From a virus, in the IMG/VR virus record IMGVR_UViG_3300020385_000006, positions 62,001-126,000 of that record: 64,000 nucleotides of DNA. One strand, 5' to 3'. Shown here in pieces: positions 1-64,000 of this stretch. How positions within the stretch are numbered: the stretch's first letter is position 1; each line of letters starts with the position of its first letter. The translations under genes were made by a program, and so were the position numbers. The notes beneath the pieces were generated by a model. It worked only from the letters and a program-made list of their open reading frames with translations. It was not told the origin of the DNA and searched no databases.

Positions 1-785
1 GCCTGATCGACTCCATCTTTCTTAACTTTGATTTGACCAACTGATTTTAATCGTAACCGTACCGAGGCATGGAATGGAATAGCTTTACCACCAGAGGTAG
101 TATAAGGATCACCAAATGCTACTCCTAATCTAGTCCTTAATTGATTTGTAAATATTAAACAAATCTTTTCACGGCCTATCATATTAGTAAGCTTTCGCAT
201 ACCTTTTGATAAAATGATAGCTTTACTAGTTGCATAACCATCTTTATCAAATTCCTTTGCCATTTCAATTTTCGTAGAAGCACCCATTACAGAATCCACT
301 ACAATTGTAACTAAACGATCTTTATTTGATTCACGTATTTTTACAACTATACTTTCAATTGCTTCAAATATATCTTCAATAGTTTCTAATGGAACATATA
401 ACATCTTTTCAAGATCAAGTCCAATTGCTTCTAAAAACTCTCGAGAGATTGCATTTTCAGTATCAATATAAACGGCTAGGCCGCCTTCTTTTTGACAATT
501 TGCCAATGCATGGGCTGCTAGTAACGATTTACCAGATGCTTCTAAACCTGTAATTTCAGATATTCTTCCGACTGGAAAGCCACCTTCTTTACGATTTGAA
601 ATTGCAAGATCGAGCATTGATGATCCACTACCTACCCAGCCACGTACTTCGCTAGGAGCTTTTGTATCACCGTCTAAGAAAAATGCAGTTTGATATCCTG
701 TATTCTTAAACTTTTTATTAAGACTATCGGCTAATTCTACAGCCAAAGAGTCTGCTAACTCGCTTTTCGTTTTTGATTTTGCCAT
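1..785 (-). CDS. recA: RecA-type recombinase, N-terminal part (C-terminus beyond window edge)
   Basis: ATP-dependent strand-exchange recombinase acting on ssDNA during phage replication and repair. The 261 visible residues contain the whole core signature: Walker A GLEASGKS (about residues 80-87), the YIDTENAIS segment (about 107-115) that corresponds to bacterial YIDAEHALD with the catalytic Glu, Walker B IVVDSVMGAS (about 161-170), and the loop 2 region TNQLRTRLGVAFG followed by TTSGGKAIPFHASVRLRL (about 213-246). This last block matches cellular RecA (NQIR, TTGGNALKFYASVRL), so the protein resembles bacterial RecA more than T4 UvsX. The start is the ATG at 785, only 10 bases after the gp32 stop, so the two are probably co-transcribed. 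The reading frame is open to the window edge. Identification is firm; whether it is functionally UvsX-like is inference. Confidence 0.95.
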   Translation of the reverse strand, partial: MAKSKTKSELADSLAVELADSLNKKFKNTGYQTAFFLDGDTKAPSEVRGWVGSGSSMLDLAISNRKEGGFPVGRISEITGLEASGKSLLAAHALANCQKEGGLAVYIDTENAISREFLEAIGLDLEKMLYVPLETIEDIFEAIESIVVKIRESNKDRLVTIVVDSVMGASTKIEMAKEFDKDGYATSKAIILSKGMRKLTNMIGREKICLIFTNQLRTRLGVAFGDPYTTSGGKAIPFHASVRLRLKSVGQIKVKKDGVDQ

Positions 786-795
786 TTATAGCCTT

Positions 796-1569
796 TTAGT
801 CGTTGAATAACTCATCAAATGCAGCAGATACATCATCTACTTTATTGACACCAGCTGGAGCCGGTTCTGGAGCTTTTTGAGTTGTAACTGGTTCTGCTGT
901 AGCCGTTTCTGTTTCTCCTTCAGGATTCAGATACGTTTCTAGAGCAGCTTTAAGATCATCATATGATGGTTCTTTAAAAATTACTGCCAAATCTGGTTGC
1001 TGTTTCGCAACACGTTCTGCAACATTTTTATCTTCTGTCATCATAGTGACATTAGGCTTTACACGAATTGATGTTTTTGGATATTGACCAGGACCATCTG
1101 CTGGAGTAAATTCTACTACAATGTCACGTCCGCCACTTGGATCTGTAATATCGCCATAATCAGGATCTGTAATAAATCCTAATAGCTCTTGATAAACAGT
1201 TTTACCAAATCCCCACATCTTAACGCCTTCAGATTCTTTACCTCTTACAATTACCGGAACATATGTTCTCATCTTAGGTTCCATCTGTTTACCTAGTTTC
1301 CATTCATCTGAATTACCAGATGCTTTTAACTTTTCACAGAACTCCACTACTGGATCTGGTTTTCCGTTTGTAACTGGAGATAAGTAATTTTTCTTACCTA
1401 AGTTGTAATGAAAATAAAGTTCTTGGAATGGATTATCTCTATCATGCTGATAAGGTACAATTCTTACTACTTGCTTGCCAGGTTCTGGCTTCCAGAGATT
1501 GTCGCGACGAGCGCCGGTTGTTTGTAATTGATTAAGTTTCGCTTTAATTGCGTCTAAATTAATTGCCAT
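796..1569 (-). CDS. 32: Single-stranded DNA-binding protein, T4 gp32-like
   Basis: Cooperative ssDNA-binding protein for replication and recombination. The 257-aa product has the gp32 layout: a short N-terminal segment, a core beginning with NLWKPEPGKQVVRIVPY (about 24-40), a linker rich in Pro, Glu and Thr (about 217-240), and an acidic C-terminal tail VDDVSAAFDELFND of the kind that recruits partner proteins in T4. T4 gp32 binds zinc through one His and three Cys; here there is a single Cys (C78), so the zinc site appears to be lost. It sits directly upstream of RecA, a natural partner. It has its own promoter at 1610-1641 and an A-rich leader with AAAAAAGG before the ATG, suggesting independent and possibly autogenous control. 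Confidence 0.9.
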   Translation of the reverse strand: MAINLDAIKAKLNQLQTTGARRDNLWKPEPGKQVVRIVPYQHDRDNPFQELYFHYNLGKKNYLSPVTNGKPDPVVEFCEKLKASGNSDEWKLGKQMEPKMRTYVPVIVRGKESEGVKMWGFGKTVYQELLGFITDPDYGDITDPSGGRDIVVEFTPADGPGQYPKTSIRVKPNVTMMTEDKNVAERVAKQQPDLAVIFKEPSYDDLKAALETYLNPEGETETATAEPVTTQKAPEPAPAGVNKVDDVSAAFDELFND

Positions 1570-1605
1570 TTTTTTCCTTTTTTAATTATTAATGGTTATT
1601 TATTA
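1570..1605 (-). promoter_or_regulatory. A-rich, nearly G-free leader of gp32 mRNA (possible autogenous operator)
   Basis: Between the predicted transcription start near 1604 and the gp32 ATG the minus strand is almost only A, T and a few C, with the single AAGG near the start codon. Such an unstructured leader would be a good gp32 binding site. In T4, gp32 represses its own translation by binding an AU-rich leader. Assignment here is inference; no pseudoknot was identified. Confidence 0.35.
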
Positions 1606-1609
1606 TTTG

Positions 1610-1641
1610 TTAATATAAGAAACTTATTTCACTCTACCAAA
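1610..1641 (-). promoter_or_regulatory. Bacteroidota-type promoter for gp32-recA
   Basis: On the minus strand TTTG (1641-1638) is followed after 20 bases by TATATTAA (1617-1610), a 6/8 match to the Bacteroidota -7 box TAnnTTTG. The block TTTGGTAGAGTGAAAT is repeated almost exactly upstream of the AAA+ ATPase gene (56228), at the same distance from that promoter's -7 box. A run AACTTTTTTCAAAAAA lies just upstream in both. The predicted leader is about 35 bases. Confidence 0.7.
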
Positions 1642-1666
1642 GGTTTTTTGAAAAAAGTTTAAATTT

Positions 1667-1687
1667 ATTTGTTATTTGTTATTTGTT
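1667..1687. repeat. Three tandem ATTTGTT heptamers
   Basis: Plus-strand ATTTGTT occurs three times head to tail at 1667, 1674 and 1681, ending inside the stop codon of the small gene at 1686. It lies just upstream of the gp32 promoter. It may be an AT-rich upstream element or simple sequence; no function is shown. Confidence 0.6.
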
Positions 1688-1922
1688 AAGCTATTGTCCA
1701 TTGTCTAACACCAGACACTACATTTACCGCAGTAACGCGCCATGGTATTTTAAATGCTTGTAAAAATTCATTTGTATCTGCGACTGTTGTTTTCATTACA
1801 AATGTTTCTGCTAAACCATATGGATAACCGAACCAAGTATCCCATTTTTCTAATGCTTGAGATTCTGTGATAATATCACCGGGATTAAATGCTTTGAAAT
1901 CTGCTGAATATACATCTGCCAT
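1686..1922 (-). CDS. Small uncharacterised protein (78 aa)
   Basis: I do not recognise this protein. It is 78 residues, soluble, with many aromatic residues (KWDTWFGYPYG near 27-37, IPWRV near 59-63, QWTIA at the C-terminus) and no signal peptide or membrane segment. A TATAAATAT element of the kind seen before many genes here lies at 1942-1950, 20 bases upstream of the ATG. It sits between a candidate capsid-cargo protein and gp32. The compact, beta-prone composition would fit a small virion or DNA-metabolism accessory protein, but nothing decides this. Confidence 0.6.
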   Translation of the reverse strand: MADVYSADFKAFNPGDIITESQALEKWDTWFGYPYGLAETFVMKTTVADTNEFLQAFKIPWRVTAVNVVSGVRQWTIA

Positions 1923-1980
1923 AACTTACTCTTTTATTTAATATAAATATAATGAATAGTTTTCAATTATCCTAATTAAT

Positions 1981-2988
1981 CTACTTTGATGTTTCTACGA
2001 ATTCAACATCATCATACTTAACCTCTACACTTTCGCCGTCATCTGTAAGACCAAAAAAGGACTCTGAGTCATTTGGATCAAATCCAGTAAGTTCTAATGA
2101 GACAAAAAATCCACTTTCAACTATTTTTTCTCCTCCAACAAAAGCTAAGGCACTATCATCTTTACGAGCAATGTCTGATAAGGTTTTATAATCGAATGGT
2201 CCATTAACTCGGTCTTCATTGATTAGGCTTGCATCATTAGACATTGGCCGGCCTTTAAAAAGTTTTGCGTACTGTTCTTTTAACATTTTCGGTTTCTTAG
2301 TCGTTCTTTTACTTTCGTTTAAATTTTGTTCGCCCATATAATCATTAATAGCATCTATAATATCTTCATATGCTTCAATACTTTCATCTTCTACATTCCC
2401 CTCGTTTGCATCATAAACAGTGGTAAATATTGCACCATCACCTAAATATTCTTGAGTCGCCGTCCATTTTTCTCCATCCCAAGTACCTTCATATTCAACT
2501 TCTCCTTCATATCCAGAATCATTATCCGAAGGCTCTCTCATATCATCATGATCTTTCACTTCTATTTTACCAGGTCCGGAGCCGTATATCTTTAATGGTC
2601 CTTTGGTACCGGTAGTTATAGATGTTAATCCCGTATATTTATCCATTCCATATACCCGGTTTATCTCATCCTCATTATCCTTCACATACTTTTCAATAGT
2701 CCTAAAAACATCTTTTGGATCGCGAGTTATCTGAGATGGTGAAATACTTTGATTTTGATCGTCCATATAATGCCATTCAGCGTAATCAGTATCGCCTGTT
2801 GCAACCTTGTACGTTTTTCCATTTGCTTCAATGAAGAAAATTAGCTTCTTGTAATGATTTTCGCCATGGTCTGTAACTTTAATTGCGGCTTCTGTAATTG
2901 GGGTTTCTGTAATTAGACTTGCATCATTAGACATTGACCGGCCTTTAAATAGTCTTGCATACTGTTCTTTTAACATTTTCTTTTTCAT
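1981..2988 (-). CDS. Candidate capsid-targeted protein with duplicated targeting motif (335 aa)
   Basis: Function unknown. The protein starts MKKKMLKEQYARLFKGRSMS and the same 22-residue block (residues 5-26) recurs at residues 235-256 with 20 of 22 identical. Each copy is basic and amphipathic and contains LKE, which fits the (L/I)xE cleavage rule of T4-type prohead proteases. Each copy is followed by a separate acidic domain: about residues 30-225 (rich in Asp, Glu and Gly) and 257-335. The gene therefore looks like two fused cargo modules. It starts by a TAATG overlap with the preceding gene, whose N-terminus carries a similar LLKE motif. The 70-bp DNA repeat behind the motif is about 91% identical, which points to a recent duplication. 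Prohead targeting is inference by analogy with T4 internal proteins. Confidence 0.7.
   Translation of the reverse strand: MKKKMLKEQYARLFKGRSMSNDASLITETPITEAAIKVTDHGENHYKKLIFFIEANGKTYKVATGDTDYAEWHYMDDQNQSISPSQITRDPKDVFRTIEKYVKDNEDEINRVYGMDKYTGLTSITTGTKGPLKIYGSGPGKIEVKDHDDMREPSDNDSGYEGEVEYEGTWDGEKWTATQEYLGDGAIFTTVYDANEGNVEDESIEAYEDIIDAINDYMGEQNLNESKRTTKKPKMLKEQYAKLFKGRPMSNDASLINEDRVNGPFDYKTLSDIARKDDSALAFVGGEKIVESGFFVSLELTGFDPNDSESFFGLTDDGESVEVKYDDVEFVETSK
2221..2290 (-). repeat. Direct repeat, copy 2 (internal targeting-motif module)
   Basis: This 70-bp stretch matches 2911-2980 with six differences by eye. It encodes the second MLKEQYAKLFKGRPMSNDAS block of the 335-aa protein. Confidence 0.85.
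2911..2980 (-). repeat. Direct repeat, copy 1 (N-terminal targeting-motif module)
   Basis: This 70-bp stretch encodes residues 5-26 of the 335-aa protein and matches 2221-2290, 690 bp away in the same orientation. Confidence 0.85.
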
Positions 2989-3254
2989 TATCTGTATTGT
3001 CCTGTTTTAATTGCCTTTATTTGTTGCATCATAGCAGCTTTATCATCTCCTAAATCGTAAAGAAACTCTTTCACTTCATCGTTATAAGCAGCAAATGGTC
3101 GTTCAGCTTCTGAATCTATGTTCATGCGTATAAAGTTGCCATACTCTTGTTTGTCCATATCCATTACCATGTCTTCTAATTGCACACTCATGGCAAATAA
3201 CGGATCTGCTGAAAGCGGATTATTTTCTTTTAATAGTGATTTTAATCGTATCAT
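2988..3254 (-). CDS. Small protein with LLKE N-terminal motif (88 aa), candidate capsid cargo
   Basis: I do not recognise the body of this protein. The N-terminus MIRLKSLLKENNPLS is short, basic and amphipathic and ends in L-K-E, like the removable targeting peptides of T4 internal head proteins. The remainder is acidic and mostly helical, with a methionine-rich stretch (MSVQLEDMVMDMDK, about 22-35). It overlaps the next gene by TAATG, suggesting translational coupling, and has a TATAAATAT element 17 bases upstream (3271-3279). Packaging in the head is a hypothesis only. Confidence 0.65.
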   Translation of the reverse strand: MIRLKSLLKENNPLSADPLFAMSVQLEDMVMDMDKQEYGNFIRMNIDSEAERPFAAYNDEVKEFLYDLGDDKAAMMQQIKAIKTGQYR

Positions 3255-3282
3255 ATGGTTCCTAATTTAATATAAATATATG

Positions 3283-3669
3283 TTACAAATCAATTCTTTT
3301 GAATAAATTCAAATGAATATGACGCACATCATTTCCGTCATTTAACATCAGCGAATTTTCATATACCGGCCAATTAATAATAAACTTTTTATCTAATACA
3401 CCGTTATTTGTTTTTCTGATAATTGCATTCAATGCATTTACCGTGTATAATGTGTTAGTTTCTTTTTTTCTATGTATCATTATGGTATTTGGTGTTTTAC
3501 CATAATCATCTGGTTCCACGTTATAAGTTACGTATAAGTCTGATCGGTTATCCGCATCCTCAAACACAAATAATCTCTTTTCTGAAATAATATATGACTT
3601 TGCCACATAATCTGCCACCAACTCCAAATCTCTTTTATGTGCAAAAGTGCATAATAATTGTGTTTTCAA
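3283..3669 (-). CDS. Conserved-looking uncharacterised phage protein (128 aa)
   Basis: The protein begins MKTQLLCTFAHKRDLELVADY and is predicted to be mixed alpha/beta, with strands such as RLFVFE (about 32-37), DLYVTYNV and NTIMIHRKKE, and a C-terminal basic end. The opening sequence looks familiar from environmental T4-like phages, where it has no assigned role, but I cannot test this here. No catalytic motif, signal peptide or membrane helix is visible. It lies 4 bases downstream of the stop-to-start junction with the 429-aa protein and is probably co-transcribed with it. Confidence 0.65.
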   Translation of the reverse strand: MKTQLLCTFAHKRDLELVADYVAKSYIISEKRLFVFEDADNRSDLYVTYNVEPDDYGKTPNTIMIHRKKETNTLYTVNALNAIIRKTNNGVLDKKFIINWPVYENSLMLNDGNDVRHIHLNLFKRIDL

Positions 3670-3672
3670 ATT

Positions 3673-4959
3673 TTATCCTTGTACTGCTAAATATTTGTAT
3701 TTAGACATATTCATTTTTTCTTTCAAAGCAAATCTATAATTACCTCTAGTAACATGTGTTATAACCCACTTTGACCAATCACCTTTATCTGTAAAATTAG
3801 GTTTTGGATTGCCCATAGAATACCATATCAATCCTTTTACATTATCAAAAAAGTCTTTTGTAATAGTATTAAGTTCTTGTACCATTTGATTAGGATCTTT
3901 GACAAATGGATGTCTTTCTAATCTTTTAAACCAAATCATAGCATTTTGACTTTCATTATCAATCACATCACCAACATTTATAGAAATTGCCTTGTCAGCA
4001 CCAGATGATTTTGTAATTTTTTCGGCATCATCTGGTGATATAAAAAAGCTAGTTTTTTCTCCGTCTTGATTAACAGTAACACGCGCATCTTGTACATCTG
4101 TGTCTAATTTAGATTTATAAAAGATTTGATTCAATAAAACAAAACCTTGATACATATTTGACATTGGCACATATGATACTTCTCTAAATATTCGTATTTT
4201 CTCATCAGGTATAGGTATAAAATATTCTTGTAATGTATCAACTAATTTTTCTAACGAATCCAAAGAACTTTCTTCAACTAACGGTTTTAATGTTTCAAAT
4301 AAATCTGGACCTAATGGATCTGTTCTCATAGGCGAAACTGTGTCTCTGAAAAAATCTTGTAATGTATATGTTAAATCAAATTTTGTTGCCATACCATCTT
4401 TCGCAGGATCAAAATTAAAGTTTTTGGTTAATTCTTTAACTTCATAATCTCCATCTGCCATTACAATATCTTTTTTACCAGTACCTCCTGTTTTAGTTTT
4501 ATCAATCGCTAATAGGATCTGCATTTCTCCTCTACCTAATCCTTTAGTTTCGCCAATTGGTGCAAAAAACTTTTCATAAACTTTCCATCCATTACTTAAA
4601 AATTTAGATAAATTTTGTTTACGTAAATTATCTTGGAAATCTTGTTTTTCTTTTTCATTTAATTTTTCATAGGTAGCTAAAATTGTATTTACTTGAGCTT
4701 GTGCTAGACCCGCTTCTTTAGACATAACATCGGATAAATACGGAACAAATTCTTCATCAGCAGTTGCCTCTTTAACTGGCTTTGCATCATGAAATGCTTG
4801 ATCTAACTGATCTACTTCTTTTGCAAATATAGAACCATTCACATCATTCTCTGTGAGAACTTTATGTAATACGTCCATTTCTTTTTTTGAATAAGGGGCT
4901 GTTGCATATCCATTAGGAAGTCGGTAAAACCATTCGCGTATAATGCTTTCTTTATTCAT
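3673..4959 (-). CDS. Putative virion-associated protein with PD-(D/E)XK-like motif (428 aa)
   Basis: The opening MNKESIIREWFYRLPNGYA is basic and contains I-R-E, another possible prohead cleavage signal. The middle carries GRGEMQILLAID (about residues 144-155), then KKDIVMADGDYEVKEL (about 164-179). The spacing GE ... D ... E-x-K is the pattern of PD-(D/E)XK nucleases, with E, D and ExK as possible metal ligands. The rest is helical and charged with no membrane segment. The frame also allows a GTG two codons earlier (4965), but the ATG at 4959 is preferred. A packaged or tail-associated nuclease is one reading; a structural protein with a degenerate nuclease fold is another. Confidence in the motif is low to moderate. 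Confidence 0.6.
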   Translation of the reverse strand: MNKESIIREWFYRLPNGYATAPYSKKEMDVLHKVLTENDVNGSIFAKEVDQLDQAFHDAKPVKEATADEEFVPYLSDVMSKEAGLAQAQVNTILATYEKLNEKEKQDFQDNLRKQNLSKFLSNGWKVYEKFFAPIGETKGLGRGEMQILLAIDKTKTGGTGKKDIVMADGDYEVKELTKNFNFDPAKDGMATKFDLTYTLQDFFRDTVSPMRTDPLGPDLFETLKPLVEESSLDSLEKLVDTLQEYFIPIPDEKIRIFREVSYVPMSNMYQGFVLLNQIFYKSKLDTDVQDARVTVNQDGEKTSFFISPDDAEKITKSSGADKAISINVGDVIDNESQNAMIWFKRLERHPFVKDPNQMVQELNTITKDFFDNVKGLIWYSMGNPKPNFTDKGDWSKWVITHVTRGNYRFALKEKMNMSKYKYLAVQG

Positions 4960-4982
4960 AAACACTTTCTTTTAAATAAATA

Positions 4983-6332
4983 TTAAACAATTTTAGAAGT
5001 CATGTCTGTCATGGCATGGTAATTTACCCCAGCTTTAATTTTAACCGGGAATTTACCAGCTTTACTCATTACTGTACGTAACTTTATTAACAAATCTTTA
5101 CCATCTGATACGTCGTAGTCAAATAATAACGAATCATAGGTATATAAAATTAATTTTGTGTTATATTCTGATAACAATTCATTTACTTCATTAATCACTG
5201 ATAAATTATATTCTGTTTCAGATGCTTGAAGCATATAATTAAACAATTTATTAGGATTCATTTCATGCAAATGTTTTTTATATAAAGGCCGTTTCATTAA
5301 CGGAGTTTTAATATAACCTTTTGCTTTAAATATCTTCCATAAGAACTCTATAAACTGCTTTGTTTTTCCAAAAAACGGTACTTTTGCAAAGTCTTTGTCA
5401 ATACCTCCATATAATAATCGGAATGTAATTTTTTTGGAGTCTTCATATTCTTGTTCTGATATATCTTCTTTACCAAAATATTGTCGTGCAAAATATTCAT
5501 GTATAGACCCTGCAGGTAAATCATATCCTATGATATCAGCAATAAGTCTAGGGTGATATGCATCAAAGTCCATTTCAATCAACATACCACGTTCCCATCG
5601 ACTTACAAATGATTCACGGCATCCATCATCTTTATTCAATGCAGCATAATTTACTCCACCAAATTTATTGGATGGTCTACCAGTAGTAGTCCATATATTA
5701 TATTCTGTCTGTGCTTTATTATATTTTATACCATTTGCTTTGAAATGTGATACAAATTTTCCATAATCTACTTGCAATCCAGATCTTTCAATTGATGCAA
5801 AATTATCCGTTACTACCTGTTCATATTCTTCAAAATCTTTTGTCTTTTCAAATGTATTATATGACTTCATAAACTCTTCACGCATTGCAATACACCGTTC
5901 TATATGGCATGTCATTGGCAACCAATCATATGTATTAGTTTCATTATGCCACCACCGGTTCCAAACATCATGAGCAACTGTATTTGTTTCGTTTAGCGGT
6001 AACATTCGATGAGATTGCCACCATTCTACCATATCCGCATCATAACACTTTATACCGGTAAAATTAACGAATCGCTTTTTGGCTAAAACATAGATATCAT
6101 GAAGACTAGTAAGGTCTTGTAGACGTTCGATATTGAGGTTTAAACAATCCATATGATGGAATGGAACAATATAATCAACGTCATTTACAATTGAATAAAT
6201 GTATATAAAACATATGCGAGTATTTGTATAATGCTGAAAAGGATCTGAATATATTGGTATCCAGAATGATGCTCCGGCTTCAAGTGATATTAATACTTGT
6301 TGTAACTCTATTTCATCTTCGATTATCTGCAT
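4983..6332 (-). CDS. polA-like: Family A DNA polymerase, short and atypical (449 aa)
   Basis: Template-directed DNA polymerase of the Pol I family. The C-terminal half shows the palm and fingers motifs in order: WTTTGRPSNKFGGVNYAAL (about 214-232, equivalent to TGRLSSxxPNLQN), motif A EMDFDAYHPRLIA (about 253-265, first catalytic Asp), motif B KKITFRLLYGGI (about 300-311, Lys and Tyr kept) and motif C LYTYDSLLFDYD (about 396-407). In motif C the usual HDE is YDS, so the Asp is kept but the flanking His and Glu are not. The N-terminal 130 residues could be a degenerate 3'-5' exonuclease domain; its acidic residues are not clear. T4-like phages normally use a family B polymerase. An in-frame TTG three codons upstream is possible, but ATG at 6332 is chosen. 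The position in the tail module is unusual. Confidence 0.85.
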   Translation of the reverse strand: MQIIEDEIELQQVLISLEAGASFWIPIYSDPFQHYTNTRICFIYIYSIVNDVDYIVPFHHMDCLNLNIERLQDLTSLHDIYVLAKKRFVNFTGIKCYDADMVEWWQSHRMLPLNETNTVAHDVWNRWWHNETNTYDWLPMTCHIERCIAMREEFMKSYNTFEKTKDFEEYEQVVTDNFASIERSGLQVDYGKFVSHFKANGIKYNKAQTEYNIWTTTGRPSNKFGGVNYAALNKDDGCRESFVSRWERGMLIEMDFDAYHPRLIADIIGYDLPAGSIHEYFARQYFGKEDISEQEYEDSKKITFRLLYGGIDKDFAKVPFFGKTKQFIEFLWKIFKAKGYIKTPLMKRPLYKKHLHEMNPNKLFNYMLQASETEYNLSVINEVNELLSEYNTKLILYTYDSLLFDYDVSDGKDLLIKLRTVMSKAGKFPVKIKAGVNYHAMTDMTSKIV

Positions 6333-6374
6333 GTATAGCAATATAAGAAAAATATTTCATATAACCAAATGTAA

Positions 6375-6929
6375 TTACTTATAAAATTCTATTAAATCTG
6401 TTAAATAAAAACTTAATTCTGGAATATTTGAATTAAATATAACTCTTTCATTAGCTGCGCGTACTGAATCTATAGGTCCGGATATTGACCATATAATTAA
6501 CGCTTTATTATATAATCCAGCATCAATGCCAATTTTATTTCCAGCATTTATTGATTTATACGAATCTTTATTAATTTCTATAATTTCAGATAAATCATTT
6601 TTTTGTTGTACAAAATACCTAGTAAAATTAGCTAATTCATAATCAGCATTTGTCAATTCCGGATAATGATATTTTGGAGCTTGATAATTATTAAATCGTG
6701 CACCAGTTAGTTCAAAATATATACCAGTTTTTTCTGATTCTGTTGCCTGAGAATATTCTAAAAGTTCAACACTATAATCATTAAATGTTGCTTCTGAATA
6801 TACTGCACCATTAGGATATCGATGATATACACCTATATATTCCTCATTATCTAAAGTCATATATTCTTTGCCTTTAGTATAAAATCCGGTTTCTATTTTA
6901 AATTTAGGTGTATATACAGGTCGTTTCAT
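6375..6929 (-). CDS. Putative baseplate or tail-associated protein (184 aa)
   Basis: I do not recognise a family with certainty. The N-terminal half has a repeat-like aromatic pattern, with FYTKGKEYMTLDNEEYIG (about 17-34) and YHRYPNGAVYSEATF (about 35-49), which resembles short beta-hairpin tail proteins. The C-terminal half is helical. Its stop is one base from the start of the next gene upstream, the hub-like 627-aa protein, and the GGAG-containing junction suggests coupled expression. By position it probably belongs to the baseplate. It could be a chaperone instead of a structural part. Confidence 0.6.
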   Translation of the reverse strand: MKRPVYTPKFKIETGFYTKGKEYMTLDNEEYIGVYHRYPNGAVYSEATFNDYSVELLEYSQATESEKTGIYFELTGARFNNYQAPKYHYPELTNADYELANFTRYFVQQKNDLSEIIEINKDSYKSINAGNKIGIDAGLYNKALIIWSISGPIDSVRAANERVIFNSNIPELSFYLTDLIEFYK

Positions 6930-6930
6930 A

Positions 6931-8814
6931 TCAATCTCCTACTATACGTGATACAGTTTTTAGTTGTGTTTTCCAATCATTGCCAGATATGGTATGTGTA
7001 TATTCAGTTACAGTGAACACTATTCTCATTCCGCTATTTTTTGTGTATCTGGCTGGTAAATAATCTGATGTTATAGTATCTCCAAAATTAAATCCTTCAA
7101 TACCATCAATAGTAAGTTCCAATGTTAATGGATATGGAATTGGTGCTAATAATTTATTTTCTTTAGCAAATTCTTCCGGAGTTAATGTATTTACCATCGA
7201 TTTTATTAATCCTTTTGCAGCAGTAATAGAATCTTGTGCATATGATTTTTTATGAATATCTTTTTGGCCTGGATCTAATTTAGTAATTAATTCTGCTTTT
7301 TGATTTTCGTATTTAACTTCCGCTTCTATTAAAGCTACTTTATTTTCTGCTATAATATCAGCTGCTGTTTTATTTTTATTAAGTGATGGCGCGCCACCAA
7401 ATGCTTCTGCCTGTACATCGCTTGGTACTGCACTACTCAATGACATTTCACGTATACCATTTTTACCTATTGTTGGTCGTAATATTAATGCCTTTACCGG
7501 ATCTTTCCCTGGAGCATTTTTATTTACTATGGAAATTGTCCCAGCTGGCTTTGATTCATCTACTTCCAAAGTAAAATCCCAATCTCCACCGCTATTATCA
7601 CGTATAGATGCAAATATTTTTCTAAAAAATTCAGAAAGATTTAATTTTGATTTTGCCTTTTCTGTTTCTTCTGTGGAATCATCTTCCTTTAACGCCTTTT
7701 CATCAAATTCACGTTGAATGTCACGTAATAAATCACGCGATACTAATATTCCTTCAGCTCCTGATCGATTGTATGAAGATTGGTTATCTATACGGAAATT
7801 ATCATATATATCGCCATCTTCTTCTGCAAATGCATCGCAATTTATTCCATCATCTGTTTCTGAATAATTGTTTTCTGGCGATCCTTTTTTATATGGAAAT
7901 AATAATAAAAATGGAGATGGGCTCCATATCTTTCCTAATGTCTTACAGTCATATTTTATATCAGAATAATTTTTATCAAATTCTATCTGATAATTATTTT
8001 CATTATCAGTAAGTATGTATCTATTAACCATCGATACTATCCCACCTAAAGTTACATATATTATACGAGGGCCACCAGTAAACCAACCATTCGGTAATTT
8101 TGTAGGCGGATCATAATCATCTGGGGCTTCTAAAACTCCAAAATATCCATCAATACCATCTCCTATTTCCCCACATGTACCGTTATCTGGATCAAAATCT
8201 GAATCTTCAATTTCGCCAGTTTCTAATTGTACTCGATAGTCAATATAATCAAATATATTTTTTACTTCTGATGTTTCGTTTCCTAAATCATAATCAGTTA
8301 CAAATGTTTCAGCTGGAAATGACTGTTGACCGTTTATATCTAATTTATCAAAAAATGCACCGGATTGCCCTTTTGCGACAGCTTTAAGAGAACATTCAAA
8401 ATAATTTTGTTTTGTAATTTTAAATGAATAATCATATACTCGAAATTCATATTCACCAAAATCGGATGGTTTTTCAGGTCCTACATAACCATATTTAATT
8501 GTAATTTCAGATCCAGGTGTTAACAATGCTTCTTCTGCCTTTTCAAATGATGTGCGATCAAAACATACAAATGATAATTCAGCTTTACGTAATGATGCAG
8601 CTTCGCCTAGCAAAGAAATTTTCACATCTTTTAAAATTGGTGCTGCTCTTCCTGTACCATTTGGATTATACGTTGATTTCCAACTAGTACCATCTATAGG
8701 TAATTTAAAATCTCCGCTAGAAACTGTTACAAATGCATTATTACGAATACGTGAATTTGTTTCTATTTGTGATTGTTTAATTTTAGATTGTCTATAAAAG
8801 AAGTTACCTGCCAT
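6931..8814 (-). CDS. Baseplate hub-like protein (627 aa)
   Basis: Probable central hub of the contractile tail, comparable in position to T4 gp27 or the phage D-type hub. The N-terminal domain contains ISLLGEAASLRKAELSFVCF (about 66-85) followed by LLTPGSEITIKYGYV (about 97-111), the first hub beta-barrel pattern. A large insertion rich in Asp and Asn spans about 190-380. The C-terminal region PLTLELTIDGIEGFNFGDTI (about 554-573) and the following segment ending TVTEYTHTISGNDWKTQLKT are typical of the second hub barrel. It overlaps the LysM-like gene by one base and lies in a compact baseplate operon. No lysozyme domain is visible, unlike some hub or spike fusions. Confidence 0.7.
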   Translation of the reverse strand: MAGNFFYRQSKIKQSQIETNSRIRNNAFVTVSSGDFKLPIDGTSWKSTYNPNGTGRAAPILKDVKISLLGEAASLRKAELSFVCFDRTSFEKAEEALLTPGSEITIKYGYVGPEKPSDFGEYEFRVYDYSFKITKQNYFECSLKAVAKGQSGAFFDKLDINGQQSFPAETFVTDYDLGNETSEVKNIFDYIDYRVQLETGEIEDSDFDPDNGTCGEIGDGIDGYFGVLEAPDDYDPPTKLPNGWFTGGPRIIYVTLGGIVSMVNRYILTDNENNYQIEFDKNYSDIKYDCKTLGKIWSPSPFLLLFPYKKGSPENNYSETDDGINCDAFAEEDGDIYDNFRIDNQSSYNRSGAEGILVSRDLLRDIQREFDEKALKEDDSTEETEKAKSKLNLSEFFRKIFASIRDNSGGDWDFTLEVDESKPAGTISIVNKNAPGKDPVKALILRPTIGKNGIREMSLSSAVPSDVQAEAFGGAPSLNKNKTAADIIAENKVALIEAEVKYENQKAELITKLDPGQKDIHKKSYAQDSITAAKGLIKSMVNTLTPEEFAKENKLLAPIPYPLTLELTIDGIEGFNFGDTITSDYLPARYTKNSGMRIVFTVTEYTHTISGNDWKTQLKTVSRIVGD

Positions 8815-9107
8815 TACTTAGCCTCTTCTACATCACGAAGATTTTCAAGTAGATTTGTAATTGGAAATGGAATACGAATTTGTTTACCGGGAGGTATTAA
8901 CATGGAACCATTATTTAATTTATTTGCATCTGCTAAAACCCACCAATATCGTGGATCTTTGTAAAATTCATTTGCCAATAAATCTAAGCGATCTGTTTCG
9001 CGTGAAATTATATATAAATCTGATTGTTGTTTTGGAAATGATGGATATCTAGTCGTTTGATATCTATCTTGATTTTTTTTAGTAAATTGATATCGGTCAA
9101 TAGCCAT
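8814..9107 (-). CDS. 53-like: Baseplate wedge protein with LysM-like domain (gp53-like, 97 aa)
   Basis: Small baseplate protein. Residues about 30-79 form a LysM-like module: LYIISRETDRLDLLANEFY, then DPRYWWVLADANKL and IPPGKQIRIP. The same arrangement is seen in T4 gp53 and in tail protein X, where it links the hub or wedge to neighbouring parts. The length is at the low end because the additional domains of T4 gp53 are absent. One-base overlaps on both sides (with the hub-like and tube-initiator-like genes) indicate tight translational coupling. Confidence 0.75.
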   Translation of the reverse strand: MAIDRYQFTKKNQDRYQTTRYPSFPKQQSDLYIISRETDRLDLLANEFYKDPRYWWVLADANKLNNGSMLIPPGKQIRIPFPITNLLENLRDVEEAK

Positions 9108-11029
9108 TATTCTAATCCTGTTATATCATATAATTTATTATCATTTTGAGGTCGTTTTTTTCCTAATACAATACAAGACATAATTACATTAGTATATAAT
9201 GGTGATTGATAATCTGGGTCTATTTCCCATGGTGTTTCGTTATCCCAATCAAAACCTAAATCTGTAATTATCATTGGTGTTGCGTTAAATAATTTTCCTA
9301 TTGTTACATCAACTTTTTGTCCGTAAAATCCTTCTGATCCATATACTGGATGTGTCATTCGACCTAAATTTTGTAGCTTATTCCATATGGCTTTAAAGCC
9401 ATCCGGGGAAGCAGTATCGCCAGATTTACCTTGTTCCGCTACCACTTTAAAATCTAATGATATTGACCGTTCAAATGCAGAATATTGATATCGAGAATCT
9501 GCTCGTCCTTGATCCGCAGTGCCTTCCCAGCTAGGAGCAAATTGATCAGACAATGTTCCTAGATATGCTTTTAATATTACTTCATGATCATCACTTTTAA
9601 ATTTAAAATCTATTAACGATTTTTCTGGATCTTTATCAATTTTATTTAACAATTCTAAATTAGTACCAAAATTACTTTTGCCTTCATATGATTCACTTTT
9701 ACCATCCTTTGTTCTAATTATTGCGGTAGTTCCGATTGGCCTGACAGGAATATCATTGTATGGAAGTAATGTATAATCTAAACCCTTTTCTTTTTCTGTG
9801 TTTTTAGCAATACCACCACCCTTAGGTCCTTTGAAAGGACGTGTAACTTCAGTTTCTCCAAATTCACTTTTGATTTCATTAGACGACTCAGTTGCATCTT
9901 GTTTAGTTATGAATGGTTTTTCATATGAATACCGATGATATACATAATCTGCTGGAAGATTTGGAAATAAACGATTTAATATGGCATTAATTTCAGTTAA
10001 GGTACCAGCTCGTGTTCCAATCAATTGTGTTGCAAGACTAGTGTCTTCATATCTTCTTATAATAGTTCCACCAATACCTAAAACCGATCCAGGACCTCCT
10101 ATTTTGGAACTTAATTGAGAAATTTGTGAACCAATTGATATTGAATTATTTGAACTATTCCCGTCAAAGTTTTTAAATAAATTTTTTCTTAATGATGCAT
10201 GTAGATCTGTCTTTGTTAATTCACTGACTAAACCACCTATAAGAGCATTTGATGCTCCAGCGTGTCTATTAATATGTACTATTGGCGCTAATGAACCTAA
10301 TGATAATGGATTATATATTCTTGTTTCTGCTTTTGGATTCATTAATTGATATCCGACTTGTTTAGCTAGGAATCCTATACCTTTTGGTGATGCTAAAAAT
10401 TTACCTATCCTAGCTGTATCTATCAATGTTCTGTTTGTGGCGGTTAATATGCCGCCTCGAGGTATATCAAATGCTCCACTTAATCCAGGGCCTACATTTA
10501 TTCCCCAATGCTGTGGATCAGATGATCCATCTCTTTGAATACCTCTTAAAATTAAAGGATGTTTTATATACGAATTTGGAGTAGCATCATCTCGTAGATT
10601 AAATTTATTGTACATATCATCAATTGGAGAATTGGTGGTATATGTATTTGCTAATCCTGCTTTTTTAAATTTAACTCCGTATTGATCACCGTATTTAGAT
10701 TCTGGAGTAAATCCTATTCTTACTTTATCAAATTCATGAATCTGTCCTTCTGGACCTATAGGAAATTTTGATCCGGCTCCTAATTGAGTATTTCTACTTG
10801 CAAAACCTCGACCCGAATATGTAACATCATCTATTAAAAACGAGTCCGCGGCTTGTAATTGACGACGACTAAATAATTTACTTTCATTATCATACACTAA
10901 CACATTGGATGTGCTTAATCCATCCGACGAAAAGTTTGTATCAGTTTTATCACGATTCGGTTTGTAATTCATGGCTTGACCTTTTTTGCCATAAAATGAT
11001 AAATCAGATTTTAGATCCATTAATGCCAT
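9107..11029 (-). CDS. Baseplate tube-initiator-like protein (gp48/gp54-like, 640 aa)
   Basis: Probable baseplate protein that forms the platform for tail-tube polymerisation. The C-terminal 180 residues hold the tube-initiator pattern: VILKAYLGTLSDQFAPSWEG, then YQYSAFERSISLDFKVVAEQ, a helix FKAIWNKLQNLGRM and a terminal barrel with PMIITDLGFDWDNETPW. In T4 gp48 and gp54 such domains share the fold of the tube protein. The first 430 residues are a large Gly- and Ser-containing extension not seen in T4, so this protein is nearly twice the T4 length. It begins with an ATG preceded by GGAGAC and overlaps the tape-measure stop. It is possible that it replaces both gp48 and gp54. Confidence 0.7.
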   Translation of the reverse strand: MALMDLKSDLSFYGKKGQAMNYKPNRDKTDTNFSSDGLSTSNVLVYDNESKLFSRRQLQAADSFLIDDVTYSGRGFASRNTQLGAGSKFPIGPEGQIHEFDKVRIGFTPESKYGDQYGVKFKKAGLANTYTTNSPIDDMYNKFNLRDDATPNSYIKHPLILRGIQRDGSSDPQHWGINVGPGLSGAFDIPRGGILTATNRTLIDTARIGKFLASPKGIGFLAKQVGYQLMNPKAETRIYNPLSLGSLAPIVHINRHAGASNALIGGLVSELTKTDLHASLRKNLFKNFDGNSSNNSISIGSQISQLSSKIGGPGSVLGIGGTIIRRYEDTSLATQLIGTRAGTLTEINAILNRLFPNLPADYVYHRYSYEKPFITKQDATESSNEIKSEFGETEVTRPFKGPKGGGIAKNTEKEKGLDYTLLPYNDIPVRPIGTTAIIRTKDGKSESYEGKSNFGTNLELLNKIDKDPEKSLIDFKFKSDDHEVILKAYLGTLSDQFAPSWEGTADQGRADSRYQYSAFERSISLDFKVVAEQGKSGDTASPDGFKAIWNKLQNLGRMTHPVYGSEGFYGQKVDVTIGKLFNATPMIITDLGFDWDNETPWEIDPDYQSPLYTNVIMSCIVLGKKRPQNDNKLYDITGLE

Positions 11030-13386
11030 TATCGTCTCCTATATGAATCTGTTGTTCGTATTGCTTGGGCTACAACTCTTCCGTCCATTTCCACTACAGT
11101 ACCGACTGATATCAATTCACGTAACAAAGCATTTGTTGTTTCCAATGCTTTAACTACGCCATCACCTCCGCCACCGCCATTGGCTCCATGTGAAGGGCTC
11201 ATTGAAACGCCATCATTTTTTGTGCCTTGGAATATTCCACCTTCGCGAGGTGATGCTACAACCGGACCGCCGTTTGGATCAATACTTAGGTCACCTGTTT
11301 GTTGTGCTTTTTTGTACATTCCAAATGCTCCTCCAATTGTTGCAATTGCTATTGGTATTCCAATTCCAAATGGTATTTGAGCAAATGTTGAAAATATAGA
11401 ACCAACTGCTTTGGCCATTGATGCAGCTGCTCCGGCTAGGGCTTTTCCTATACCTGTAGTCATTAATGCATTACCTACACCTAAAGCTACATTTTTTGCC
11501 AATGTAATTGCTAGTCCGGCATTTTCTGCTACATTCATTGCTGTTTGCCTTAAAAAGGCCAGGCCTCTTGTTACCAAAGATTTCTTTTCTTCTACGCCTT
11601 GAGCTTGTTTAGTTCCTAACCCTATAAAATCTAAAGCATTTTGAGCTATTTGTTGTGCTTTATTTTTTGCTCCTATTATGAATCGCAGCTTTTGTTGTTT
11701 AGTACCCATTACTTGCGTTAAATAATTATTTAGTAATAAAGCACCAATAGTACCAATTATACCTTGTACGACAAGACTAGCTTTTTTGAACTGTTCTATA
11801 GCCGCAACCGCTAATGTAATTGGTAAAAATGCAAGTTTTAATGTAAATCCAAGTGCTTTAAATATAGGTGATAATGCAGAAAATACTTTTACAAGTGCTT
11901 CACCTGCAGGAACTAATGCTTTTGTTAAATCATCTTTTATCGCGGAAAATGAAGCACTTAATTTATCCGTTGCCTGTTGTTGAGCCAATCTATCTTTTAA
12001 CTCTTCCGAGCTCATACTTTTTATTTCTGCTGCAGATAATCCCATGTTTGCCATAGCAGCTTGTTGGTCTGCAGTTAAGTCTCCTAACTTGCTTTGAATT
12101 GTTAATGATTTTTGTAGTTCATCAACACTCATACCAGTTGCTTCCGCTAATTTTTTACGAGCTAAATAACTCATGTTATCAAATTCTGCAATACTACCAA
12201 CTTCGCTTAACACGGCTGCTGTTGCTTCTCCAATTTTTCCTTGCAATGCCAATTGCCTAGCAGAATCAAGATTCATTTGTTTACCAGTTAATGCCTGTAA
12301 TTCAAATTGAGCAGATATTGAGTCTTCAAATTTTAATAATCCTTCTGCTACAGATGCCATTGTTTTTAAACTAACACCTAACTTGGCAGCCTGTACCGCA
12401 GCTTTTTGTAACGCTTTAACATTACCTCCAAAGAATTTGGCAACGTCTTTTGCATTCGCTGCTATATCCGCGGTAACTGTACCTACTGATACTCCAGCTT
12501 TTAAAGCATCGGCTGATACATCTTGTAATGCATTTGCTGCTTCGGTTCCGCCTAGGCCCATTCGCATAAATTCATTGGTAACGCCTGAAGCTGCTTTAGC
12601 ACCTATTCCAAAGGCTTTACCTATTTCTGCTACATTACCGGCTTGTTTTGCCGTTAACATGTTGGCTATACCAAATTCTTTAACAGTTGCTTTTTGAACA
12701 TCTAAAATATCTCCGGAAGTTGCTAATTGTGATCCAAATGACTTTGCCACTGCCTTTGCTTCATTTACCATTGCCTTAGATTGCTGCAATGTAAGGCCGG
12801 TTGCTTCGGCTACGCCTTTTGCTTTCTTTTCAAAGTCTACAAATACCATGGCTAAGCCGGCTGCGATTGCAGCAATAATAGTAAACGGATTGATAAGTCC
12901 TATTATAGATGAGTTAAATGCAGACATAGCTTGTCCAAGAGTGCCCTTCTTTGCTATTACTGCTCCAGCTTTATTTAAACTTGTAGTAAATGCCTTGCCT
13001 AATTTATCTATTCCAAATGCCTTTATTAGCGCTGCGCCGCCAGGTAATTTTTTTACAAAATTTTGTACATTTGTAACTAAATCTTGAGCTTGATCATTTA
13101 TTGCACCCATTTGTTTAGAAATGGCATTATTTAATTTTTCTTGATCTTTTAGTTTTTTAAGTACAGTTTCGTACAATTTTGCTTCAGCTGCTAATTCTGT
13201 GTTTCCAGCTTTTTTAGCAGCATTACTTAATTCAATTGTTTTTGTTAAATCTTGTTGAATTTTAAGATGTTGAGAATTCATGCCAATTAATTTATCGGCA
13301 TTGGCAATAGTTTGTTTATTATACTGTTCTACTTTATCGCCTAGGCTTGCCCACTGATCTTCTAATTCTTTTGGATCTTTTGCCAT
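11029..13386 (-). CDS. Tail tape measure protein (785 aa)
   Basis: Sets tail length and is ejected at infection. The N-terminal 100 residues are coiled-coil (heptads rich in Lys, Glu, Leu and Ala). Two hydrophobic helices follow, near SSIIGLINPFTIIAAIAAGL (about 153-172) and, late in the protein, GIGIPIAIATIGGAFGMY (about 683-700), as usual for tape measures that insert in the cell membrane. The middle is an Ala-rich helical region. The Gly-rich stretch near the end (NGGGGGD) precedes a short C-terminal domain. Position after the tube and chaperone genes fits. Length predicts a tail near 110-120 nm by the usual 0.15 nm per residue rule; that is inference. Confidence 0.9.
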   Translation of the reverse strand: MAKDPKELEDQWASLGDKVEQYNKQTIANADKLIGMNSQHLKIQQDLTKTIELSNAAKKAGNTELAAEAKLYETVLKKLKDQEKLNNAISKQMGAINDQAQDLVTNVQNFVKKLPGGAALIKAFGIDKLGKAFTTSLNKAGAVIAKKGTLGQAMSAFNSSIIGLINPFTIIAAIAAGLAMVFVDFEKKAKGVAEATGLTLQQSKAMVNEAKAVAKSFGSQLATSGDILDVQKATVKEFGIANMLTAKQAGNVAEIGKAFGIGAKAASGVTNEFMRMGLGGTEAANALQDVSADALKAGVSVGTVTADIAANAKDVAKFFGGNVKALQKAAVQAAKLGVSLKTMASVAEGLLKFEDSISAQFELQALTGKQMNLDSARQLALQGKIGEATAAVLSEVGSIAEFDNMSYLARKKLAEATGMSVDELQKSLTIQSKLGDLTADQQAAMANMGLSAAEIKSMSSEELKDRLAQQQATDKLSASFSAIKDDLTKALVPAGEALVKVFSALSPIFKALGFTLKLAFLPITLAVAAIEQFKKASLVVQGIIGTIGALLLNNYLTQVMGTKQQKLRFIIGAKNKAQQIAQNALDFIGLGTKQAQGVEEKKSLVTRGLAFLRQTAMNVAENAGLAITLAKNVALGVGNALMTTGIGKALAGAAASMAKAVGSIFSTFAQIPFGIGIPIAIATIGGAFGMYKKAQQTGDLSIDPNGGPVVASPREGGIFQGTKNDGVSMSPSHGANGGGGGDGVVKALETTNALLRELISVGTVVEMDGRVVAQAIRTTDSYRRR

Positions 13387-13398
13387 TACATTACTTTA

Positions 13399-13665
13399 TT
13401 ATTTTTCCCATGGAAATTTTGCATACTTTGCAGCTGATGGTTTTTTACCATATTTTTTTTCAAAATCTTTAATCTGCTTTTTAAGCTCTTTGCCATGGTA
13501 TTCTATGCCCTGAACTGCAGACTGTACTTCTGGGTCATCTTTCATTATCTTAAGTGCTTTTTTAACTTTTGATTTAAAAAAGAATTTAAGTAAAGTAAGA
13601 CCTAATCCTTCATTAAGTTCATTGATTTGATTTAACGCACGTTTTTCAAATTTATTTGTAGACAT
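13399..13665 (-). CDS. Small basic helical protein next to tape measure (88 aa)
   Basis: Unknown function. The protein is Lys-rich and helical (LLKFFFKSKVKKALKIMKDD, about 24-43; HGKELKKQIKDFEKKYG, about 57-73) and ends FPWEK. Helical amphipathic character and position directly before the tape measure would suit a tail assembly factor or a tape-measure partner. A weak TATAAATAT-like element (AATAAATAT) lies at 13683-13691. Confidence 0.6.
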   Translation of the reverse strand: MSTNKFEKRALNQINELNEGLGLTLLKFFFKSKVKKALKIMKDDPEVQSAVQGIEYHGKELKKQIKDFEKKYGKKPSAAKYAKFPWEK

Positions 13666-13690
13666 ATTATGATATCCTTTTTAATAAATA

Positions 13691-13981
13691 TCAACGTCTT
13701 TTCGTTTTAGGGGCTTTAGCGTGAGATTTGGAACGCATATTTTTCATGGCTTTATCATGTTCTTTGTTCTGATCATCAAATAATTTATTTAATTTACGTA
13801 TATAATAGGATCTCATATATACAGGCATATTATATACTTCAGTATATGAAAATGCACCTTTACTGTGATACGTTAAATCGAATATCTGATCTGCTTTATG
13901 TAATTTATAGCTCGGCGTCAGGCCAAAAAAAGTCCAATCCGATGGCAACCGGACTGCGAAAGGTATCACCGGACTCTCCAT
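13691..13981 (-). CDS. Overlapping extension of gp26-like gene, probably made by frameshift
   Basis: This open frame overlaps the end of the gp26-like gene by 77 bases in the +1 frame. The useful part is from DWTFFGLTPSYKLHKADQIF (about 15-34) through the basic end HAKAPKTKRR. The internal ATG at 13981 has no Shine-Dalgarno sequence. The two frames meet at a run of seven T (minus strand, 13931-13925), where the zero frame reads TTT TTT TGG and the other reads TTT TTT GGC. This is the arrangement of tail assembly chaperones G and GT placed just before the tape measure. In T4 the corresponding place is held by separate genes 26 and 51. Frameshift production is inferred; independent translation remains possible. 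Confidence 0.65.
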   Translation of the reverse strand: MESPVIPFAVRLPSDWTFFGLTPSYKLHKADQIFDLTYHSKGAFSYTEVYNMPVYMRSYYIRKLNKLFDDQNKEHDKAMKNMRSKSHAKAPKTKRR

Positions 13982-14765
13982 CCGGTACTTGAACAGATAA
14001 ATCTATTTCTGGAGTAATTGTTTTAAGATGTATTCTAATAGCTCTGGAATCTATAGCTAATAATTCATTATCAATAAATTTACGTACTTTATTGTTATCT
14101 GTTTCTCCATCAACTGATATAATAACATGTTTCAATGTGGTAGTTAATGTGGCATTGCGTTTTAATTTAGCTAAACCTTTTAATTCAGCATCTATTTTTC
14201 GTTGTTGACCTTGAGTTAATAAACGTAATGCCACTACTCGTTTACTGGCAGGTAATTCTAAAGGAAATTCATTTTTTCCGGATGTATGGGCAGACCAATC
14301 AATTTCTGCTTCTTGTAATTTTGTTAAGTCAACATTTACCTTTTGATCCTCACCTGTATTTGGATTTGTAGCAGTTATTTCATAATCTTTACCATAACCT
14401 AATACTCTAGCTGCAATCATGATTGCATTTTTATCACATAACAATAAATCGTTATAATCAACCGGAGTTACAATCAATGCTTTAAATAATTTGTCTAATA
14501 CAACTCCTTGTTTAATAAATGATTGATTAGTAAGAATATCTTCTTCCTTTGCTGTCATATATTTCATTTCAATCTTTCCAGAACTTAAAGGATGTCCTTC
14601 AGGGTATAATCTACCTTTTGAAGGTAATTCTACTATTTCAGTTGGAAAATCGTATACTGTGGTATCATCAGTGGCTTTGGATTCATATTTTGCAGTTGCA
14701 ATATCTTTTAATTGTTTATCCGATAACGGCTTTGTTGGATAATCATCGTTAACTTGTTGTGACAT
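13905..14765 (-). CDS. 26-like: Baseplate hub assembly / tail chaperone protein, gp26-like (286 aa)
   Basis: Matches the T4 gp26 baseplate family pattern: VELPSKGRLYPEGHPLSSGK (about 47-66), then IEMKYMTAKEEDILTNQSFI (67-86) and the following LDKLFKALIV. The later residues are alpha/beta with TQGQQRKIDAELKGL. It ends GLDFFWPDAEL and stops at 13905. It lies between tail tube and tape measure, the standard place of the tail assembly chaperone, and has AAAGGAA before the ATG plus a TATAAATAT element at 14793-14801. The 3' end overlaps the extension frame at a heptamer T run. Family assignment is good; whether it acts as a hub part or as a chaperone is not settled by sequence. Confidence 0.8.
   Translation of the reverse strand: MSQQVNDDYPTKPLSDKQLKDIATAKYESKATDDTTVYDFPTEIVELPSKGRLYPEGHPLSSGKIEMKYMTAKEEDILTNQSFIKQGVVLDKLFKALIVTPVDYNDLLLCDKNAIMIAARVLGYGKDYEITATNPNTGEDQKVNVDLTKLQEAEIDWSAHTSGKNEFPLELPASKRVVALRLLTQGQQRKIDAELKGLAKLKRNATLTTTLKHVIISVDGETDNNKVRKFIDNELLAIDSRAIRIHLKTITPEIDLSVQVPDGESGDTFRSPVAIGLDFFWPDAEL
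13923..13934 (-). promoter_or_regulatory. Candidate slippery site (T7 run) for +1 or -2 frameshift
   Basis: On the minus strand GAC TTT TTT TGG lies in the gp26-like frame. Slippage by +1 or -2 on the seven T enters the 13691 frame exactly. The T run is 13931-13925, eight codons from the zero-frame stop. Confidence 0.55.
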
Positions 14766-14810
14766 AATGTTCCTTTAATAACTTTTATTTAATATAAATA
14801 TGGGTATAGT

Positions 14811-14835
14811 AAAAAAGTCCTAATTTCTTAGGACT
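14811..14835 (-). terminator. Rho-independent terminator after tail tube gene
   Basis: The minus strand reads AGTCCTAA, loop GAAA, TTAGGACT, then TTTTT. The eight-base perfect stem with a GNRA-type loop lies 22 bases after the tube stop. It likely reduces transcription into the gp26/tape measure genes relative to the abundant tube. Confidence 0.85.
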
Positions 14836-14856
14836 CTTTACTAAATATAAAATTAA

Positions 14857-15345
14857 TTAGAATTGTAATATTGCATAATCATATTTCAATGTTAATTCAA
14901 TTTGAACAGGATCTTCTGTTGCCCAATCCATATCGCCAAATGTTGCTGCTGATATAAATGCTCCTTTCAAAGTCCATTCTTCAACTTTGTCCCCAACCGG
15001 ACCTAAAGTATTAAAAGTAATATCCTTTTTATAGAAATCTGAATATCCATCTCTACCTGTCACAGACTCATGATGTAAACGTACCCATTCCATTACTGCT
15101 TGCGCTCCGGATGGAACAACTGGATCATATAATGTTACGGTAACATCTTGCCATCTTGTCTTACCTTTCAATTTACGTTCAACATTAATATGATCAAGAA
15201 TAACTTCTCCTTGGTCTAATGATGGACGTGATGCGGCTTTAACTAGGTATGAAGGGATACCTTCAATATACATAATGAACCGGTTTGCCATTTTTGGTTC
15301 ATATGCTGTATAAAATATTTCAGTTGGGTCAAGTAATTCTGCCAT
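14857..15345 (-). CDS. 19: Tail tube protein, gp19-like (162 aa)
   Basis: Major subunit of the inner tail tube. Length is close to T4 gp19 (163 aa). The start MAELLDPTEIFYTAYEPKMA and the following NRFIMYIEGIPSYLVKAASR lead into the tube-barrel pattern, with WQDVTVTLYDPVVPSGAQAV (about 65-84), and the end is QIELTLKYDYAILQF, the usual closing strand of tube proteins. It is directly downstream of the sheath gene, has GAGGAAAA before its ATG, a TATAAATAT element at 15364-15372 and a strong terminator after it, all consistent with high expression. Confidence 0.92.
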   Translation of the reverse strand: MAELLDPTEIFYTAYEPKMANRFIMYIEGIPSYLVKAASRPSLDQGEVILDHINVERKLKGKTRWQDVTVTLYDPVVPSGAQAVMEWVRLHHESVTGRDGYSDFYKKDITFNTLGPVGDKVEEWTLKGAFISAATFGDMDWATEDPVQIELTLKYDYAILQF

Positions 15346-15363
15346 CTTTGTTTTCCTCTTTTA

Positions 15364-15372
15364 TATAAATAT
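15364..15372 (-). promoter_or_regulatory. TATAAATAT element upstream of tail tube
   Basis: Coding strand reads ATATTTATA, 18 bases before the ATG, followed by AAAAGAGGAAAA. One of ten exact intergenic copies; promoter role is a hypothesis. Confidence 0.45.
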
Positions 15373-15388
15373 CATGCTTTATTAATTT

Positions 15389-17533
15389 CTATTCCGGAAA
15401 TGATGCTCCAGTCGGCATAATATTAAAGTCAACTACAATAAATTCAGCCGTTTTAGCAGGTTGAAGGAATATTTGTCCTCGCATTTCATTTCTATCAATT
15501 ACATCCGGAGTATTATTTGTTTCATCCATTACCACTTTAAACGCATACAACCCTTGTCTTTGCTGTATATTTTCAAAATATGGATTCACAATACTTAAGA
15601 ATCTGTTTCTAGTCGCTGCCGTATTATTTTCAAATATCAAGAATTTAGTTGTACTAGCAATAAATTTCTTAGATGCTATTAATAATCTTCGCACATTTAC
15701 TCTATCCAATGCAGATGCTTTTTTCTGTAATGTTTTTTGTCCAAATACGGTAACACCTGCATTAGGGAACGTTGCAATTGGATTCACATTACTTTCATAT
15801 AATGTATCTCTATTAGCATGAGTTAATTTTCTTTCTGTCTGAACTGCAATATCAATTCCACCTCTATTTAAACCAGCTGGTGCAAACCATGGAGCGGCTA
15901 CTCGATCATTAAATGCATATACACCTGGTATCACTGTAGATGCAGGAACCCAAACATTTTTTCCTAATTCATTATCAGGTATTTTAACCCATGGCCAATA
16001 CTCAGCTACATAATTTGAATCTCTTGATTCTGCTTTAGCAGTTGCTTGCGATATTGATTGTCCATATTCAACTGGATCGATTACCAAGAAACAATCACCC
16101 CGATCCTCTACCATACTCACTGCTTCTGTTAACACTGTAGCATGGTTTGGATGATTATCGACTAGACCAGGCAATGACAATAAATTGATATCATATTCAT
16201 CTTGATTTTTTAATAAACGAATTGCATCAATATATGCATTTTTACCATTAGCTGCTACACCTAAATTATATCCCTGTACATTGGCATCAGTTACATTTTC
16301 ATAAAATTGCTGTGGATGCTGTAAATTACCATCCGATGCTCCGGAGAATGAACCGGAACTAACTACAGGTAAACTATCTTCAGATCCGGCAACTCTTTTG
16401 TTTCCATTTGCATCTAAATAATTTAAAGTATTTTTTGCAACTGCAATTCTAACATATTTAGATCTATTTGGGAATGACCCAGATAATTGAAGGAATGGAT
16501 CGACACCACCTGCCCCTCTAACGGTAAATACTTGATCGCCAATAACTTTTGCAGCATAATTTGATGAATTAGGATCTAATGTTAAATTATTATATTGCTC
16601 AACAATGGATTTTCTATTACTTGTATCATCACCTCTTCGTATAATTAAATTGAAAGTACCTTTGTTTTCATTTTTAGATGTCACTTCCCATCTAATGTTA
16701 TTTTCAGATCCGGATGCTAATGAATTATTTGTTCCTTGAGGTCCAACACTATTTTGGTCAGCACCTTCAGATAATGTTGTTAATGTAAATACTGGTTCAG
16801 CTGTTGATGAATTAGCACCACCTGCCATTGTAAATTTATTCGTTCCGGCTGTAGTTCCAAATACCGATGGAGCTGCGGCAGATGCAGTTGCAAATACAAT
16901 TCCATCTGGTCCTGTTCCTAATGCTGAACCTGAAAGTTGTAATATTGCGCCGGCATTGTCGGCATTAATACCTGTCAATGTCCCGTTAGCAACCACTGCA
17001 TCAATTTCTGTTGCCAAAGCTGCTGCTGTATTTGCAATTGCTGCTCCTTTTGCAAAGAATCTAATTGAATCATCTGATGCATCAACATTTGGTGTTGTCT
17101 GTGCTACAAATGTTACTTCAGTTGTTCCTTGCGTAATTTTATACGATTCATTACTTGCATGAGTTACTAATGTTAATGATCCAGTTGAACGAACTGTTCC
17201 AGTTTCTACTGCATTGTTAACAGTAGCAGTAGCTGGTGTCATTTCTGCTCCAATACGTACAACTGTTAAAGTATCAGCATATTTCAAATACTCTTGTGCT
17301 GCATAATTAGTTAAATATTTATACGAATTTTCATATGCTCCAGAACCGGATGAAAACTTTCCACCAAATATATTAACGAATTCTGAATAACTTGATACCA
17401 CAGTAGGTATTCCAGTTGGGCCTTTAGATGTCGGTCCTACTACGGCAGCTCCAATTGCTTGGACTCCAGCTGGTAGAAACGATTGGTCAATTTCTTTAGT
17501 AAAAACGCCAGGCGATACTATTTTTTCAGCCAT
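15389..17533 (-). CDS. 18: Tail sheath protein, gp18-like (714 aa)
   Basis: Contractile sheath subunit. The N-terminus SPGVFTKEIDQSFLPAGVQA (about 6-25) and the following AVVGPTSKGPTG are the sheath signature. A variable, Ser- and Thr-rich inserted region occupies about residues 100-290. The C-terminal region has the conserved sheath core: the EYWPWVKIPD segment, VWVPASTVIPGVYAFND, then AAPWFAPAGLNRG, KTLQKKASALDRVNVRRLLI and the final NFNIMPTGASFPE-like end (VDFNIMPTGASFPE). It is about 55 residues longer than T4 gp18. AGGAG precedes the ATG and a TATAAATAT element lies at 17564-17572. High-level late expression is expected. Confidence 0.95.
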   Translation of the reverse strand: MAEKIVSPGVFTKEIDQSFLPAGVQAIGAAVVGPTSKGPTGIPTVVSSYSEFVNIFGGKFSSGSGAYENSYKYLTNYAAQEYLKYADTLTVVRIGAEMTPATATVNNAVETGTVRSTGSLTLVTHASNESYKITQGTTEVTFVAQTTPNVDASDDSIRFFAKGAAIANTAAALATEIDAVVANGTLTGINADNAGAILQLSGSALGTGPDGIVFATASAAAPSVFGTTAGTNKFTMAGGANSSTAEPVFTLTTLSEGADQNSVGPQGTNNSLASGSENNIRWEVTSKNENKGTFNLIIRRGDDTSNRKSIVEQYNNLTLDPNSSNYAAKVIGDQVFTVRGAGGVDPFLQLSGSFPNRSKYVRIAVAKNTLNYLDANGNKRVAGSEDSLPVVSSGSFSGASDGNLQHPQQFYENVTDANVQGYNLGVAANGKNAYIDAIRLLKNQDEYDINLLSLPGLVDNHPNHATVLTEAVSMVEDRGDCFLVIDPVEYGQSISQATAKAESRDSNYVAEYWPWVKIPDNELGKNVWVPASTVIPGVYAFNDRVAAPWFAPAGLNRGGIDIAVQTERKLTHANRDTLYESNVNPIATFPNAGVTVFGQKTLQKKASALDRVNVRRLLIASKKFIASTTKFLIFENNTAATRNRFLSIVNPYFENIQQRQGLYAFKVVMDETNNTPDVIDRNEMRGQIFLQPAKTAEFIVVDFNIMPTGASFPE

Positions 17534-17563
17534 TTGTATACTCCTCTTTTATAATCAATTTCT

Positions 17564-17572
17564 TATAAATAT
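17564..17572 (-). promoter_or_regulatory. TATAAATAT element upstream of tail sheath
   Basis: Coding strand ATATTTATA lies 30 bases before the sheath ATG. The ribosome site AAAGAGGAG lies between. Confidence 0.45.
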
Positions 17573-17592
17573 TAACATGAAATGCCAAACTA

Positions 17593-17865
17593 TCAATTTT
17601 CAGCGACAAACTCTCCAGTATTTATATCAACAGTTCCTTTACCGTATTTATCATTTAAAGCAGTAACTAACTCAGTTTCTGTTGCTTGTAAATTTTTGAA
17701 CTGTATCTGCAAAGTAGATTTCATTTCTTCAAGTTTTTTAAGTTCTTCGGTGACCAAAAATACCTGTAACTCCACTTCACCTAAGCCTGTTATTATTTGT
17801 ACATTTTCATCTCTAACTTCGGTAATGTTTTTTAATTCTTCTTCTGTAAACTTTTTTGCTGTCAT
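17593..17865 (-). CDS. Small coiled-coil protein between neck and sheath genes (90 aa)
   Basis: Unknown function. The middle two thirds (about 10-70) is one long acidic/leucine helix, for example TEELKKLEEMKSTLQIQFKN, predicted to form a coiled coil, ending in a short turn-rich tail with YGKGTVDINTGEFVAEN. The tail resembles the C-terminus of small tail-associated proteins of unknown role. AAAGGAT precedes the ATG. It may be a virion component or an assembly factor for neck and sheath joining. Confidence 0.65.
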   Translation of the reverse strand: MTAKKFTEEELKNITEVRDENVQIITGLGEVELQVFLVTEELKKLEEMKSTLQIQFKNLQATETELVTALNDKYGKGTVDINTGEFVAEN

Positions 17866-17881
17866 AACTTATCCTTTAAAA

Positions 17882-18700
17882 TTAATACCCATCTGGTGGT
17901 GGGTCGGTTATATTTGTATTATCTGTTTCATATTCTCCGTTAAATGTAACACGTTTAACTGAATATTGTTTTTGTATTGTGGACCGGCGTAATTCGTTTG
18001 GCATTAATAATGTTGCCTTTGTAGTTAATGGCAATGTAGCTCTTACCATTCGATCTTCGCCAGTTGCATTTGTAGTTTCAAATGTATAATCTTGAATAAA
18101 TGTCGGAAATTTAAATGTGGTTCCCCATGCAAATCCACCTAAAGGCATAATCTGTTCTACCAATGAATTCATTTGTTCTGTATATTCAGTCCAGAATAAC
18201 AAATCATATGTCACGTCAATATATTCTGGTATTGCTGATACATAATATTCGTTAAGTCGTTTAGTACCTTGTTGCACAGAAAATCGGTCATATCGATTAA
18301 CTTTGGTATGTTTATTTTGTAATATTTGTGCATTACCACTAGGATTATGATTCACATCCAATTTTTTTAACTGATCTCTTTCAGTAATCGAATTTCGGCG
18401 CAAAGTAATTACAGGAGTCATAATTTTACCTTTACGATCTCTCATATATCCTTTTGCTTGCACCTGTGCCCATTTTTCACCGCTAGCATACATTATTGGA
18501 ACATCAATAACAGATTCATTTTCTACGATTTGTGGTTTTACTATTTCTCGTAAATATGACATTATTGCCCAATCAACATCTTCAATAGTACATTTAGGTG
18601 TTTTAATAATATCATTATCACGTCGTACATGAGCTGCTCGATTAGTTTCTGCATTTCTAGAAAAACTACTATATGTCTGTTTAATTTCTTTTTTAGCCAT
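17882..18700 (-). CDS. 15-like: Tail completion / sheath terminator protein, gp15-like (272 aa)
   Basis: Probably the terminator that caps tail sheath and joins the tail to the neck. The length equals T4 gp15 (272 aa). The central part VSAIPEYIDVTYDLLFWTEY (about 154-173), then TEQMNSLVEQIMPLGG, matches the terminator fold pattern in which an alpha-beta core is followed by an arm (PTFIQDYTFETTNATG). The N-terminus is basic (KKEIKQTYSSFSRNAETNRA). The gene is placed directly after the gp14-like gene with a one-base overlap, as in T4 where 13, 14 and 15 are consecutive. The match is by pattern and synteny, so gp3 or another neck role remains possible. Confidence 0.65.
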   Translation of the reverse strand: MAKKEIKQTYSSFSRNAETNRAAHVRRDNDIIKTPKCTIEDVDWAIMSYLREIVKPQIVENESVIDVPIMYASGEKWAQVQAKGYMRDRKGKIMTPVITLRRNSITERDQLKKLDVNHNPSGNAQILQNKHTKVNRYDRFSVQQGTKRLNEYYVSAIPEYIDVTYDLLFWTEYTEQMNSLVEQIMPLGGFAWGTTFKFPTFIQDYTFETTNATGEDRMVRATLPLTTKATLLMPNELRRSTIQKQYSVKRVTFNGEYETDNTNITDPPPDGY

Positions 18701-19227
18701 TATAAGTTCCTAGGTATATTATTTGGTTTATTTATTCCGGATCTCACTTCTTGAATATTTAATCGATTTCTTCTTGTTACATGAGCAGTTACTTTAATTG
18801 CAACTGATAATCCAAATTCACCATGTTCAGTTTTTCCTAAATCTGTATCTGGATTTCTACCTGTCCAATACTGTGATGAACCTACTCCGTCAATTTCATA
18901 GAATTCATTATCCCATTCCAGTATATCACCTTCTTCTATTATAATATTTTTAGATTTAATATCATCTCGTAAAAAATTAAACTCACCTAATCGACTTGAA
19001 TCATATTGATCTTCGCCTATATAACTTTTATCCTCTTTAAGTGCAAGGCAATTAATTCGTATAGGCGAATAATATGTCTTGCCATCAGCCTCGTCATACA
19101 TATTAGCTTTTGTATCATGTAGACTTAATTTATAAAATGCAATTTCTGTGTCAATAAATCGATTTATCAATTCACGATTAATTGATTTAATTAAACTTGC
19201 ATCTCTTGCCGAACCAAATAAAGCCAT
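18700..19227 (-). CDS. 14-like: Neck protein, gp14-like (175 aa)
   Basis: Probable head-tail connector component. The segment MYDEADGKTYYSPIRINCLA (about 43-62), then EFNFLRDDIKSKNIIIEEGD (about 82-101) and FYEIDGVGSSQYW (about 108-120) are the conserved neck pattern of T4-like phages. T4 gp14 has 256 residues, so this version is shorter and lacks the C-terminal extension. It is two bases from the gp13-like gene and overlaps the gp15-like gene by one base, so the three neck proteins are translated as a unit. Confidence 0.7.
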   Translation of the reverse strand: MALFGSARDASLIKSINRELINRFIDTEIAFYKLSLHDTKANMYDEADGKTYYSPIRINCLALKEDKSYIGEDQYDSSRLGEFNFLRDDIKSKNIIIEEGDILEWDNEFYEIDGVGSSQYWTGRNPDTDLGKTEHGEFGLSVAIKVTAHVTRRNRLNIQEVRSGINKPNNIPRNL

Positions 19228-19229
19228 TA

Positions 19230-20393
19230 TTATCCTATATAAATTTTAAGTGGTATTTTATTCATTTGCTGTTGCATTGCATCAGATTCCGCCTGTTTAC
19301 GTTCCAATTGTGCTTGTCTAGACATTGTATCAAGCGTATCTTTAAGTTCTGTTATAAGGGCCTCTTTTTCGGTTTGTCCGGCTGATAATAAGTCGCTTCC
19401 GTTCAATGTTACTTCTGCGTTTGGTATTGGTATAGAAGAATATTTGCCTCTAATAAATCCTAACATTTCTTTTGCTAAAGCTAGTGTATATTTACGAATC
19501 CATTGTTTTCCAACATCGTTAACATTTTTATAAATTACATTATTATATGGAACATTTGAAAAATCGGAAATTGTACCAGTTGCTCCTTTCAAAGGATTAC
19601 TACGATCTGATTTTAAAATATAATGAAAGTATACTTTTGTAAAGTTTGCACCATTTGGTATAGGAAAGAACTTTATACGGTTATTGATAAGCTCGAAAGA
19701 ATATGCAGACTTTCGTATTTGATCGTTAAGTTCAATTGCCTGCATTCGTAATATATCTGCATATACAGGCATCATCATAAATGATACTCCTGGTGAATAT
19801 TGTCCCCAGCCAAATGTATCCATCATTTGTTGAGTTCCTAAACCTGTACCTACAAATGGATCAAAATATTTTACAATGGCAGGTGGGGGATCATGAAGTA
19901 ATTTTTTTATTTCTATGGCATCGGTTCCTGGTGTTCCAGACTCTAATGAAACAATTGAAGAATCGGTTAAATCATATATCTGTTGTCCAGATGTAACTGT
20001 GATAGATCCAGTATAATATGTAACATTTCCTCCAGAACCTGCTTCTACACCATACTCTTCTGCTAGTTCAATTATTCCGCCATGGCTAGGTGATACCTTT
20101 TGTCCAGTTAAATTACTTGAAGTACTAGAACCGTATAAATTTAACATGTTATCACGTATGTTATATGTGTTTAATTGAGCTCCATATTCTGATACCGATT
20201 CTTCAAAACAGGCAAAGAAATTGATTGGCTGTAATTCAATATCATTGATAGGATATCCCATACGTTTGGCACACCAATCAGCTATTTTATCTGCATCAGA
20301 CTGAAATTGAGTATCTGCGTCATATAATCCGAATGGTGTATCTCCACTAAAAAAAGATGAAGAACCTGGCCATATTGGTATCTTTTGTGCCAT
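19230..20393 (-). CDS. 13-like: Neck protein, gp13-like (387 aa)
   Basis: Probable head-completion/neck ring component. It contains the conserved opening of T4-like gp13 proteins, MGYPINDIELQPINFFACFE (about 46-65), then EESVSEYGAQLNTYNIRDNM, a beta region, and the conserved C-terminal helix ending KQWIRKYTLALAKEMLGFIR (about 294-313). The last 50 residues are a charged coiled coil (TLDTMSRQAQLERKQAESDA). It is longer than T4 gp13 (309 aa). A good AAAAAGGAA precedes the ATG, and a TATAAATAT element lies at 20409-20417. Confidence 0.75.
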   Translation of the reverse strand: MAQKIPIWPGSSSFFSGDTPFGLYDADTQFQSDADKIADWCAKRMGYPINDIELQPINFFACFEESVSEYGAQLNTYNIRDNMLNLYGSSTSSNLTGQKVSPSHGGIIELAEEYGVEAGSGGNVTYYTGSITVTSGQQIYDLTDSSIVSLESGTPGTDAIEIKKLLHDPPPAIVKYFDPFVGTGLGTQQMMDTFGWGQYSPGVSFMMMPVYADILRMQAIELNDQIRKSAYSFELINNRIKFFPIPNGANFTKVYFHYILKSDRSNPLKGATGTISDFSNVPYNNVIYKNVNDVGKQWIRKYTLALAKEMLGFIRGKYSSIPIPNAEVTLNGSDLLSAGQTEKEALITELKDTLDTMSRQAQLERKQAESDAMQQQMNKIPLKIYIG

Positions 20394-20408
20394 TAGAATT
20401 CCTTTTTA

Positions 20409-20417
20409 TATAAATAT
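20409..20417 (-). promoter_or_regulatory. TATAAATAT element upstream of neck operon
   Basis: Coding strand ATATTTATATAAAAAGG, with the element 15 bases before the gp13-like ATG. Confidence 0.45.
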
Positions 20418-20421
20418 TGAG

Positions 20422-23400
20422 TTATCCACAATGATAAGTGCATCCTACAAAAGCTTTTCTGTAAGTGGAGCCGGACCATTCAAATTCTATACAATCGTAA
20501 TTATCAGAATCTATTTGGAAATCACAGTCTTGAGTTATTTTGGCAACTGTGTAATTATGAAGTAAATCATCATCTTGTTTCATTCCTAGGCCCGGAATTG
20601 GCGATGTTGTGATATAATCACCATTTTCTAAATTACCAGAGGCATTTGTAACCCAGATAGCACCTTCTCCTAATGAATTAACAAAGATTCTATCTTCCGA
20701 ACCGGTTCCCATAAAAGAACATATATTTCCAGTAGGCTCATCTAAGGATTCTCCTTTGTATTCATACCTCCATACAACACCAAATACTTTCTTATCTTTG
20801 GCAATATTAGACATTTCAATAACAGGAACTGCTTCGCTGATATTAGGTCTTGATGAACTTATAGGTCGTTTTCTACTATTAGGATTATTATAACTACCAT
20901 TAGAACTAACAATAGTCCCTATAGGATATAAATTAGTATTACCATCGCCTTCTTTTGGAACTGATCTATGGTATCCAGTAAATGAAGTTAATAAATTTCT
21001 GAAATCGTCGTCACCACCATCGAAATCAGGGTGTAATTTTATACCTTGGTTACTGGAATCATCTTCTATATAAAGTGCTCCATTCGTTCCATATGTATTG
21101 GAAACACCAAATTGCCATTGTAATGCATTTCCGGTTGAAGTTAGTCCAAGAACGGATGTTGCTAAAGTTGCGTTATAATCTGGCCCAACTATATCTAATC
21201 TAGCAGCTGGAGAATTTTTTGATATTCCTACATCACCATTAGTATCAATTGTTAATCTGTCACTGCTTCCTAATTGCCCACCGTCGGAAATTTTAAATTT
21301 ATCGCCATCAGAATGATCAATTCCCATGGCATATTCTTGTATTCCTGTCAATCTGAATGTTTGCGTAGCATCACCGTCACCATCCTGGTTAATGCTGAAC
21401 TGTTTATCAGTATCGCTGTTATTTCTATATACTTCCAAGTTTGCTGAAGGAGATGATGTTCCAATACCTACATCACCATTACTGTTTATAACAAGATCAG
21501 TGCGACGATTGTCATTACCCATCATGATTTTACGAACTGATGAATTAGTAAATATTTCCATTCCATCAGTAGATAAATATATATTACCATTGTATGTGGA
21601 ATTATTACCTGATTCAACATGAAAAAGGAATTTAGTAGAATCAGAACTGTTTTCGTTCTGTATCTGGAAGTAATCTGTGTCCATTATTACATAATCTGTA
21701 CTAGAGTTTTCATTTAAACGTAACATCTTACGATTACCGGCATAGAATTCTATATCATCTGAGGTAAATTCTATTTTGGTATCGGAATCACCAATATGTC
21801 CTATCTCATCCATTATATTAACACTGGTTGCATATATTTGGCCACTAGCGCTAATATCATTACCACATGATACTTTTCCAGATATATGAGCTTCACCTGC
21901 GACCTCTAATGCAAAGCTTGGATTACAATTAATACCTAATTGGTGGTTTGTACCATCCCAAAATAGGGCATCTTCTCCGTACACTTGTTTATATCCATCT
22001 TGCGAGCCTACAAAATTATCGCCTGGATGATCGGCTACTAATAATCGCGCAATGCCGGAAGTTATTGTATCAATATCAACATGATCTGCGTTAGTGGCAT
22101 TTGCCATTGTAACCGTTTGTATGTCCGGTGTTTTAACCCATAAGGTATTATAACTATAAGTGCTCCAATTAAGCACTACCAAACTCACATATCCATCCGC
22201 GGTTGCCGTATAATCATATTCATAAGTTACCCATGATGTGGATACAGCTCCATTATCATGCCAGTTTTCGATGCCAGTATCATCTTCTTGCACAAATGGC
22301 GATGATGATCCGGCATTATTGGACACATGAGTCTTACCATTTGGCATGTCACCGTTATGTTGATACAGTCGTAAATATGCTCCATTGGTATCCACAACAG
22401 AACCTTTGATCATTGTGGTGAATCGTTTTGTTTCACCGGATTTCATGTACACTGCACGGAATGCAGCTCCAATTGCATTGTCAGTCGCGCTGTATATTTT
22501 TATGGCATCTTCGGACTGATCCCATATCACATTGGCTTCTGTAGCACCGCCGAATGCTGGTTCCCATCCAGCTTCGCGTGCCATTGTGATCTCTATTTCT
22601 GTTTCTGTGAATCCATCGACATCTGCGGAAGTTATGTAACCAGCACCATTTGTTAACTGATTGTTATTGGTTGGTATAGTGGTTGAATTAAATGCATTAG
22701 AGCCTAATTCTCTAGTACCAACGTTACCGGAACTATCTATCATCAATGAAGTGTTTTCAGAATTTTGAGTAGAAAGAGCTGTTAATTGCAAATCTCCTAC
22801 TGATAATATTCCTGATTCATTTAAGGTAAGCAATGTGTTTGCAGTTCCAGTTGTATGTTTACCAATACTAAATGTATTTGTGCCATTATTATTACTATCA
22901 ATATTAATTCTAACATGACCATAACTGTTTATAGTAATGTTATCATTATAGGTACCATTATTTGTGGATGTTATGGAATGGTTAAAATTGGTTCCGTAAT
23001 TATCAGAATCCCATGTAAAGAATATGCCGCCCATTCTATATAGCTTGGTGCTTTGATTATTCACATACCTACCATAAATGTCCCCTGCAAATGTTATATC
23101 ACCAGTTGCTGTATCATCCTGATCTGATCTTAAGAATTGCAGAGAATCTATTCCGTCCAATGTATCAGCGTTAGTTGCAGAAGTAGCTGTGTCTGCATTT
23201 CCAGTTAAGGTACCTACTATATTTGGCACTGTTAATGTGTTTGAACTCGGATTATATGTTAAACTATTTACCGAATCCTTTGCCATTGCAAAGTTTCCGG
23301 CTGCAGTACTAGTGCCAAACTGAAAAGGTATTGGATAATTATCGTTATTCGTAGTGGTAGATAAATTAACATGTAGCGCATTTGTAGCCTGTCCGGCAAA

Positions 23401-26400
23401 CTGAGAAGCTAAATTTCCATCACCATCAGTAGTTAATAAATTTGCAGTTTTTAAATTTCCAGATGAATCTTGCACCACAATTAAATCTGAGGAGCTTCCG
23501 GCTACTAAACTGTTTAACAGCAACTTACCAACCGTTAACGTGTCTGTGCCAGGGTTATATTTGAAGGCTGCATCTGCTTTTAAACTTTCATTACCACCAT
23601 CCGGAGATGTATCATCAATAAATGTTATTGGATGTTCGGCATTGCCGGAATCTGCAGTTACTTTCACGTTACTAGCGTTAGTAGCAGTTCCAGTTAACGC
23701 GCCAGAAAATGTAGTGGAATAAAGTATATTATTTGTAGCATTGAAATAAAGCGCGCTATCTTCAAAAACAGATTTGAATCCGGCTGAGCTATCCAACGTG
23801 AATAGTATTGGACAGTTTGTATCACCGGTATCTTTATTGTTTATGTTAACCTTGGTGGCATTGGTGGCGTTAGTGGCGTTAGTTGCATCTAATGCGTTTT
23901 GGGCGAAATTTGCAGAGTCTGCATTTCCAGTTAAATCTCCTGTTACATCACCTGTTAGATTAGCAGAGATATTAGGAACTGTTAATGTGTTAGTGGAAGG
24001 ATTATATTGTAGACCACCGTTATTATCTACCATCATATATTGGTTACCAGATGTGCCGGCGAACATACCAATATTAAAGTCCATGGCAGTATTATTTGTC
24101 GGTGTTGTACCAACTGTAACAGCTGATGTCGCTGTATCAGCATTTCCGGTTAATGTTCCTATAAATCCGGTGGCAGTAACGTTTCCTGTCGAAGGATTAT
24201 ATGTTAAAGTACCATCTGATTCTAAACCTAAGTTACCACCTGCCACAGCTCCTCCGGCTGTAAATATAAGTGCATTATTTTCATTTGTAGATTCATTATC
24301 AGTTATAGTAACAGTAGTTGCAACAGTAGCTGTGTCAGAATTTCCAGTTACATTGCCAGTTACAATTAAACTACCGGTTATGGAAACTGATCCTGTAAAT
24401 TGATGAAATGCTTCAGCTGGGTCTGTATCGTGACCAAATATAGATGACCCAGAACGCACTACTATTTGATCTTCTATTATTTGGTATCCATTATGAGCCG
24501 TACTACCACCAATAATATGATTACCTGCGGTATATAAATCTCCGGAACCACTTATATCTCCTTGCACTGTCAATGCTTTTGGTGGAGTTGTAGTTCCTAT
24601 ACCTAAGTTAGTATTATCAAAGTAACTTATGTCTTTACCAACTTTTAATACTTTAGTTCCTGCATTTGCCGTGGCACTACCATAACTAAAAAAGGCTATT
24701 GGTTGATCGGTGCTTGTATTGGCAGATTGCACATAAAGCGGTGAATTACCTGCACTATTTCTTGTTATCAAACTGTAATCAGTAGTGCTTGTGTCAGTAC
24801 GGAATGCATCGCTAGTTGTTATTCCATTCACATCTAATTTTGTAGCTGGAGAAGTAGTTCCAATACCGACATTACCAGATGCGGAAACAAACATTCTGGT
24901 TGTGTTATTAGTTTCAAGAAATATAGAAGCATTATCTACTTTCAATTTAATATCTTTATTACCACCGCCATCTGTTAAAGTTACTGCACTATCTATCCAT
25001 CCAATATGCGCTCTACTTCCATTGAATGATATTTTAGCAGAATCTCCAATGGCATTGTCATCGGTGTCTATATAAACAACAGTATCATTGGTAGAACCTT
25101 TTACATGGAGCGGGCCACTTGGTGTAGATGTTCCTATACCAACTTTACCATCTCCTTTTATTGTTAATCTATCTTCATTAGCAGTTTTTAAATTTATAGC
25201 TCTTCCATCACTATTATGGCCAATATCAAGACCTGTATCATCCATATCAATTGATGTAACATATCCTGAATTCTTTGTAAGTTCTAATAAATTAGTTCCT
25301 GATGAGGCTGATATATGTAATTTTGCTGATGGTGATGTAATTCCTATACCAACATTACCACCATTATAATATGAATCGCCGGCGGCGGATATCTGTACTT
25401 TAGAAGTGGTGTCGCTATATAGTTTTAATAAACCAGGATTAGTATTTCCATAATTAATAGCAACACCAGATGCATGATCGGCATGTAAGTGGAAATTACC
25501 ACCTCCTTGATTTATACTAGATTCCCTTCCATGAGAGCTTTCAAATTTTATAGTAGATTCAGGGGCATAAACATGCAATGGTGTGTTAGGAATATTAGTT
25601 CCTATACCAACGTTAACAGATGAACTTAAATATGTGGTACCATTGTACCAAAGATTGGATTGAGATAAAAGAGTTGCATCTGTAACAGAATCGGCTACCA
25701 ATGCATGAGATACACTTCCAGATAAACTTCCGGTAAATGATATAGCTTTAACATTGCCGGCAACTTCTAAAGTTGCATCAGGAGTAGCTGTTCCAATACC
25801 AACTTTACCATCTTTGGTAATACGCATTTTTTCGGTATTACCAACAACTTCTTTGTACGTTTTAAAGGCTATATCTCTACCAGTAGTACCATCAGCATCA
25901 TTATAATGAACTCCTATGCCTCCATCACCATTGTTGAAAGTTAACAAGCATCCATCACCACCTCTAACATCAATATTACCATTTACAGTAAACTTTTGAT
26001 ATAATGTAGTATTAAGTCCAATACCAACTTTACCACCGTTGTTTATATAGCTATCAGTACCATTTTCGCCGTATAGACTAATTTTATTATTACCGGCAGA
26101 ATCTCTTATTATAAGTGAACCATCTCCGGAACTATCTGATCCTAATACGGCTACCTTTTTATTACTAGTGTTTTTTACACTTATATAAGTAGCGTTACCA
26201 TACACTTGTAATTTATCGTTAGGAGTAGGAGTTCCAATACCTACGTTACCAGTTGAAGTAATACGTGCAAATTCGTTAGGCCCATTTTCAAATCTGATGA
26301 TAGCACCATTAATTTCTACATTACCCCATTTGCCTCCGTTATAACCTATATTAAGAGTAGAAGTGTTATCAGTTAAAGGAGATAAGTAGGAATCAGTTCT

Positions 26401-26712
26401 ATTAAAAAATACACCATTCCCCCTATAGTTTGCATAAGAATCGTCTGTATGTACTACTTTTATAATACCATCAACTTCTAATTTTTCTCCTGGTGCATTA
26501 GTTCCTATACCAACATTACCATCAGGTTTAATTCTTAGTTTTTCTGAGCCATCAGTCGTAAATGCTATACCATTAGTCTCCGGTTGAAATATACCGGTAT
26601 CGGTATCATCGATAAATGAATAGGCTGGGACGCTGGCTGTACCATCGTCCGTACGTATTCGTATTAAATCTGCAGAACTTCCGCTATGTATTATTTTTTT
26701 CCATCCAGCCAC
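20422..26712 (-). CDS. Giant tail fibre, VGIGT-repeat type (2096 aa, GTG start)
   Basis: Host-contact fibre. The N-terminus MAGWKKIIHSGSSADLIRI is shared with the 783-aa fibre, so it is probably the attachment domain. About twelve copies of a G(N/K/D)VGIGT-xx-P-xx-KLxVxG motif, a known beta-structured fibre repeat, occur across the first half and again near the end. The NNGVELFED-like cassette with VVRSGSSIFG and HQFTGSVSITGSL occurs about residue 740. The end, from PIGTIVSSNGSYNNPNSRKR to FVGCTYHCG, contains GAIWVTNASGNLENGDYITT and may be a folding-chaperone or receptor-binding tip. The start is GTG at 26712 preceded by AAAAGGA. No adjacent fibre chaperone gene is evident. Confidence 0.85.
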   Translation of the reverse strand: MAGWKKIIHSGSSADLIRIRTDDGTASVPAYSFIDDTDTGIFQPETNGIAFTTDGSEKLRIKPDGNVGIGTNAPGEKLEVDGIIKVVHTDDSYANYRGNGVFFNRTDSYLSPLTDNTSTLNIGYNGGKWGNVEINGAIIRFENGPNEFARITSTGNVGIGTPTPNDKLQVYGNATYISVKNTSNKKVAVLGSDSSGDGSLIIRDSAGNNKISLYGENGTDSYINNGGKVGIGLNTTLYQKFTVNGNIDVRGGDGCLLTFNNGDGGIGVHYNDADGTTGRDIAFKTYKEVVGNTEKMRITKDGKVGIGTATPDATLEVAGNVKAISFTGSLSGSVSHALVADSVTDATLLSQSNLWYNGTTYLSSSVNVGIGTNIPNTPLHVYAPESTIKFESSHGRESSINQGGGNFHLHADHASGVAINYGNTNPGLLKLYSDTTSKVQISAAGDSYYNGGNVGIGITSPSAKLHISASSGTNLLELTKNSGYVTSIDMDDTGLDIGHNSDGRAINLKTANEDRLTIKGDGKVGIGTSTPSGPLHVKGSTNDTVVYIDTDDNAIGDSAKISFNGSRAHIGWIDSAVTLTDGGGNKDIKLKVDNASIFLETNNTTRMFVSASGNVGIGTTSPATKLDVNGITTSDAFRTDTSTTDYSLITRNSAGNSPLYVQSANTSTDQPIAFFSYGSATANAGTKVLKVGKDISYFDNTNLGIGTTTPPKALTVQGDISGSGDLYTAGNHIIGGSTAHNGYQIIEDQIVVRSGSSIFGHDTDPAEAFHQFTGSVSITGSLIVTGNVTGNSDTATVATTVTITDNESTNENNALIFTAGGAVAGGNLGLESDGTLTYNPSTGNVTATGFIGTLTGNADTATSAVTVGTTPTNNTAMDFNIGMFAGTSGNQYMMVDNNGGLQYNPSTNTLTVPNISANLTGDVTGDLTGNADSANFAQNALDATNATNATNATKVNINNKDTGDTNCPILFTLDSSAGFKSVFEDSALYFNATNNILYSTTFSGALTGTATNASNVKVTADSGNAEHPITFIDDTSPDGGNESLKADAAFKYNPGTDTLTVGKLLLNSLVAGSSSDLIVVQDSSGNLKTANLLTTDGDGNLASQFAGQATNALHVNLSTTTNNDNYPIPFQFGTSTAAGNFAMAKDSVNSLTYNPSSNTLTVPNIVGTLTGNADTATSATNADTLDGIDSLQFLRSDQDDTATGDITFAGDIYGRYVNNQSTKLYRMGGIFFTWDSDNYGTNFNHSITSTNNGTYNDNITINSYGHVRINIDSNNNGTNTFSIGKHTTGTANTLLTLNESGILSVGDLQLTALSTQNSENTSLMIDSSGNVGTRELGSNAFNSTTIPTNNNQLTNGAGYITSADVDGFTETEIEITMAREAGWEPAFGGATEANVIWDQSEDAIKIYSATDNAIGAAFRAVYMKSGETKRFTTMIKGSVVDTNGAYLRLYQHNGDMPNGKTHVSNNAGSSSPFVQEDDTGIENWHDNGAVSTSWVTYEYDYTATADGYVSLVVLNWSTYSYNTLWVKTPDIQTVTMANATNADHVDIDTITSGIARLLVADHPGDNFVGSQDGYKQVYGEDALFWDGTNHQLGINCNPSFALEVAGEAHISGKVSCGNDISASGQIYATSVNIMDEIGHIGDSDTKIEFTSDDIEFYAGNRKMLRLNENSSTDYVIMDTDYFQIQNENSSDSTKFLFHVESGNNSTYNGNIYLSTDGMEIFTNSSVRKIMMGNDNRRTDLVINSNGDVGIGTSSPSANLEVYRNNSDTDKQFSINQDGDGDATQTFRLTGIQEYAMGIDHSDGDKFKISDGGQLGSSDRLTIDTNGDVGISKNSPAARLDIVGPDYNATLATSVLGLTSTGNALQWQFGVSNTYGTNGALYIEDDSSNQGIKLHPDFDGGDDDFRNLLTSFTGYHRSVPKEGDGNTNLYPIGTIVSSNGSYNNPNSRKRPISSSRPNISEAVPVIEMSNIAKDKKVFGVVWRYEYKGESLDEPTGNICSFMGTGSEDRIFVNSLGEGAIWVTNASGNLENGDYITTSPIPGLGMKQDDDLLHNYTVAKITQDCDFQIDSDNYDCIEFEWSGSTYRKAFVGCTYHCG

Positions 26713-26768
26713 GTATTGATTGTCCTTTTATAATATATAATATAATAAAACTTTGCCAGATAACAAAA

Positions 26769-26933
26769 TTATTCTACTAATAAGTTTTGTAATTTTACTG
26801 CGGATGTGTATACTACTTGCACATCTTTTCCTTCAAATGTTGAATCTGCAATCAGTTTCAATAAAAATTCTAATTCTTCTTTTTCTAATGGTTTTGATTT
26901 TGGTGATTTTTTTTGTTTGTCTAATAAACCCAT
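26769..26933 (-). CDS. Small protein between two fibre genes (54 aa)
   Basis: A short gene with a strong AAAAAGGAG before its ATG (26933) and a stop at 26769. The product MGLLDKQKKSPKSKPLEKEE continues with LEFLLKLIADSTFEGKDVQ and ends LLVE. It is highly charged at the N-terminus and helical afterwards. The codon use and the ribosome site support a real gene although it is too short for homology by eye. It may be a small assembly helper for the adjacent fibres. Confidence 0.7.
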   Translation of the reverse strand: MGLLDKQKKSPKSKPLEKEELEFLLKLIADSTFEGKDVQVVYTSAVKLQNLLVE

Positions 26934-26949
26934 TGTAACTCCTTTTTAG

Positions 26950-29301
26950 TTATGCGTATATCCATATTTCTTCTGTTGATCTGTTAACCCACATTTCTCC
27001 ATGACGAGCATTGGCAGTACTACCAAATGTCGGAAAATTGCTTCCACCAGGATTGGTGGTTTCAATTTGAGTGGAAGTAATGAAAGTGCTTGGCGTTTCT
27101 GATGTATCAGTTAAACTAATATTTGCTAAATTTAATCCCCATCTACCTGAACCTTCATCCCAGAAGAGATTGGCATCCGCGGCAGACCCTCTTTTAATAC
27201 TTATACCAGCATCTTGATCAGGAGCATCAGAAGCATTTGTTCCATTTGCTCCAAAATTGGCATTCAGATCAATAAAATTGTCATCTATTGTCAATGTTTC
27301 AGTGTTAATGAAAGTTGTGGTTCCTTGAACGGTGAAGTTTCCGGCTACTGTTAAAGCACCTGGTACAGAAATAGTGGTATCAGAAGTACCCATTGTTAAT
27401 GTGTTGTTACCAACTGTAGCAAATATGGTATGACTTGCAGCTGTTAAGTCTAGGCCTTCTAAGCCGGCCAAGTTGGTTTCGGTGGTTCCTAATGTAATAG
27501 TGGTGGAACCAATTGTTATGGCATCCTCTGCCAAAGATGCAAGAGTTACTGTGCCCTCACCAAACGTTGATGGATCTAATGTTATAACTGATCCGTCAAT
27601 ACCAAAACCGGTACCTAACACATCAACAAGTGCATTAATTATAGTTGTTTTCTTATGAAGATTATCAGAAACATCGTATATTGCAATGTAATCGCCATCT
27701 GCAACAGTGCTTTCATTTGACAATCCATTGATATCTAATGCCAAGTTTTCTGAGCCGTCATCTTTTAAACCAGTTCCGGCAAAATCTGAAACATCTACTT
27801 TAAATACACCGCCGGCGGCAGCTATACCATTACCGGCCATAAAAGCTGCTAGATCTACAACAGATTCTTTTTTAGTGTCGTTATCAGTAGCGCTAGTGTC
27901 TATAAATGCTATATAATCATTAGCAACATCAATAGGAACTTCAGCAACTTCAGATAAATCAACTTTTAATGCAGAATTACCGCCGCCAGTTAAACCGACA
28001 CCTGCTACTGCGGTGGAAATTTCGGCTACGCCAACTGAATTGTTGGCTAATGTTATTGCTCCGCCGGCTGCAACTGCCACATCTGTAGATGCTGCATCTA
28101 TATTGCTAAATATCTGATCTTCTAAATTGCTGAACTGAATTTTCTTTTCAGCACCATTATCTGAATATATTAATAAATCGGTTTGGTCAATAGTAGTTCC
28201 TGAGTTAGACAATCCATCAATATCTAATCCAGTTGCAGAAACATTTTCTAATCCGCTACCATCACCAGTAAATGTACCAGCTGTAATATTATCACCAGTA
28301 GTTAAACTTCCTGTAATTGTTACAGATCCAGTAAACTGATGTGATATTTCGGATGGCATTGAACCTGAACCAAATATAGTTGAACCAGAACGAACCACTA
28401 TCCGATCTTCAAATAATTCTACACCGTTAAATATAAGACTTCCGTTAACAACGGTATCTGTATTTAATTCTGTTAAAGTTTCAATGTTTAATTTAGAAGC
28501 TGTTATAGTATTAAATGTGGCTGTACCACCAAATGTATGAACGCCATTGTCTCCGCTTGCGCTCACATTGCCAGTAGCAGTGATATTATCAAAGTTAGCT
28601 GAATCGGCTGGAGAAAATGCAGTTGATGATATACTATATACTGTACCGCCATTCGAGTTAACGGTTGGTGTTACAGTAATATTAGCGCCCGGAGCTACAA
28701 TAGATGATGTGGCTGCTTTAATAGTGGCAATGGTATCATTAGTTCCAGAAAGTGTTACTGTAACATTTTCACCTCCAATTAATGATTTTGTCACAGCTGT
28801 AATTGTGGCAACGGTATCACTAGTTCCAGACAACGCCACAGTGACATTATCACCTGCAACAATTGATTTTGTTACAGCAGTAATTGTAGTGGAAGCTGCG
28901 GAAGGAGTTAATGTAATATTGTCGCCGGCAACAATTGATTTTGTTACTGCCTTTATTCCAAGAAAATCACCTTGCGTTGATCCTGAAACAGTTAAAGTAA
29001 TATTACCGGTATTAACATATGTTATATTTGAATTTACTGATGCTGAAAGTACTGTTCCTACACCAGTAAATGTAGATGAATTATCAATTGATGTGGTTGC
29101 ATATGCATGTGCTTGTGATATGGCACCGGCTACTGTTGCCTGAGTAGCTTTCTTTACATTACCAGATGCATCTACAACTAATACATTTTCGGTATTATCC
29201 GATGTATCTGCTATATTTGTTATTTGTATACCATGAGAAGCAGTTACGTGTGTTAATTCTGCACTACTACCTGATACTATTACTTTTTTCCATTCAGCCA
29301 T
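26950..29301 (-). CDS. Tail fibre with repeated VTKSIVAGDN segments (783 aa)
   Basis: The N-terminus MAEWKKVIVSGSSAELTHVT is nearly the same as that of the 2096-aa fibre, suggesting both bind the same baseplate site or attach in trimers side by side. Residues about 130-230 hold three tandem copies of AVTKSIVAGDNxTxxLSGT. The shared cassette with NGVELFEDRIVVRSGSTIFG and HQFTGSVTITGSL follows around residue 290. The C-terminus GEMWVNRSTEEIWIYA looks like a short beta-tip. AATAAGGAAACA precedes the ATG. No enzymatic domain is visible. Confidence 0.8.
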   Translation of the reverse strand: MAEWKKVIVSGSSAELTHVTASHGIQITNIADTSDNTENVLVVDASGNVKKATQATVAGAISQAHAYATTSIDNSSTFTGVGTVLSASVNSNITYVNTGNITLTVSGSTQGDFLGIKAVTKSIVAGDNITLTPSAASTTITAVTKSIVAGDNVTVALSGTSDTVATITAVTKSLIGGENVTVTLSGTNDTIATIKAATSSIVAPGANITVTPTVNSNGGTVYSISSTAFSPADSANFDNITATGNVSASGDNGVHTFGGTATFNTITASKLNIETLTELNTDTVVNGSLIFNGVELFEDRIVVRSGSTIFGSGSMPSEISHQFTGSVTITGSLTTGDNITAGTFTGDGSGLENVSATGLDIDGLSNSGTTIDQTDLLIYSDNGAEKKIQFSNLEDQIFSNIDAASTDVAVAAGGAITLANNSVGVAEISTAVAGVGLTGGGNSALKVDLSEVAEVPIDVANDYIAFIDTSATDNDTKKESVVDLAAFMAGNGIAAAGGVFKVDVSDFAGTGLKDDGSENLALDINGLSNESTVADGDYIAIYDVSDNLHKKTTIINALVDVLGTGFGIDGSVITLDPSTFGEGTVTLASLAEDAITIGSTTITLGTTETNLAGLEGLDLTAASHTIFATVGNNTLTMGTSDTTISVPGALTVAGNFTVQGTTTFINTETLTIDDNFIDLNANFGANGTNASDAPDQDAGISIKRGSAADANLFWDEGSGRWGLNLANISLTDTSETPSTFITSTQIETTNPGGSNFPTFGSTANARHGEMWVNRSTEEIWIYA

Positions 29302-29317
29302 TTTATTGTTTCCTTAT

Positions 29318-30853
29318 TTAACTATACTGTCCATCTGATCCTGTTATATATGCTGCTAATCCCGGGCTTACAGCACCTTTTGCAAAAGCGTCATTACCAA
29401 CACCTGCATTTGAAAATGAAAATCCGTTCCACCTAGGTGCTGCGGTAATTACTTCTCTAGAGGATGAATGTGCACTTACAAATGGATTTTCAAAATAATC
29501 GGTTCCAAAAACTGTGTTTCCTCGCATTCCATCTCCTGCTACATGCACAGTTCCTGATACAGGTAATCCACCTTTAAAATTACCATCTGATAATGTTGTC
29601 GGGTAATGAACTAATTGCATTGTATAATATCCACCAGATGCCGGTGCTGATAATTTATCATCTAAAAATATATGTGATCCAGATTTTATACCTTGAATAC
29701 TATCTGCAAATGGTAACATCGTAACCGGTGTAATTGATCCAGATGTTCCGTATGGTCCCATTAAACCTCCAGATCCAGATGCCCAGTATAATGTTGTACG
29801 TTTAATTGGAGAATATGCTGCAACGCTAATGTTATTATTATGCACACCTACCAATGTTTCAAATCGTAACGAATGAAAAAATGATCCACTTGCCACTACT
29901 GTATCATATGGAAATGTTAATAATTCACGATTAGAAGCAAATAATCGATTGTTTACTGATGCTGAATTAAATAATCCGGTAAATTGGGCTTCATCACCGT
30001 CGCCAAATATATTTGCAGCAACTATAGTACTGTTAAACCCGGCTGAAGATTGTAATGTAATTGAACCGGTTTTAGAAGCTGATGGCACACGATATTCATA
30101 ATATTCAAATTTTCCGGCGTCGATGCGAGATGCAGTAGCTGATGCTAAACTTGGATTAGTTATATTACTTGAACTAGTATATTCTGATATAAATGATCCA
30201 GTACTTGACCCAGATGCAAATGTTCTAATAAAAAATGATGCAGTTGCATCAAATTGATGTAATTCATTTCCATGAGCTCCATCTATATGACAACCGCTTT
30301 CTGAATTTGCAAATGACCATGATGCTCCGGTATTAAATGATGAACTGTTAATAAATTCCCAATCAACATAACCAGAAGTATTTGCAATTGCAGAAAAACT
30401 TAGTTTTGAACCAGTTTGTATAGAATATGAACCAGTTATTATTCCATCTTCACCATCTTCTGCTAAAATTACTACAAAATCTGCAGGGAATGTTACCCTA
30501 CCAAATATGCTAGCACTGGCTTGTAGATAAGCATTTGAGCTCATTTCATCGGCCATACGTTCATTTAATTTCGATTTATAATCAGGTGTCGGGACTGGGT
30601 CATAAAAAAATGATTGAGAAATACCACCTACGACTACATTTGGTATACGTATTGGTGGGCTAGATACTCCATCGACTATTGGAGTGTCTTTTCGTTTCAT
30701 ACGTTTATAAAATTTATGTTTTGATCCACGTGGATCTTTTAAAGCAAATGGAACACGCTGCTTACCGGTAAAAGTACCTTTAATAGTGCCGGCGGCTATA
30801 GAAGCACTTAATTCTGCATATGTTTTTACTTCAAATCCTCTAAATTTTGCCAT
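29318..30853 (-). CDS. Fibre-associated structural protein (511 aa)
   Basis: I do not recognise a family. The N-terminal 50 residues are basic and Arg/Lys-rich (KHKFYKRMKRKDTPI), and residues from about 110 on are Ser-, Gly- and Thr-rich beta-structure with many short strands ending in SGS-type turns. One region (YVDWEFINSSSFNTGASWSF, about 165-184) is similar in style to carbohydrate-binding modules. The gene stands between two fibre genes and has the same codon use. It may be a fibre connector or a tip protein. Its ATG has no strong Shine-Dalgarno sequence (a variant AATAAATAT element lies at 30878-30886). Confidence 0.7.
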   Translation of the reverse strand: MAKFRGFEVKTYAELSASIAAGTIKGTFTGKQRVPFALKDPRGSKHKFYKRMKRKDTPIVDGVSSPPIRIPNVVVGGISQSFFYDPVPTPDYKSKLNERMADEMSSNAYLQASASIFGRVTFPADFVVILAEDGEDGIITGSYSIQTGSKLSFSAIANTSGYVDWEFINSSSFNTGASWSFANSESGCHIDGAHGNELHQFDATASFFIRTFASGSSTGSFISEYTSSSNITNPSLASATASRIDAGKFEYYEYRVPSASKTGSITLQSSAGFNSTIVAANIFGDGDEAQFTGLFNSASVNNRLFASNRELLTFPYDTVVASGSFFHSLRFETLVGVHNNNISVAAYSPIKRTTLYWASGSGGLMGPYGTSGSITPVTMLPFADSIQGIKSGSHIFLDDKLSAPASGGYYTMQLVHYPTTLSDGNFKGGLPVSGTVHVAGDGMRGNTVFGTDYFENPFVSAHSSSREVITAAPRWNGFSFSNAGVGNDAFAKGAVSPGLAAYITGSDGQYS

Positions 30854-30895
30854 AGTACAACTTTTTATTTTATTTATAATAAATATGCAATAATA

Positions 30896-31537
30896 TCAAT
30901 AACCCAGGTAAAAATCGCCAGAGGCACTATAAAACATTCCTCCTTCCTGGGCCGTAGGTGTTGTAGAAAATGCTCCTAATACTGTAACTCCTTCTAGATT
31001 GATAACAAATTTTGCATCATCCGATCCATGTGATTTTACCAGAAATAAATCTCCAGGAGTACCATTACCAGTTATGATATTTTTTGATGATGATATTACT
31101 GGAGCAAATAACGATTGATTAACATATAAATCATTTGTAGTATCAACTAAAAATGAGTCTTGTCCTATTATTACCGGACCAGGTGTTTTTATCGATCCAG
31201 AATGTAATGTCAATGATCCAGATATTACCGATGGTCCATGCATTAAAACAGAACCAGTAATTGTCAATGATCCAGATATTACAGCAGAACCGGAAAATGG
31301 AAATACGGCGCCTGAGCCTTCTGCAAATGCTAATGCTATCCATGTTGAATCTGAAGTTTCGCTGCCAGGATTGGTACATGCATAATATCTGTTTTCATCT
31401 GATTGGTAAACTAGTAATCCTTCATACAAGTTAAACCATGGTATTGCAAGACGTTCAGTGTTGTTTGCTACAACCGATCGTGAATCTAAAGGTTCTTGTG
31501 TATTTGGATTAAATCCTACTCCAATATTCACTGCCAT
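30896..31537 (-). CDS. Short fibre protein (213 aa)
   Basis: A short, beta-rich fibre component. The N-terminus carries NIGVGFNPNTQEPLDSRSVV (about 4-23), then WFNLYEGLLVYQSDENRYYA (about 34-53), a pattern I know from N-termini of fibres that begin with a compact baseplate-facing domain. From about residue 80 it has runs of GSxxISGSLTITGSV (three similar strands), the triple-helix beta type. It ends FYSASGDFYLGY. It lies 2 bases from the 1222-aa fibre and is likely co-translated with it. Confidence 0.7.
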   Translation of the reverse strand: MAVNIGVGFNPNTQEPLDSRSVVANNTERLAIPWFNLYEGLLVYQSDENRYYACTNPGSETSDSTWIALAFAEGSGAVFPFSGSAVISGSLTITGSVLMHGPSVISGSLTLHSGSIKTPGPVIIGQDSFLVDTTNDLYVNQSLFAPVISSSKNIITGNGTPGDLFLVKSHGSDDAKFVINLEGVTVLGAFSTTPTAQEGGMFYSASGDFYLGY

Positions 31538-31539
31538 GA

Positions 31540-34500
31540 TTAAAACTCCAATTTATATCTTAATGGTATATTTTTCGGTGTCACAGATCTCCATACTTTA
31601 TATTTAGGTTGACCTGTTACCGGATCAGTACCTACCGTAGTTACATCAAATCCAGAAATTTCTTCAAATGTAGAATCCACATTTTTAATTGATACCACAT
31701 TTCCTAACTCTGCATCGTATATTATATATAAATATTCGCCAGTTGCTGCTGGGTTGAATGCAATTGTTTTGGATTCTATTTCTGAAATTTCGTTTACTCC
31801 GGATTCAATGACACCAGTTGTCCAGTTATCTAATTCTAAAATCTCTTCGTACGAATATGATGACACCATAGTTGATATATATCTTAAACTCCTTACACGT
31901 TGCCATGTCACTGAAACTGATCCAGTATGTGTTAAATATTCGCTATTACGTGTACCAGAATTCCAAAATTGTTGTATTAGTCCGGTAGTTACATCGCCAG
32001 TTTGATTAACTGTAACAGAGTCAGAAAAATTATTAAAATGTGGTGTACTACTTAACCAGCCTTCTCCGGCAGCATCAGTTCCTGGTGTTGTTACCCATGA
32101 AATAGTTCCTTCTTCGCCTTCTTCTATTTCTAGTTGATCTGCATCATATGCATTATGTTCTAGAACATATGTTAATTGTGTCACGGTTGGATTGGTAGGA
32201 TCTAGTTTATTTAATTCTAATGGCAATACTGATTCCATATCTCCAAAATTTCCAAACTGATCCACATATCTGATTTTAGCTTTAAATGTATGACTGCCGG
32301 ATTGATAAGATGGATATGTATCATTAATTGTTATATTTTCTCCATCGGTAAATGATGCCACGCCTACATACACGCCTCCATTTGTAGATGCAGATATATG
32401 ACCAAATATAAAGGTATTATCATATAAATTATATGATGATTTTAATTGATAATCGTCAATAACATTTGTAAATCTATCTGTATCAAAAGTTTCATCTACG
32501 AATCGATAGAAATATGGATCAACATTAGACCCAAATGTCAATGTTAATATTCCTCCATCAGTTGTAACAGATACATCGTTACTATAATCGTTAATAACTA
32601 ATTGAGTTAAATCGATTAGAGGTGCCGTAGATCCTGTTTGATATTGTACTGAAGTGGATGAACCACCTTCTGTATTTATTGAATTAGGATAACTACCAGT
32701 ATAAAAGAATTTTTTCTGTACTGTATCGTATACTACGACTTTATTTCCAGGTTCATTAGAATGAGGTACATTATTAAATGCTCCGGAAATTTCCGCGGCG
32801 ATTTGGGCAGAACCAGATATCAATGTATTGTTTAATTCTGTTTCTGCAATTGTTAATCTAGCTGATAATGATTCGCTTACGTTGCTAAATGATCCAGATA
32901 TATCCGCGGCAATTTGAGCAGAACTAGATATCAATGCATTGCCTAATTCTGTTTCTATTACATTTAATCTTGATGAAAATGAACCACTATCTGTTTCTAA
33001 TGAGGTTACTCTTGTACTAAATGAAGAACTTGGAGCAACAAATGCTCCAGTAATTTCTGTGGCAATTTGTGCAGATCCGGATATCAATGTTTTGGAAGTA
33101 CTACCGGCTTCCACAGATGACAGTCTAGAGGATAATGACTCACTTACATTGCTAAATGCTCCAGAAATTTCTGAAGCTATTTGCATTGAACCAGATATCA
33201 ATGTATTACCTAATTCTGATTCTATTACATTTAATCTGGATTGCACTGATGAACTTACATCACTAAATGCTCCAGATATTGCGGTAGCGATTTGAGCAGA
33301 ACCGGATATCAATGTATTGTTTAATTCTGATTCTATTGTATTTAAACGACTTTGTAAAGAAGAGCTAGTTTCTGTAAATGCTCCGGATACTGCAGATGCA
33401 ATTTGAGCTGAACCAGATATCAATGTATTGTTTAATTCTGATTCTATTGTAGTTAATCGAGTTTGTATAGATGCACTAGTATCTGTAAATGCACCTGATA
33501 TTTCTGTTGCAATTTGAGCAGAACTGCTCAATGCTCCTTCAAATATTCCGGTAAATGCCGGTGCTGTAATAGTTCCTTTAGATACAATTATACTACCAGT
33601 TGTTAATATAGATCCGGTAAATTGATGAGTAGCTTCTGATGGTATTGAACCTGAACCAAATACAGTTGAGCCAGAACGAACTGTTATCTGGTCTTCAAAT
33701 AATTCTACACCGTTAAATACAAGAGATCCAAATAATCGAGTATCATTATTTATTAAAAGCTGTGATGCTGTTACGCGCGATGATGATATATTTGCAAACG
33801 TTACAGAGGAATCTGTGTTTACGTTCTGATTAATTTGTGATTCTAATGTATTAAATCTAGATTCTATAGACGAACTTACGTTATTAAATGCCCCAGATAT
33901 TTCAGATTTAATTTCACCAGAACTTGATATATAATTTAATTCAATTGTAGATAATCGAGTTTGTATAGAAGCGCTAGATTTAAAAAATGCTCCGGATATT
34001 TCTGTGGCAATTTGTGCAGAGCTAGATATAACTCCTTGACCTTGAAATGCACCAGAAATTGCAGCAGCAAGTTGTGCAGAGCCAGATATCAATGTTTTGG
34101 AAGTACTGCCTGCTTCTACTAATGTTAATCGTGATGATAATGATTCGCTAGCGTTATTAAATGCTCCAGATATTTCAGATTCAATTTCGCTAGAACTTGA
34201 TATATAATTTAATTCTATTACATTTAATCTGGATTGTATAGATTCACTGGCGTTGTTAAATGCGCCTGATATCGCTGTAGCTATTTGTACAGATCCGGAT
34301 ATCAATGTATTGCCTAATTCTGATTCTATTACATTTAATCTGGATTGTATAGATTCGCTGGCGTTATTAAACGCACCGGAAATTTCTGTAGCAATCTGCA
34401 CAGAACCGGATATCAATGGTTTGGAAGTGCTACCTGCTTCTACTAATGTTAATCGCGATGATAATGATTCACTTACCGGTTGGAATGCACCAGATATTTC

Positions 34501-35208
34501 TGAAGCTATTTGAGCAGAACCAGATATCAATGTTTTGGAAGTGCTACCAGCTTCAACAGCTTCTAAACGAACGCTTATTGATGATGCAGAATCTTGATTT
34601 TTTAATATCCTAGATAAATTAGATCGTATTAAATTATCATTAGTACTAGACGAATATTCTAATTCAACAATTGATGGATGAACCAAAATTGAGCTGGATA
34701 TATCTGTGGCAATTTGAGCAGAACTACTTAAAGCTCCTTCAAAAATTCCTTTAAATGATGTAGCCTTTACAGATCCAGAAACATCCAATTTATGATTTGC
34801 CTGCGATGTTCCTATTCCTACATTACCAGTATTATAAAATATATCAGCGCCATCTGCACTCCATGCTGTCAATGACCGAGCTGCTCTATTTGTGGCAGAG
34901 CTAACAACTGTATCATTTATAACAATATTATCAGTTATTTCAATAATGTTTGGTTGAGAAATTTCTTGAGTAACTATCTGATTGTTTTCAGGGGATGAAA
35001 TTTCTACGGTAACATTTGCATCTTCCGATAATGCGATATTATTTGTAGTGACAACTGTTTGGATGTTAGTATCATCTGATTCTTGGCTAGAATCAGTAAC
35101 AGTTATAGATCCTTGAGTGCTTAAATCTACTACTTCAATTATGTAGACATCAACATCTTGTATATCAACTGAAAATTTTTCTTCTTTAACATCTATGTTA
35201 ATTGCCAT
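31540..35208 (-). CDS. Very long repetitive tail fibre with coiled ISGAF repeats (1222 aa)
   Basis: Trimeric fibre shaft. The N-terminal 130 residues are acidic/beta with VTVEISSPENNQIVTQEISQ. From about residue 160 to 830 there are about thirteen copies of a repeat near 37 residues: SGSAQIATEISGAFNNxSES followed by SxxSRLNxIE with Asn, Gly or Ser turns. Repeats are interrupted once by the cassette NGVELFEDQITVRSGSTVFG plus HQFTGSILTTGS. The C-terminal 350 residues lack the repeats and contain YRFVDETFDTDRF and Fn3-like strands (VTQLTYVLEHNAYDADQ). The repeat DNA is nearly identical between copies, which invites recombination and length change. Confidence 0.8.
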   Translation of the reverse strand: MAINIDVKEEKFSVDIQDVDVYIIEVVDLSTQGSITVTDSSQESDDTNIQTVVTTNNIALSEDANVTVEISSPENNQIVTQEISQPNIIEITDNIVINDTVVSSATNRAARSLTAWSADGADIFYNTGNVGIGTSQANHKLDVSGSVKATSFKGIFEGALSSSAQIATDISSSILVHPSIVELEYSSSTNDNLIRSNLSRILKNQDSASSISVRLEAVEAGSTSKTLISGSAQIASEISGAFQPVSESLSSRLTLVEAGSTSKPLISGSVQIATEISGAFNNASESIQSRLNVIESELGNTLISGSVQIATAISGAFNNASESIQSRLNVIELNYISSSSEIESEISGAFNNASESLSSRLTLVEAGSTSKTLISGSAQLAAAISGAFQGQGVISSSAQIATEISGAFFKSSASIQTRLSTIELNYISSSGEIKSEISGAFNNVSSSIESRFNTLESQINQNVNTDSSVTFANISSSRVTASQLLINNDTRLFGSLVFNGVELFEDQITVRSGSTVFGSGSIPSEATHQFTGSILTTGSIIVSKGTITAPAFTGIFEGALSSSAQIATEISGAFTDTSASIQTRLTTIESELNNTLISGSAQIASAVSGAFTETSSSLQSRLNTIESELNNTLISGSAQIATAISGAFSDVSSSVQSRLNVIESELGNTLISGSMQIASEISGAFSNVSESLSSRLSSVEAGSTSKTLISGSAQIATEITGAFVAPSSSFSTRVTSLETDSGSFSSRLNVIETELGNALISSSAQIAADISGSFSNVSESLSARLTIAETELNNTLISGSAQIAAEISGAFNNVPHSNEPGNKVVVYDTVQKKFFYTGSYPNSINTEGGSSTSVQYQTGSTAPLIDLTQLVINDYSNDVSVTTDGGILTLTFGSNVDPYFYRFVDETFDTDRFTNVIDDYQLKSSYNLYDNTFIFGHISASTNGGVYVGVASFTDGENITINDTYPSYQSGSHTFKAKIRYVDQFGNFGDMESVLPLELNKLDPTNPTVTQLTYVLEHNAYDADQLEIEEGEEGTISWVTTPGTDAAGEGWLSSTPHFNNFSDSVTVNQTGDVTTGLIQQFWNSGTRNSEYLTHTGSVSVTWQRVRSLRYISTMVSSYSYEEILELDNWTTGVIESGVNEISEIESKTIAFNPAATGEYLYIIYDAELGNVVSIKNVDSTFEEISGFDVTTVGTDPVTGQPKYKVWRSVTPKNIPLRYKLEF
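32770..33540 (-). repeat. Tandem repeats of about 111 bp inside the 1222-aa fibre, block 1
   Basis: About seven copies of the ISGAF-type unit are recognisable on the plus strand by the recurring complement of SGSAQIATEISGAF (for example gcagaaccagatatcaatg). Copies differ at a few positions. Confidence 0.75.
33880..34590 (-). repeat. Tandem repeats of about 111 bp inside the 1222-aa fibre, block 2
   Basis: Six or seven further copies of the same unit follow the shared fibre cassette. They extend to about 34590. Confidence 0.75.
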
Positions 35209-35213
35209 ACCAT

Positions 35214-35591
35214 CTAATCTCTAGTCACTTCTTTTGATAATTTAATACGTCCTTGTAATAATCTTGTCACAGTATTTGTAGCTGAATGCTCTAATTCCAA
35301 ATCATATACCGCGGTATCAAAAGAGTATAATGATGTTGATGTGGCTGGAATAAGCAATTCTATTGTACCACTGATAGCTGATCCAGAAGTTTCAATTACT
35401 GATAAAAAATTATTAGTTTCGGTATCAAAATCGCCAATTTTAGTCGTAGAATCAATGGTATTACGTATTTGCATACGCACGTTGTATCCAGAACCTATAT
35501 CCACCGGTGTACCAGCGGCATTTTTATAAGTGAATTGTTTTTTAACTGTAACACCTTGTTCTATAGTAAAGTTGTATTGACCTGCTGCCAT
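35214..35591 (-). CDS. Small beta-rich tail protein (125 aa)
   Basis: A compact beta-sandwich-like protein: YNFTIEQGVTVKKQFTYKNA (about 6-25), then DIGSGYNVRMQIRNTI (about 31-46) and AVYDLELEHSATNTVTRLLQ (about 95-114), ending GRIKLSKEVTRD. The pattern is common to small structural proteins of T4-like marine phages, sometimes compared with baseplate upper proteins. AAAGGAAAT precedes the ATG and a TATAAATAT element lies at 35610-35618. It probably attaches the adjacent fibres or caps the baseplate; the role is inference. Confidence 0.7.
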   Translation of the reverse strand: MAAGQYNFTIEQGVTVKKQFTYKNAAGTPVDIGSGYNVRMQIRNTIDSTTKIGDFDTETNNFLSVIETSGSAISGTIELLIPATSTSLYSFDTAVYDLELEHSATNTVTRLLQGRIKLSKEVTRD

Positions 35592-35609
35592 AATATTTCC
35601 TTTATTTTA

Positions 35610-35618
35610 TATAAATAT
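35610..35618 (-). promoter_or_regulatory. TATAAATAT element upstream of the 125-aa tail protein
   Basis: Coding strand ATATTTATATAAAATAAAGG, 18 bases before the ATG. It is another exact copy of the recurring element. Confidence 0.45.
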
Positions 35619-35654
35619 TGGAACAATATGATACAATGAGATTTTAGTTGTGGA

Positions 35655-36458
35655 TTATCCTAATGTTAAAGTTGCGCCTTGAATAAAGACATTAGTAGCA
35701 CCTGGTGCTATAAGTATACCATATGATTCTCCTACTGTACAATCCCATCTAGTTGGTTGTAGATTAGTATTAGAATTACCTGCAGTCGACAATAATGCTG
35801 TAAAAGTACCAGGTGTAAGTCTAAAAGGCGTAACTGATCTTGCGATATTTGCACTTGTGTGCACAGCTACATGAGTAACTCGCTTTCCTTGAATGCCTGG
35901 CCATACTGCAGTTAATGCACCTCTATCATTAGTTGTTAATGCGCCTCGAACGCTATATGTTACATCATATCCATCTTTTTTAAAATCGGTAAATGGTATA
36001 AATACTTTTTCTGTACCTCTATCATCGTACACACCTACTGATGAAAATTTTGCAGTATTAGCAGTAATTGCAGATGCTTGAGTGGATGATATTGTTGTTG
36101 TATTACCTGCTAATGCTCTACCACTTGTAGTACCAAATCCTGGAAATGTGGTTTTTGCTGTATTAGCTGTGATTGCAGAAGCTTGGGAATTAGATATAGT
36201 TGTTGTGTTACCTCTCATTGCAGTTGTATTGGTAGTTCCAAAACCTGGAAAATTTTCTGCATCTGCTTCTAAATAACGATGTAGTTCTTTTATCTCATCA
36301 TTTAATTTTTGTAATTTATATAACATGGCACGTTCAGCAGGAAACACTTCCAGTTCTATATGTTTACCTTCATTGAAGGAAGCTGACATTGCCGCCAATT
36401 TTGCTCCATCTGTTATTCTATGTCTATCTAAATTATCGTCTCTATTACCTTTTGCCAT
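35655..36458 (-). CDS. Fibre protein with duplicated FPGFGTT repeat (267 aa)
   Basis: Residues about 69-103 and 104-137 are two copies of FPGFGTTxxxAxxGNTTTISx followed by QASAITANTAK. The N-terminal 60 residues form a helix with ERAMLYKLQKLNDEIKELHR, likely a trimerisation coiled coil. The remaining part is beta-rich with repeated RGALTTND. This is a fibre of the short type. It is 8 bases from the next fibre gene (ending 36467) and probably translated with it. Confidence 0.7.
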   Translation of the reverse strand: MAKGNRDDNLDRHRITDGAKLAAMSASFNEGKHIELEVFPAERAMLYKLQKLNDEIKELHRYLEADAENFPGFGTTNTTAMRGNTTTISNSQASAITANTAKTTFPGFGTTSGRALAGNTTTISSTQASAITANTAKFSSVGVYDDRGTEKVFIPFTDFKKDGYDVTYSVRGALTTNDRGALTAVWPGIQGKRVTHVAVHTSANIARSVTPFRLTPGTFTALLSTAGNSNTNLQPTRWDCTVGESYGILIAPGATNVFIQGATLTLG

Positions 36459-36466
36459 AATTTTAC

Positions 36467-38023
36467 CTATACTGCTTCTATTGTTACATACCCGCCATAA
36501 ACTTCTTCACCAGAAGCTTGGGCTAATTCTAATAATAAATAATTTGTTGTGCTACTAGTTACATCGGTAATATCCAATTCAGTTCCTATATTTCCAGTAC
36601 CTTTACTAGTTACTGTTTTGCTATTGATATTCATTTCAGATACTTCTAATGCCGATGTACCACTTCCGTAAATATGTACATGTGTTGCTTTAAATCCTGT
36701 TGGTATTGGTATAGAAGCAAATAATTTAGCTGTACCATGAGATTCTAACCACCTGTCACTACCGGAATCATCAATCATTGCTGGTCTACCAATATCATCT
36801 GGTATAAAATCACTTACCAAGATTTTAATTCTTGTAATCGATCCATGCCATCCTGCTAAAATAGTACCAGTGGCACTTATGGTTTGCCCCGCATGTAAAG
36901 CTCCATTTGTTGATAAAGTAGTACCACTACTATGTTGTAAATAAGCGCCTGATGATGCATCTAAATAGAGTCTATCAGCTGTTAAATACCCACTTGCACT
37001 TATATGACCTGATGCTGTAATAGCTGTTTGAACATTAAAAGATGTACCTGTAAATATACTATCTCTATTTGCTCTACCAAATGTTAATTTATTAGCATTT
37101 GTAATATCATAATCAACTACATCAGTATCAGCAACAGTAATAGCTTTTGCTACATTTAAATTTCCATACATATGAATATCAGCGTCATTTTCTACTCTTA
37201 AAGATGCTGAATTACCTGCCGCTAAGTATAATTGTCTATTGTTACCGCTAGCCGATCCTGTCATACCAATAATCATTGAATTTCCTTTGGTACCTGTTAA
37301 AGTATGACCTGATGGCCATTGGTCGTCATCTCCTGATATACCTATTTGTCCTGATATACCACCGTTATCTTGTTTTAAATGAATATAAGGATTTGCGGCT
37401 TCGTTATCATTTCCTGAATCTGCTTCTAGAGTTAATACTGCATCACCATCTGATCCAGATTTAATTATTGTGACATTGCCACCAAATACATGATTAAGAC
37501 CACTTGCACTTATATTACCAGAGGCTGTTATATGAGAAGTTACTTTTAAATTACCTTCAACTTTCACATTGTTCACACTTTGATCAGATACAGTTAATAT
37601 ATCTGTATCATCTGGAGCAATAATAATGGTATTACTGGTTTGATAAATTCTATCATCATTAGCTCCAAAATGAATCGTTGGATCGCCACCGGCACCATGT
37701 AGGTTTAAATGTGCACCAAAAATATTATTACTTGCACTTATAAGGCCTGTAACTCTCATATCTCCTGTAAACTGGTGTGTATCATCTGATGAATCACCAA
37801 ATGCGGTTGAACCTGAAAGTGTTTGAGTTGTTATATTGCTAACTGATGAACAAACAATATAATTTTCTGCTGTTATACTATCAACTCGAAAATCACTTGA
37901 AACTGCAGATCCAGAACCATAATAAAATTTTCCAGTATCCAAATTAATCGCTAATTCACCATCTGCTAAACTGCTTGGAACTGCGGAACCGGTTCCTCTT
38001 CTTATTTGTATTGTTTGTGCCAT
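36467..38023 (-). CDS. Tail fibre with Mtd-like N-terminal domain (518 aa)
   Basis: The N-terminus MAQTIQIRRGTGSAVPSSLA continues with DGELAINLDTGKFYYGSGSA, which matches the N-terminal beta-prism of Bordetella phage major tropism determinant and many fibre proteins. The body has the shared THQFTGDMRVTG cassette, then repeated ISASGNISASGLNHVFGGNV strands. A TATAAATAT element is at 38040-38048. No variable-repeat (diversity-generating) structure or reverse transcriptase is present, so it is a fibre that merely shares the domain. Confidence 0.8.
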   Translation of the reverse strand: MAQTIQIRRGTGSAVPSSLADGELAINLDTGKFYYGSGSAVSSDFRVDSITAENYIVCSSVSNITTQTLSGSTAFGDSSDDTHQFTGDMRVTGLISASNNIFGAHLNLHGAGGDPTIHFGANDDRIYQTSNTIIIAPDDTDILTVSDQSVNNVKVEGNLKVTSHITASGNISASGLNHVFGGNVTIIKSGSDGDAVLTLEADSGNDNEAANPYIHLKQDNGGISGQIGISGDDDQWPSGHTLTGTKGNSMIIGMTGSASGNNRQLYLAAGNSASLRVENDADIHMYGNLNVAKAITVADTDVVDYDITNANKLTFGRANRDSIFTGTSFNVQTAITASGHISASGYLTADRLYLDASSGAYLQHSSGTTLSTNGALHAGQTISATGTILAGWHGSITRIKILVSDFIPDDIGRPAMIDDSGSDRWLESHGTAKLFASIPIPTGFKATHVHIYGSGTSALEVSEMNINSKTVTSKGTGNIGTELDITDVTSSTTNYLLLELAQASGEEVYGGYVTIEAV

Positions 38024-38039
38024 ATGTTATTCTATTTTA

Positions 38040-38048
38040 TATAAATAT
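38040..38048 (-). promoter_or_regulatory. TATAAATAT element upstream of the Mtd-like fibre
   Basis: Coding strand ATATTTATATAAAATAG; 16 bases before the ATG at 38023. Confidence 0.45.
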
Positions 38049-38063
38049 TAATTAATTAAATAT

Positions 38064-38864
38064 TTAAATGCTGAATGCCGAACTGTCGATAAAGTCGTCT
38101 GGTGGAAATCGAAAATTATAAATAGTTTCTGTCACTTTTATTTGATACCCCTGACCCGGAAAAAGGTTTCCAATACCATTAAAGGTATACTCTGGCCAAT
38201 ATACATCAGCAGTATTATTTTTCACAATCTGAATTTTATGTGTTATATCTTGTTCAATACCATTTACAGTCCCGTTAGCAAATGCATCTATCGCATTTTG
38301 GGGAGTTCTTCTGTTAAACCCAATTATATTCCAACCTTCTAAAATATTTATATATCCATGTTCATATAAACTAGTATGCCATAACAATTGCCGGTTTTCA
38401 ACTACCTGCTCATTAATTGCTAAATTTGCTCCAAATAATGGAATAGTAAATTCAATTGCTTCCCTCATCTTTATTTGATATCCTTGACCAGGAAGGAAAT
38501 CTCCAATTCCATTAAACCCAAATTCCGGCCAGTATACTTGTGCAGCATTGTTTTTAGTAATTTCTATATTATCTTCAATTTCTGCAAATGTAGCTTGTAT
38601 ATCCTGAGCATATGGTAATACTGATCCTATCATATTCCAACCTTTAAGAAAATTATATGTAACGTATTGTGCTGCGCCAGGAGATGTGGCATCAATTCCA
38701 ATAACCTCTTCTATTTCTTGCTCAGGAACTGGTTGAAATGTTGATTGTAATTCATCTGAGTCTGCCACATCTATTATACCAGCGATATCACGCGTGTAAA
38801 CAGTGTCAAGTCGATGTTCGGGTGCTAATGTCGATGCAGATCCAGAAATTTGTGATATACTCAT
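38064..38864 (-). CDS. Tail protein with two GWNxIG-FNGIG domains (266 aa)
   Basis: Two copies of a domain near 65 residues: first about 72-134 (FLKGWNMIGS ... ITKNNAAQVYWPEFGFNGIG ... GQGYQIKM) and second about 174-244 (LEGWNIIGFN ... VKNNTADVYWPEYTFNGIG ... GQGYQIKV). To my knowledge this domain is frequent in flavobacterial surface proteins and rare elsewhere. In a phage tail it may bind the surface of such a host. The N-terminal 60 residues are acidic and lack the domain. It overlaps the next fibre gene by one base. Confidence 0.7.
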   Translation of the reverse strand: MSISQISGSASTLAPEHRLDTVYTRDIAGIIDVADSDELQSTFQPVPEQEIEEVIGIDATSPGAAQYVTYNFLKGWNMIGSVLPYAQDIQATFAEIEDNIEITKNNAAQVYWPEFGFNGIGDFLPGQGYQIKMREAIEFTIPLFGANLAINEQVVENRQLLWHTSLYEHGYINILEGWNIIGFNRRTPQNAIDAFANGTVNGIEQDITHKIQIVKNNTADVYWPEYTFNGIGNLFPGQGYQIKVTETIYNFRFPPDDFIDSSAFSI

Positions 38865-41800
38865 TAGAATGTGCCTCCATCAATTACAGTTGTAGTTGTT
38901 ACAAATGATGCAGTTTGAGAATTTTGTATGTAACTGCTTAAATCTTGATCTCCGGTATTAGTTCCACTTAAATTAGAACCTATAATAGTACCACTCGCAC
39001 TTACGTTATTTGAAGCTGTTACATTTCCAAATAATACATTACTACTTGTAACTGCTAAATGTACTAAACTTTGGTCACCTGTATTTGTACCTGATAAATT
39101 AGATGCTATAATAGTTCCGCTTGAACTTATATCACCTGAAGCCGTTATTGCCGTTGTTGTCAATCCTTGAGCACTAGAAGCTATAACAGTTGGGGCAGAT
39201 ATTTGGTTACTTCGTACAGAACTTCGATTTGTACCAGTTCCGACATTTAATTGACTACCTTCACTTAAAAATATTGAAGATGCTGTTATATCCGCAGATG
39301 CACTAATATTACCAGATTTACCAATTTTAAATTCTGTTATTCCAGCGCTATTTTTTACTGTAAATAAATCTGGATCTTTATAAGCACGAGAACCAGACCA
39401 TGTACCTCCTTCCCATGGATCTGACAATCTCAAATGATTGTTATCTACTATGGAGGCAATTACGTATGTTCTGAAAAAACTAGCTGATTGTATACGTATT
39501 GCATCGCCTTCATTAAATTCAGTTAAAAATGTAGCAGTAGCACTACCGGTAATTCCATTAGATCCGTTAGATGCCGATATTATTCCAATTGGTATATTAG
39601 CACCATCAGATCCTACGATTACACTACCTGACATTATAATTGAATTAGCTGTTAAACTAATTGATCCGGAGGTCGGATGTAATACACGGATATCAGCTTT
39701 TGCATCTGCCACGTTATAAATTCTATAAGCATCTACGTATATCTCACTTACACCAGCAGGTGTATAATATCCAAACATGCGACCAGAAAATTCATCTACT
39801 CCACGCGATCCATCTTGTTTATAATTTGTAAAGTATATAGGAGTCAATGATGGTAATTGCAATGAACTGCTAGCATATACATCTATTCCATTAATGGTTG
39901 ATCCGAGTAATGTGGATGAACTTATAATAGAAGATGTTATTTGAGTACTTTCAATAAATTCGGTATTCATATGACTTGCAGACATCCTACTTGCCGTCAT
40001 CGATAAAGCTGATTGTATTGCAAAGTTATAACCTAAATTTAAATCATTGGTTAAGTCGGCTCCTTGAAATGTAGTGAATCCAGAAGCAATCACGGATCCA
40101 GAAAACATTCCTAAACGAGCTGCTGATGCTGATACCGCTTTATCAAAAATTGATAAATCTTGTCCAAATGGTCCTGTATCTCCAGTTCCTGTTTGATTTA
40201 ATCCAATATTTATTTGTTTTCTATTGGTTGGTCCATAATATTTATTTTCATATAAATCTAAATGATGTAAATATTGTGCAGTATCAGACCGGTCATCTGC
40301 AAATAATGCACCACTCACTTCAAGTTTATAATACGCATATTTACTAGCAGTTGCTATACTAGCTGTTACATATGAAATATAATAACCTCGATCTCCGGTA
40401 TCGCGGTTCTGACCTATACTAGCTAATACTCCTTCATTGTCAGGCATATACGGTCCACCTAACTTATAAAAAGATGATGTAATTACACCATTAGCTGTAT
40501 TGGTTGCCATATTACTTGCAGATGCAATTGCATTAAATGTGACATTGTCATGACTAGCCCATAATGTGATTCCATCAATAAATGGTAAAGGATCATCTGA
40601 TGTAGGTGCAGATGCGGTTATATGACTATAATATAATCCAATTGTATCCAATCGTTTTGCTTCTGAAAAATGGAAACTATGAGTGGTACTTTGGGCATAT
40701 GATGGAACATCAAAATATCCAAAACTAGATAAATCTGCGTATCCATCAGGAGTATATGCAAATATATCACCTCCGTTAACCTGAGTACTCACTGCGCCGG
40801 CATCTGCATATTTAGTAGCAGTATTTACTTGGTCATATAATTGTAATGTTTTAATTTGAAATCGATCGTTAGGTGGTGGCCCTACATCTGAATCTGATTT
40901 AAATTTGATACGATAATATTTGTACTCATTACCTGAGTCAAATTCATGCACAGTAGTTTGATCTTGTGGCATATCAAATGATGTTATTGGTAACCAATTT
41001 TGAGCGTGGTCAGATGTAACCGTATTACTTGAATACATGTGAAAAGAATATGTGGCATCGTTTGATGCAGATATTTGCACTGATACTCCCATGGCTGCAT
41101 TTGCGGTTGGGCCATTATTCACTGCAATTTTATAAAGGTTACGTGCTAGGCTAGTCTCGCCGCTAGGAGAAGCCGGGAAGGGATCCGCAAAAAGTATGTC
41201 TAGACTTATCACATCTGTATCCGGATCAAATACTGCTGCAGTGGATGTATTAGCATCAAACATACTGCCAACTTCTCCAGTGTGTAGTTGGTCTGGCCCA
41301 TAGGTTGATATACCTGATGTTGTGGCAAATGATCGTAACACGATTTTAGTCTCTGTTGTATCGGATCCGCCTGTAATACCATCAATATCAACCGGCATGC
41401 CAGTTAAATCAATTTTAGTTTCAGACTTAACATAATTGGCGCCGTAGTACCGAACTGGGCCAGTAAACGATCCAGATACATCGTATAATGATGCAGATCC
41501 CAAACGTATCAAATAATCACGTTCTCCAATTGATGATGATACAATTAATAAATCATCCAATTGTACATATTCTAACACATCATTTGAATCGGTAGGCGTT
41601 AATGTGGTTTTTTCATAATATCCATATTCATTATCACGTTGAGATTTAGATCCAGATGATGAAAATAATGTGGTAATAATACCAGGTGATGAAGCTGCTC
41701 CTGAGGCTGAACTTCCATCTGTACTAGCCGCGGCTGCTCCAGTTGGTCCTACATATCTATATCCAACTAACCATAATGGTAGCTTTAATGCAGAACCATC

Positions 41801-42625
41801 TTCCTTATATAAGTGTACTTCATCAGCGTCATTTAATCCAATTTGTATTGTACCGGCTGCCGGGTCAAAAACTCGACCTCCATAATAAATTGCTTCAGTG
41901 TCTTCGTCTTGTACACCTGTTAAAGGCACTTTACCAGCCGCAGAATTGTTGAAAGATGATCTTGCGGTATTTGATTCAAACACTGTTTCTGCGTAATCAG
42001 AACCAAAACCTTGCTGATAAAGCCAATTTTTTAATCGATCACCATCACGTTGTATGATATGAGCTGGAAATGTTTTTATTGGATATCCTCCAGGTGAATT
42101 CGTGTAACTGGTTCCTAGTAAATCTGAATTAGCATCTTGACTTGTATCACCTACACCATCTCTAGTATTTGACCAGTCCATTGCTATGAAAAACTGTTTT
42201 GCTGAATTATTTTCCATAATTAATGGCACTATAACTTTTTCAACGTATCGAAACTCGTTTGAATAATTGCCATCATCTTCTGGACGTTCACCAGGTGTAG
42301 TGGCGCCACCAGCATTTTTATATGTACTAACAAAACTTCCAGAATATAAAGCTTCTAATCGTTGAGCTTGCGTACCACTGTTGGAGCCTATAAATGTTCC
42401 ATCAGCTAGCTCTGCGACCGGTGTCCATGTCCTTGTACGTAAAATTTTATCGTCTAATGTTTGATCTTGAGATATGCCTGGTTTTTCTGAGATTAAATTG
42501 TTAGAAAATATAGGATGTCGTGATTCGAACGGTTCATCTGCTGCAGATCTATCACCCTTTGTATGCTGAATATTTGATACATGTTTAAATGATGTATTAC
42601 GTTTTTCTTCTTGTTGATACGCCAT
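38864..42625 (-). CDS. Large fibre/adhesin with discoidin-like regions (1253 aa)
   Basis: The N-terminal 110 residues are a charged domain (KRNTSFKHVSNIQHTKGDRS) unlike those of neighbouring fibres, so it may attach at another site. The middle has regions with SAKQFFIAMDWSN and, near residue 640-700, a beta-sandwich similar to F5/8 type C (discoidin) modules (LDTIGLYYSHITA, TLWASHDNVTFNAIASASNM). The C-terminal 200 residues have repeated SGNISASADITASSIF strands and two copies of LSGTNTGDQ. It ends TTTTVIDGGTF. Sugar binding is suggested by the discoidin-like region but not shown. Confidence 0.75.
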   Translation of the reverse strand: MAYQQEEKRNTSFKHVSNIQHTKGDRSAADEPFESRHPIFSNNLISEKPGISQDQTLDDKILRTRTWTPVAELADGTFIGSNSGTQAQRLEALYSGSFVSTYKNAGGATTPGERPEDDGNYSNEFRYVEKVIVPLIMENNSAKQFFIAMDWSNTRDGVGDTSQDANSDLLGTSYTNSPGGYPIKTFPAHIIQRDGDRLKNWLYQQGFGSDYAETVFESNTARSSFNNSAAGKVPLTGVQDEDTEAIYYGGRVFDPAAGTIQIGLNDADEVHLYKEDGSALKLPLWLVGYRYVGPTGAAAASTDGSSASGAASSPGIITTLFSSSGSKSQRDNEYGYYEKTTLTPTDSNDVLEYVQLDDLLIVSSSIGERDYLIRLGSASLYDVSGSFTGPVRYYGANYVKSETKIDLTGMPVDIDGITGGSDTTETKIVLRSFATTSGISTYGPDQLHTGEVGSMFDANTSTAAVFDPDTDVISLDILFADPFPASPSGETSLARNLYKIAVNNGPTANAAMGVSVQISASNDATYSFHMYSSNTVTSDHAQNWLPITSFDMPQDQTTVHEFDSGNEYKYYRIKFKSDSDVGPPPNDRFQIKTLQLYDQVNTATKYADAGAVSTQVNGGDIFAYTPDGYADLSSFGYFDVPSYAQSTTHSFHFSEAKRLDTIGLYYSHITASAPTSDDPLPFIDGITLWASHDNVTFNAIASASNMATNTANGVITSSFYKLGGPYMPDNEGVLASIGQNRDTGDRGYYISYVTASIATASKYAYYKLEVSGALFADDRSDTAQYLHHLDLYENKYYGPTNRKQINIGLNQTGTGDTGPFGQDLSIFDKAVSASAARLGMFSGSVIASGFTTFQGADLTNDLNLGYNFAIQSALSMTASRMSASHMNTEFIESTQITSSIISSSTLLGSTINGIDVYASSSLQLPSLTPIYFTNYKQDGSRGVDEFSGRMFGYYTPAGVSEIYVDAYRIYNVADAKADIRVLHPTSGSISLTANSIIMSGSVIVGSDGANIPIGIISASNGSNGITGSATATFLTEFNEGDAIRIQSASFFRTYVIASIVDNNHLRLSDPWEGGTWSGSRAYKDPDLFTVKNSAGITEFKIGKSGNISASADITASSIFLSEGSQLNVGTGTNRSSVRSNQISAPTVIASSAQGLTTTAITASGDISSSGTIIASNLSGTNTGDQSLVHLAVTSSNVLFGNVTASNNVSASGTIIGSNLSGTNTGDQDLSSYIQNSQTASFVTTTTVIDGGTF

Positions 42626-42633
42626 TAGTTATC

Positions 42634-42834
42634 CTAACTATCTTTCAAATTATCTTCGTAATATTTAATTGACATTTTTAATTTACTGGCTAATGTTTTC
42701 CATTGTCTATAAGTTATAATACGTGTCAAATAAAAATTATCTATTTCACCGCTCTTTTCACCATCATTAATTAATATTTTTAACTCAACGTAGTTTTCTT
42801 TAAATTCTATGTCAATAATTTTGTCAACGTTCAT
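42634..42834 (-). CDS. Small uncharacterised protein (66 aa)
   Basis: A 66-aa protein beginning MNVDKIIDIEFKENYVELKI and ending KYYEDNLKDS. It is mixed alpha/beta with high Lys and Asp/Glu. It lies in an intergenic gap of the fibre locus, 8 bases from the 1253-aa gene. Codon use is like that of its neighbours. No known motif was found. Confidence 0.55.
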   Translation of the reverse strand: MNVDKIIDIEFKENYVELKILINDGEKSGEIDNFYLTRIITYRQWKTLASKLKMSIKYYEDNLKDS

Positions 42835-42878
42835 AACATCCTTTTATATAATTATGTTTCATGCATGTATTTAAATGA

Positions 42879-45800
42879 TTATATATCACCGGTGCCATTT
42901 GATGAAACATGTATTCCCTTAATTGAATTTCCATAACTATCTTTAATTCGCACACGCATCAACATTACACTTCCTGCATTTGCTGGAATGAATTGAGAAA
43001 AATTAATTTTTACTCTGAATGCACCACTTAGATCTTGGCTATGGTTACGCATTTGAGATAATAAACCTACATTATCGTTATATAATACTGAACTTAAATT
43101 TGCTTGGAATATATTTTGAAATTTTGTTCCAGGATTTGTTGGTGAATTTGCAACACCGACTGTTGGTAATGGTCCTGGTAGTGCAACATCTATACGTACA
43201 GGTCTATCATCTAATCCCACTCCACTTTCAATATTACCGGCTGTAATACGGAAGTTATCTCTATTGGTATCATCTGTGAATATAAATATATACATTATTG
43301 GCGTGGTTGCTTCAAATGCTCGGCAGTAAAATTTATCACCAGTTTCATTGGAATAATCAGGAGCATTTGGATTCACGACCGCGTAATTTATAGTATGGCC
43401 TTGTCTATCAGTTGCAACAGATGTATAATCCAATGTCGGATATTCTAATCGGCCATCATAATATTGTTGTAGCTCATTGGAACCAGATATTGAAATATGA
43501 GATTGGAAGTTTGGTCCAGCAGATGAATCGGTATATAACTCATCATCAATAATAGAAGCACTAAAATGCCCTCTTAACCAAAAATCAGCATATCCGGGTA
43601 TACCAGCTGGGGTTGCGCCGGCTACGGCAGCTGTACCATAATTTGCATTTGCTCCTCCTCCTTTATTAAAATTGAATGAAGCAGAATCGGCAAATGATGC
43701 ACTTGTCCATCTAAAAGATTCATTGTAAAAGTCTTCTATCGCTATATCAGATGTTTTGCCGTTGATCGCATTTGTACTTGAAATTGCATTTTCATCTAAA
43801 AATCGTCCAACTGGTAATTTGGCTTTATTAGGATCAACGGTCCAAGAATCATCAGAACTTAAGTCACGTTTATAGGTTCGAGCATATAATTGATACACCT
43901 GACCTTTATCTGCGTTAGTTACATCCGGAGCTTTGACTTTAAAGTCTTTGATACTAGCACTTGCATATGAGGTTGGTACAATGTCTCTAGAAGAGTTTCC
44001 AAATTGCAAACCGTTCATATTAGCTGGTAAATTGAATAATGATTGTTCATGCACTGTAGCTGATGCTCCACTACCAGTCTCTAATTTAAAATAAGTATTG
44101 CCATGATCATGTCCTATTTCAGATACATAATCTGATGAATTGTTTGATCGTCTATATGTGTTATGTGGTATAGCATGTACTCGGTCATCCAAACTAATTT
44201 TAAAGTACTCATCTTCTTTAAAATAACTAACTCCAGAGAGACTGAAAGTTGGTTCTACTCCTGCTAGCGGTGCATAACTTAAAGTTGGTTCGCCATGCAA
44301 ACTAATTGTCGGTTCACCTTTTATTCCGTCATCATAATACCAACTAAACGGTTTCCAACTTTGAATTATTTCATCATTAATTGAATGAGAAAATTCCAAA
44401 TTATTATATCCATCATTTAATTTGGCATCAATTTCTATACGAGCGCTCCAACCTTGATATCCATTAGGATAATACTCTACACCATTTTGTATACTTTGTG
44501 ACACATTGTTAAATGGTTGCACAGTTGTTACAATTAATCGACCTTTGCTGGCATGTGGTGCTGTGAATGATGCCGTACCATTACCTGCATATTCTGTTGA
44601 TATATTTTGACTTCCAGATTTAGATAGTAATACAAATTGTCCACCTAAATCATAATTTACTACTTCCGAGCCGTTAATTTTAACAATTAATGATCCAGAA
44701 TCACCAAAATCAAATAAACGATCATTGTTGCTATAATCACCAGTACTGGATGGTGTAAATGGAGTAAATGACATGCTGTAATTAACAGGACCGGTATGTG
44801 ATTCTTTTGCCATTATCACATTGGTAACATGAGAACCAGGCGAATCATCAGGACCGTAAATACCTAAACCGGTTGGTAATGTTGCAGAATATAATCTATG
44901 ATAGTTACCGTCTATACCAACAAAATTAATTCCTTGTCCACCATATGGGTTATTGGTACTATCATGGCTGCTAGCATTTCCTGCTCCCCAATATCTTCCT
45001 TCCATGGATCGAGGTTTTGCCGGAACCACAGCAAATGTAAACTCGCTAACTGATGATGTTCCTTGACCATAATATGGATCAGATATTGTAGTAGACCCAG
45101 ATATAAGAACTGTTAAGTGTTCTACTTTGGTCAATGTACTCATATAACTACTATCTATCGTTAACGATGATGTATTATGGCTAGAGTCGGATGATTTGGC
45201 TGGTGCGAATGTTAATCCGGTGGGGCCATTAGTATTGTAATTGATATGTACATGGTCTGCAAATCTAACATATGATTCAGATGTAATAAGTGGAGCACTT
45301 GCCGATATCCCAGATATAACATCGATTGAAATATCATTATCAGCGTTATATGTGACATATACCGGTAGATCTGAACTTGATGAATAATCTGTGTCTAAGC
45401 CAGACGTAGATGCCGCAACAGTAATCGATGCTGTCCGAGCTGGAGATACCGTTATAATTGATTCACTAACTACTGCATATTGCACAGTCTTACTATCATT
45501 GAATCCATGAGTTACTTTAGATGCGGAAATTATAAACACTTCTGGATCTGTATTAAGACCTCCGGAATTAATAAACTGTATTGGTGTAAACGATGATGTA
45601 TATGACATGCTTTGAGATCCATGCTGTTCATACAACGACTCTATAGAGCTTGATAAATGAGCAGATCCAGTATGTAATAAAAATTCATGTGATCCAAATG
45701 TTCCTATACGTGGCGGAGCTTCAAAGAAAAATATGTTTTCTGCGCCGGCATATTCACCTTCACCTTCGGCATAATTTCGCCAATGACCGGCTGCAAATGT

Positions 45801-48800
45801 TATCATATACCATCGGTACAGAGTGCCATTTTCAAATTCAATGTTTTTGTCTTGATTTCCATCTGAATGAAAATGTAATGGTTCCCAATTTGCCACAGAT
45901 CCGGTTGTGAATGCACCTTCATATGCAGAGCCAGAAATTGATATCGCTGTATTAGAATGATGTTGATTGGTTCGATGTTCTATTACTATTCTATTTAACG
46001 CTATTGGTTGTACACAGTCAATTGCAATCCATAAATTAGCACCGGTGTGATCAACGGCCATTGCATTGCTATCATATTGCCCGGTATCAGTGTTATATAT
46101 GTTAACAGTGTTATTCCATCGAGTTAACCAGTTATCAGTATATGAACCTAAGATATATTTTGGTGGATAACTAGAGTACCAATGCGATGCAGTGATATTA
46201 GTTTCTGCTGGAATAAATTCAGGTCCGGTGAAATCAGTCGGGTTTACTCCATCTTTATTACTAAAACCTGTCACTTCTATTTCTGTTTTAGCATGATGTG
46301 GTCCAAATGGTTCTTCTATATCTGCTAATACTCGCATACTTACAAGTTGATTACGTGAATCTGAATTCTGATATGTTCGATTTACAACGTTATCTGTTTC
46401 AGTGGTTTGAAGTCCATGCAATACTCTAGTTTCGCGCGATGATGTACCGGCCGTTGATCCAGAATGTTCCTTTTCCACTTCTACACGCAAATTAGTGATC
46501 TGAGTTGCATCAGGAGGTTGAATTGTAATATCTGCACTTGTTACAGACCCAGTTTCAATTCCATCCGCGGAATCATTAATTATGTATACACCGGTTGTAT
46601 TTGATCCTGTTTCAGCTGATGGTGTAAATGTATATGCACCAGCCGCAAATTGAGCTCCTCCATACCATGACGAAGTAAAGGTTTGAGAAAATAAATTATC
46701 AGAATTCAATGCTCTCATTCCAGAATCACTTGCGGTGTCTTGACTGGCAGTATGGAATCCAAATGCAAATGAATGACCTTGACCATCTGTCGCAGATACC
46801 TGAGTTTGGAAATGACCTAATCCTAGCGGTTCAATAACTTTACCTAATATACGGAAACGCATTGCAGCACTTCCAGACCATATATCACCTATTGCATCAG
46901 CTGTTTGTGCTGTTAAAGTATTATTATGCCCGTATAATATTTTCTGCGTCCGTGAACTGACTCCAATACTTGAACTGTATGGAAAGGCTTCTGTTTCTAC
47001 TCGCAGTCCATCTATTTCTAATGGTTTACTTGCACTTACTACAAGATATAGATATTGAGTACCGGTACTGGATTCATATCCATTTTCGGATACATTATCA
47101 TGTTTAATAAAATTAGTAGTATCAGATAAATATATTTGTATATAATCATTTGTTGAATTATTATTATAACTTCCTGATAAAGTTTCTCCGATCCATGATG
47201 ATGTATATCGACCAACTAATCGTGACTGTTCATCATATCCTACTTCAGATGATGCAGTTTGAGTTGATGATGTACTGAACGCAATAAATTCGCTATACTT
47301 AGTATTGCCGCCATAACCTTTATTATCTATATAATATCGCATTAACGAACTACTATGCATTGGTCCTACTGGTTCTATAATTTCAGTTAAAATACGGAAT
47401 CGCGTCACTGCATGTGGATCATATATATCAGATAAATCACTACCAGTTGCGCGAGTTGTTTCTTCGCCATATAAAATTGATCTGGAAATTGCACTGGCAT
47501 TTGACACAGATGTGTTTTGCGTACCGATACCACTCTCTCCCCGTGTTTCAGTTTCTATTCGCCAGTTTTCTATTATTGTAGGTGCAGTATCAATTATTTG
47601 CATTGTAGTTGTAGTAGGTGATGATATTGTATGATCATTTTCATTTGTTGGTGCATGTACAAAACTAGCAGAAGCAATCCAATCTCGCGTACTTCCGGCG
47701 CCTACTGATAAACTACTTCCGGAAAACGATGTTGTGTATTGTGCTACAATTCTATTTGATGAATCTTCAAATGAATTGACCGTTACTATTGATGAACCAG
47801 TTTCAAATGTAATTGTTTCAGTTATATTAGTTTGTCCGGAAGATTTAAGTATTTTGGTAACAGCCGTTGGATGTGTAACTGGACCTACTGGTTCAATTAT
47901 TTCAGCTCGTATTCGGAATCTAGATACCGATTGTGATGCGTATAATGATGCAGAATCATGAGTTGCAAATGATGATGAATCAGCTAATGATCGTCTAGTT
48001 ACTCCATATAACACGGTCCGCTGTTGTGTTCCGGTAACGCCGGCGTCCGTAACAGCGCTAGCACTATGACCATAATTTTCAGATTCTACAAATATATTTT
48101 TAATAATTGTCGGTGGTGTATCATGTACAGTTAACTCACCATCCGTTTCAGTAATATCAAATCCATTTTCGCCAGAAACTTGTTCTATGAAACTGCCAGT
48201 CAAAACATATACTGTATTACCACCTGCAGCTGCCGTAAATGATCTTCCTGTAAATGATTGTGTATATCGAGTAACTAATCGGTCTTGGTCATCATAACCA
48301 TGTGTAACTAGTCCACCTTCCGCTATTGATCCAGTATCTATCATGTAAAGTTTAGAACCACTACCATATGATGCACTTACCTGTATTTTATGAACACCTG
48401 GTCCAATTGGTTCAGTTACCTTTGCTCGGAATCTTACACGTGATACTGATTGAGATGCGTATATGGATGCGGATGGATGATTAGTCCATGACAAACTTTC
48501 AGATGTTGCATTTGTTATTCGAGGATCTCCGTATAACACTGTACGGGTTGCATTAGACATGGCCATATCAGAATATCCATGCGTTTCTGTTTCCCAGAAA
48601 ACATCTTCAATGGCAACTTTCGGAGTATCATGTACTACCATGGTAGTTGATTGTCCAGATTCGGTTACAAATCCACTAGCATCATTAGGTGTATGTAATA
48701 TTGATCCGGAAGTATATGTCCATTCGGTAAAACTATTACTACTAGCTGATAATTGTTGTCCTACCCATGATGATGTGTAATGAGCAACCAATCGGTTCTG

Positions 48801-51614
48801 TGCATCATATGCAATTGCAGATGAAGCAGTATGAACTGAGCCAGTACTAAAATATAATATATTATTAATAGGGGCAAGACTAGAACCAATTATTGTTTCA
48901 AAAAATTGTAATTCAAATATACTAAAATATTGACTAGTAGAAGATGCATTACATGTGAATCGATAATATTGGTATGTATTTAAATTTGTAAAATCGTTTA
49001 TACCTCTTGTTACAGTGCTTGATCCGTTACCGGTAACTGTATCTAATGTAACGTATCCTGAATTAGGTGAATTAGAAGCTTCGAATGTCCAACCAGTCAT
49101 TCGATATGAGCTAAAATATAATATATATTGTCCAATATTTACCGCAGAACCGAAATCATATGTAAATGAAGCTCCAGCAATTCCTGAACTGTCATAAAAT
49201 ATATGTGAGTCAGTATTAGCAGTACCTGACGTAGTACCATCAAATATATCACCAGGCCAAAACGTGTCACTTGCTGCAGTAGTTGTTAAATTGTTTTCTG
49301 ATAATCCTGATATGGCAGCACCTATACTATTTGTACCAGGAGGTGTGCTCCATACCTTTTCAAAACGTGATGCAGTATGATGCGGTCCGAATGGCTCTGT
49401 TATAGTTGCTAACACGCGGAAACGTGACACGGAATGAGATGCGTATAATGATGCGGAATCGTGGCCTTCAAAGGAAGCGGAATTTATCAAAGTATGATGA
49501 GGTGTACCATATAATACTGTACGCATTGTATCTGCACTTCCTGTATCAGAATATCCGTACGTCTCTGATTCATATACTATGTTTGTTATTTCCGTTGCCG
49601 GAGTAGCGCTCACAGATACCGAAGCATATGTTCCTGGTATAATTGTACGTCCGGCGTTTGTAGCAGAATCAAATGAAGCACTAAATGTATACTCGCCAGG
49701 CAACAAATTAAAGTTGATCCATGATGATGTGTAATGAGCAACTAACCGGTTCTGTACATCATATGCAATTTCAGATGATGCAGTATAAGTTGCACCAGAA
49801 CTAGTATGAAATTGAAATTCATAAGAATGTGCATAGTCACTACCTGGTGTAGTTTCTAAAGTTGACTTCATGTTGGTATGGTGTGGTCCAAATGGTTCTG
49901 TCACAGTTGCCAACAAACGTAATCGTACAACTGATTCACTTATATATTCTGCCGATTTTTCATATCCTTCTAAACTTGAAGTTTCTGAAACTTGTAATGT
50001 TGAAGTGTATCCATATAATACGCTTGCCGATCTTTCAAATGATCCAGTACCAGTTAAAAATGATCCAGATTCCACTTCCACTCGTACATTTGATATTTCA
50101 ATATCAGGTACAGGGGTTACTGTCAATGTGGTCATTGGTCCTGCTGCGGCATCAGATATATGATTATAAACTCCATGACGTATAATATCTGTAGTATCAC
50201 CAGTTTTATTAATTAGAGTATATGTAGCTGGTTCATACTGAAAAGGCGAAAAACCTAAACTTTCTGTCACATCGGTAAAGGTAAAATTGTCGCCGTATGC
50301 AGATGCCGTGGCTCGAAATAATCCAGTTGCCATACTTCCGCTAAATCTGAAAGTTTTATTATCCAATACTGAAGTTCCGCCGAATTCGGCAAATTTTATA
50401 TCTGTGAAATGTGTACCATCTGCAACATAATCTGGTGGTTCTGTTATATCAGCCATTACAGATACACGTACCAGCGATGCAGTATAACGAGGATGTAGTC
50501 CAACAATATTATCACGTGTAATGACATCATCGTATAACACCGTAGTAGTAAAATTATTAATTCCAATACCAGAAAATGAACCAGATTCTATATGAGCTCG
50601 TATATTACTAATACTTGCAGTATTTGGTGGTATTACTAGTAAATTAACATCAACGGAAGATGAATTTTCAAACTGATTATTATCCTGCATATAAACCGTA
50701 AACGTTTCTTGATACGACTGCACTGATGATGCGTGTATTGTAGTTCCATCCATAACACCGTAGTTTGATATACTGGCAGTAAACACTAATGCATTATCTG
50801 GCATAGCCGATGCATCGGGACCATAACCATCTGGTGCACCTGGTGAGATAGATCCAGTTGCTATGAAAATTTGGCTATCAGCAATATCAGGTTGTGGATG
50901 TTTTAAAAATAAATTGTAACTTGCAGATACCGACGTGATAGGTGGATCTACCTGTACTCTGGAAGCTGAAAAAACTCGTATAAAATCGTTTTGATTAGAA
51001 TCTTCAGATCCGGTAAAACTAAAAATTATATCTTTGGCATTTGTATCATGAGCTAAAGACATAGTTAAACTAGCACGATGTGCAATCGTCGGTGGTACAT
51101 TGATAAACCCTTTAATAAATACAGTAGAATATACCAATTGAGTATTGTTTGCGCTACCGGTCTCAGTTGCATAAACTAAATATCGATGTACGCCAGGTGC
51201 TAAATCATTTTCAAATGCATTTTGACCGGTTAGATCATTAACATAATCCTGGCCAGTATAAGATGAATTGCCGCCGGCTTGCTTGGTTACAAATGTATCT
51301 TGAATTTTAATAAATGAATAATAATTTGGATTGAAATCCGCGGAATGTGTAGTTTGTATTAATACATCTCCTTGGTTCGCAACATCTTGTCCAGAACCAA
51401 GTATTATCACATGATCAATTGATTCAGCAGGTGATCCGGATATTCCAGAACCAGAACCAGCAAAAAATACTTCAGTACCTATTCCGGAGAGGCCAGAACC
51501 ATCACCTACAAATGCATCTGCAGTTATAGTGGTTGCTGTAACTCCACTTTTAAATTGAGCTATACTACCAGATTGTACCCAATTGCTACTAGTAAATTGA
51601 TGTTTTCCTGCCAT
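42879..51614 (-). CDS. Giant adhesin/fibre of 2911 residues with EP-G-P repeats
   Basis: The largest protein of the window (8.7 kb). The N-terminus MAGKHQFTSSNWVQSGSIAQ and the following 150 residues are a paralogue of the whole 161-aa gene next door. Residues up to about 1900 contain eight modules, each with VETESYGYS-like start, RTVLYG and (S/L)VSRFRxxAxITEPxGPxH. The modules are 160-330 residues. Two regions (about 880-980 and 1830-1990) look like discoidin-type carbohydrate-binding modules, for example YQYYRFTCNASSTSQYFSIF. The C-terminal 800 residues are separate, with YYDDGIKGEPTISLHGEP. It probably forms long side fibres with multiple sugar-binding sites. Confidence 0.8.
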   Translation of the reverse strand: MAGKHQFTSSNWVQSGSIAQFKSGVTATTITADAFVGDGSGLSGIGTEVFFAGSGSGISGSPAESIDHVIILGSGQDVANQGDVLIQTTHSADFNPNYYSFIKIQDTFVTKQAGGNSSYTGQDYVNDLTGQNAFENDLAPGVHRYLVYATETGSANNTQLVYSTVFIKGFINVPPTIAHRASLTMSLAHDTNAKDIIFSFTGSEDSNQNDFIRVFSASRVQVDPPITSVSASYNLFLKHPQPDIADSQIFIATGSISPGAPDGYGPDASAMPDNALVFTASISNYGVMDGTTIHASSVQSYQETFTVYMQDNNQFENSSSVDVNLLVIPPNTASISNIRAHIESGSFSGIGINNFTTTVLYDDVITRDNIVGLHPRYTASLVRVSVMADITEPPDYVADGTHFTDIKFAEFGGTSVLDNKTFRFSGSMATGLFRATASAYGDNFTFTDVTESLGFSPFQYEPATYTLINKTGDTTDIIRHGVYNHISDAAAGPMTTLTVTPVPDIEISNVRVEVESGSFLTGTGSFERSASVLYGYTSTLQVSETSSLEGYEKSAEYISESVVRLRLLATVTEPFGPHHTNMKSTLETTPGSDYAHSYEFQFHTSSGATYTASSEIAYDVQNRLVAHYTSSWINFNLLPGEYTFSASFDSATNAGRTIIPGTYASVSVSATPATEITNIVYESETYGYSDTGSADTMRTVLYGTPHHTLINSASFEGHDSASLYASHSVSRFRVLATITEPFGPHHTASRFEKVWSTPPGTNSIGAAISGLSENNLTTTAASDTFWPGDIFDGTTSGTANTDSHIFYDSSGIAGASFTYDFGSAVNIGQYILYFSSYRMTGWTFEASNSPNSGYVTLDTVTGNGSSTVTRGINDFTNLNTYQYYRFTCNASSTSQYFSIFELQFFETIIGSSLAPINNILYFSTGSVHTASSAIAYDAQNRLVAHYTSSWVGQQLSASSNSFTEWTYTSGSILHTPNDASGFVTESGQSTTMVVHDTPKVAIEDVFWETETHGYSDMAMSNATRTVLYGDPRITNATSESLSWTNHPSASIYASQSVSRVRFRAKVTEPIGPGVHKIQVSASYGSGSKLYMIDTGSIAEGGLVTHGYDDQDRLVTRYTQSFTGRSFTAAAGGNTVYVLTGSFIEQVSGENGFDITETDGELTVHDTPPTIIKNIFVESENYGHSASAVTDAGVTGTQQRTVLYGVTRRSLADSSSFATHDSASLYASQSVSRFRIRAEIIEPVGPVTHPTAVTKILKSSGQTNITETITFETGSSIVTVNSFEDSSNRIVAQYTTSFSGSSLSVGAGSTRDWIASASFVHAPTNENDHTISSPTTTTMQIIDTAPTIIENWRIETETRGESGIGTQNTSVSNASAISRSILYGEETTRATGSDLSDIYDPHAVTRFRILTEIIEPVGPMHSSSLMRYYIDNKGYGGNTKYSEFIAFSTSSTQTASSEVGYDEQSRLVGRYTSSWIGETLSGSYNNNSTNDYIQIYLSDTTNFIKHDNVSENGYESSTGTQYLYLVVSASKPLEIDGLRVETEAFPYSSSIGVSSRTQKILYGHNNTLTAQTADAIGDIWSGSAAMRFRILGKVIEPLGLGHFQTQVSATDGQGHSFAFGFHTASQDTASDSGMRALNSDNLFSQTFTSSWYGGAQFAAGAYTFTPSAETGSNTTGVYIINDSADGIETGSVTSADITIQPPDATQITNLRVEVEKEHSGSTAGTSSRETRVLHGLQTTETDNVVNRTYQNSDSRNQLVSMRVLADIEEPFGPHHAKTEIEVTGFSNKDGVNPTDFTGPEFIPAETNITASHWYSSYPPKYILGSYTDNWLTRWNNTVNIYNTDTGQYDSNAMAVDHTGANLWIAIDCVQPIALNRIVIEHRTNQHHSNTAISISGSAYEGAFTTGSVANWEPLHFHSDGNQDKNIEFENGTLYRWYMITFAAGHWRNYAEGEGEYAGAENIFFFEAPPRIGTFGSHEFLLHTGSAHLSSSIESLYEQHGSQSMSYTSSFTPIQFINSGGLNTDPEVFIISASKVTHGFNDSKTVQYAVVSESIITVSPARTASITVAASTSGLDTDYSSSSDLPVYVTYNADNDISIDVISGISASAPLITSESYVRFADHVHINYNTNGPTGLTFAPAKSSDSSHNTSSLTIDSSYMSTLTKVEHLTVLISGSTTISDPYYGQGTSSVSEFTFAVVPAKPRSMEGRYWGAGNASSHDSTNNPYGGQGINFVGIDGNYHRLYSATLPTGLGIYGPDDSPGSHVTNVIMAKESHTGPVNYSMSFTPFTPSSTGDYSNNDRLFDFGDSGSLIVKINGSEVVNYDLGGQFVLLSKSGSQNISTEYAGNGTASFTAPHASKGRLIVTTVQPFNNVSQSIQNGVEYYPNGYQGWSARIEIDAKLNDGYNNLEFSHSINDEIIQSWKPFSWYYDDGIKGEPTISLHGEPTLSYAPLAGVEPTFSLSGVSYFKEDEYFKISLDDRVHAIPHNTYRRSNNSSDYVSEIGHDHGNTYFKLETGSGASATVHEQSLFNLPANMNGLQFGNSSRDIVPTSYASASIKDFKVKAPDVTNADKGQVYQLYARTYKRDLSSDDSWTVDPNKAKLPVGRFLDENAISSTNAINGKTSDIAIEDFYNESFRWTSASFADSASFNFNKGGGANANYGTAAVAGATPAGIPGYADFWLRGHFSASIIDDELYTDSSAGPNFQSHISISGSNELQQYYDGRLEYPTLDYTSVATDRQGHTINYAVVNPNAPDYSNETGDKFYCRAFEATTPIMYIFIFTDDTNRDNFRITAGNIESGVGLDDRPVRIDVALPGPLPTVGVANSPTNPGTKFQNIFQANLSSVLYNDNVGLLSQMRNHSQDLSGAFRVKINFSQFIPANAGSVMLMRVRIKDSYGNSIKGIHVSSNGTGDI

Positions 51615-52099
51615 TACAATTCATCCGGATTAATTATAACTGTAGTTCCTGTAACTAAAGTTTGTTTTGATGCAGTACTCATTGCTAATAATAAATATCT
51701 GTATATACCAGTACCTAATGTATCTGTTAACGAATTTTGATTAACTAATCCTTTTTGTGTTCCAGAGTAATCAGAAGCTTCTTCCCATAACGCGGCATCG
51801 GATAAATCTTGTCGTAAAAATGTGAAATGATTAAATGTTGCACCGGATGCCGAAACTGATAATGTTATGGTATGGTTGCCGCCGGATCCAGTGATCCATT
51901 CTCCATATGTCGGTGGAGTAGCTAATGATTCAGATCCAATAAATAATTGTATTCCGGTTGTAGTAATACCAGTTAACGCAGATCCATCTCCTATTAATTT
52001 TGCGTTAACCGATCCGGTCACATCAATGCCAGATTTAAATTTTGCAATAGATCCGGATTGTACCCATTCACTACTTGTAAATTGATGATTGACAGGCAT
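51614..52099 (-). CDS. Short paralogue of the giant adhesin N-terminus (161 aa)
   Basis: MPVNHQFTSSEWVQSGSIAK and the rest align over the full length with the first 170 residues of the 2911-aa protein, including FKSGI, GDGSALTGI and the end GTGIYRYLLLAMS. It is therefore the attachment module alone, without a shaft. It overlaps both neighbours by one base. It may cap the same binding site or form a mixed complex with the giant protein. Duplication followed by extension of one copy is a simple explanation. Confidence 0.75.
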   Translation of the reverse strand: MPVNHQFTSSEWVQSGSIAKFKSGIDVTGSVNAKLIGDGSALTGITTTGIQLFIGSESLATPPTYGEWITGSGGNHTITLSVSASGATFNHFTFLRQDLSDAALWEEASDYSGTQKGLVNQNSLTDTLGTGIYRYLLLAMSTASKQTLVTGTTVIINPDEL

Positions 52100-53742
52100 T
52101 ACATTTTCCTTATCATTGCTCGAATTATACCGCCTTCAATATTTGTTTCTAATGATTGAGCAATTATTTTTCCAAATAATTGAAGTTCAAATATTTTACT
52201 AGGATTGACTGCTTTACCATGTCCTGTGATATTACTAGTAATTATATAATCGCCTTCGTATACTGGGCCATTTACTAATACAGGTTCTGCTCCTAATATG
52301 ATTGGAAAATTACTACCAGATGAAACGATACCCATTATTAACGGATCTGCTTCGGCTGTACATGGCACCATTTGACCGGCTTTTGAGACCAATACAGTAC
52401 CTGGTTGTAGTTGATCTAATCCTTTGGTTTCTAAATTAATTTCATGTATACCACCAAAAAATGTATCTATAGCAAATATTGCTTGCCATTTTTTATCAAA
52501 TGCTCCTAAATTATGAGAGCCATCGGCAGATGGTATTATATTTTCTCCAACCGCTGAAAAATCTCCTCCTCCTCCGCCACCACCATAACTACCAGTATAA
52601 TATACTTGGCCAGTATCTGTATCATACATTAACGTGTTTAATGCAGATGCCGTCGTTGATGCACTTATAAATAAATGTCCACTTGCACTTATATTACCTG
52701 ATGATGTTATGTCACCTAAAGTTTGTAATGAACTTGAAATAACACCTGCAGGCAAATTTAATTTTATTTGAGCAGAACTTGAAATGGTATTTGCTGGCAG
52801 ATTTAATTTTATTTGAGCAGAACTTGAAATGGTATTTGCTGGTAGATTTAATTTTACTTGAGCAGAACTTGATATTACACCTCCGCCAATATTTTCTTGC
52901 ACTTGCGATGCAGAAATAAATGATTGACCTTGCCAAGAACCTGATATTCCAGCTGGTGTAAAAGCAGTGCCTGACATGAAATCACTAGAAAGTTGTGCAG
53001 AACTTGATATTACACCTCTGAATATACCGACAAAACTGGGTGCGGTTACTATCCCATCAGCAAGAGTTAAATTACTACCGGTGATGAATACAGAACCTGT
53101 AAATTGATGTGTAACGTCAGATGGTATTGATCCAGAACCAAATATAGTTGATCCAGATCTTACAACTAACTGATCTTCGAATATCTGCACTCCATTAAAT
53201 GCAATACTTCCATCTAACCGCGTATCATCAGTTACTAACAATTGTGATGCTGTTACGCGCGATGATGATATATTTGTAAACGTTACATCTGTTCTGCTGG
53301 CTGATGCTTCAGTTAATGTTATACGAGTCGAAAATGATTCGCTAGCTGATGTTAACGTACTGGCTGATGCTTCAGTTAAAGTTACACGTGTACTAAATGA
53401 TTCGCTAGCTGATGTTAACGTACTAGCAGATGCTTCAGTTAAAGTTACACGTGTACTAAATGATTCGCTAGCTGATGTTAATGTGCTGGCTGTTGCTTCT
53501 GTCAATGTTACACGCGCCGAAAATGAACCACTATCGGTTACCATGCTACTGGCTGATGTTTCAGTTAAAGTTACACGTGTAGAAAAAGATGCACTCGTAT
53601 CATAAAATGCACCTGATATTTGTGTTGATAAAGCAATAGGTATTATAGACCCTGTACCATCAGCAAAATTAACGCCATCAGTTTGGACTACACGCTGAAA
53701 AGTGTCTTTTATATTCTGGCCTGTAAAATTGTCAAGAGCCAT
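52099..53742 (-). CDS. Tail fibre with short tandem repeats and C-terminal tip domain (547 aa)
   Basis: After an N-terminal domain starting MALDNFTGQNIKDTFQRVVQ there are five or six copies of a 21-aa unit VTLTEASASTLTSASESFST (about 55-150), then the cassette NGVQIFEDQLVVRSGSTIFG with HQFTGSVFITGS, and three copies of a 15-aa unit TISSSAQIKLNLPAN. The C-terminal 150 residues, beginning after a Gly7 linker, form a tip with GENIIPSADGSHNLGAFDKK and a later VLVNGPVYEGDYIITSNITG. The latter resembles the intramolecular chaperone/peptidase G2-like ends of other fibres. It starts at 53742, close to the start of the fibre block. Confidence 0.8.
   Translation of the reverse strand: MALDNFTGQNIKDTFQRVVQTDGVNFADGTGSIIPIALSTQISGAFYDTSASFSTRVTLTETSASSMVTDSGSFSARVTLTEATASTLTSASESFSTRVTLTEASASTLTSASESFSTRVTLTEASASTLTSASESFSTRITLTEASASRTDVTFTNISSSRVTASQLLVTDDTRLDGSIAFNGVQIFEDQLVVRSGSTIFGSGSIPSDVTHQFTGSVFITGSNLTLADGIVTAPSFVGIFRGVISSSAQLSSDFMSGTAFTPAGISGSWQGQSFISASQVQENIGGGVISSSAQVKLNLPANTISSSAQIKLNLPANTISSSAQIKLNLPAGVISSSLQTLGDITSSGNISASGHLFISASTTASALNTLMYDTDTGQVYYTGSYGGGGGGGDFSAVGENIIPSADGSHNLGAFDKKWQAIFAIDTFFGGIHEINLETKGLDQLQPGTVLVSKAGQMVPCTAEADPLIMGIVSSGSNFPIILGAEPVLVNGPVYEGDYIITSNITGHGKAVNPSKIFELQLFGKIIAQSLETNIEGGIIRAMIRKM
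52747..52878 (-). repeat. Three tandem 45-bp repeats in the 547-aa fibre
   Basis: Units begin at about 52751, 52796 and 52841 and encode TISSSAQIKLNLPAN-type segments. They are nearly identical in sequence. Confidence 0.85.
53290..53600 (-). repeat. Tandem 63-bp repeats in the 547-aa fibre
   Basis: Five or so units of 63 bp, each encoding the VTLTEASASTLTSASESFSTR-type segment (21 aa). Copies differ mostly at third codon positions. Confidence 0.8.
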
Positions 53743-53752
53743 TTATATAACC

Positions 53753-54313
53753 TTATTTTTTATATAAACCTTTGAGAACTCCTTTAATAACTTCTCGTCG
53801 TTTGGTTTCTGTTAGCGGTTTATATTTTGTATATGTTGCAACTATTTTATTTATTCTATCTTTTTTAACACTTAAATTATTAATATCAATATTTTCACGC
53901 ACTAATAATTTTAATATATTTTTAACATGACTAACTTCTTGTTCTGTAATTTGTTGTTTAACGTTACTGACCTGAACTTTATTTTCTTGTATTACCGGTT
54001 GCTTTTGAGATCGAACTTCTACAGTTACTTGTTTACTAGCCTGTATATCAAATTCAGATTTCCATGGCGTAAAATATGTATCCTCGGCAATTACTTCTAA
54101 ACGAATATTACCTTTAGAGGATTCATCAATTAATCCTTTCAATTTACGTATAGGAATTTCACATTTACCTGATTCGGAAATTTTTCCATTAAACATTAAA
54201 CTGTAATCTGATGTTTCTACTACTAACCTAGCAGTTGATTTTTTTAGACTCGCGCCTTCTATTTTGATATCACATTCAAATAGTTCTGGTTTATCCGTGT
54301 ATAATTTATACAT
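53753..54313 (-). CDS. Conserved-looking structural protein (186 aa)
   Basis: Unknown role. The first 100 residues form a beta domain (ELFECDIKIEGASLKKSTAR, then LVVETSDYSLMFNGK and NIRLEVIAEDTYFTPWKSEF), followed by a linker with SQKQPVIQENKVQ and a C-terminal helical domain rich in Lys and Arg (IKGVLKGLYKK). The opening resembles a protein found next to head genes in environmental T4-like phages. It overlaps the preceding gene by 8 bases and may be part of the virion head or of a fibre attachment point. Confidence 0.6.
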   Translation of the reverse strand: MYKLYTDKPELFECDIKIEGASLKKSTARLVVETSDYSLMFNGKISESGKCEIPIRKLKGLIDESSKGNIRLEVIAEDTYFTPWKSEFDIQASKQVTVEVRSQKQPVIQENKVQVSNVKQQITEQEVSHVKNILKLLVRENIDINNLSVKKDRINKIVATYTKYKPLTETKRREVIKGVLKGLYKK

Positions 54314-54629
54314 GTATATTCTCCACTGTTAAATCAATTCCTAATACTTCTTTTACTACTAATTCACAATCTTCGGCAGTTACTTTAATATCATCTCTAA
54401 TGGTTTTTTGTCCAGAATATGTTTCAATTCCTTTAACTTTGCATATCAATTTTATAAATCGCTTCTTTTTTTCTGGATCTAATTGATTAACATTATATGC
54501 AATTTCATCACCAGTCGCGGCTCCCACTTCCAATATAAGGAATACATCATCCCATTTATATGGATTTTCACCCCATGTACTTATACCGGTTATTGATCTT
54601 ACATTATCCCATCGTAAATTAATTGCCAT
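54306..54629 (-). CDS. Small conserved-looking protein (107 aa)
   Basis: The protein begins MAINLRWDNVRSITGISTWG and contains PEKKKRFIKLICKVKGIETY (about 52-71) and the end VLGIDLTVENIHV. Mixed alpha/beta, no membrane segment. It overlaps the 186-aa gene by 8 bases, so they are translated together. A TATAAATAT element sits only 4 bases before the ATG (54634-54642), which is too close for an ordinary -10 box. Function is unknown; an assembly factor or virion component is likely from the context. Confidence 0.6.
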   Translation of the reverse strand: MAINLRWDNVRSITGISTWGENPYKWDDVFLILEVGAATGDEIAYNVNQLDPEKKKRFIKLICKVKGIETYSGQKTIRDDIKVTAEDCELVVKEVLGIDLTVENIHV

Positions 54630-54633
54630 TTTA

Positions 54634-54642
54634 TATAAATAT
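54634..54642 (-). promoter_or_regulatory. TATAAATAT element 4 bases upstream of the 107-aa gene
   Basis: The exact motif is placed closer to the start codon than in any other case, so it may be operator or processing signal, or transcription may begin at the start codon. Confidence 0.35.
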
Positions 54643-54647
54643 GCTCA

Positions 54648-55313
54648 TTAATGATAACCATTCAATAATTCTAATAAATCATCAATTGCGCCATGTCTAT
54701 GAGAATCTTCCAATACAGTTTTAAATACATACTTTGAATTAGTTAGTTTAGACATATCATGATAAGCAGAATAATTTTTATCTTTAAGATCTATTTGATA
54801 TGAATCTCCGCAAAAAATCATTTTAGAATCTTTGCCTAATCGACCAATTGCCATGGCGAGTTGAGATCTGGTTAAATTTTGAAATTCATCTACAATAACT
54901 ACCGCATTATCAAAAGTACGTCCACGAAAATGTGCTAATGAACATAATTCGATTGATTCACTTTTTTCCATGGATTCTAATTTATCTGGTTTATTATATA
55001 CCTTTCGCATATTTGAACGGATAGGAACGAGCCATGGCTCCATCTTTTCTTTTTCAGATCCTGGTAAAAATCCGTTATCTTCTGTAGCAATTGTAGGCCT
55101 AGTAATTACTATTTTATTATATTGGCGTTTAAAAAATTGATCCAATGCTACTTGTACTGCTAATAACGTTTTACCAGATCCTGCTTTACCGACAATAAAA
55201 TTGAACGGATGTTCTAAAATTTGCATTTTTGCTGCTTTTTGTTCTGGTGATAATGATAATGAAAACCGAACTGCACCTTTTGGTGGAGTTTTTTCTGTAT
55301 TTGCTTTTGCCAT
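54648..55313 (-). CDS. phoH: PhoH-like ATPase (221 aa)
   Basis: P-loop NTPase of the PhoH family, frequent in marine and environmental phages, with possible RNA helicase or RNase-linked role. Walker A is GKAGSGKT (about 42-49), the TRPTIATEDNGFLPGSEKEK segment (about 71-90) is the PhoH signature, and Walker B is VVIVDEFQN (about 138-146). The sequence FCGDSYQIDL (about 167-176) is also a family mark. The protein is the short PhoH form without a PIN domain, as usual in phages. AAAGGGG precedes the ATG and a TATAAATAT element is at 55342-55350. It lies next to an AAA+ ATPase. Confidence 0.92.
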   Translation of the reverse strand: MAKANTEKTPPKGAVRFSLSLSPEQKAAKMQILEHPFNFIVGKAGSGKTLLAVQVALDQFFKRQYNKIVITRPTIATEDNGFLPGSEKEKMEPWLVPIRSNMRKVYNKPDKLESMEKSESIELCSLAHFRGRTFDNAVVIVDEFQNLTRSQLAMAIGRLGKDSKMIFCGDSYQIDLKDKNYSAYHDMSKLTNSKYVFKTVLEDSHRHGAIDDLLELLNGYH

Positions 55314-55341
55314 CTCGTGACCCCTTTAGTTAACTATTTTA

Positions 55342-55350
55342 TATAAATAT
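55342..55350 (-). promoter_or_regulatory. TATAAATAT element upstream of phoH
   Basis: Coding strand ATATTTATATAAAATAG, 28 bases before the ATG at 55313. A hairpin lies just upstream (55362-55384). Confidence 0.45.
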
Positions 55351-55361
55351 GTAACAGTGAA

Positions 55362-55384
55362 AGAGCCGGCTATAAACCGACTCT
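55362..55384 (-). terminator. Possible weak terminator after the AAA+ gene
   Basis: The minus strand reads AGAGTCGG, loop TTTATAG, CCGGCTCT, then TTTCAC. The stem has one G-T pair and the T-tract is short, so attenuation or mRNA end protection is as likely as full termination. Confidence 0.5.
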
Positions 55385-55396
55385 CACAACAACACA

Positions 55397-56170
55397 CTAA
55401 CAACCCATTACTTGTTCCGCCACCATTTGTCTCCAATTTGGAAATCCCATTTGACGAATTCTAATTGCTTTAATTAATGATCGGAAATTTAATTCAACGG
55501 CATCAAACTTTTTAAATGCAGATTTCAATGCACTTAAAGCTTCTTTTTTAATTTTCATGTCTTTAATTTCTGGTTCAATTACCGGAAGTAAATCAGTCAT
55601 TCTTTTTAACATTTGATTTGGAGTTAATGTTATATCCAATACAAATGCACGACTACGAATTGCACTATCTACTTTTTGAATTGGTAAATTAGATATAAAA
55701 ATTATCTTACCAGTAAAATCAAATGATCTAGGAAGAGCATCACCATCTCTATCTTTAAGAGGTTTAGCTGACATCCAACTAATAACTCGTTTATCGTAAC
55801 TATCTAAAGCTCCTTTTAATAAGTTAACACCATCTGAATCTTTAAATACTGAATCGCAGTCATCAAATATAATTAATTTATCGCTATTTTCAAATAATGT
55901 AATAAACATACCTGCTGCAGTACAACGACCTTTTACATGTACAAAATCAATACCTTCTTCAAATCCTACTTCATCTAATGTTCTTGTAATATTAAATGTC
56001 TTTCCTAATCCAGGCATGCCGGTAACAACTAACGATGGAGAAACTCCAGCCGCTACCATTTTTGTCAAGTTATTCATATCATCAAACATTGCTGAAGGAC
56101 GTTTCTTTTCTTGGAAAGTTTTAAAATTCATTTTCATGTTTTTGGTTTTTTGGTTTTTAGCTATACGCAT
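55397..56170 (-). CDS. AAA+ ATPase (257 aa)
   Basis: ATP-dependent remodelling protein of unknown target. Motifs in order: Walker A GMPGLGKT (about 51-58), Walker B LIIFDDCD (about 99-106), sensor 1 within IIFISNLP (about 156-163) and the arginine-finger region VDSAIRSRAFVLDI (about 167-180), then a C-terminal lid helical domain. The family resembles moxR-like or replication loaders in general, without further specificity. Its own Bacteroidota-type promoter is at 56197-56228 and matches that of gp32-recA, suggesting shared timing with replication. The N-terminus has three Met in the first 14 residues; the ATG at 56170 is the most upstream, but M12 or M14 could be used. Confidence 0.85.
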   Translation of the reverse strand: MRIAKNQKTKNMKMNFKTFQEKKRPSAMFDDMNNLTKMVAAGVSPSLVVTGMPGLGKTFNITRTLDEVGFEEGIDFVHVKGRCTAAGMFITLFENSDKLIIFDDCDSVFKDSDGVNLLKGALDSYDKRVISWMSAKPLKDRDGDALPRSFDFTGKIIFISNLPIQKVDSAIRSRAFVLDITLTPNQMLKRMTDLLPVIEPEIKDMKIKKEALSALKSAFKKFDAVELNFRSLIKAIRIRQMGFPNWRQMVAEQVMGC

Positions 56171-56196
56171 ATCTCTATCTTTTAATTACTTATAAT

Positions 56197-56228
56197 TAAA
56201 GATAAGGAAAAGATCTCACGCTACCAAA
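56197..56228 (-). promoter_or_regulatory. Bacteroidota-type promoter for the AAA+ ATPase
   Basis: On the minus strand TTTG (56228-56225), 20 bases, then TATCTTTA (56204-56197), a 7/8 match to TAnnTTTG. The block TTTGGTAGCGTGAGAT and an upstream AACTTTTTTAAAAAAA parallel the gp32 promoter at 1610-1641. The leader is about 20 bases. Confidence 0.75.
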
Positions 56229-56257
56229 TCTTTTGGCAGCTTTTTTTAAAAAAGTTC

Positions 56258-56284
56258 AAAAAAAAACCCTCCATGGTAGGAGGG
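56258..56284 (-). terminator. Strong rho-independent terminator after major capsid gene
   Basis: The minus strand reads CCCTCC, loop TACCAT, GGAGGG and then TTTTTTTTT. It stands 27 bases after the capsid stop and separates the head operon from the AAA+/phoH transcript. Confidence 0.93.
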
Positions 56285-56310
56285 CTTTAATATAAAAATA
56301 ATTTTAAATA

Positions 56311-58047
56311 CTATATAGTATCTAAGCCATGAACTAATACTTTACCGTAGAATTCAGGACGAACTATTTTCTTAGCATAACGAGTCATAACACCTTTTCT
56401 TGGAGTAAAGTTGTCTGGATCGTATACCAATGGAGTCATAATTAATGGAATGTATGGAGAATATACAGCACCTGTTTCTAGGAACTGAGATCCACGATAT
56501 CCCATTAAAATAGAATTTTCAGTCATATATGGATTCTTATAAACTTGGAATCTAGAATTAATAGATCCAACTTTTTGAACACCCATTGCAAACTGCATTT
56601 TATCACCATCTGTATCAGCAGCATATCCTGGAATAGATTCTAGGATAGTCGCAACAGTTGGAGAACATACAAGGAAGTTAGCTCCACCTCTTAAAGTTAA
56701 TTGGTGAATTTTGTTCGAAACTTTTTGTATTTTAGTACCTAAAGTTTGGAACCATGTTCCTTGGTTATATGCTTGAGCTGCAGAATTTCCGGCATTAAAT
56801 CCACCAACGGCTGCATTATACTCATAACCTACTTTCGCAGACCATCTTTCAACAGTTTGAGCATTTTCTTGTAACATGCCTAAAATTTCTAAATCAATTT
56901 CTTGCGAAACGTATTCAGATAACATGCTAGTCAATTCTGCTTCAGCATCAATTGAATGATATGCATTTAAATCTTGGGCAAATTCTGGAGTCCATACTGC
57001 CTTCAACTTACGTGTCTTTGCAACAATGGCTTCAGATCTCATTTCAAGATTAATTTCTGGAATATTTAAAGAAGTGGAGCCGTTCATGTCTTCGTTAGGA
57101 GCTTGATCTTCGTAGTCACCTCTAGTAATATCAGATGGTTGTAACGCAAATGATACTTTAAATGCAGATGTCGCTTTGATATCTGCATCTTTCTTAATTA
57201 AGAATTCAATATGCGAACCGTTAGCAGTTGTTCTAGTAAATTCTGGATAGAATGCATTTGATCCAGACAAGTTAAATGAACGAACAGCTTCTTGATCATA
57301 ACGAGCAGCTACAGATGCATCTGAATGTAATGATTTAGAAGGTACTGATAAAATAACATGATTATCACCATGTACAGATGCAGAAAACTCAGAATTAAAG
57401 TTTGTAAAGATACCTAACTCTGTAGCAGTCATTGCATCACCTGCTGATGCAGCAGTAGATGTAAATAAACCAGTAGTTGCAGATATAGAACCAGTTCTTG
57501 CAGTAGTAATTCCAGATTCACCTAATGTAACAGAAGCACCTTCCACCATATTAACTGAATATCCAAAACGACCTGGGCCATAAAGACCTTCAGTTCCTGG
57601 TGTTCCTTTACGAGCATCAGTGATACCAAATACAGAATCAGATTGAGCATCTTTTCCTTGACCAGTCAAGAAATCATTTCCACCTGCTTGGTCAATTTGA
57701 TTAACCGCAGTACCATATTTAAAGTCTAAGTAAAATACTAGACCAGATGGTAAGTTCATTGGTTGTACAGAAACAAAGTCTTTAGCAGCAATTTCAGCAA
57801 AAATTCTACGAACTAATGGAAGAGCTACCCCTGACCATTCTTCTGAATTTGAGTTTCCACCTGTCGCAGATGCTTCTGTTACCAATTGCTTGGCTTGGTT
57901 CTCTAAAAGAACGGCCATGCCTTTTCTTTCAACCTCTGATGATAATCCTTCCAATAAACCAGTCCTTTCCCACTTACGTTCAAGTGCGATAGCAGCTGCA
58001 TTTTGATTGGCACGACCATCTTGAGGCAATAATGAATTTATATTCAT
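56311..58047 (-). CDS. 23: Major capsid protein, gp23-like (578 aa)
   Basis: HK97-fold major capsid protein. The N-terminal propeptide runs to a site equivalent to that of T4: LLENQAKQLVTE followed by AS, with cleavage expected after residue 58 (T4 gp23 is cut after 65). The following EEWSGVALPLVRRIFAEIAA (about 69-88) and KDFVSVQPMNLPSGLVFYLD (about 89-108) are the gp23 core signature. The end, ARYDQEAVRSFNLSG and later the conserved TPLVYDPDNFTPRKGVMTRY block, is also typical. Gene size is near T4 gp23 (521 aa). AAAAAGGAAAAG precedes the ATG, and the gene ends at the strong terminator at 56258-56284, so it is highly expressed. Confidence 0.97.
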   Translation of the reverse strand: MNINSLLPQDGRANQNAAAIALERKWERTGLLEGLSSEVERKGMAVLLENQAKQLVTEASATGGNSNSEEWSGVALPLVRRIFAEIAAKDFVSVQPMNLPSGLVFYLDFKYGTAVNQIDQAGGNDFLTGQGKDAQSDSVFGITDARKGTPGTEGLYGPGRFGYSVNMVEGASVTLGESGITTARTGSISATTGLFTSTAASAGDAMTATELGIFTNFNSEFSASVHGDNHVILSVPSKSLHSDASVAARYDQEAVRSFNLSGSNAFYPEFTRTTANGSHIEFLIKKDADIKATSAFKVSFALQPSDITRGDYEDQAPNEDMNGSTSLNIPEINLEMRSEAIVAKTRKLKAVWTPEFAQDLNAYHSIDAEAELTSMLSEYVSQEIDLEILGMLQENAQTVERWSAKVGYEYNAAVGGFNAGNSAAQAYNQGTWFQTLGTKIQKVSNKIHQLTLRGGANFLVCSPTVATILESIPGYAADTDGDKMQFAMGVQKVGSINSRFQVYKNPYMTENSILMGYRGSQFLETGAVYSPYIPLIMTPLVYDPDNFTPRKGVMTRYAKKIVRPEFYGKVLVHGLDTI

Positions 58048-58060
58048 TTTCTTTTCCTTT

Positions 58061-58966
58061 TTACAGATTAGCTAATTTTTTCCATCTAGCAGATAATGCA
58101 GTACCTTCAGAAATCACTTTCTTTGGAGCTGTTGACCGACTAGGTGTAGAAGCATAGCTTTCTTTGATTGATCTTTTTGTTTTACCATTCAAGTTAAACG
58201 ATTCAGATAATGTAGCATAAACTAATTTTACTTCACGAATAGATGAAGCGCGATCAAAGTTTTCAATTACTTTCATTTTCTGAGATTCATTCATTGAATG
58301 ATTTTTAAACAATTTGTTTGAGAATAATAATTTTGCATTAAGAAGATTAACTTCATTAATTTTACCTTTCAAGAATCGAATAACGTTGTAAGCTTCTTCT
58401 AAGTCTTTTTTAGATTCGCCTTCATCTTCTTTAGCTTCTTCCACAGGGGTTTCATCTGCTTCATCTTCTTCTCTTAAAGCATTAATAATTTCATCAATAG
58501 AAATATCTTCATCTACTTCATCGCCGCGGCCTTCTTCAGCCACAGGAGCATCATCTTCACCTTCTGCATTTTCTGCAACTGGTTCTTCAGAAGCTGGTTC
58601 TTCTTCTTCATGAATTTCAGATTCTAATTCTTTGATAATCGCTTCTAATTCTAGATCTTCATCTTCAGCTACCGGCTCATCTTCAGGTGCCATTTCTTCA
58701 GAATGAACATCCATTGGATCTTCATCTGCATCCATGATACCTCTGCCTTCAGCTGCTACTGGCTCTTCCACCGGTGGTTCTTCAGCTACTGGTTCAGCTT
58801 CTAATTCTGGTTCATCTAAACCTTCTTCTTCAGCTAATTTAGCAGATAACATTGATTGTAATCTAGGAGTAAAAGCTTCTTCTAATGCAATTTTAGCATT
58901 AGCAAGTGCAGTTTCTCTTACGGCTTTCGCGTCTGCAATTGCTTCTTTTAATAAATCATTTGCCAT
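58061..58966 (-). CDS. 22: Prohead scaffold protein, gp22-like (301 aa)
   Basis: Internal scaffold on which the capsid assembles, later destroyed by the protease. The first 55 residues are helical with MANDLLKEAIADAKAVRETA, the middle (55-190) is extremely acidic, with repeated EEPVAE and EEGRGD, and the C-terminal region has VNLLNAKLLFSNKLFKNHSM (about 206-225) and MNESQKMKVIENFDRASSIR, the conserved scaffold end. LLKE and several (L/I)xE sites fit gp21 cleavage. It is directly upstream of the capsid gene with a 13-base gap, as in T4. GAGGAAAAA precedes the ATG. The acidic core replaces much of the T4 length. Confidence 0.9.
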   Translation of the reverse strand: MANDLLKEAIADAKAVRETALANAKIALEEAFTPRLQSMLSAKLAEEEGLDEPELEAEPVAEEPPVEEPVAAEGRGIMDADEDPMDVHSEEMAPEDEPVAEDEDLELEAIIKELESEIHEEEEPASEEPVAENAEGEDDAPVAEEGRGDEVDEDISIDEIINALREEDEADETPVEEAKEDEGESKKDLEEAYNVIRFLKGKINEVNLLNAKLLFSNKLFKNHSMNESQKMKVIENFDRASSIREVKLVYATLSESFNLNGKTKRSIKESYASTPSRSTAPKKVISEGTALSARWKKLANL

Positions 58967-59128
58967 GATTTTTCCTCTTATTTAATTTGGAAATAAGGCT
59001 ATTAAGAGCCTCAATAGGAAGTACTAATGTACTTATTTAGATAGAATTCGAGTGACCGATTATTAAAATACGGTATCGTTAACATTTATATATATGCAGT
59101 AATTTACAAAAACATTCGTTTAAAACGT
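58967..59128 (-). promoter_or_regulatory. Leader/promoter region of the scaffold-capsid operon with two hairpins
   Basis: Longest intergenic stretch of the window apart from terminators. The minus strand contains hairpins AAGTAC-ATTA-GTACTT (59034-59019) and AGGCT-CTTAAT-AGCCT (59011-58996). An AT-rich TATATATAAATG lies near 59090. The hairpins may stabilise the highly expressed scaffold-capsid mRNA. Promoter position cannot be fixed because no clear TTTG-TAnnTTTG pair is present. Confidence 0.45.
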
Positions 59129-59155
59129 AAAAAAGTGCCAAAAGGCACAATTTTT
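59129..59155 (-). terminator. Terminator after the bS21 gene
   Basis: The minus strand reads GTGCC, loop TTTT, GGCAC, then TTTTTTAC. The stop codon of the bS21 gene is a few bases upstream. The other side also has a T-tract, so it could act in both directions. Confidence 0.85.
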
Positions 59156-59405
59156 ACTGATTCTGGTCATCTAACCATTGATAATACTTGGCTCGATCAA
59201 CCTCCTCTTTTCGTTTTTGACCTTTTGATTTAAATTCTTTACGGTCTTTTAATTCTTGAATCTTCCCAGATTCTTTTAATTCTCTTTTAAAAGCTTTTAA
59301 TGCTGAGTTTATATCACCTTTTGGATATTGTTTTGTTGATAAAACTTTAACAGCTACACCTGCACCAGGTATAATACTTTTGAAATGTTTACTTTGTTTA
59401 CTCAT
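59154..59405 (-). CDS. rpsU-like: Phage-encoded ribosomal protein bS21 (83 aa)
   Basis: Homologue of small-subunit protein bS21, which sits at the mRNA exit/anti-Shine-Dalgarno region of the 30S subunit. The middle DINSALKAFKRELKESGKIQ (about 31-50), then ELKDRKEFKSKGQKRKEE, matches bS21 (compare FDVALRRFKRSCEKAG ... RRREFYEKPTTERKRA of E. coli). The C-terminal EEVDRAKYYQWLDDQNQ resembles the end of Bacteroidota bS21, by memory. An N-terminal extension of about 20 residues is phage-specific. The gene has no Shine-Dalgarno sequence (A-rich leader), unlike its structural neighbours, and is followed by a terminator. The product may replace host bS21 to favour phage mRNAs; that is inference. Confidence 0.85.
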   Translation of the reverse strand: MSKQSKHFKSIIPGAGVAVKVLSTKQYPKGDINSALKAFKRELKESGKIQELKDRKEFKSKGQKRKEEVDRAKYYQWLDDQNQ

Positions 59406-59442
59406 GTAACTTATTTTATTTTAATATTAATTGATAATATAA

Positions 59443-59450
59443 CAAATATA
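59443..59450 (-). promoter_or_regulatory. TAnnTTTG-type -7 box upstream of bS21
   Basis: The minus strand has TATATTTG, an exact match to the Bacteroidota -7 consensus, about 38 bases before the ATG. No good TTTG box is present at 20 bases upstream, so strength is uncertain. Confidence 0.45.
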
Positions 59451-59461
59451 TTTCAAACGTC

Positions 59462-59875
59462 CTAATCTTCTGATAAAGATTCACCTATCTTATAATAACG
59501 ATTTAAAACAGTACCCATATCTTCATATGCCGATTCTAAACGTTGTTGCATTGAACTCATCTCTGTTGCAGTTTTTTCAAAAACTTTATAAGCTTCATTC
59601 ATTTGTTTCATATGTCTAGAAGTAGTAACATTATCAAACCAATGTTCAGTTTCTGATAAAGTCATCTTTTCTGCCCGTTCTACCACGCTTTTTAGAGTCT
59701 CTGCAACTTCTTTTAATCTACCCGAACCATATACCATCTCACCTAACTTATGAAAATTACCGACTGCTTCAAGAAACTCATTACGTTCTTCTTTTGTCAT
59801 TTTTTCATCATCTGTTTCTCCTAAATATTTTTCATTTAAGATATGCTTCATTAATTTGTTTTCGTATTTGTTCAT
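59462..59875 (-). CDS. Helical head-region protein (137 aa)
   Basis: All-helical, charged protein (MNKYENKLMKHILNEKYLGE, then EFLEAVGNFHKLGEMVYG and EHWFDNVTTSRHMKQMNEAY). The N-terminus is basic and has ILNE, which could be a prohead cleavage signal. It overlaps the preceding gene by TAATG and lies between protease and bS21. Candidate prohead core or internal protein. No homologue is recognised by eye. Confidence 0.65.
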   Translation of the reverse strand: MNKYENKLMKHILNEKYLGETDDEKMTKEERNEFLEAVGNFHKLGEMVYGSGRLKEVAETLKSVVERAEKMTLSETEHWFDNVTTSRHMKQMNEAYKVFEKTATEMSSMQQRLESAYEDMGTVLNRYYKIGESLSED

Positions 59876-60177
59876 TATATATCTCCTATATCTGCAGAAA
59901 AAGTATCTTGTTTAGCTAAATTTTGTTTCCGATCTAACATTTTTCCCATTGCAGCAACTTGCTTTTCTGCTCCTTGCAAATATCTAGCAACTTGATTTTG
60001 TAATTGTTGATATTGAGGATCACCAGTTTCTTCATCTTTAGCTTCTAATGCAGTTACTATTTCTTTTTGAAAATCTTCCATTGCTGTGAGTAGTCCATTT
60101 GTTTGTTCAATAAAGTATGCATAATCAACTGGTTCTGATTGTTCCTTTAATAATTTACTTAATTTTATCCTACTCAT
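59875..60177 (-). CDS. Candidate prohead core or cargo protein with LLKE N-terminus (100 aa)
   Basis: The start is the ATG at 60177, preceded by GGAGAGAAG; an upstream ATG in the same frame would add 30 residues inside the preceding gene and is rejected. The N-terminus MSRIKLSKLLKEQSEPVDYA contains LLKE after a basic helix, the targeting-plus-cleavage pattern of internal head proteins. The remainder is a coiled coil (QYQQLQNQVARYLQGAEKQV, about 57-76). It overlaps the preceding gene by 8 bases and the next by TAATG. Confidence 0.7.
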   Translation of the reverse strand: MSRIKLSKLLKEQSEPVDYAYFIEQTNGLLTAMEDFQKEIVTALEAKDEETGDPQYQQLQNQVARYLQGAEKQVAAMGKMLDRKQNLAKQDTFSADIGDI

Positions 60178-60379
60178 AACTTCTCTCCGCTGGTATATTT
60201 CCGAACACGTCCGGTCCAGATGGTTTAGTTCCATTTTTTGATTTACTAGCATATTTACTACGACCATCCTCTAATCCTGATGTTCCTTCATTTGCCAATG
60301 TATCAAATACTTCGCCAGTACCTTTTGATCCTTTTTTATTATAAGGACCGTATTGTGATTGTAAATCTTCTAATGCCAT
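60170..60379 (-). CDS. Small head-region protein (69 aa)
   Basis: MALEDLQSQYGPYNKKGSKG followed by a Gly-, Ser- and Lys-rich unstructured middle and the end GPDVFGNIPAERSYE. It lies between protease and the LLKE protein, 2 bases after the protease stop. Small Gly-rich proteins of this style are found near the head genes in related phages, but no role is known to me. A virion protein or assembly factor is likely. Confidence 0.65.
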   Translation of the reverse strand: MALEDLQSQYGPYNKKGSKGTGEVFDTLANEGTSGLEDGRSKYASKSKNGTKPSGPDVFGNIPAERSYE

Positions 60380-60381
60380 AA

Positions 60382-60987
60382 TTAAAACTCCGTTATAATA
60401 TCAGTAATAATACGTTCTACATTTGCAAATTTATTTGCAGTAACAGATCCTTTAGATTCATTTACTGGAGATAAAAATGCTCCATGAGTGGATGGATTAG
60501 AAACAAAGTCAAATGCAATTAATTCAAAGTCTGGCTGTACCTCTAATGTATCTCCGCCTTCTCTCATTACTTCTTTAACAGATCCCATTCCTCGTGATGA
60601 TATACCTAATCGTATACCTGATTTAAAAAGTTCTTTAAGAATATTTCCTGCAGGAGTTCCTAACACTTCAACTTTACCTACCAAATCATCCCCTTGCCAT
60701 CCCATTTCTAAAACGTTATGAGATACATTATTTAAATTAACTACCGATGAATCCGGATGATCCAATTCTCCTAATGCACGTCGTTCTTTGATAAATGTAG
60801 CAGAATAATTATTTGCTTCACGCATTAAAGTTTCTTTTGGATAAATTCTTCCATTTTGATTTTTTGCTTCTGCTCTCTGAAGAACTCCTTTTACAATTAA
60901 TTTACCATTATTTTGAGTTAATGATTCATTTATTGCTTGGGGTGATACTTCAAATACTGTATAATCTACTAAAAGTTGCTTATTCAT
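60382..60987 (-). CDS. 21: Prohead protease, gp21-like (201 aa)
   Basis: Serine protease that matures the prohead by removing scaffold and propeptides. The fold is that of phage/herpesvirus assemblins. Catalytic candidates are His77 in GELDHPD (about 73-79) and Ser130/131 in IRLGISSRGMGSV (about 125-137), the conserved SSRG-type motif. The segment QPDFELIAFDFVSNPSTHGA (about 151-170) is also conserved. Length is near T4 gp21 (212 aa). It is encoded just upstream of the scaffold and capsid genes, with three small helical genes and bS21 in between. Cleavage rule (L/I)xE is expected to apply to several proteins in this window. Confidence 0.95.
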   Translation of the reverse strand: MNKQLLVDYTVFEVSPQAINESLTQNNGKLIVKGVLQRAEAKNQNGRIYPKETLMREANNYSATFIKERRALGELDHPDSSVVNLNNVSHNVLEMGWQGDDLVGKVEVLGTPAGNILKELFKSGIRLGISSRGMGSVKEVMREGGDTLEVQPDFELIAFDFVSNPSTHGAFLSPVNESKGSVTANKFANVERIITDIITEF

Positions 60988-60989
60988 TT

Positions 60990-61142
60990 TTATCCTTTAT
61001 TATATAATCCTGAATTTATAAAAGCAACGTGTTGTTCGTATCGCTTTCTTTCATCTGCATATTTACGTTTTTGTTCTTGTAATGTTAAATTTTGGTTTTC
61101 TTTAGCCTTTACAAATTGTTGCCAAGTTCTATTTAATATCAT
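60990..61142 (-). CDS. Small basic protein (50 aa) upstream of protease
   Basis: A short gene overlapping the preceding one by ATGA (start 61142, preceding stop 61141-61139) and ending 2 bases before the protease ATG. The product MILNRTWQQFVKAKENQNLT continues with LQEQKRKYADERKRYEQHVA and ends INSGLYNKG. It is basic and helical. Tight coupling on both sides supports a real gene although it is short. It may be a core or cofactor of the protease. Confidence 0.75.
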   Translation of the reverse strand: MILNRTWQQFVKAKENQNLTLQEQKRKYADERKRYEQHVAFINSGLYNKG

Positions 61143-61786
61143 TGTGATAGTTCCTTTAATCGATTTGCTACTCGTAACATGCGTTCATTAATTTTTGCAA
61201 AACGTCTACCAGTTGCTTTCCAGAAATGGCCGGACTGTACTCCCATTTCGGTTTTCAATCGTAAATTGTTATTGACGATTTTTTCCATCTCGCCTAACAT
61301 TTTATTAACTTCCATGATACCTCTGTTAACTTTTTGTTGAGGAGTTGATGTAGGATCTTTTTTATAATCGCGATATGAAATTTCATGAAGATCTTCCATA
61401 GTTGATATCATTTTTTTATACATACTTTCAAAATGCTTTTCAGAAGATTTAGATTTTTTATAATCAAATACTTCTGCATTATCATTTTCATCTTCTGATT
61501 TACCAAATGCATGAGGAGTTTTTACAGGACCTTCGCCGCCATCTAAATTACCAGTCACATTAGCTTCTTCTAATTCTTTATCTTTAACAGCCTTTTTCAT
61601 TGGCTCTTTTTTATCACCATCACCGTCCATATCTAAATAATCTGGCTTAGCGGCTTCATCAACTTCTTTATCTTTAACGGCCTTTTTAAAAGGCTCTGTT
61701 TTATCACCATCTTTATCTACGTCCATGAAATCGGGTTTAGCTTTTGCTTCTTGTAAATATTTTTGCAATTCTTCGATTAGTTTCAT
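61139..61786 (-). CDS. Prohead core/cargo candidate with two EF-hand-like repeats (215 aa)
   Basis: The N-terminus MKLIEELQKYLQEAKAKPDF has a basic-amphipathic helix ending LQE|A, an ideal gp21 site. Residues 17-46 and 47-76 are tandem copies of KPDFMDVDKDGDKTEPFKKA and the following VKDKEVDEAA, each with a DxDxDGD calcium-binding loop. The repeat junctions VDE|AA and LEE|AN also fit the cleavage pattern. The C-terminal 110 residues are helical and basic. It lies between a small virion protein gene and the 50-aa gene. The role in the prohead core is suggested by context and cleavage sites only. Confidence 0.75.
   Translation of the reverse strand: MKLIEELQKYLQEAKAKPDFMDVDKDGDKTEPFKKAVKDKEVDEAAKPDYLDMDGDGDKKEPMKKAVKDKELEEANVTGNLDGGEGPVKTPHAFGKSEDENDNAEVFDYKKSKSSEKHFESMYKKMISTMEDLHEISYRDYKKDPTSTPQQKVNRGIMEVNKMLGEMEKIVNNNLRLKTEMGVQSGHFWKATGRRFAKINERMLRVANRLKELSQ
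61559..61738 (-). repeat. Two tandem 90-bp repeats encoding EF-hand-like modules
   Basis: Units 61738-61649 and 61648-61559 encode the KPDxxDxDxDGDKxEPxKKA modules of the 215-aa protein. Confidence 0.85.
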
Positions 61787-61790
61787 AACA

Positions 61791-62120
61791 TTATCCTATT
61801 TTAATACCTTTAAATACAAATATCTTAGGGGTGTCTGCAACTGAACCTGAAATTTGAATTACAGACAAATCATGTATTTCTCCAGTATTTAGATTAGGTG
61901 CATATAATTCGCCTCCCTGGACTAAACTCATTGTCGCTTTTCCAGGAGCAGCTATCAATACGGGGCCATAACCTAACATCGATCCGGTAAAATCGACTTG
62001 CCCTCCGGTATATTCATATACTGCATTATATTTTCCAGTACCTGGATGTATGTTATGTGCATAATATGCATCTGATATACTTGACGATACCCAATATGGA
62101 TTATCATATACTCTAGCCAT
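61791..62120 (-). CDS. Small beta-rich head protein candidate (109 aa)
   Basis: A compact beta protein with MARVYDNPYWVSSSISDAYY (1-20) and later ATMSLVQGGELYAPNLNTGE and ISGSVADTPKIFVFKGIKIG at the end. It overlaps the preceding gene by one base and lies between portal-side genes and core protein genes. It might be a head decoration or internal protein. No family match is possible by eye. Confidence 0.65.
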   Translation of the reverse strand: MARVYDNPYWVSSSISDAYYAHNIHPGTGKYNAVYEYTGGQVDFTGSMLGYGPVLIAAPGKATMSLVQGGELYAPNLNTGEIHDLSVIQISGSVADTPKIFVFKGIKIG

Positions 62121-62962
62121 TACTTAGTCTCCATATTTTTAAGTTCATTAACTAGTTCATAATATCGTAACATTGTTAATACATCCTTATCTTGAATAGA
62201 ATGTTGATTAGATAATTTAGTTAATAAATTGGCAACCTCAGTTAATTTAATACGAATTACTTTATTAGGTACAGTTGACTTTAATGATATTATATTAGAT
62301 TTCAATTCTGCAGTTTCTTTTAAAATATATTTTTTAAGTTTTACAGAATTTGTCACATTATTAATATATTCACGAAGCATATTTTTCTGTGCCATTGATA
62401 ATGTATTATATTTTTCATTGAATTTATCTACAACTAATTTTGATGCCAACAATCTAACATCTTTATGTTGTGAAGATAATGTTGGAGCATTTTGCTTTTT
62501 TAAATTTTCAGTTTGAATATGTTCTATTAAAACATGTTTACTTGATACATATTCAGCCGGTTGGTCGGCTTCCGCAAATTCAAATATTTTATATGTAGAT
62601 GCATGCACTTTATAATTTGTAATTCTAGATTTAAAAAAGTCTTCTAAATTATAAGTGCTTTTCAAATCTTTTATCAAATTATATTTATCTCGCCTTAATT
62701 GTATCTCATTGAGTTGTTTACGAGATCTTATAACTGCATCTATTAAATCAACTGCTTTTGATTCCGATAAAAATTTTTCTTGTGCGACAGTGCGATATAA
62801 TTTTAATTCTTTAGCTAATTCTGAATTAGATTTAAAATGTTTTTTAATCACGCGAAGTGCTTTTGAATTTTTATTATTCATTGTGTCCGAAGCCACCTGT
62901 CGTACGAGCAATTCAAATATAATACCGGTATTTTTAACCTTAGAATGTTTTATTCGTTTCAT
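62120..62962 (-). CDS. Basic helical protein downstream of portal (280 aa)
   Basis: MKRIKHSKVKNTGIIFELLV continues with RQVASDTMNNKNSKALRVIK, a basic opening familiar from T4-like phage genomes near gp20, with unknown role. The rest is almost wholly helical and rich in Lys, Leu and Asn, including RDKYNLIKDLKSTYNLEDFF and a C-terminal leucine-rich helix. It follows portal by 66 bases and may be a scaffold or packaging accessory. A variant AATAAATAT element lies at 62993-63001. Confidence 0.7.
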   Translation of the reverse strand: MKRIKHSKVKNTGIIFELLVRQVASDTMNNKNSKALRVIKKHFKSNSELAKELKLYRTVAQEKFLSESKAVDLIDAVIRSRKQLNEIQLRRDKYNLIKDLKSTYNLEDFFKSRITNYKVHASTYKIFEFAEADQPAEYVSSKHVLIEHIQTENLKKQNAPTLSSQHKDVRLLASKLVVDKFNEKYNTLSMAQKNMLREYINNVTNSVKLKKYILKETAELKSNIISLKSTVPNKVIRIKLTEVANLLTKLSNQHSIQDKDVLTMLRYYELVNELKNMETK

Positions 62963-63028
62963 GAAGCATCGCCCTGTATAATCATACTTTTTAATAAATA
63001 TGCTATTGTTTTAGAAATCAATATATAA

Positions 63029-64000
63029 TTATTCCTCAATTAATTGAGACTCATCTAACATTGTTCCAGAATCTGGTTCACTTGATTCATTTATTAATGT
63101 TTGTTTTAAAATTTTAGATGATTTCATTGAATTAATTAATGAATTTATTTGTATATTTTCTGTACTTAAAGGCGATCCACCACGGTACTGATGTTGTAAT
63201 GGTGACTTATCTGTGGATAATGACGAGCCTAATGATTTAATTGCCAATGGATCACGTCCATGTGGTGAATCATGAGTCCCCCATGATTGATGTTTTTCTG
63301 GGCGACCTGTACCTGCTACATGTTCTTGCTCCTGGCCTGGTAATAAACCTCCTTTATTTGCAACATGCATTGAAGCAATGTCATGAGGCGTACCAAATGA
63401 TTGATTTGTTTTTACAGGATCATTACCTTCTGATTTAATTTGTTCGCGACGGAAATCTTGTTTTAAATCTTCTATTACTTGTTCTTGTTCTCTAGTCCAT
63501 TCATCATGACTTAATCCAAATACATTTTCATATATCCATCGTTGCGAAAATAAATTAGATTCTTTCATATTTGTAGCTAATCCAATTTTACTTTCTAATA
63601 CTTCTACTTTTTGTTTTTCGTATATAATAGATGGGTTAGTTAAAGATAACTCAAAATTAACTAAATCCGCATCTTTATATCCTTGTGTATATAAATGTAC
63701 AATTGCAATTTTAGTTAATTCAGATACAAATATTTTTTGTATACGTTCAATTGTTCTTGCAAACCGAACATCTTCTGCTGCTAATGTTGCCTTTCCTTCA
63801 ACTCCTTCATCATAACCTAAAAATGCTTTTGGTATTTTTAATGCAGAAAATAATTTATTTTTCAAGTAATCAATATCTTCAATTTGCCCTTCAGATGATA
63901 GACCTGGTAATGCTTCAATTGATGTACCAGACTCGCCTCCACGAACTGGCATAAAATAATCTTCAATCATATTTTGCATATTAAATTTAAGATTATAATC
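63029..64000 (-). CDS. 20: Portal protein, gp20-like, C-terminal part (start beyond window edge)
   Basis: Dodecameric DNA gate at the portal vertex. The frame is open to the edge; visible residues start DYNLKFNMQNMIEDYFMPVR and the following GGESGTSIEALPGLSSEGQI, then EDIDYLKNKLFSALKIPKAF, the conserved clip/stem region of gp20. The AAEDVRFARTIERIQKIFVS segment is also a portal signature. The last 110 residues, Gly-, Ser- and His-rich with THDSPHGRDPLAIKSLGSSL, form an extended tail not seen in T4. The TATAAATAT variant at 62993 is downstream of its stop. Confidence 0.95.
   Translation of the reverse strand, partial: DYNLKFNMQNMIEDYFMPVRGGESGTSIEALPGLSSEGQIEDIDYLKNKLFSALKIPKAFLGYDEGVEGKATLAAEDVRFARTIERIQKIFVSELTKIAIVHLYTQGYKDADLVNFELSLTNPSIIYEKQKVEVLESKIGLATNMKESNLFSQRWIYENVFGLSHDEWTREQEQVIEDLKQDFRREQIKSEGNDPVKTNQSFGTPHDIASMHVANKGGLLPGQEQEHVAGTGRPEKHQSWGTHDSPHGRDPLAIKSLGSSLSTDKSPLQHQYRGGSPLSTENIQINSLINSMKSSKILKQTLINESSEPDSGTMLDESQLIEE

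Follow-up and report, generated by a model that had tools for sequence, protein, structure and literature searches.

Short interchangeable N-terminal tags probably load very different proteins into the head of a T4-type virus and are then cut by its own protease

Background

To our knowledge, few model phages have yielded proteins that are injected into the host, and targets have been identified for a part of these proteins. In T4, the prohead protease gp21 cuts after L/I-x-E and the propeptides of gp24 and Alt are removed (PMC9026906, PMC5694885). The first ten residues of IPIII are sufficient for packing in this phage, the core proteins gp67 and gp68 are degraded by gp21, and Alt is an injected ADP-ribosyltransferase (PMC9026906). 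The three internal proteins of T4 block GmrSD restriction enzymes, and internal proteins tagged with a capsid-targeting sequence (CTS) are known in T-even phages, where the ip genes are recognised by their leader (PMC12373910). In the T4 record the N-termini read MAKINELLRE/S for gp24, MKTYQEFIAE/A for IPII and IPIII and MLKEQLIAE/A for gp22 (slashes mark the position after the E). In T4, replacement of this E by D prevents cutting yet leaves packing intact. N-terminal head-entry signals on injected proteins are also found in P1 DarB (first 30 residues) and in the shared N-terminus of SPN3US gp53 and gp54 (PMC9024508, PMC5694885). However, their sequences are unrelated to the tags described here, the SPN3US protease cuts at AxE, and no large swappable repertoire has been reported for these phages.

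The virus group analysed here resembles the T4 system of IPI, IPII, IPIII and Alt in its short N-terminal leaders ending in (L/I)xE, in its gp21-family protease and in the presence of a common leader on unrelated bodies, as well as in putative defence or host-modifying cargo, which includes an ART-type cargo as with Alt. Yet the T4 CTS is essentially one (MKTYQEFIAE) and is carried by few proteins, whereas the present group has no fewer than four coexisting leader families, 9-40 residues long, that swap with one another. It is also set apart from the T4 internal proteins by acidic bodies, tag-like C-termini, leaders inside proteins and a tandem two-cargo protein. A literature search largely confined to papers outside subscription found no account of environmental relatives with tandem cargo, with scaffold-like tags or with more than one swappable leader family, and no virion proteome of the clade.

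Genome context of the window

The stretch of DNA analysed (the window, 64,000 nucleotides) comes from a virus record of 127,430 bases, in which it spans positions 62001-126000. Its gp23 is nearest to those of Microcystis phage Mel-JY01 and of the cultured Flavobacterium phage immuto, with 57% identity. All genes described for the window lie on the minus strand. They include a gp21-type prohead protease of the Peptidase_S77 family at 60382..60987 (PF03420, 1.2e-26; phrog_207, 4e-53), a gp22-type scaffold at 58061..58966, assigned from its orthologs and its termini (N-terminal MANDLLKEAIADAK, C-terminal ..ISEGTALSARWKKLANL), and a gp23-type major capsid protein at 56311..58047, so that the S77 protease and the gp22/gp23 pair required by T4-type CTS systems are present. 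The proposed gp23 propeptide comprises residues 1-58 and ends in QLVTE (57874-58047). The first-pass annotation had counted this end as a cut site of the same type; the string AKQLVTE/A is indeed there, but the P3 residue is V (V-T-E) and not L/I. At the same place the relative L017 and Mel-JY01 show I-S-E, and several gp23 relatives start with M..INQLLE/S.

A ribosomal protein bS21 homolog (59154-59405; PF01165, 2.4e-8) lies between gp22 and a neighbouring 137-aa gene, and Mel-JY01 also has a bS21 homolog, next to gp21 (L233:17185-17412). In the same record, outside the window, several proteins encoded at L007:12552-17175 start with Sec-type signal peptides of Bacteroidota style (..FALSQ, ..TIYGQ), which suggests a Bacteroidota host for the virus.

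Two candidate cargo genes with exchangeable leaders

Two cargo-like genes are placed between a polymerase-like ORF (4983..6341) and a gp32-type single-strand DNA-binding protein (796..1569), the latter assigned by gene order against the annotated ssDNA-binding protein of phage immuto. Immuto carries a tagged gene, MENFDLKKFLVENRLTYNSKLINE, in the same interval. No DNA or protein similarity to the window cargo region was found among GenBank phages, and family searches with the bodies of both proteins gave no recognised relatives.

The first gene (2988..3254) encodes an 88-aa protein whose leader, MIRLKSLLKE (3225..3254), has a proposed gp21 cut after E10. The protein has no Pfam family and no PHROG match below E 0.1. 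Homologs of its body occur in L002 and L003 (99% identity) and in L004 (84%), and an additional search for relatives returned the same three contigs only. The window protein reads MIRLKSLLKE/NNPLS and that of L004 MKKNKKPLLETFKKIGGYRLNE/DNPLE: the two leaders are unrelated up to L-x-E, and homology starts right after the E. Leaders of the MIRLKSLLKE family are found on many unrelated bodies in the relatives, and Mel-JY01 carries two of them, MIKLKSLLQE and MIKLKSLLKE.

The second gene (1981..2988) encodes a 335-aa protein that we read, from its ORF and from partner arrangements in relatives, as a two-cargo protein in the order leader, body A, leader, body B. Its N-terminus was initially taken as an eight-residue leader, MKKKMLKE; the string is present, but the leader extends over 28 residues and ends in SLITE (MKKKMLKEQYARLFKGRSMSNDASLITE, 2905..2988, net charge +3.5). 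Body A (197 aa, pI 4.28; 2314..2904) ends in QNLNE, a second possible gp21 site. It is followed by a linker, SKRTTKKPK, with the internal leader 2, MLKEQYAKLFKGRPMSNDASLINE (2215..2313), and by body B (77 aa, pI 4.05; 1984..2214), which is an independent tagged gene in L003 and L020. The DNA of the two leaders forms a 109-nt direct repeat (2895..3003 and 2205..2313) with 80% identity, which is high only across the leader codons and drops at the Glu codon. All copies of this leader type end in L-[IL]-x-E, and four further body arrangements follow it in relatives: body B alone (L003 and L020), leader-A-leader-C (L004/L005), a shorter body A' (L014 and L028) and an unrelated body D (L024). Because body A ends in QNLNE just before the second leader, we predict that gp21 would cut at SLITE, QNLNE and SLINE, so that bodies A and B would be freed separately and the inner leader excised. 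The predicted structure of the 335-aa protein is of low confidence (pLDDT 45). The C-terminus of another protein, L017:1-753, reads ..NESKHPIKEQYDRLFKNKVAL (KEQYDRLFK) and resembles the core of the 335-aa leader at a protein end.

The internal proteins of T4 are basic, whereas the mature bodies of the window proteins are acidic (pI 4.0-4.3; the 88-aa body has a pI of 4.3) and do not correspond to the small basic body typical of T4. Neither are the window leaders homologous to T4 MKTYQEFIAE. The nearest T4 form is the gp24 propeptide MAKINELLRE, which has ten residues and the pattern M-x-[KI]-[LI]-x-x-L-L-x-E seen in MIRLKSLLKE and MIKLIDLLNE. Experiments have established gp24 as a substrate of gp21, although its propeptide sits on a shell protein and not on cargo.

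Leaders beside gp21 and gp22, and cargo bodies in relatives

Two small proteins conserved across the clade are encoded between gp21 and gp22. The 100-aa protein (59875..60177) starts at an internal ATG, at 60177, of the ORF 59875-60267, and the longest-ORF call to 60267 is probably wrong. Its leader MSRIKLSKLLKE occupies 60142-60177. Five or more different leaders occur among its orthologs, and in nearly all of them (L/I)xE immediately precedes the common body; they include MSRIKLSKLLKE, MKLTDLLKE and MKLKDLIKE, a 40-residue leader ending in GINE in L030, MIRLTGLAKTFRKKLNE in L046, and MKKPLLEMFKKIGGRRLNE in L043, which is like the leader of the L004 relative of the 88-aa protein. This body follows leaders of the 335-aa kind in L049 (MNLKKQYQRLFEGR..SLLNE) and in L055 (MNLQKRYAQLFEGKLRSNDKALLAE). 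A 69-aa ORF (60170-60379) and the start of the 100-aa protein share a few bases. The 137-aa protein (59462..59875), which adjoins gp22, has the leader MNKYENKLMKHILNE (59831-59875), kept in near relatives and swapped to MIKLKELLNE in L084 and to MSHFEDKLLNTILSE in L063.

The four N-termini from which the proposal started were all located where the first-pass annotation had placed them: MKKKMLKE (1981-2988), MIRLKSLLKE (2988-3254), MSRIKLSKLLKE (60177) and MKLIEELQKYLQE (61786). The last does not belong with the others, as the orthologs of this 215-aa protein (61139..61786) read FFKE, YFEE or FFNE at the corresponding place, without (L/I)xE, and a cleavable leader is not supported. This protein matches PHROG 24078 and contains two D-x-D-x-D-G-D-K-x-E-P repeats (KPDFMDVDKDGDKTEP and KPDYLDMDGDGDKKEP).

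The leaders of the 100-aa and 137-aa proteins are of the kind found on the cargo-like proteins, but these two proteins are more likely prohead-core components than cargo. Their position and their conservation, as expected of core proteins like T4 gp67 and gp68, favour an explanation in which all tagged proteins are prohead-core assembly proteins that are digested or expelled at maturation, with nothing delivered to the host. We consider this unlikely for the whole set. The 335-aa and 88-aa genes, like most of their relatives, are not located with the head genes; they are rare and undergo rapid exchange, and several bodies found behind the tags in relatives make little sense as scaffold: a zeta-toxin-like kinase (L136; 4.5e-10, above the curated Pfam cut-off), an Acb1 anti-CBASS match and a family with a predicted ADP-ribosyltransferase (ART) fold.

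The Acb1 match, on L178:4266-4826 (9e-7; 29.1 bits against a Pfam cut-off of 27), shows two H-x-T/S motifs, PHCT and PHMT. It came from the MQxLAG search described below, whereas the zeta-like kinase and the ART-fold bodies bear a different tag of this kind. The 15 members of the ART-fold family bear the leader M[IVK]KL[IL][DN][IL]LKE/ITEGKQVG or near variants and have invariant H, S, R and E-x-E positions (H..S-x-x-R..E-x-E). The family has no Pfam match, but its model (pLDDT 75) matched the tRNA 2'-phosphotransferase 7yw4 in Foldseek (E 6.5e-6; TM 0.74 by target), and on this model the fold is that of the enzyme class of T4 Alt. In phage immuto, a protein with the leader MKKSQLRQIIKE has a DUF5661 match and a weak RegB-like match. 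A Mel-JY01 protein that starts with MQFKQYILGE has a match to S-AdoMet lyase (4e-10); its gene is placed between those on the polymerase side and gp32. This protein (L234:6405-7691) ends in the tag-like MKITREQLKEKIRIIVKRVLNE/AMK, possibly a C-terminal leader comparable to the C-terminal propeptide of T4 Alt.

Altogether, 15 Pfam families were matched among 133 tagged proteins, some as false positives of the loose regex, and most bodies have no family. PD-(D/E)XK and terminase matches were read as such false positives and were left out as cargo. Since the three internal proteins of T4 block GmrSD restriction enzymes, counter-defence appears the likeliest job for the unassigned cargo.

Interchangeable leaders and scaffold-like tags

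A shared-leader test was applied to this virus group and its isolates (1984 called proteins, each 110 aa or longer); it counts 14-residue segments with at least 9/14 identities between proteins with unrelated bodies. At the N-terminus the test gave 530 body-cluster pairs, against none at offsets 40, 50, 60 and 80. With the pattern-selected genes removed, the N-terminus retained 103 pairs, offset 20 had a single pair, and from offset 30 onwards there was none. The leader groups recovered were MKKSxLKxxIKE, MIKLxDILKE/MIKLKSLLQE (the family of MIRLKSLLKE in the window), MENFDLKKFLVENKL..LLKE and ..RMQKLAG[LI]ITE. Classical Sec signal peptides also emerged as a control, and therefore the test detects real N-terminal modules.

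Among the matches listed for the MQxLAG tag pattern, 90 of 95 are N-terminal, on at least 58 payload clusters, with a mean tag length of 19 residues and a median payload pI of 4.4. Because this search required the final E, related tags were rechecked without that requirement: 21 were found, 13 of which have (L/I)xE within five residues (counted by eye). A global leader-swap test gave 47 observed swaps against 18.8 expected (maximum 32), a modest excess that rests on six clusters. In the cleanest cargo case, two bodies with 75% identity over 157 aa follow leaders of different families, MNKEQLRMQMLAGIITEGQYKAKLNE and MDNFDLKKYLAENRLLKE. The protease gp21 was found in 10 of the 14 long tag-bearing contigs (among those longer than 105 kb, in five of five) and in none of six other contigs, which are mostly shorter. 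When the leader peptides were compared with GenBank phages by tblastn, they matched the immuto phages only, or nothing. In phage immuto (MW353175, 102294-118931), 11 of 18 candidate tagged genes form a cargo island immediately upstream of the gene for terminase (119017).

An HMM built from the RMQ tags and run against all called proteins matched C-termini, mostly those of gp22 scaffolds, with a best E of 8e-6 for a terminus reading ..NAAFARMQKLAGIIKEN. The likeness to the gp22 C-terminus of the same clade consists in this match; the cargo tag differs in being N-terminal and in adding ITE/S. The gp22 of the window itself (ARWKKLANL) shows only weak likeness to the tag. The HMM also matched a 77-aa family (L123:10376, L163:5061, L139:10513, L218:4153, L121:8866 and others), whose members start with MNPKDTIKLDVPLFIRLL and end with ..EIKKMQRLAGIIK, the same motif as at the gp22 C-terminus.

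That Sec signal peptides appear in the same test is a reminder that sorting signals too are N-terminal on unrelated bodies, and the leaders could be directed elsewhere (to the membrane, a replication site or a degradation adaptor), with LxE reflecting something other than gp21. This is very improbable, however, for leaders that occur on proteins beside gp21 and gp22, resemble the T4 gp24 propeptide and the scaffold C-terminus, and are found in gp21-bearing phages.

Frequency of the motif and the case for head targeting

The first-pass annotation had staked its proposal on a signature frequency above chance in this genome, and none was seen: (L/I)xE occurs at 19/108 N-termini against 21/108 and 24/108 internal positions, and a strict motif at 5/82 against 4/82 and 2/82 (p=0.5). 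As the frequency in this genome alone gives no signal, the case rests on comparison. In the tag-bearing loci of relatives, with the pattern-selected genes removed, N-terminal (L/I)xE was enriched, at 51/226 against 12/226 (p=5e-8), and phage immuto showed (L/I)xE at 12/108 N-termini against 4/108, while three phages without an annotated T4-type gp21 showed no enrichment (5/126 against 6/126). What goes beyond chance here, as judged from the sequences, is modularity: one leader can precede unrelated bodies, and one body can follow different leaders. Short lysine- and leucine-rich N-terminal helices that often contain LxE, with no targeting, would account for the flat frequency in this genome, yet such coincidence is the least credible explanation of all, for composition does not explain swaps exactly at the E, leaders of 10-28 residues recur at high identity on unrelated bodies, down to the DNA level in the window, and the shared-14-mer test speaks against it.

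The leaders of the 88-aa, 335-aa, 100-aa and 137-aa proteins and of their relatives behave as interchangeable modules with a C-terminal boundary at (L/I)xE. We therefore retain the core of the original interpretation, head-targeting leaders cut by gp21: they are modular, end at this boundary, occur in phages with an S77 protease and beside gp21 and gp22, and resemble T4 gp21 substrates. Its parts on MKLIEELQKYLQE, on the eight-residue limit of MKKKMLKE and on motif frequency are dropped. We consider it quite likely that these leaders are T4-type capsid-targeting sequences cut by gp21 and generalised into several interchangeable families, such that short tags probably bring very different proteins into the head and are afterwards removed by the viral protease.

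Proposed mechanism and meaning

We propose that the basic amphipathic leader would bind the scaffold core or the inner shell during prohead assembly and pull an unrelated, mostly acidic protein into the prohead. Active gp21 would then cut after (L/I)xE and free the body inside the head, as the motif, the protease and the exact module boundaries suggest, and the freed body would leave with the DNA at infection, by analogy with T4. The 88-aa and 335-aa proteins of the window would be such head cargo, the latter in tandem. Because the leader alone would confer entry, recombination between leader copies could swap cargo.

More tentatively, and at somewhat less than an even chance, this may be a general cargo-loading code in a large group of uncultured T4-superfamily phages, in which leaders would imitate the gp22 C-terminus or a gp24-like N-terminus, gp21 would free the cargo, and the leader DNA would act as a recombination site that shuffles cargo, including tandem precursors.

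A packing tag that can be read from sequence would allow injected cargo to be listed from metagenomes and would serve as a filter for new counter-defence proteins, ready-made weapons that could enter the next host with the DNA. It would also make testable how head cargo is chosen, through its likeness to scaffold ends.

Follow-up and report, generated by a model that had tools for sequence, protein, structure and literature searches.

Vladimirov, Gautam and Davidson (2022, Virology 566:9-15) are said to have described tail assembly chaperone (TAC) genes in T4-like phages, some of them frameshifted and T4 with two genes, and the abstract of that work reportedly names T4 genes 26 and 51. According to an extract of one paper citing it, some T4-like phages dispense with the frameshift and carry a short gene and a long fused one; according to an extract of another, the TAC-N genes of T4-like phages contain poly-T slippery signals for a -1 shift. 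T4 was still listed as an exception in extracts of Atkins (2016). The same extracts describe gpG and gpGT of phage lambda, a two-form chaperone encoded just upstream of the tape measure, in which the C domain is added by a -1 frameshift at the gene end (Atkins 2016). The locus reported here is likewise arranged; it differs from lambda in the direction of the shift and in the shift site, and the likeness is known from layout. A preliminary description of this DNA had drawn the analogy with G/GT chaperones, which the comparison across relatives bears out.

The window, that is, the whole stretch of 64,000 nucleotides that was analysed, comes from a 127,430-base IMG/VR record in which each half of the chaperone is present in one copy. 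The features around the gene are as follows.

15389 to 17533, minus strand: tail sheath protein, 714 aa (ORF; similar in DNA to the Immutovirus gene annotated as tail sheath)
14857 to 15345, minus strand: tail tube protein, gp19-like (phrog_4542, E 1.7e-25; PF06841 below cut-off)
13905 to 14765, minus strand: zero-frame gene, TAC-N (gp26/gp51 family), 286 aa (ORF, PF12322, phrog_150, model)
13920 to 13934, minus strand: shift site GAC TTT TTT TGG CCT (conserved YTT_TGG or TTT_TAC in relatives)
13905 to 13907, minus strand: stop codon TAA of the zero frame, 18 nt 3' of the P-site codon
13691 to 13924, minus strand: +1-frame extension, TAC-C, GLTPSYKLHK..., 77 codons and stop TGA (conserved family, +1-frame substitution pattern)
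13399 to 13665, minus strand: 88-aa ORF in the gap that separates chaperone and tape measure
11029 to 13386, minus strand: probable tape measure protein, 785 aa (by position and length alone)

The layout that had been claimed, namely tube, chaperone, overlapping extension and tape measure, was found, the chaperone gene lying between the tube, assigned by profile, and the tape measure, assigned by position alone. No family match was obtained among Pfam and PHROG profiles for the tape measure ORF, and the 88-aa ORF had no Pfam match above the cut-off and no family match. A small ORF lies 3' of the chaperone at about the same place in one relative, L061.

On the minus strand, the 3' end of the gp26-like gene reads GAC TTT TTT TGG CCT GAC GCC GAG CTA TAA. 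Both reading frames described earlier are present, the zero-frame ORF at 14765-13905 (286 aa) and a second ORF at 13981-13691 in the +1 (= -2) frame, and they do meet at seven T, 13931-13925. The P-site codon at the shift is TTT (13928-13926) and the A-site codon is TGG (13925-13923). The +1 codons start with GGC at 13924 and run to the TGA stop at 13693-13691, and the predicted fused product has 357 aa with the junction DFF-GLTPSY.

We propose, with a probability of about 0.88 on sequence comparison, that a programmed +1 frameshift would make two proteins, TAC-N and TAC-NC, from the gene at 14765-13905. Most ribosomes would presumably keep to the zero frame, terminate at 13907 and release TAC-N of 286 aa. 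In a presumed minority, with tRNA-Phe in the P site on UUU and UGG in the A site, the tRNA would slip one base forward and re-pair on UUU, leaving UGG unread; reading would then proceed in the +1 frame (GGC CTG ACG...) to give TAC-NC of 357 aa. By analogy with lambda gpG/gpGT, for which these roles are established, the N part may wrap around the tape measure protein, and tail tube subunits may be recruited by the C domain.

Relatives were collected by tblastn, which yielded 12 records in a phage collection and at least 599 stretches in IMG/VR, 80 of which were kept. These 80 loci, together with Immutovirus immuto, Mel-JY01 and the window, form a first set of 83. The zero-frame stop is reached in 82 of them (L049 is cut by the contig end), and in each of these 82 TGG-CC[T/C] lies in frame, with the same +1 frame open past the stop. 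The +1 arrangement recurs in two public phages that do not belong to the first set, Bacillus SP-15 and Rhodothermus RM378; scans with SP-15 or RM378 proteins alone matched only themselves, and a scan of genome contigs added one relative, L098. Using profiles built from diverse members, we extended the survey to 336 sequences, 331 of them with a TAC-N match, the five left out of the TAC-N scan being T4, three syn9 stretches and the window's own copy.

Among 296 unique loci, a TAC-C profile match was found in the +1 frame in 199 and in the -1 frame in 14. Where no profile match was obtained, the -1 frame was open in 73 loci (cyanophage type and jumbo phages), and the rest were open in +1 (4), in neither frame (4) or cut (2). 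The 199 profile matches and six loci added by hand (L086, L313, L262, L005, L180 and L061) constitute a non-identical +1 set of 205 loci, represented by 107 at 70% identity and 33 at 50% identity. A complete in-frame TAC-C is missing in three of the 205, namely L005 and L180 (contig end) and L061 (lost in copy 1), and L262, counted as +1 by hand, has a C domain that did not match the TAC-C profile. In L281 (1766-2675), TAC-N is split across two frames near its start, be it by a sequencing error or by a genuine break.

The shift codons are YTT_TGG or TTT_TAC in 198 of the 205 unique +1 loci. Counted as P-site_A-site pairs, TTT_TGG occurs in 154 loci, TTT_TAC in 37 and CTT_TGG in 7, while the seven other sites read TTT_CTA, TTT_CCC, TTT_CGT (2), TTT_CGG, TTT_CAC and TTT TTT_AGT. 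The cultured relative Immutovirus, a phage of Flavobacterium sp. LMO8, has AGC TTT CTT TGG. The A-site UGG/UAC is conserved across the +1 loci. TAC, never TAT, replaces TGG in the 37-locus subgroup, which comprises L233, L239, L183, L193 and others. At the site TTC TTT CGT of L087 and L262, the P- and A-site codons match the influenza PA-X +1 motif UUU_CGU.

As a P-site codon, TTC is absent across the 205 +1 loci; elsewhere in the 107 representative genes, Phe is encoded by TTT 638 times and by TTC 185 times (22% TTC). The probability of an all-TTT P-site arising by chance is 4e-12 if the sites are taken as independent, a figure that is a guide only, the loci being related, and 3e-4 with the 33 representatives at 50% identity. 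Where the residue is the same, the codon is also the same at a rate of 1.000 at the slip codon, compared with 0.470 (sd 0.134) gene-wide, a value measured on loci picked for an xTT codon; the count of P-site and A-site codons was not so picked. Codon conservation was not raised at codons -3 to -9.

A TTC in the P site would break +1 re-pairing, and its absence thus counts for +1. Of the two directions initially offered, +1 and -2, this re-pairing logic points to +1, and the frameshift itself is supported comparatively. Re-pairing after a +1 slip onto UUY is possible in 203 of the 205 loci as scored; L087 works by hand scoring and L089 via the preceding TTT. Slippage by -2 within the run of T, of the kind known from phage Mu, would instead give DFFFGLTPSY. 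In Mu, a gene of this type naturally shifts -2 (PMC3498833, in extract), the seven T of the window re-pair perfectly, and 192 of the 205 loci permit -2 re-pairing. However, such re-pairing is impossible in 12 loci (11 as scored and L087 by hand), where the context is TTC TTT, TTC CTT, GCT TTT or AAC TTT. Moreover, a -2 shift would tolerate TTT TTC before TGG, which was never found, and the natural in-frame fusion of L061 reads FFG. We regard a -2 shift as unlikely and retain +1 slippage.

The T run measures exactly seven at 181 of the 205 sites and exceeds five at all but 17, where runs of 3, 4 and 5 T occur in 9, 6 and 2 loci, respectively, and the frames are unchanged. The exceptions seen in relatives include TTC TTT TGG, GCT TTT TGG and TTT CTT TGG. 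What homologues conserve is the overlap and the frame, as anticipated, and not an invariant run of seven T, the core being YTT_TGG or TTT_TAC. The constancy of seven T at 181 sites would also suit transcriptional slippage, in which RNA polymerase drops one U or adds two on the T run and produces a mixed mRNA pool, but the 17 sites without a run of more than five T keep the same frames, and a strict choice of P-site codon would be meaningless for a polymerase; we consider this reading very improbable. An error of sequencing or assembly, or a pseudogene, in what is truly one continuous gene could be suspected from the error-prone nature of homopolymers and from the continuous fused gene of L061. 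The same frames recur, however, across isolates as well as contigs of many projects (Immutovirus, Mel-JY01, RM378, SP-15 and 199 unique loci found by profile), which leaves this explanation close to negligible, and sequencing error is refuted by the sites that have the same frames without a T run.

The public records of Mel-JY01, SP-15, RM378 and Immutovirus annotate TAC-C as a separate gene, which could be translated from its own start by translational coupling, with no fusion. The window agrees with this to the extent that in its +1 frame ATG, GTG and TTG lie 57, 45 and 24 nt upstream of the first codon read in +1, so that the earlier argument from the lack of a start in the downstream frame does not hold in the window itself; it does hold in relatives. 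No ATG, GTG or TTG precedes the shift in the +1 frame in 74 of 197 loci (46 of the 107 representatives), a start is also absent within 20 codons past the shift in 38 of 197 (22 of 107), and in 28 of 197 the open frame extends no more than 12 nt upstream of the shift. The residue conservation of TAC-C begins at the shift. A second ORF with its own start, which would have spoken against a frameshift, is thus not what the relatives show, and we judge it to be highly unlikely.

Both frames are protein-coding: over 284 related pairs, which are not independent, differences in the extension at +1 codon positions 1:2:3 amount to 3229:2390:7001. In public records, C-domain pieces are annotated as separate hypothetical or gp51 genes at L002:8070-8180, L003:8181-8417, L085:3309-3428, L086:3201-3377 and L099:7248-7391, and this is likely a misannotation.

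We also searched for elements that could stimulate the shift. The zero-frame stop lies 9–24 nt past the P-site codon in 197 relatives and is TGA in 82, TAA in 82 and TAG in 33; given that its identity varies and that it lies at this distance, the stop is unlikely to act as a stimulus. Downstream folding had a mean z of -0.62, compared with -0.16 to -0.57 upstream (40-nt windows), only slightly under controls; with no clear structure in evidence, a downstream pseudoknot or hairpin was set aside as stimulator. An SD-like motif was present at the site in 7 of the 107 representatives and in 3–34 of 107 in controls, without excess, and an upstream SD-like stimulator was likewise set aside.

The base preceding the slip codons was then compared between the two directions. 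The window has C_TTT_TTT, which is not a -1 slippery heptamer, the open frame being +1. Among 180 +1 loci, a T precedes TTT TTT in one, and C, G or A in 179 (94 of 95 representatives). The preceding codon in the representatives is GAC in 28 and GAT in 0, AAC in 17 and AAT in 1, AGC in 11 and AGT in 0; elsewhere in representative genes the counts are GAT 1348 vs GAC 426, AAT 782 vs AAC 318 and AGT 210 vs AGC 120. From these codon counts, we read the missing T as probable selection against -1 slippage on U_UUU_UUU, although the +1 set may alternatively avoid an eight-T run. Every one of the 89 unique -1 loci (cyanophage type and jumbo phages) has a T ahead of its Phe codons; the site is T_TTT_TTC in 77, and in the other 12 the last two of three Phe codons were taken as the pair in the scoring.

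The -1 frame is also the open one in five named phages, whose hosts are Sinorhizobium, Rhizobium, Vibrio (two phages) and Pseudomonas. In a quick tree of 72 rows with weak deep branches, the directions cluster, with at least two changes of direction whose order this tree does not resolve. A -1 clade around the jumbo-phage record LR756511 (AAT TTT TTC and similar), with L095, L097, L266, L271, L275, L291 and relatives as members, has tree neighbours that shift +1, which suggests a switch of shift direction.

At the protein level, the window TAC-N matches PF12322 (T4_baseplate; E 1.7e-6, 28.3 bits, curated cut-off 24.5) and phrog_150 (E 2.3e-9). The Immutovirus and Mel-JY01 homologues match phrog_150, with no Pfam match, and TAC-N is annotated as baseplate hub in relatives. 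T4 gp26 and gp51 both match PF12322, and the extra C-terminal part of gp51 matches phrog_634, as do the cyanophage -1 extensions in 24 of 24 scanned (sample of 78). In hhalign comparisons of single pairs, +1 C domains align to cyanophage C domains with a probability of 86.7, and these to gp51 with 95.4. The direct alignment of +1 TAC-C to T4 gp51 is weak (probability 2.3), too weak for a direct profile link, and the connection is better made through the cyanophage TAC-C. A profile link of TAC-N to gp51 was also discarded (probability 34), though Pfam puts both in PF12322.

For structure prediction, N and C were modelled apart, a joint alignment of the fused window protein having aligned the C rows poorly and being left unused. 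The AlphaFold2 model of TAC-N has a pLDDT of 90.7, and Foldseek matches it to predicted phage gp26-type or baseplate-hub proteins, including that of SP-15. When the PDB was searched with the TAC-N model, none of the Foldseek matches reached E 0.001 (HK97 chaperone, E 1.8). The best of 604 VIA-aligned PDB chains was the HK97 tail assembly chaperone 2ob9, with modest values (Z 4.8, rmsd 3.0, 71 residues), and this likeness of the predicted model is suggestive only. The TAC-C model consists of three helices (pLDDT 85.8).

One relative, L061 (3974-5846), carries tandem TAC genes that are 43% identical over 232 residues. Its short copy ends NFFWPGN and keeps the usual slip site but lacks any reachable C domain, and its long copy continues in frame through ...PNFFGITADY (codons AAC TTC TTC GGA) into a normal C domain. 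This single case demonstrates that one chain can contain both N and C, and the junction N-F-F-G fits +1, whereas -2 predicts FFFG. In a scan for relatives of the long copy, no second in-frame fusion was recognised. The short and long genes of L061 parallel T4 genes 26 and 51 as an independent case. T4 does have these as two genes, as had been stated, but the pair, whose members are adjacent and divergent, lies beside genes 25 and 27 and not in the same way directly ahead of the tape measure. The pair 26/51 appears to be one of at least two gene-pair solutions.

The T4-like TACs belong to the same gene family, and the cyanophage gp26/gp51 and jumbo-phage homologues have homologous TAC-N and TAC-C with a -1 shift on T_TTT_TTC; here the shift would be +1 on YTT_TGG or TTT_TAC instead. 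The +1 set centres on Immutovirus, Mel-JY01 and environmental contigs, and RM378 and SP-15 are its more distant members. Overall, we lean slightly towards the view that one family reaches the same two-form product by -1 slippage (U_UUU_UUC), by +1 slippage (V_UUU_UUU_UGG/UAC or UUU_C) or from a short and a long gene (T4 and, independently, L061), the direction tracking one silent base before Phe-Phe and the bases after. The +1 sites would then be a widespread minimal bacterial class, with tRNA-Phe slippage, a sense A-site codon and no need of a stop codon, SD element or RNA structure. In this family, natural +1 sites in their hundreds occur alongside homologous -1 ones, so that a change of one silent base could test what sets the direction. 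Annotation is corrected as well, as hypothetical or gp51 fragments downstream of gp26 would be the C domain of one chaperone. No description of a +1 shift in this gene was found in the literature searched, the text of Vladimirov 2022 being outside that search, and the +1 class and the one-base rule seem to be new.

To our knowledge, few +1 frameshift sites have been described in bacteria and phages, and most of them depend on a stop or rare codon. The prfB +1 site is CUU_UGA. Listeria phage PSA shifts +1 at CCC_UGA (Atkins 2016, in extract). Both resemble the present sites in P-site +1 slippage, CTT_TGG being found in seven loci here, and both differ from them, as the A-site codon is here a sense codon, the stop lies 9–24 nt further and there is no SD-like excess. 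In influenza A, the PA-X +1 site is UCC_UUU_CGU, and a wider class of UUU_C +1 sites was predicted (Firth 2012, PMC3498833, in extract). The likeness lies in a P-site UUU that slips +1 onto UUY, and SagM-GXN1 and L262 have TTC TTT_CGT; the differences are that the virus is here a bacterial one, that the A-site codon is mostly UGG or UAC and that re-pairing would be onto UUU. Finally, halovirus HSTV-2, given as 'very likely +1' in extracts of Atkins (2016), would likewise have a +1 shift in the context of a myovirus tail-length gene.
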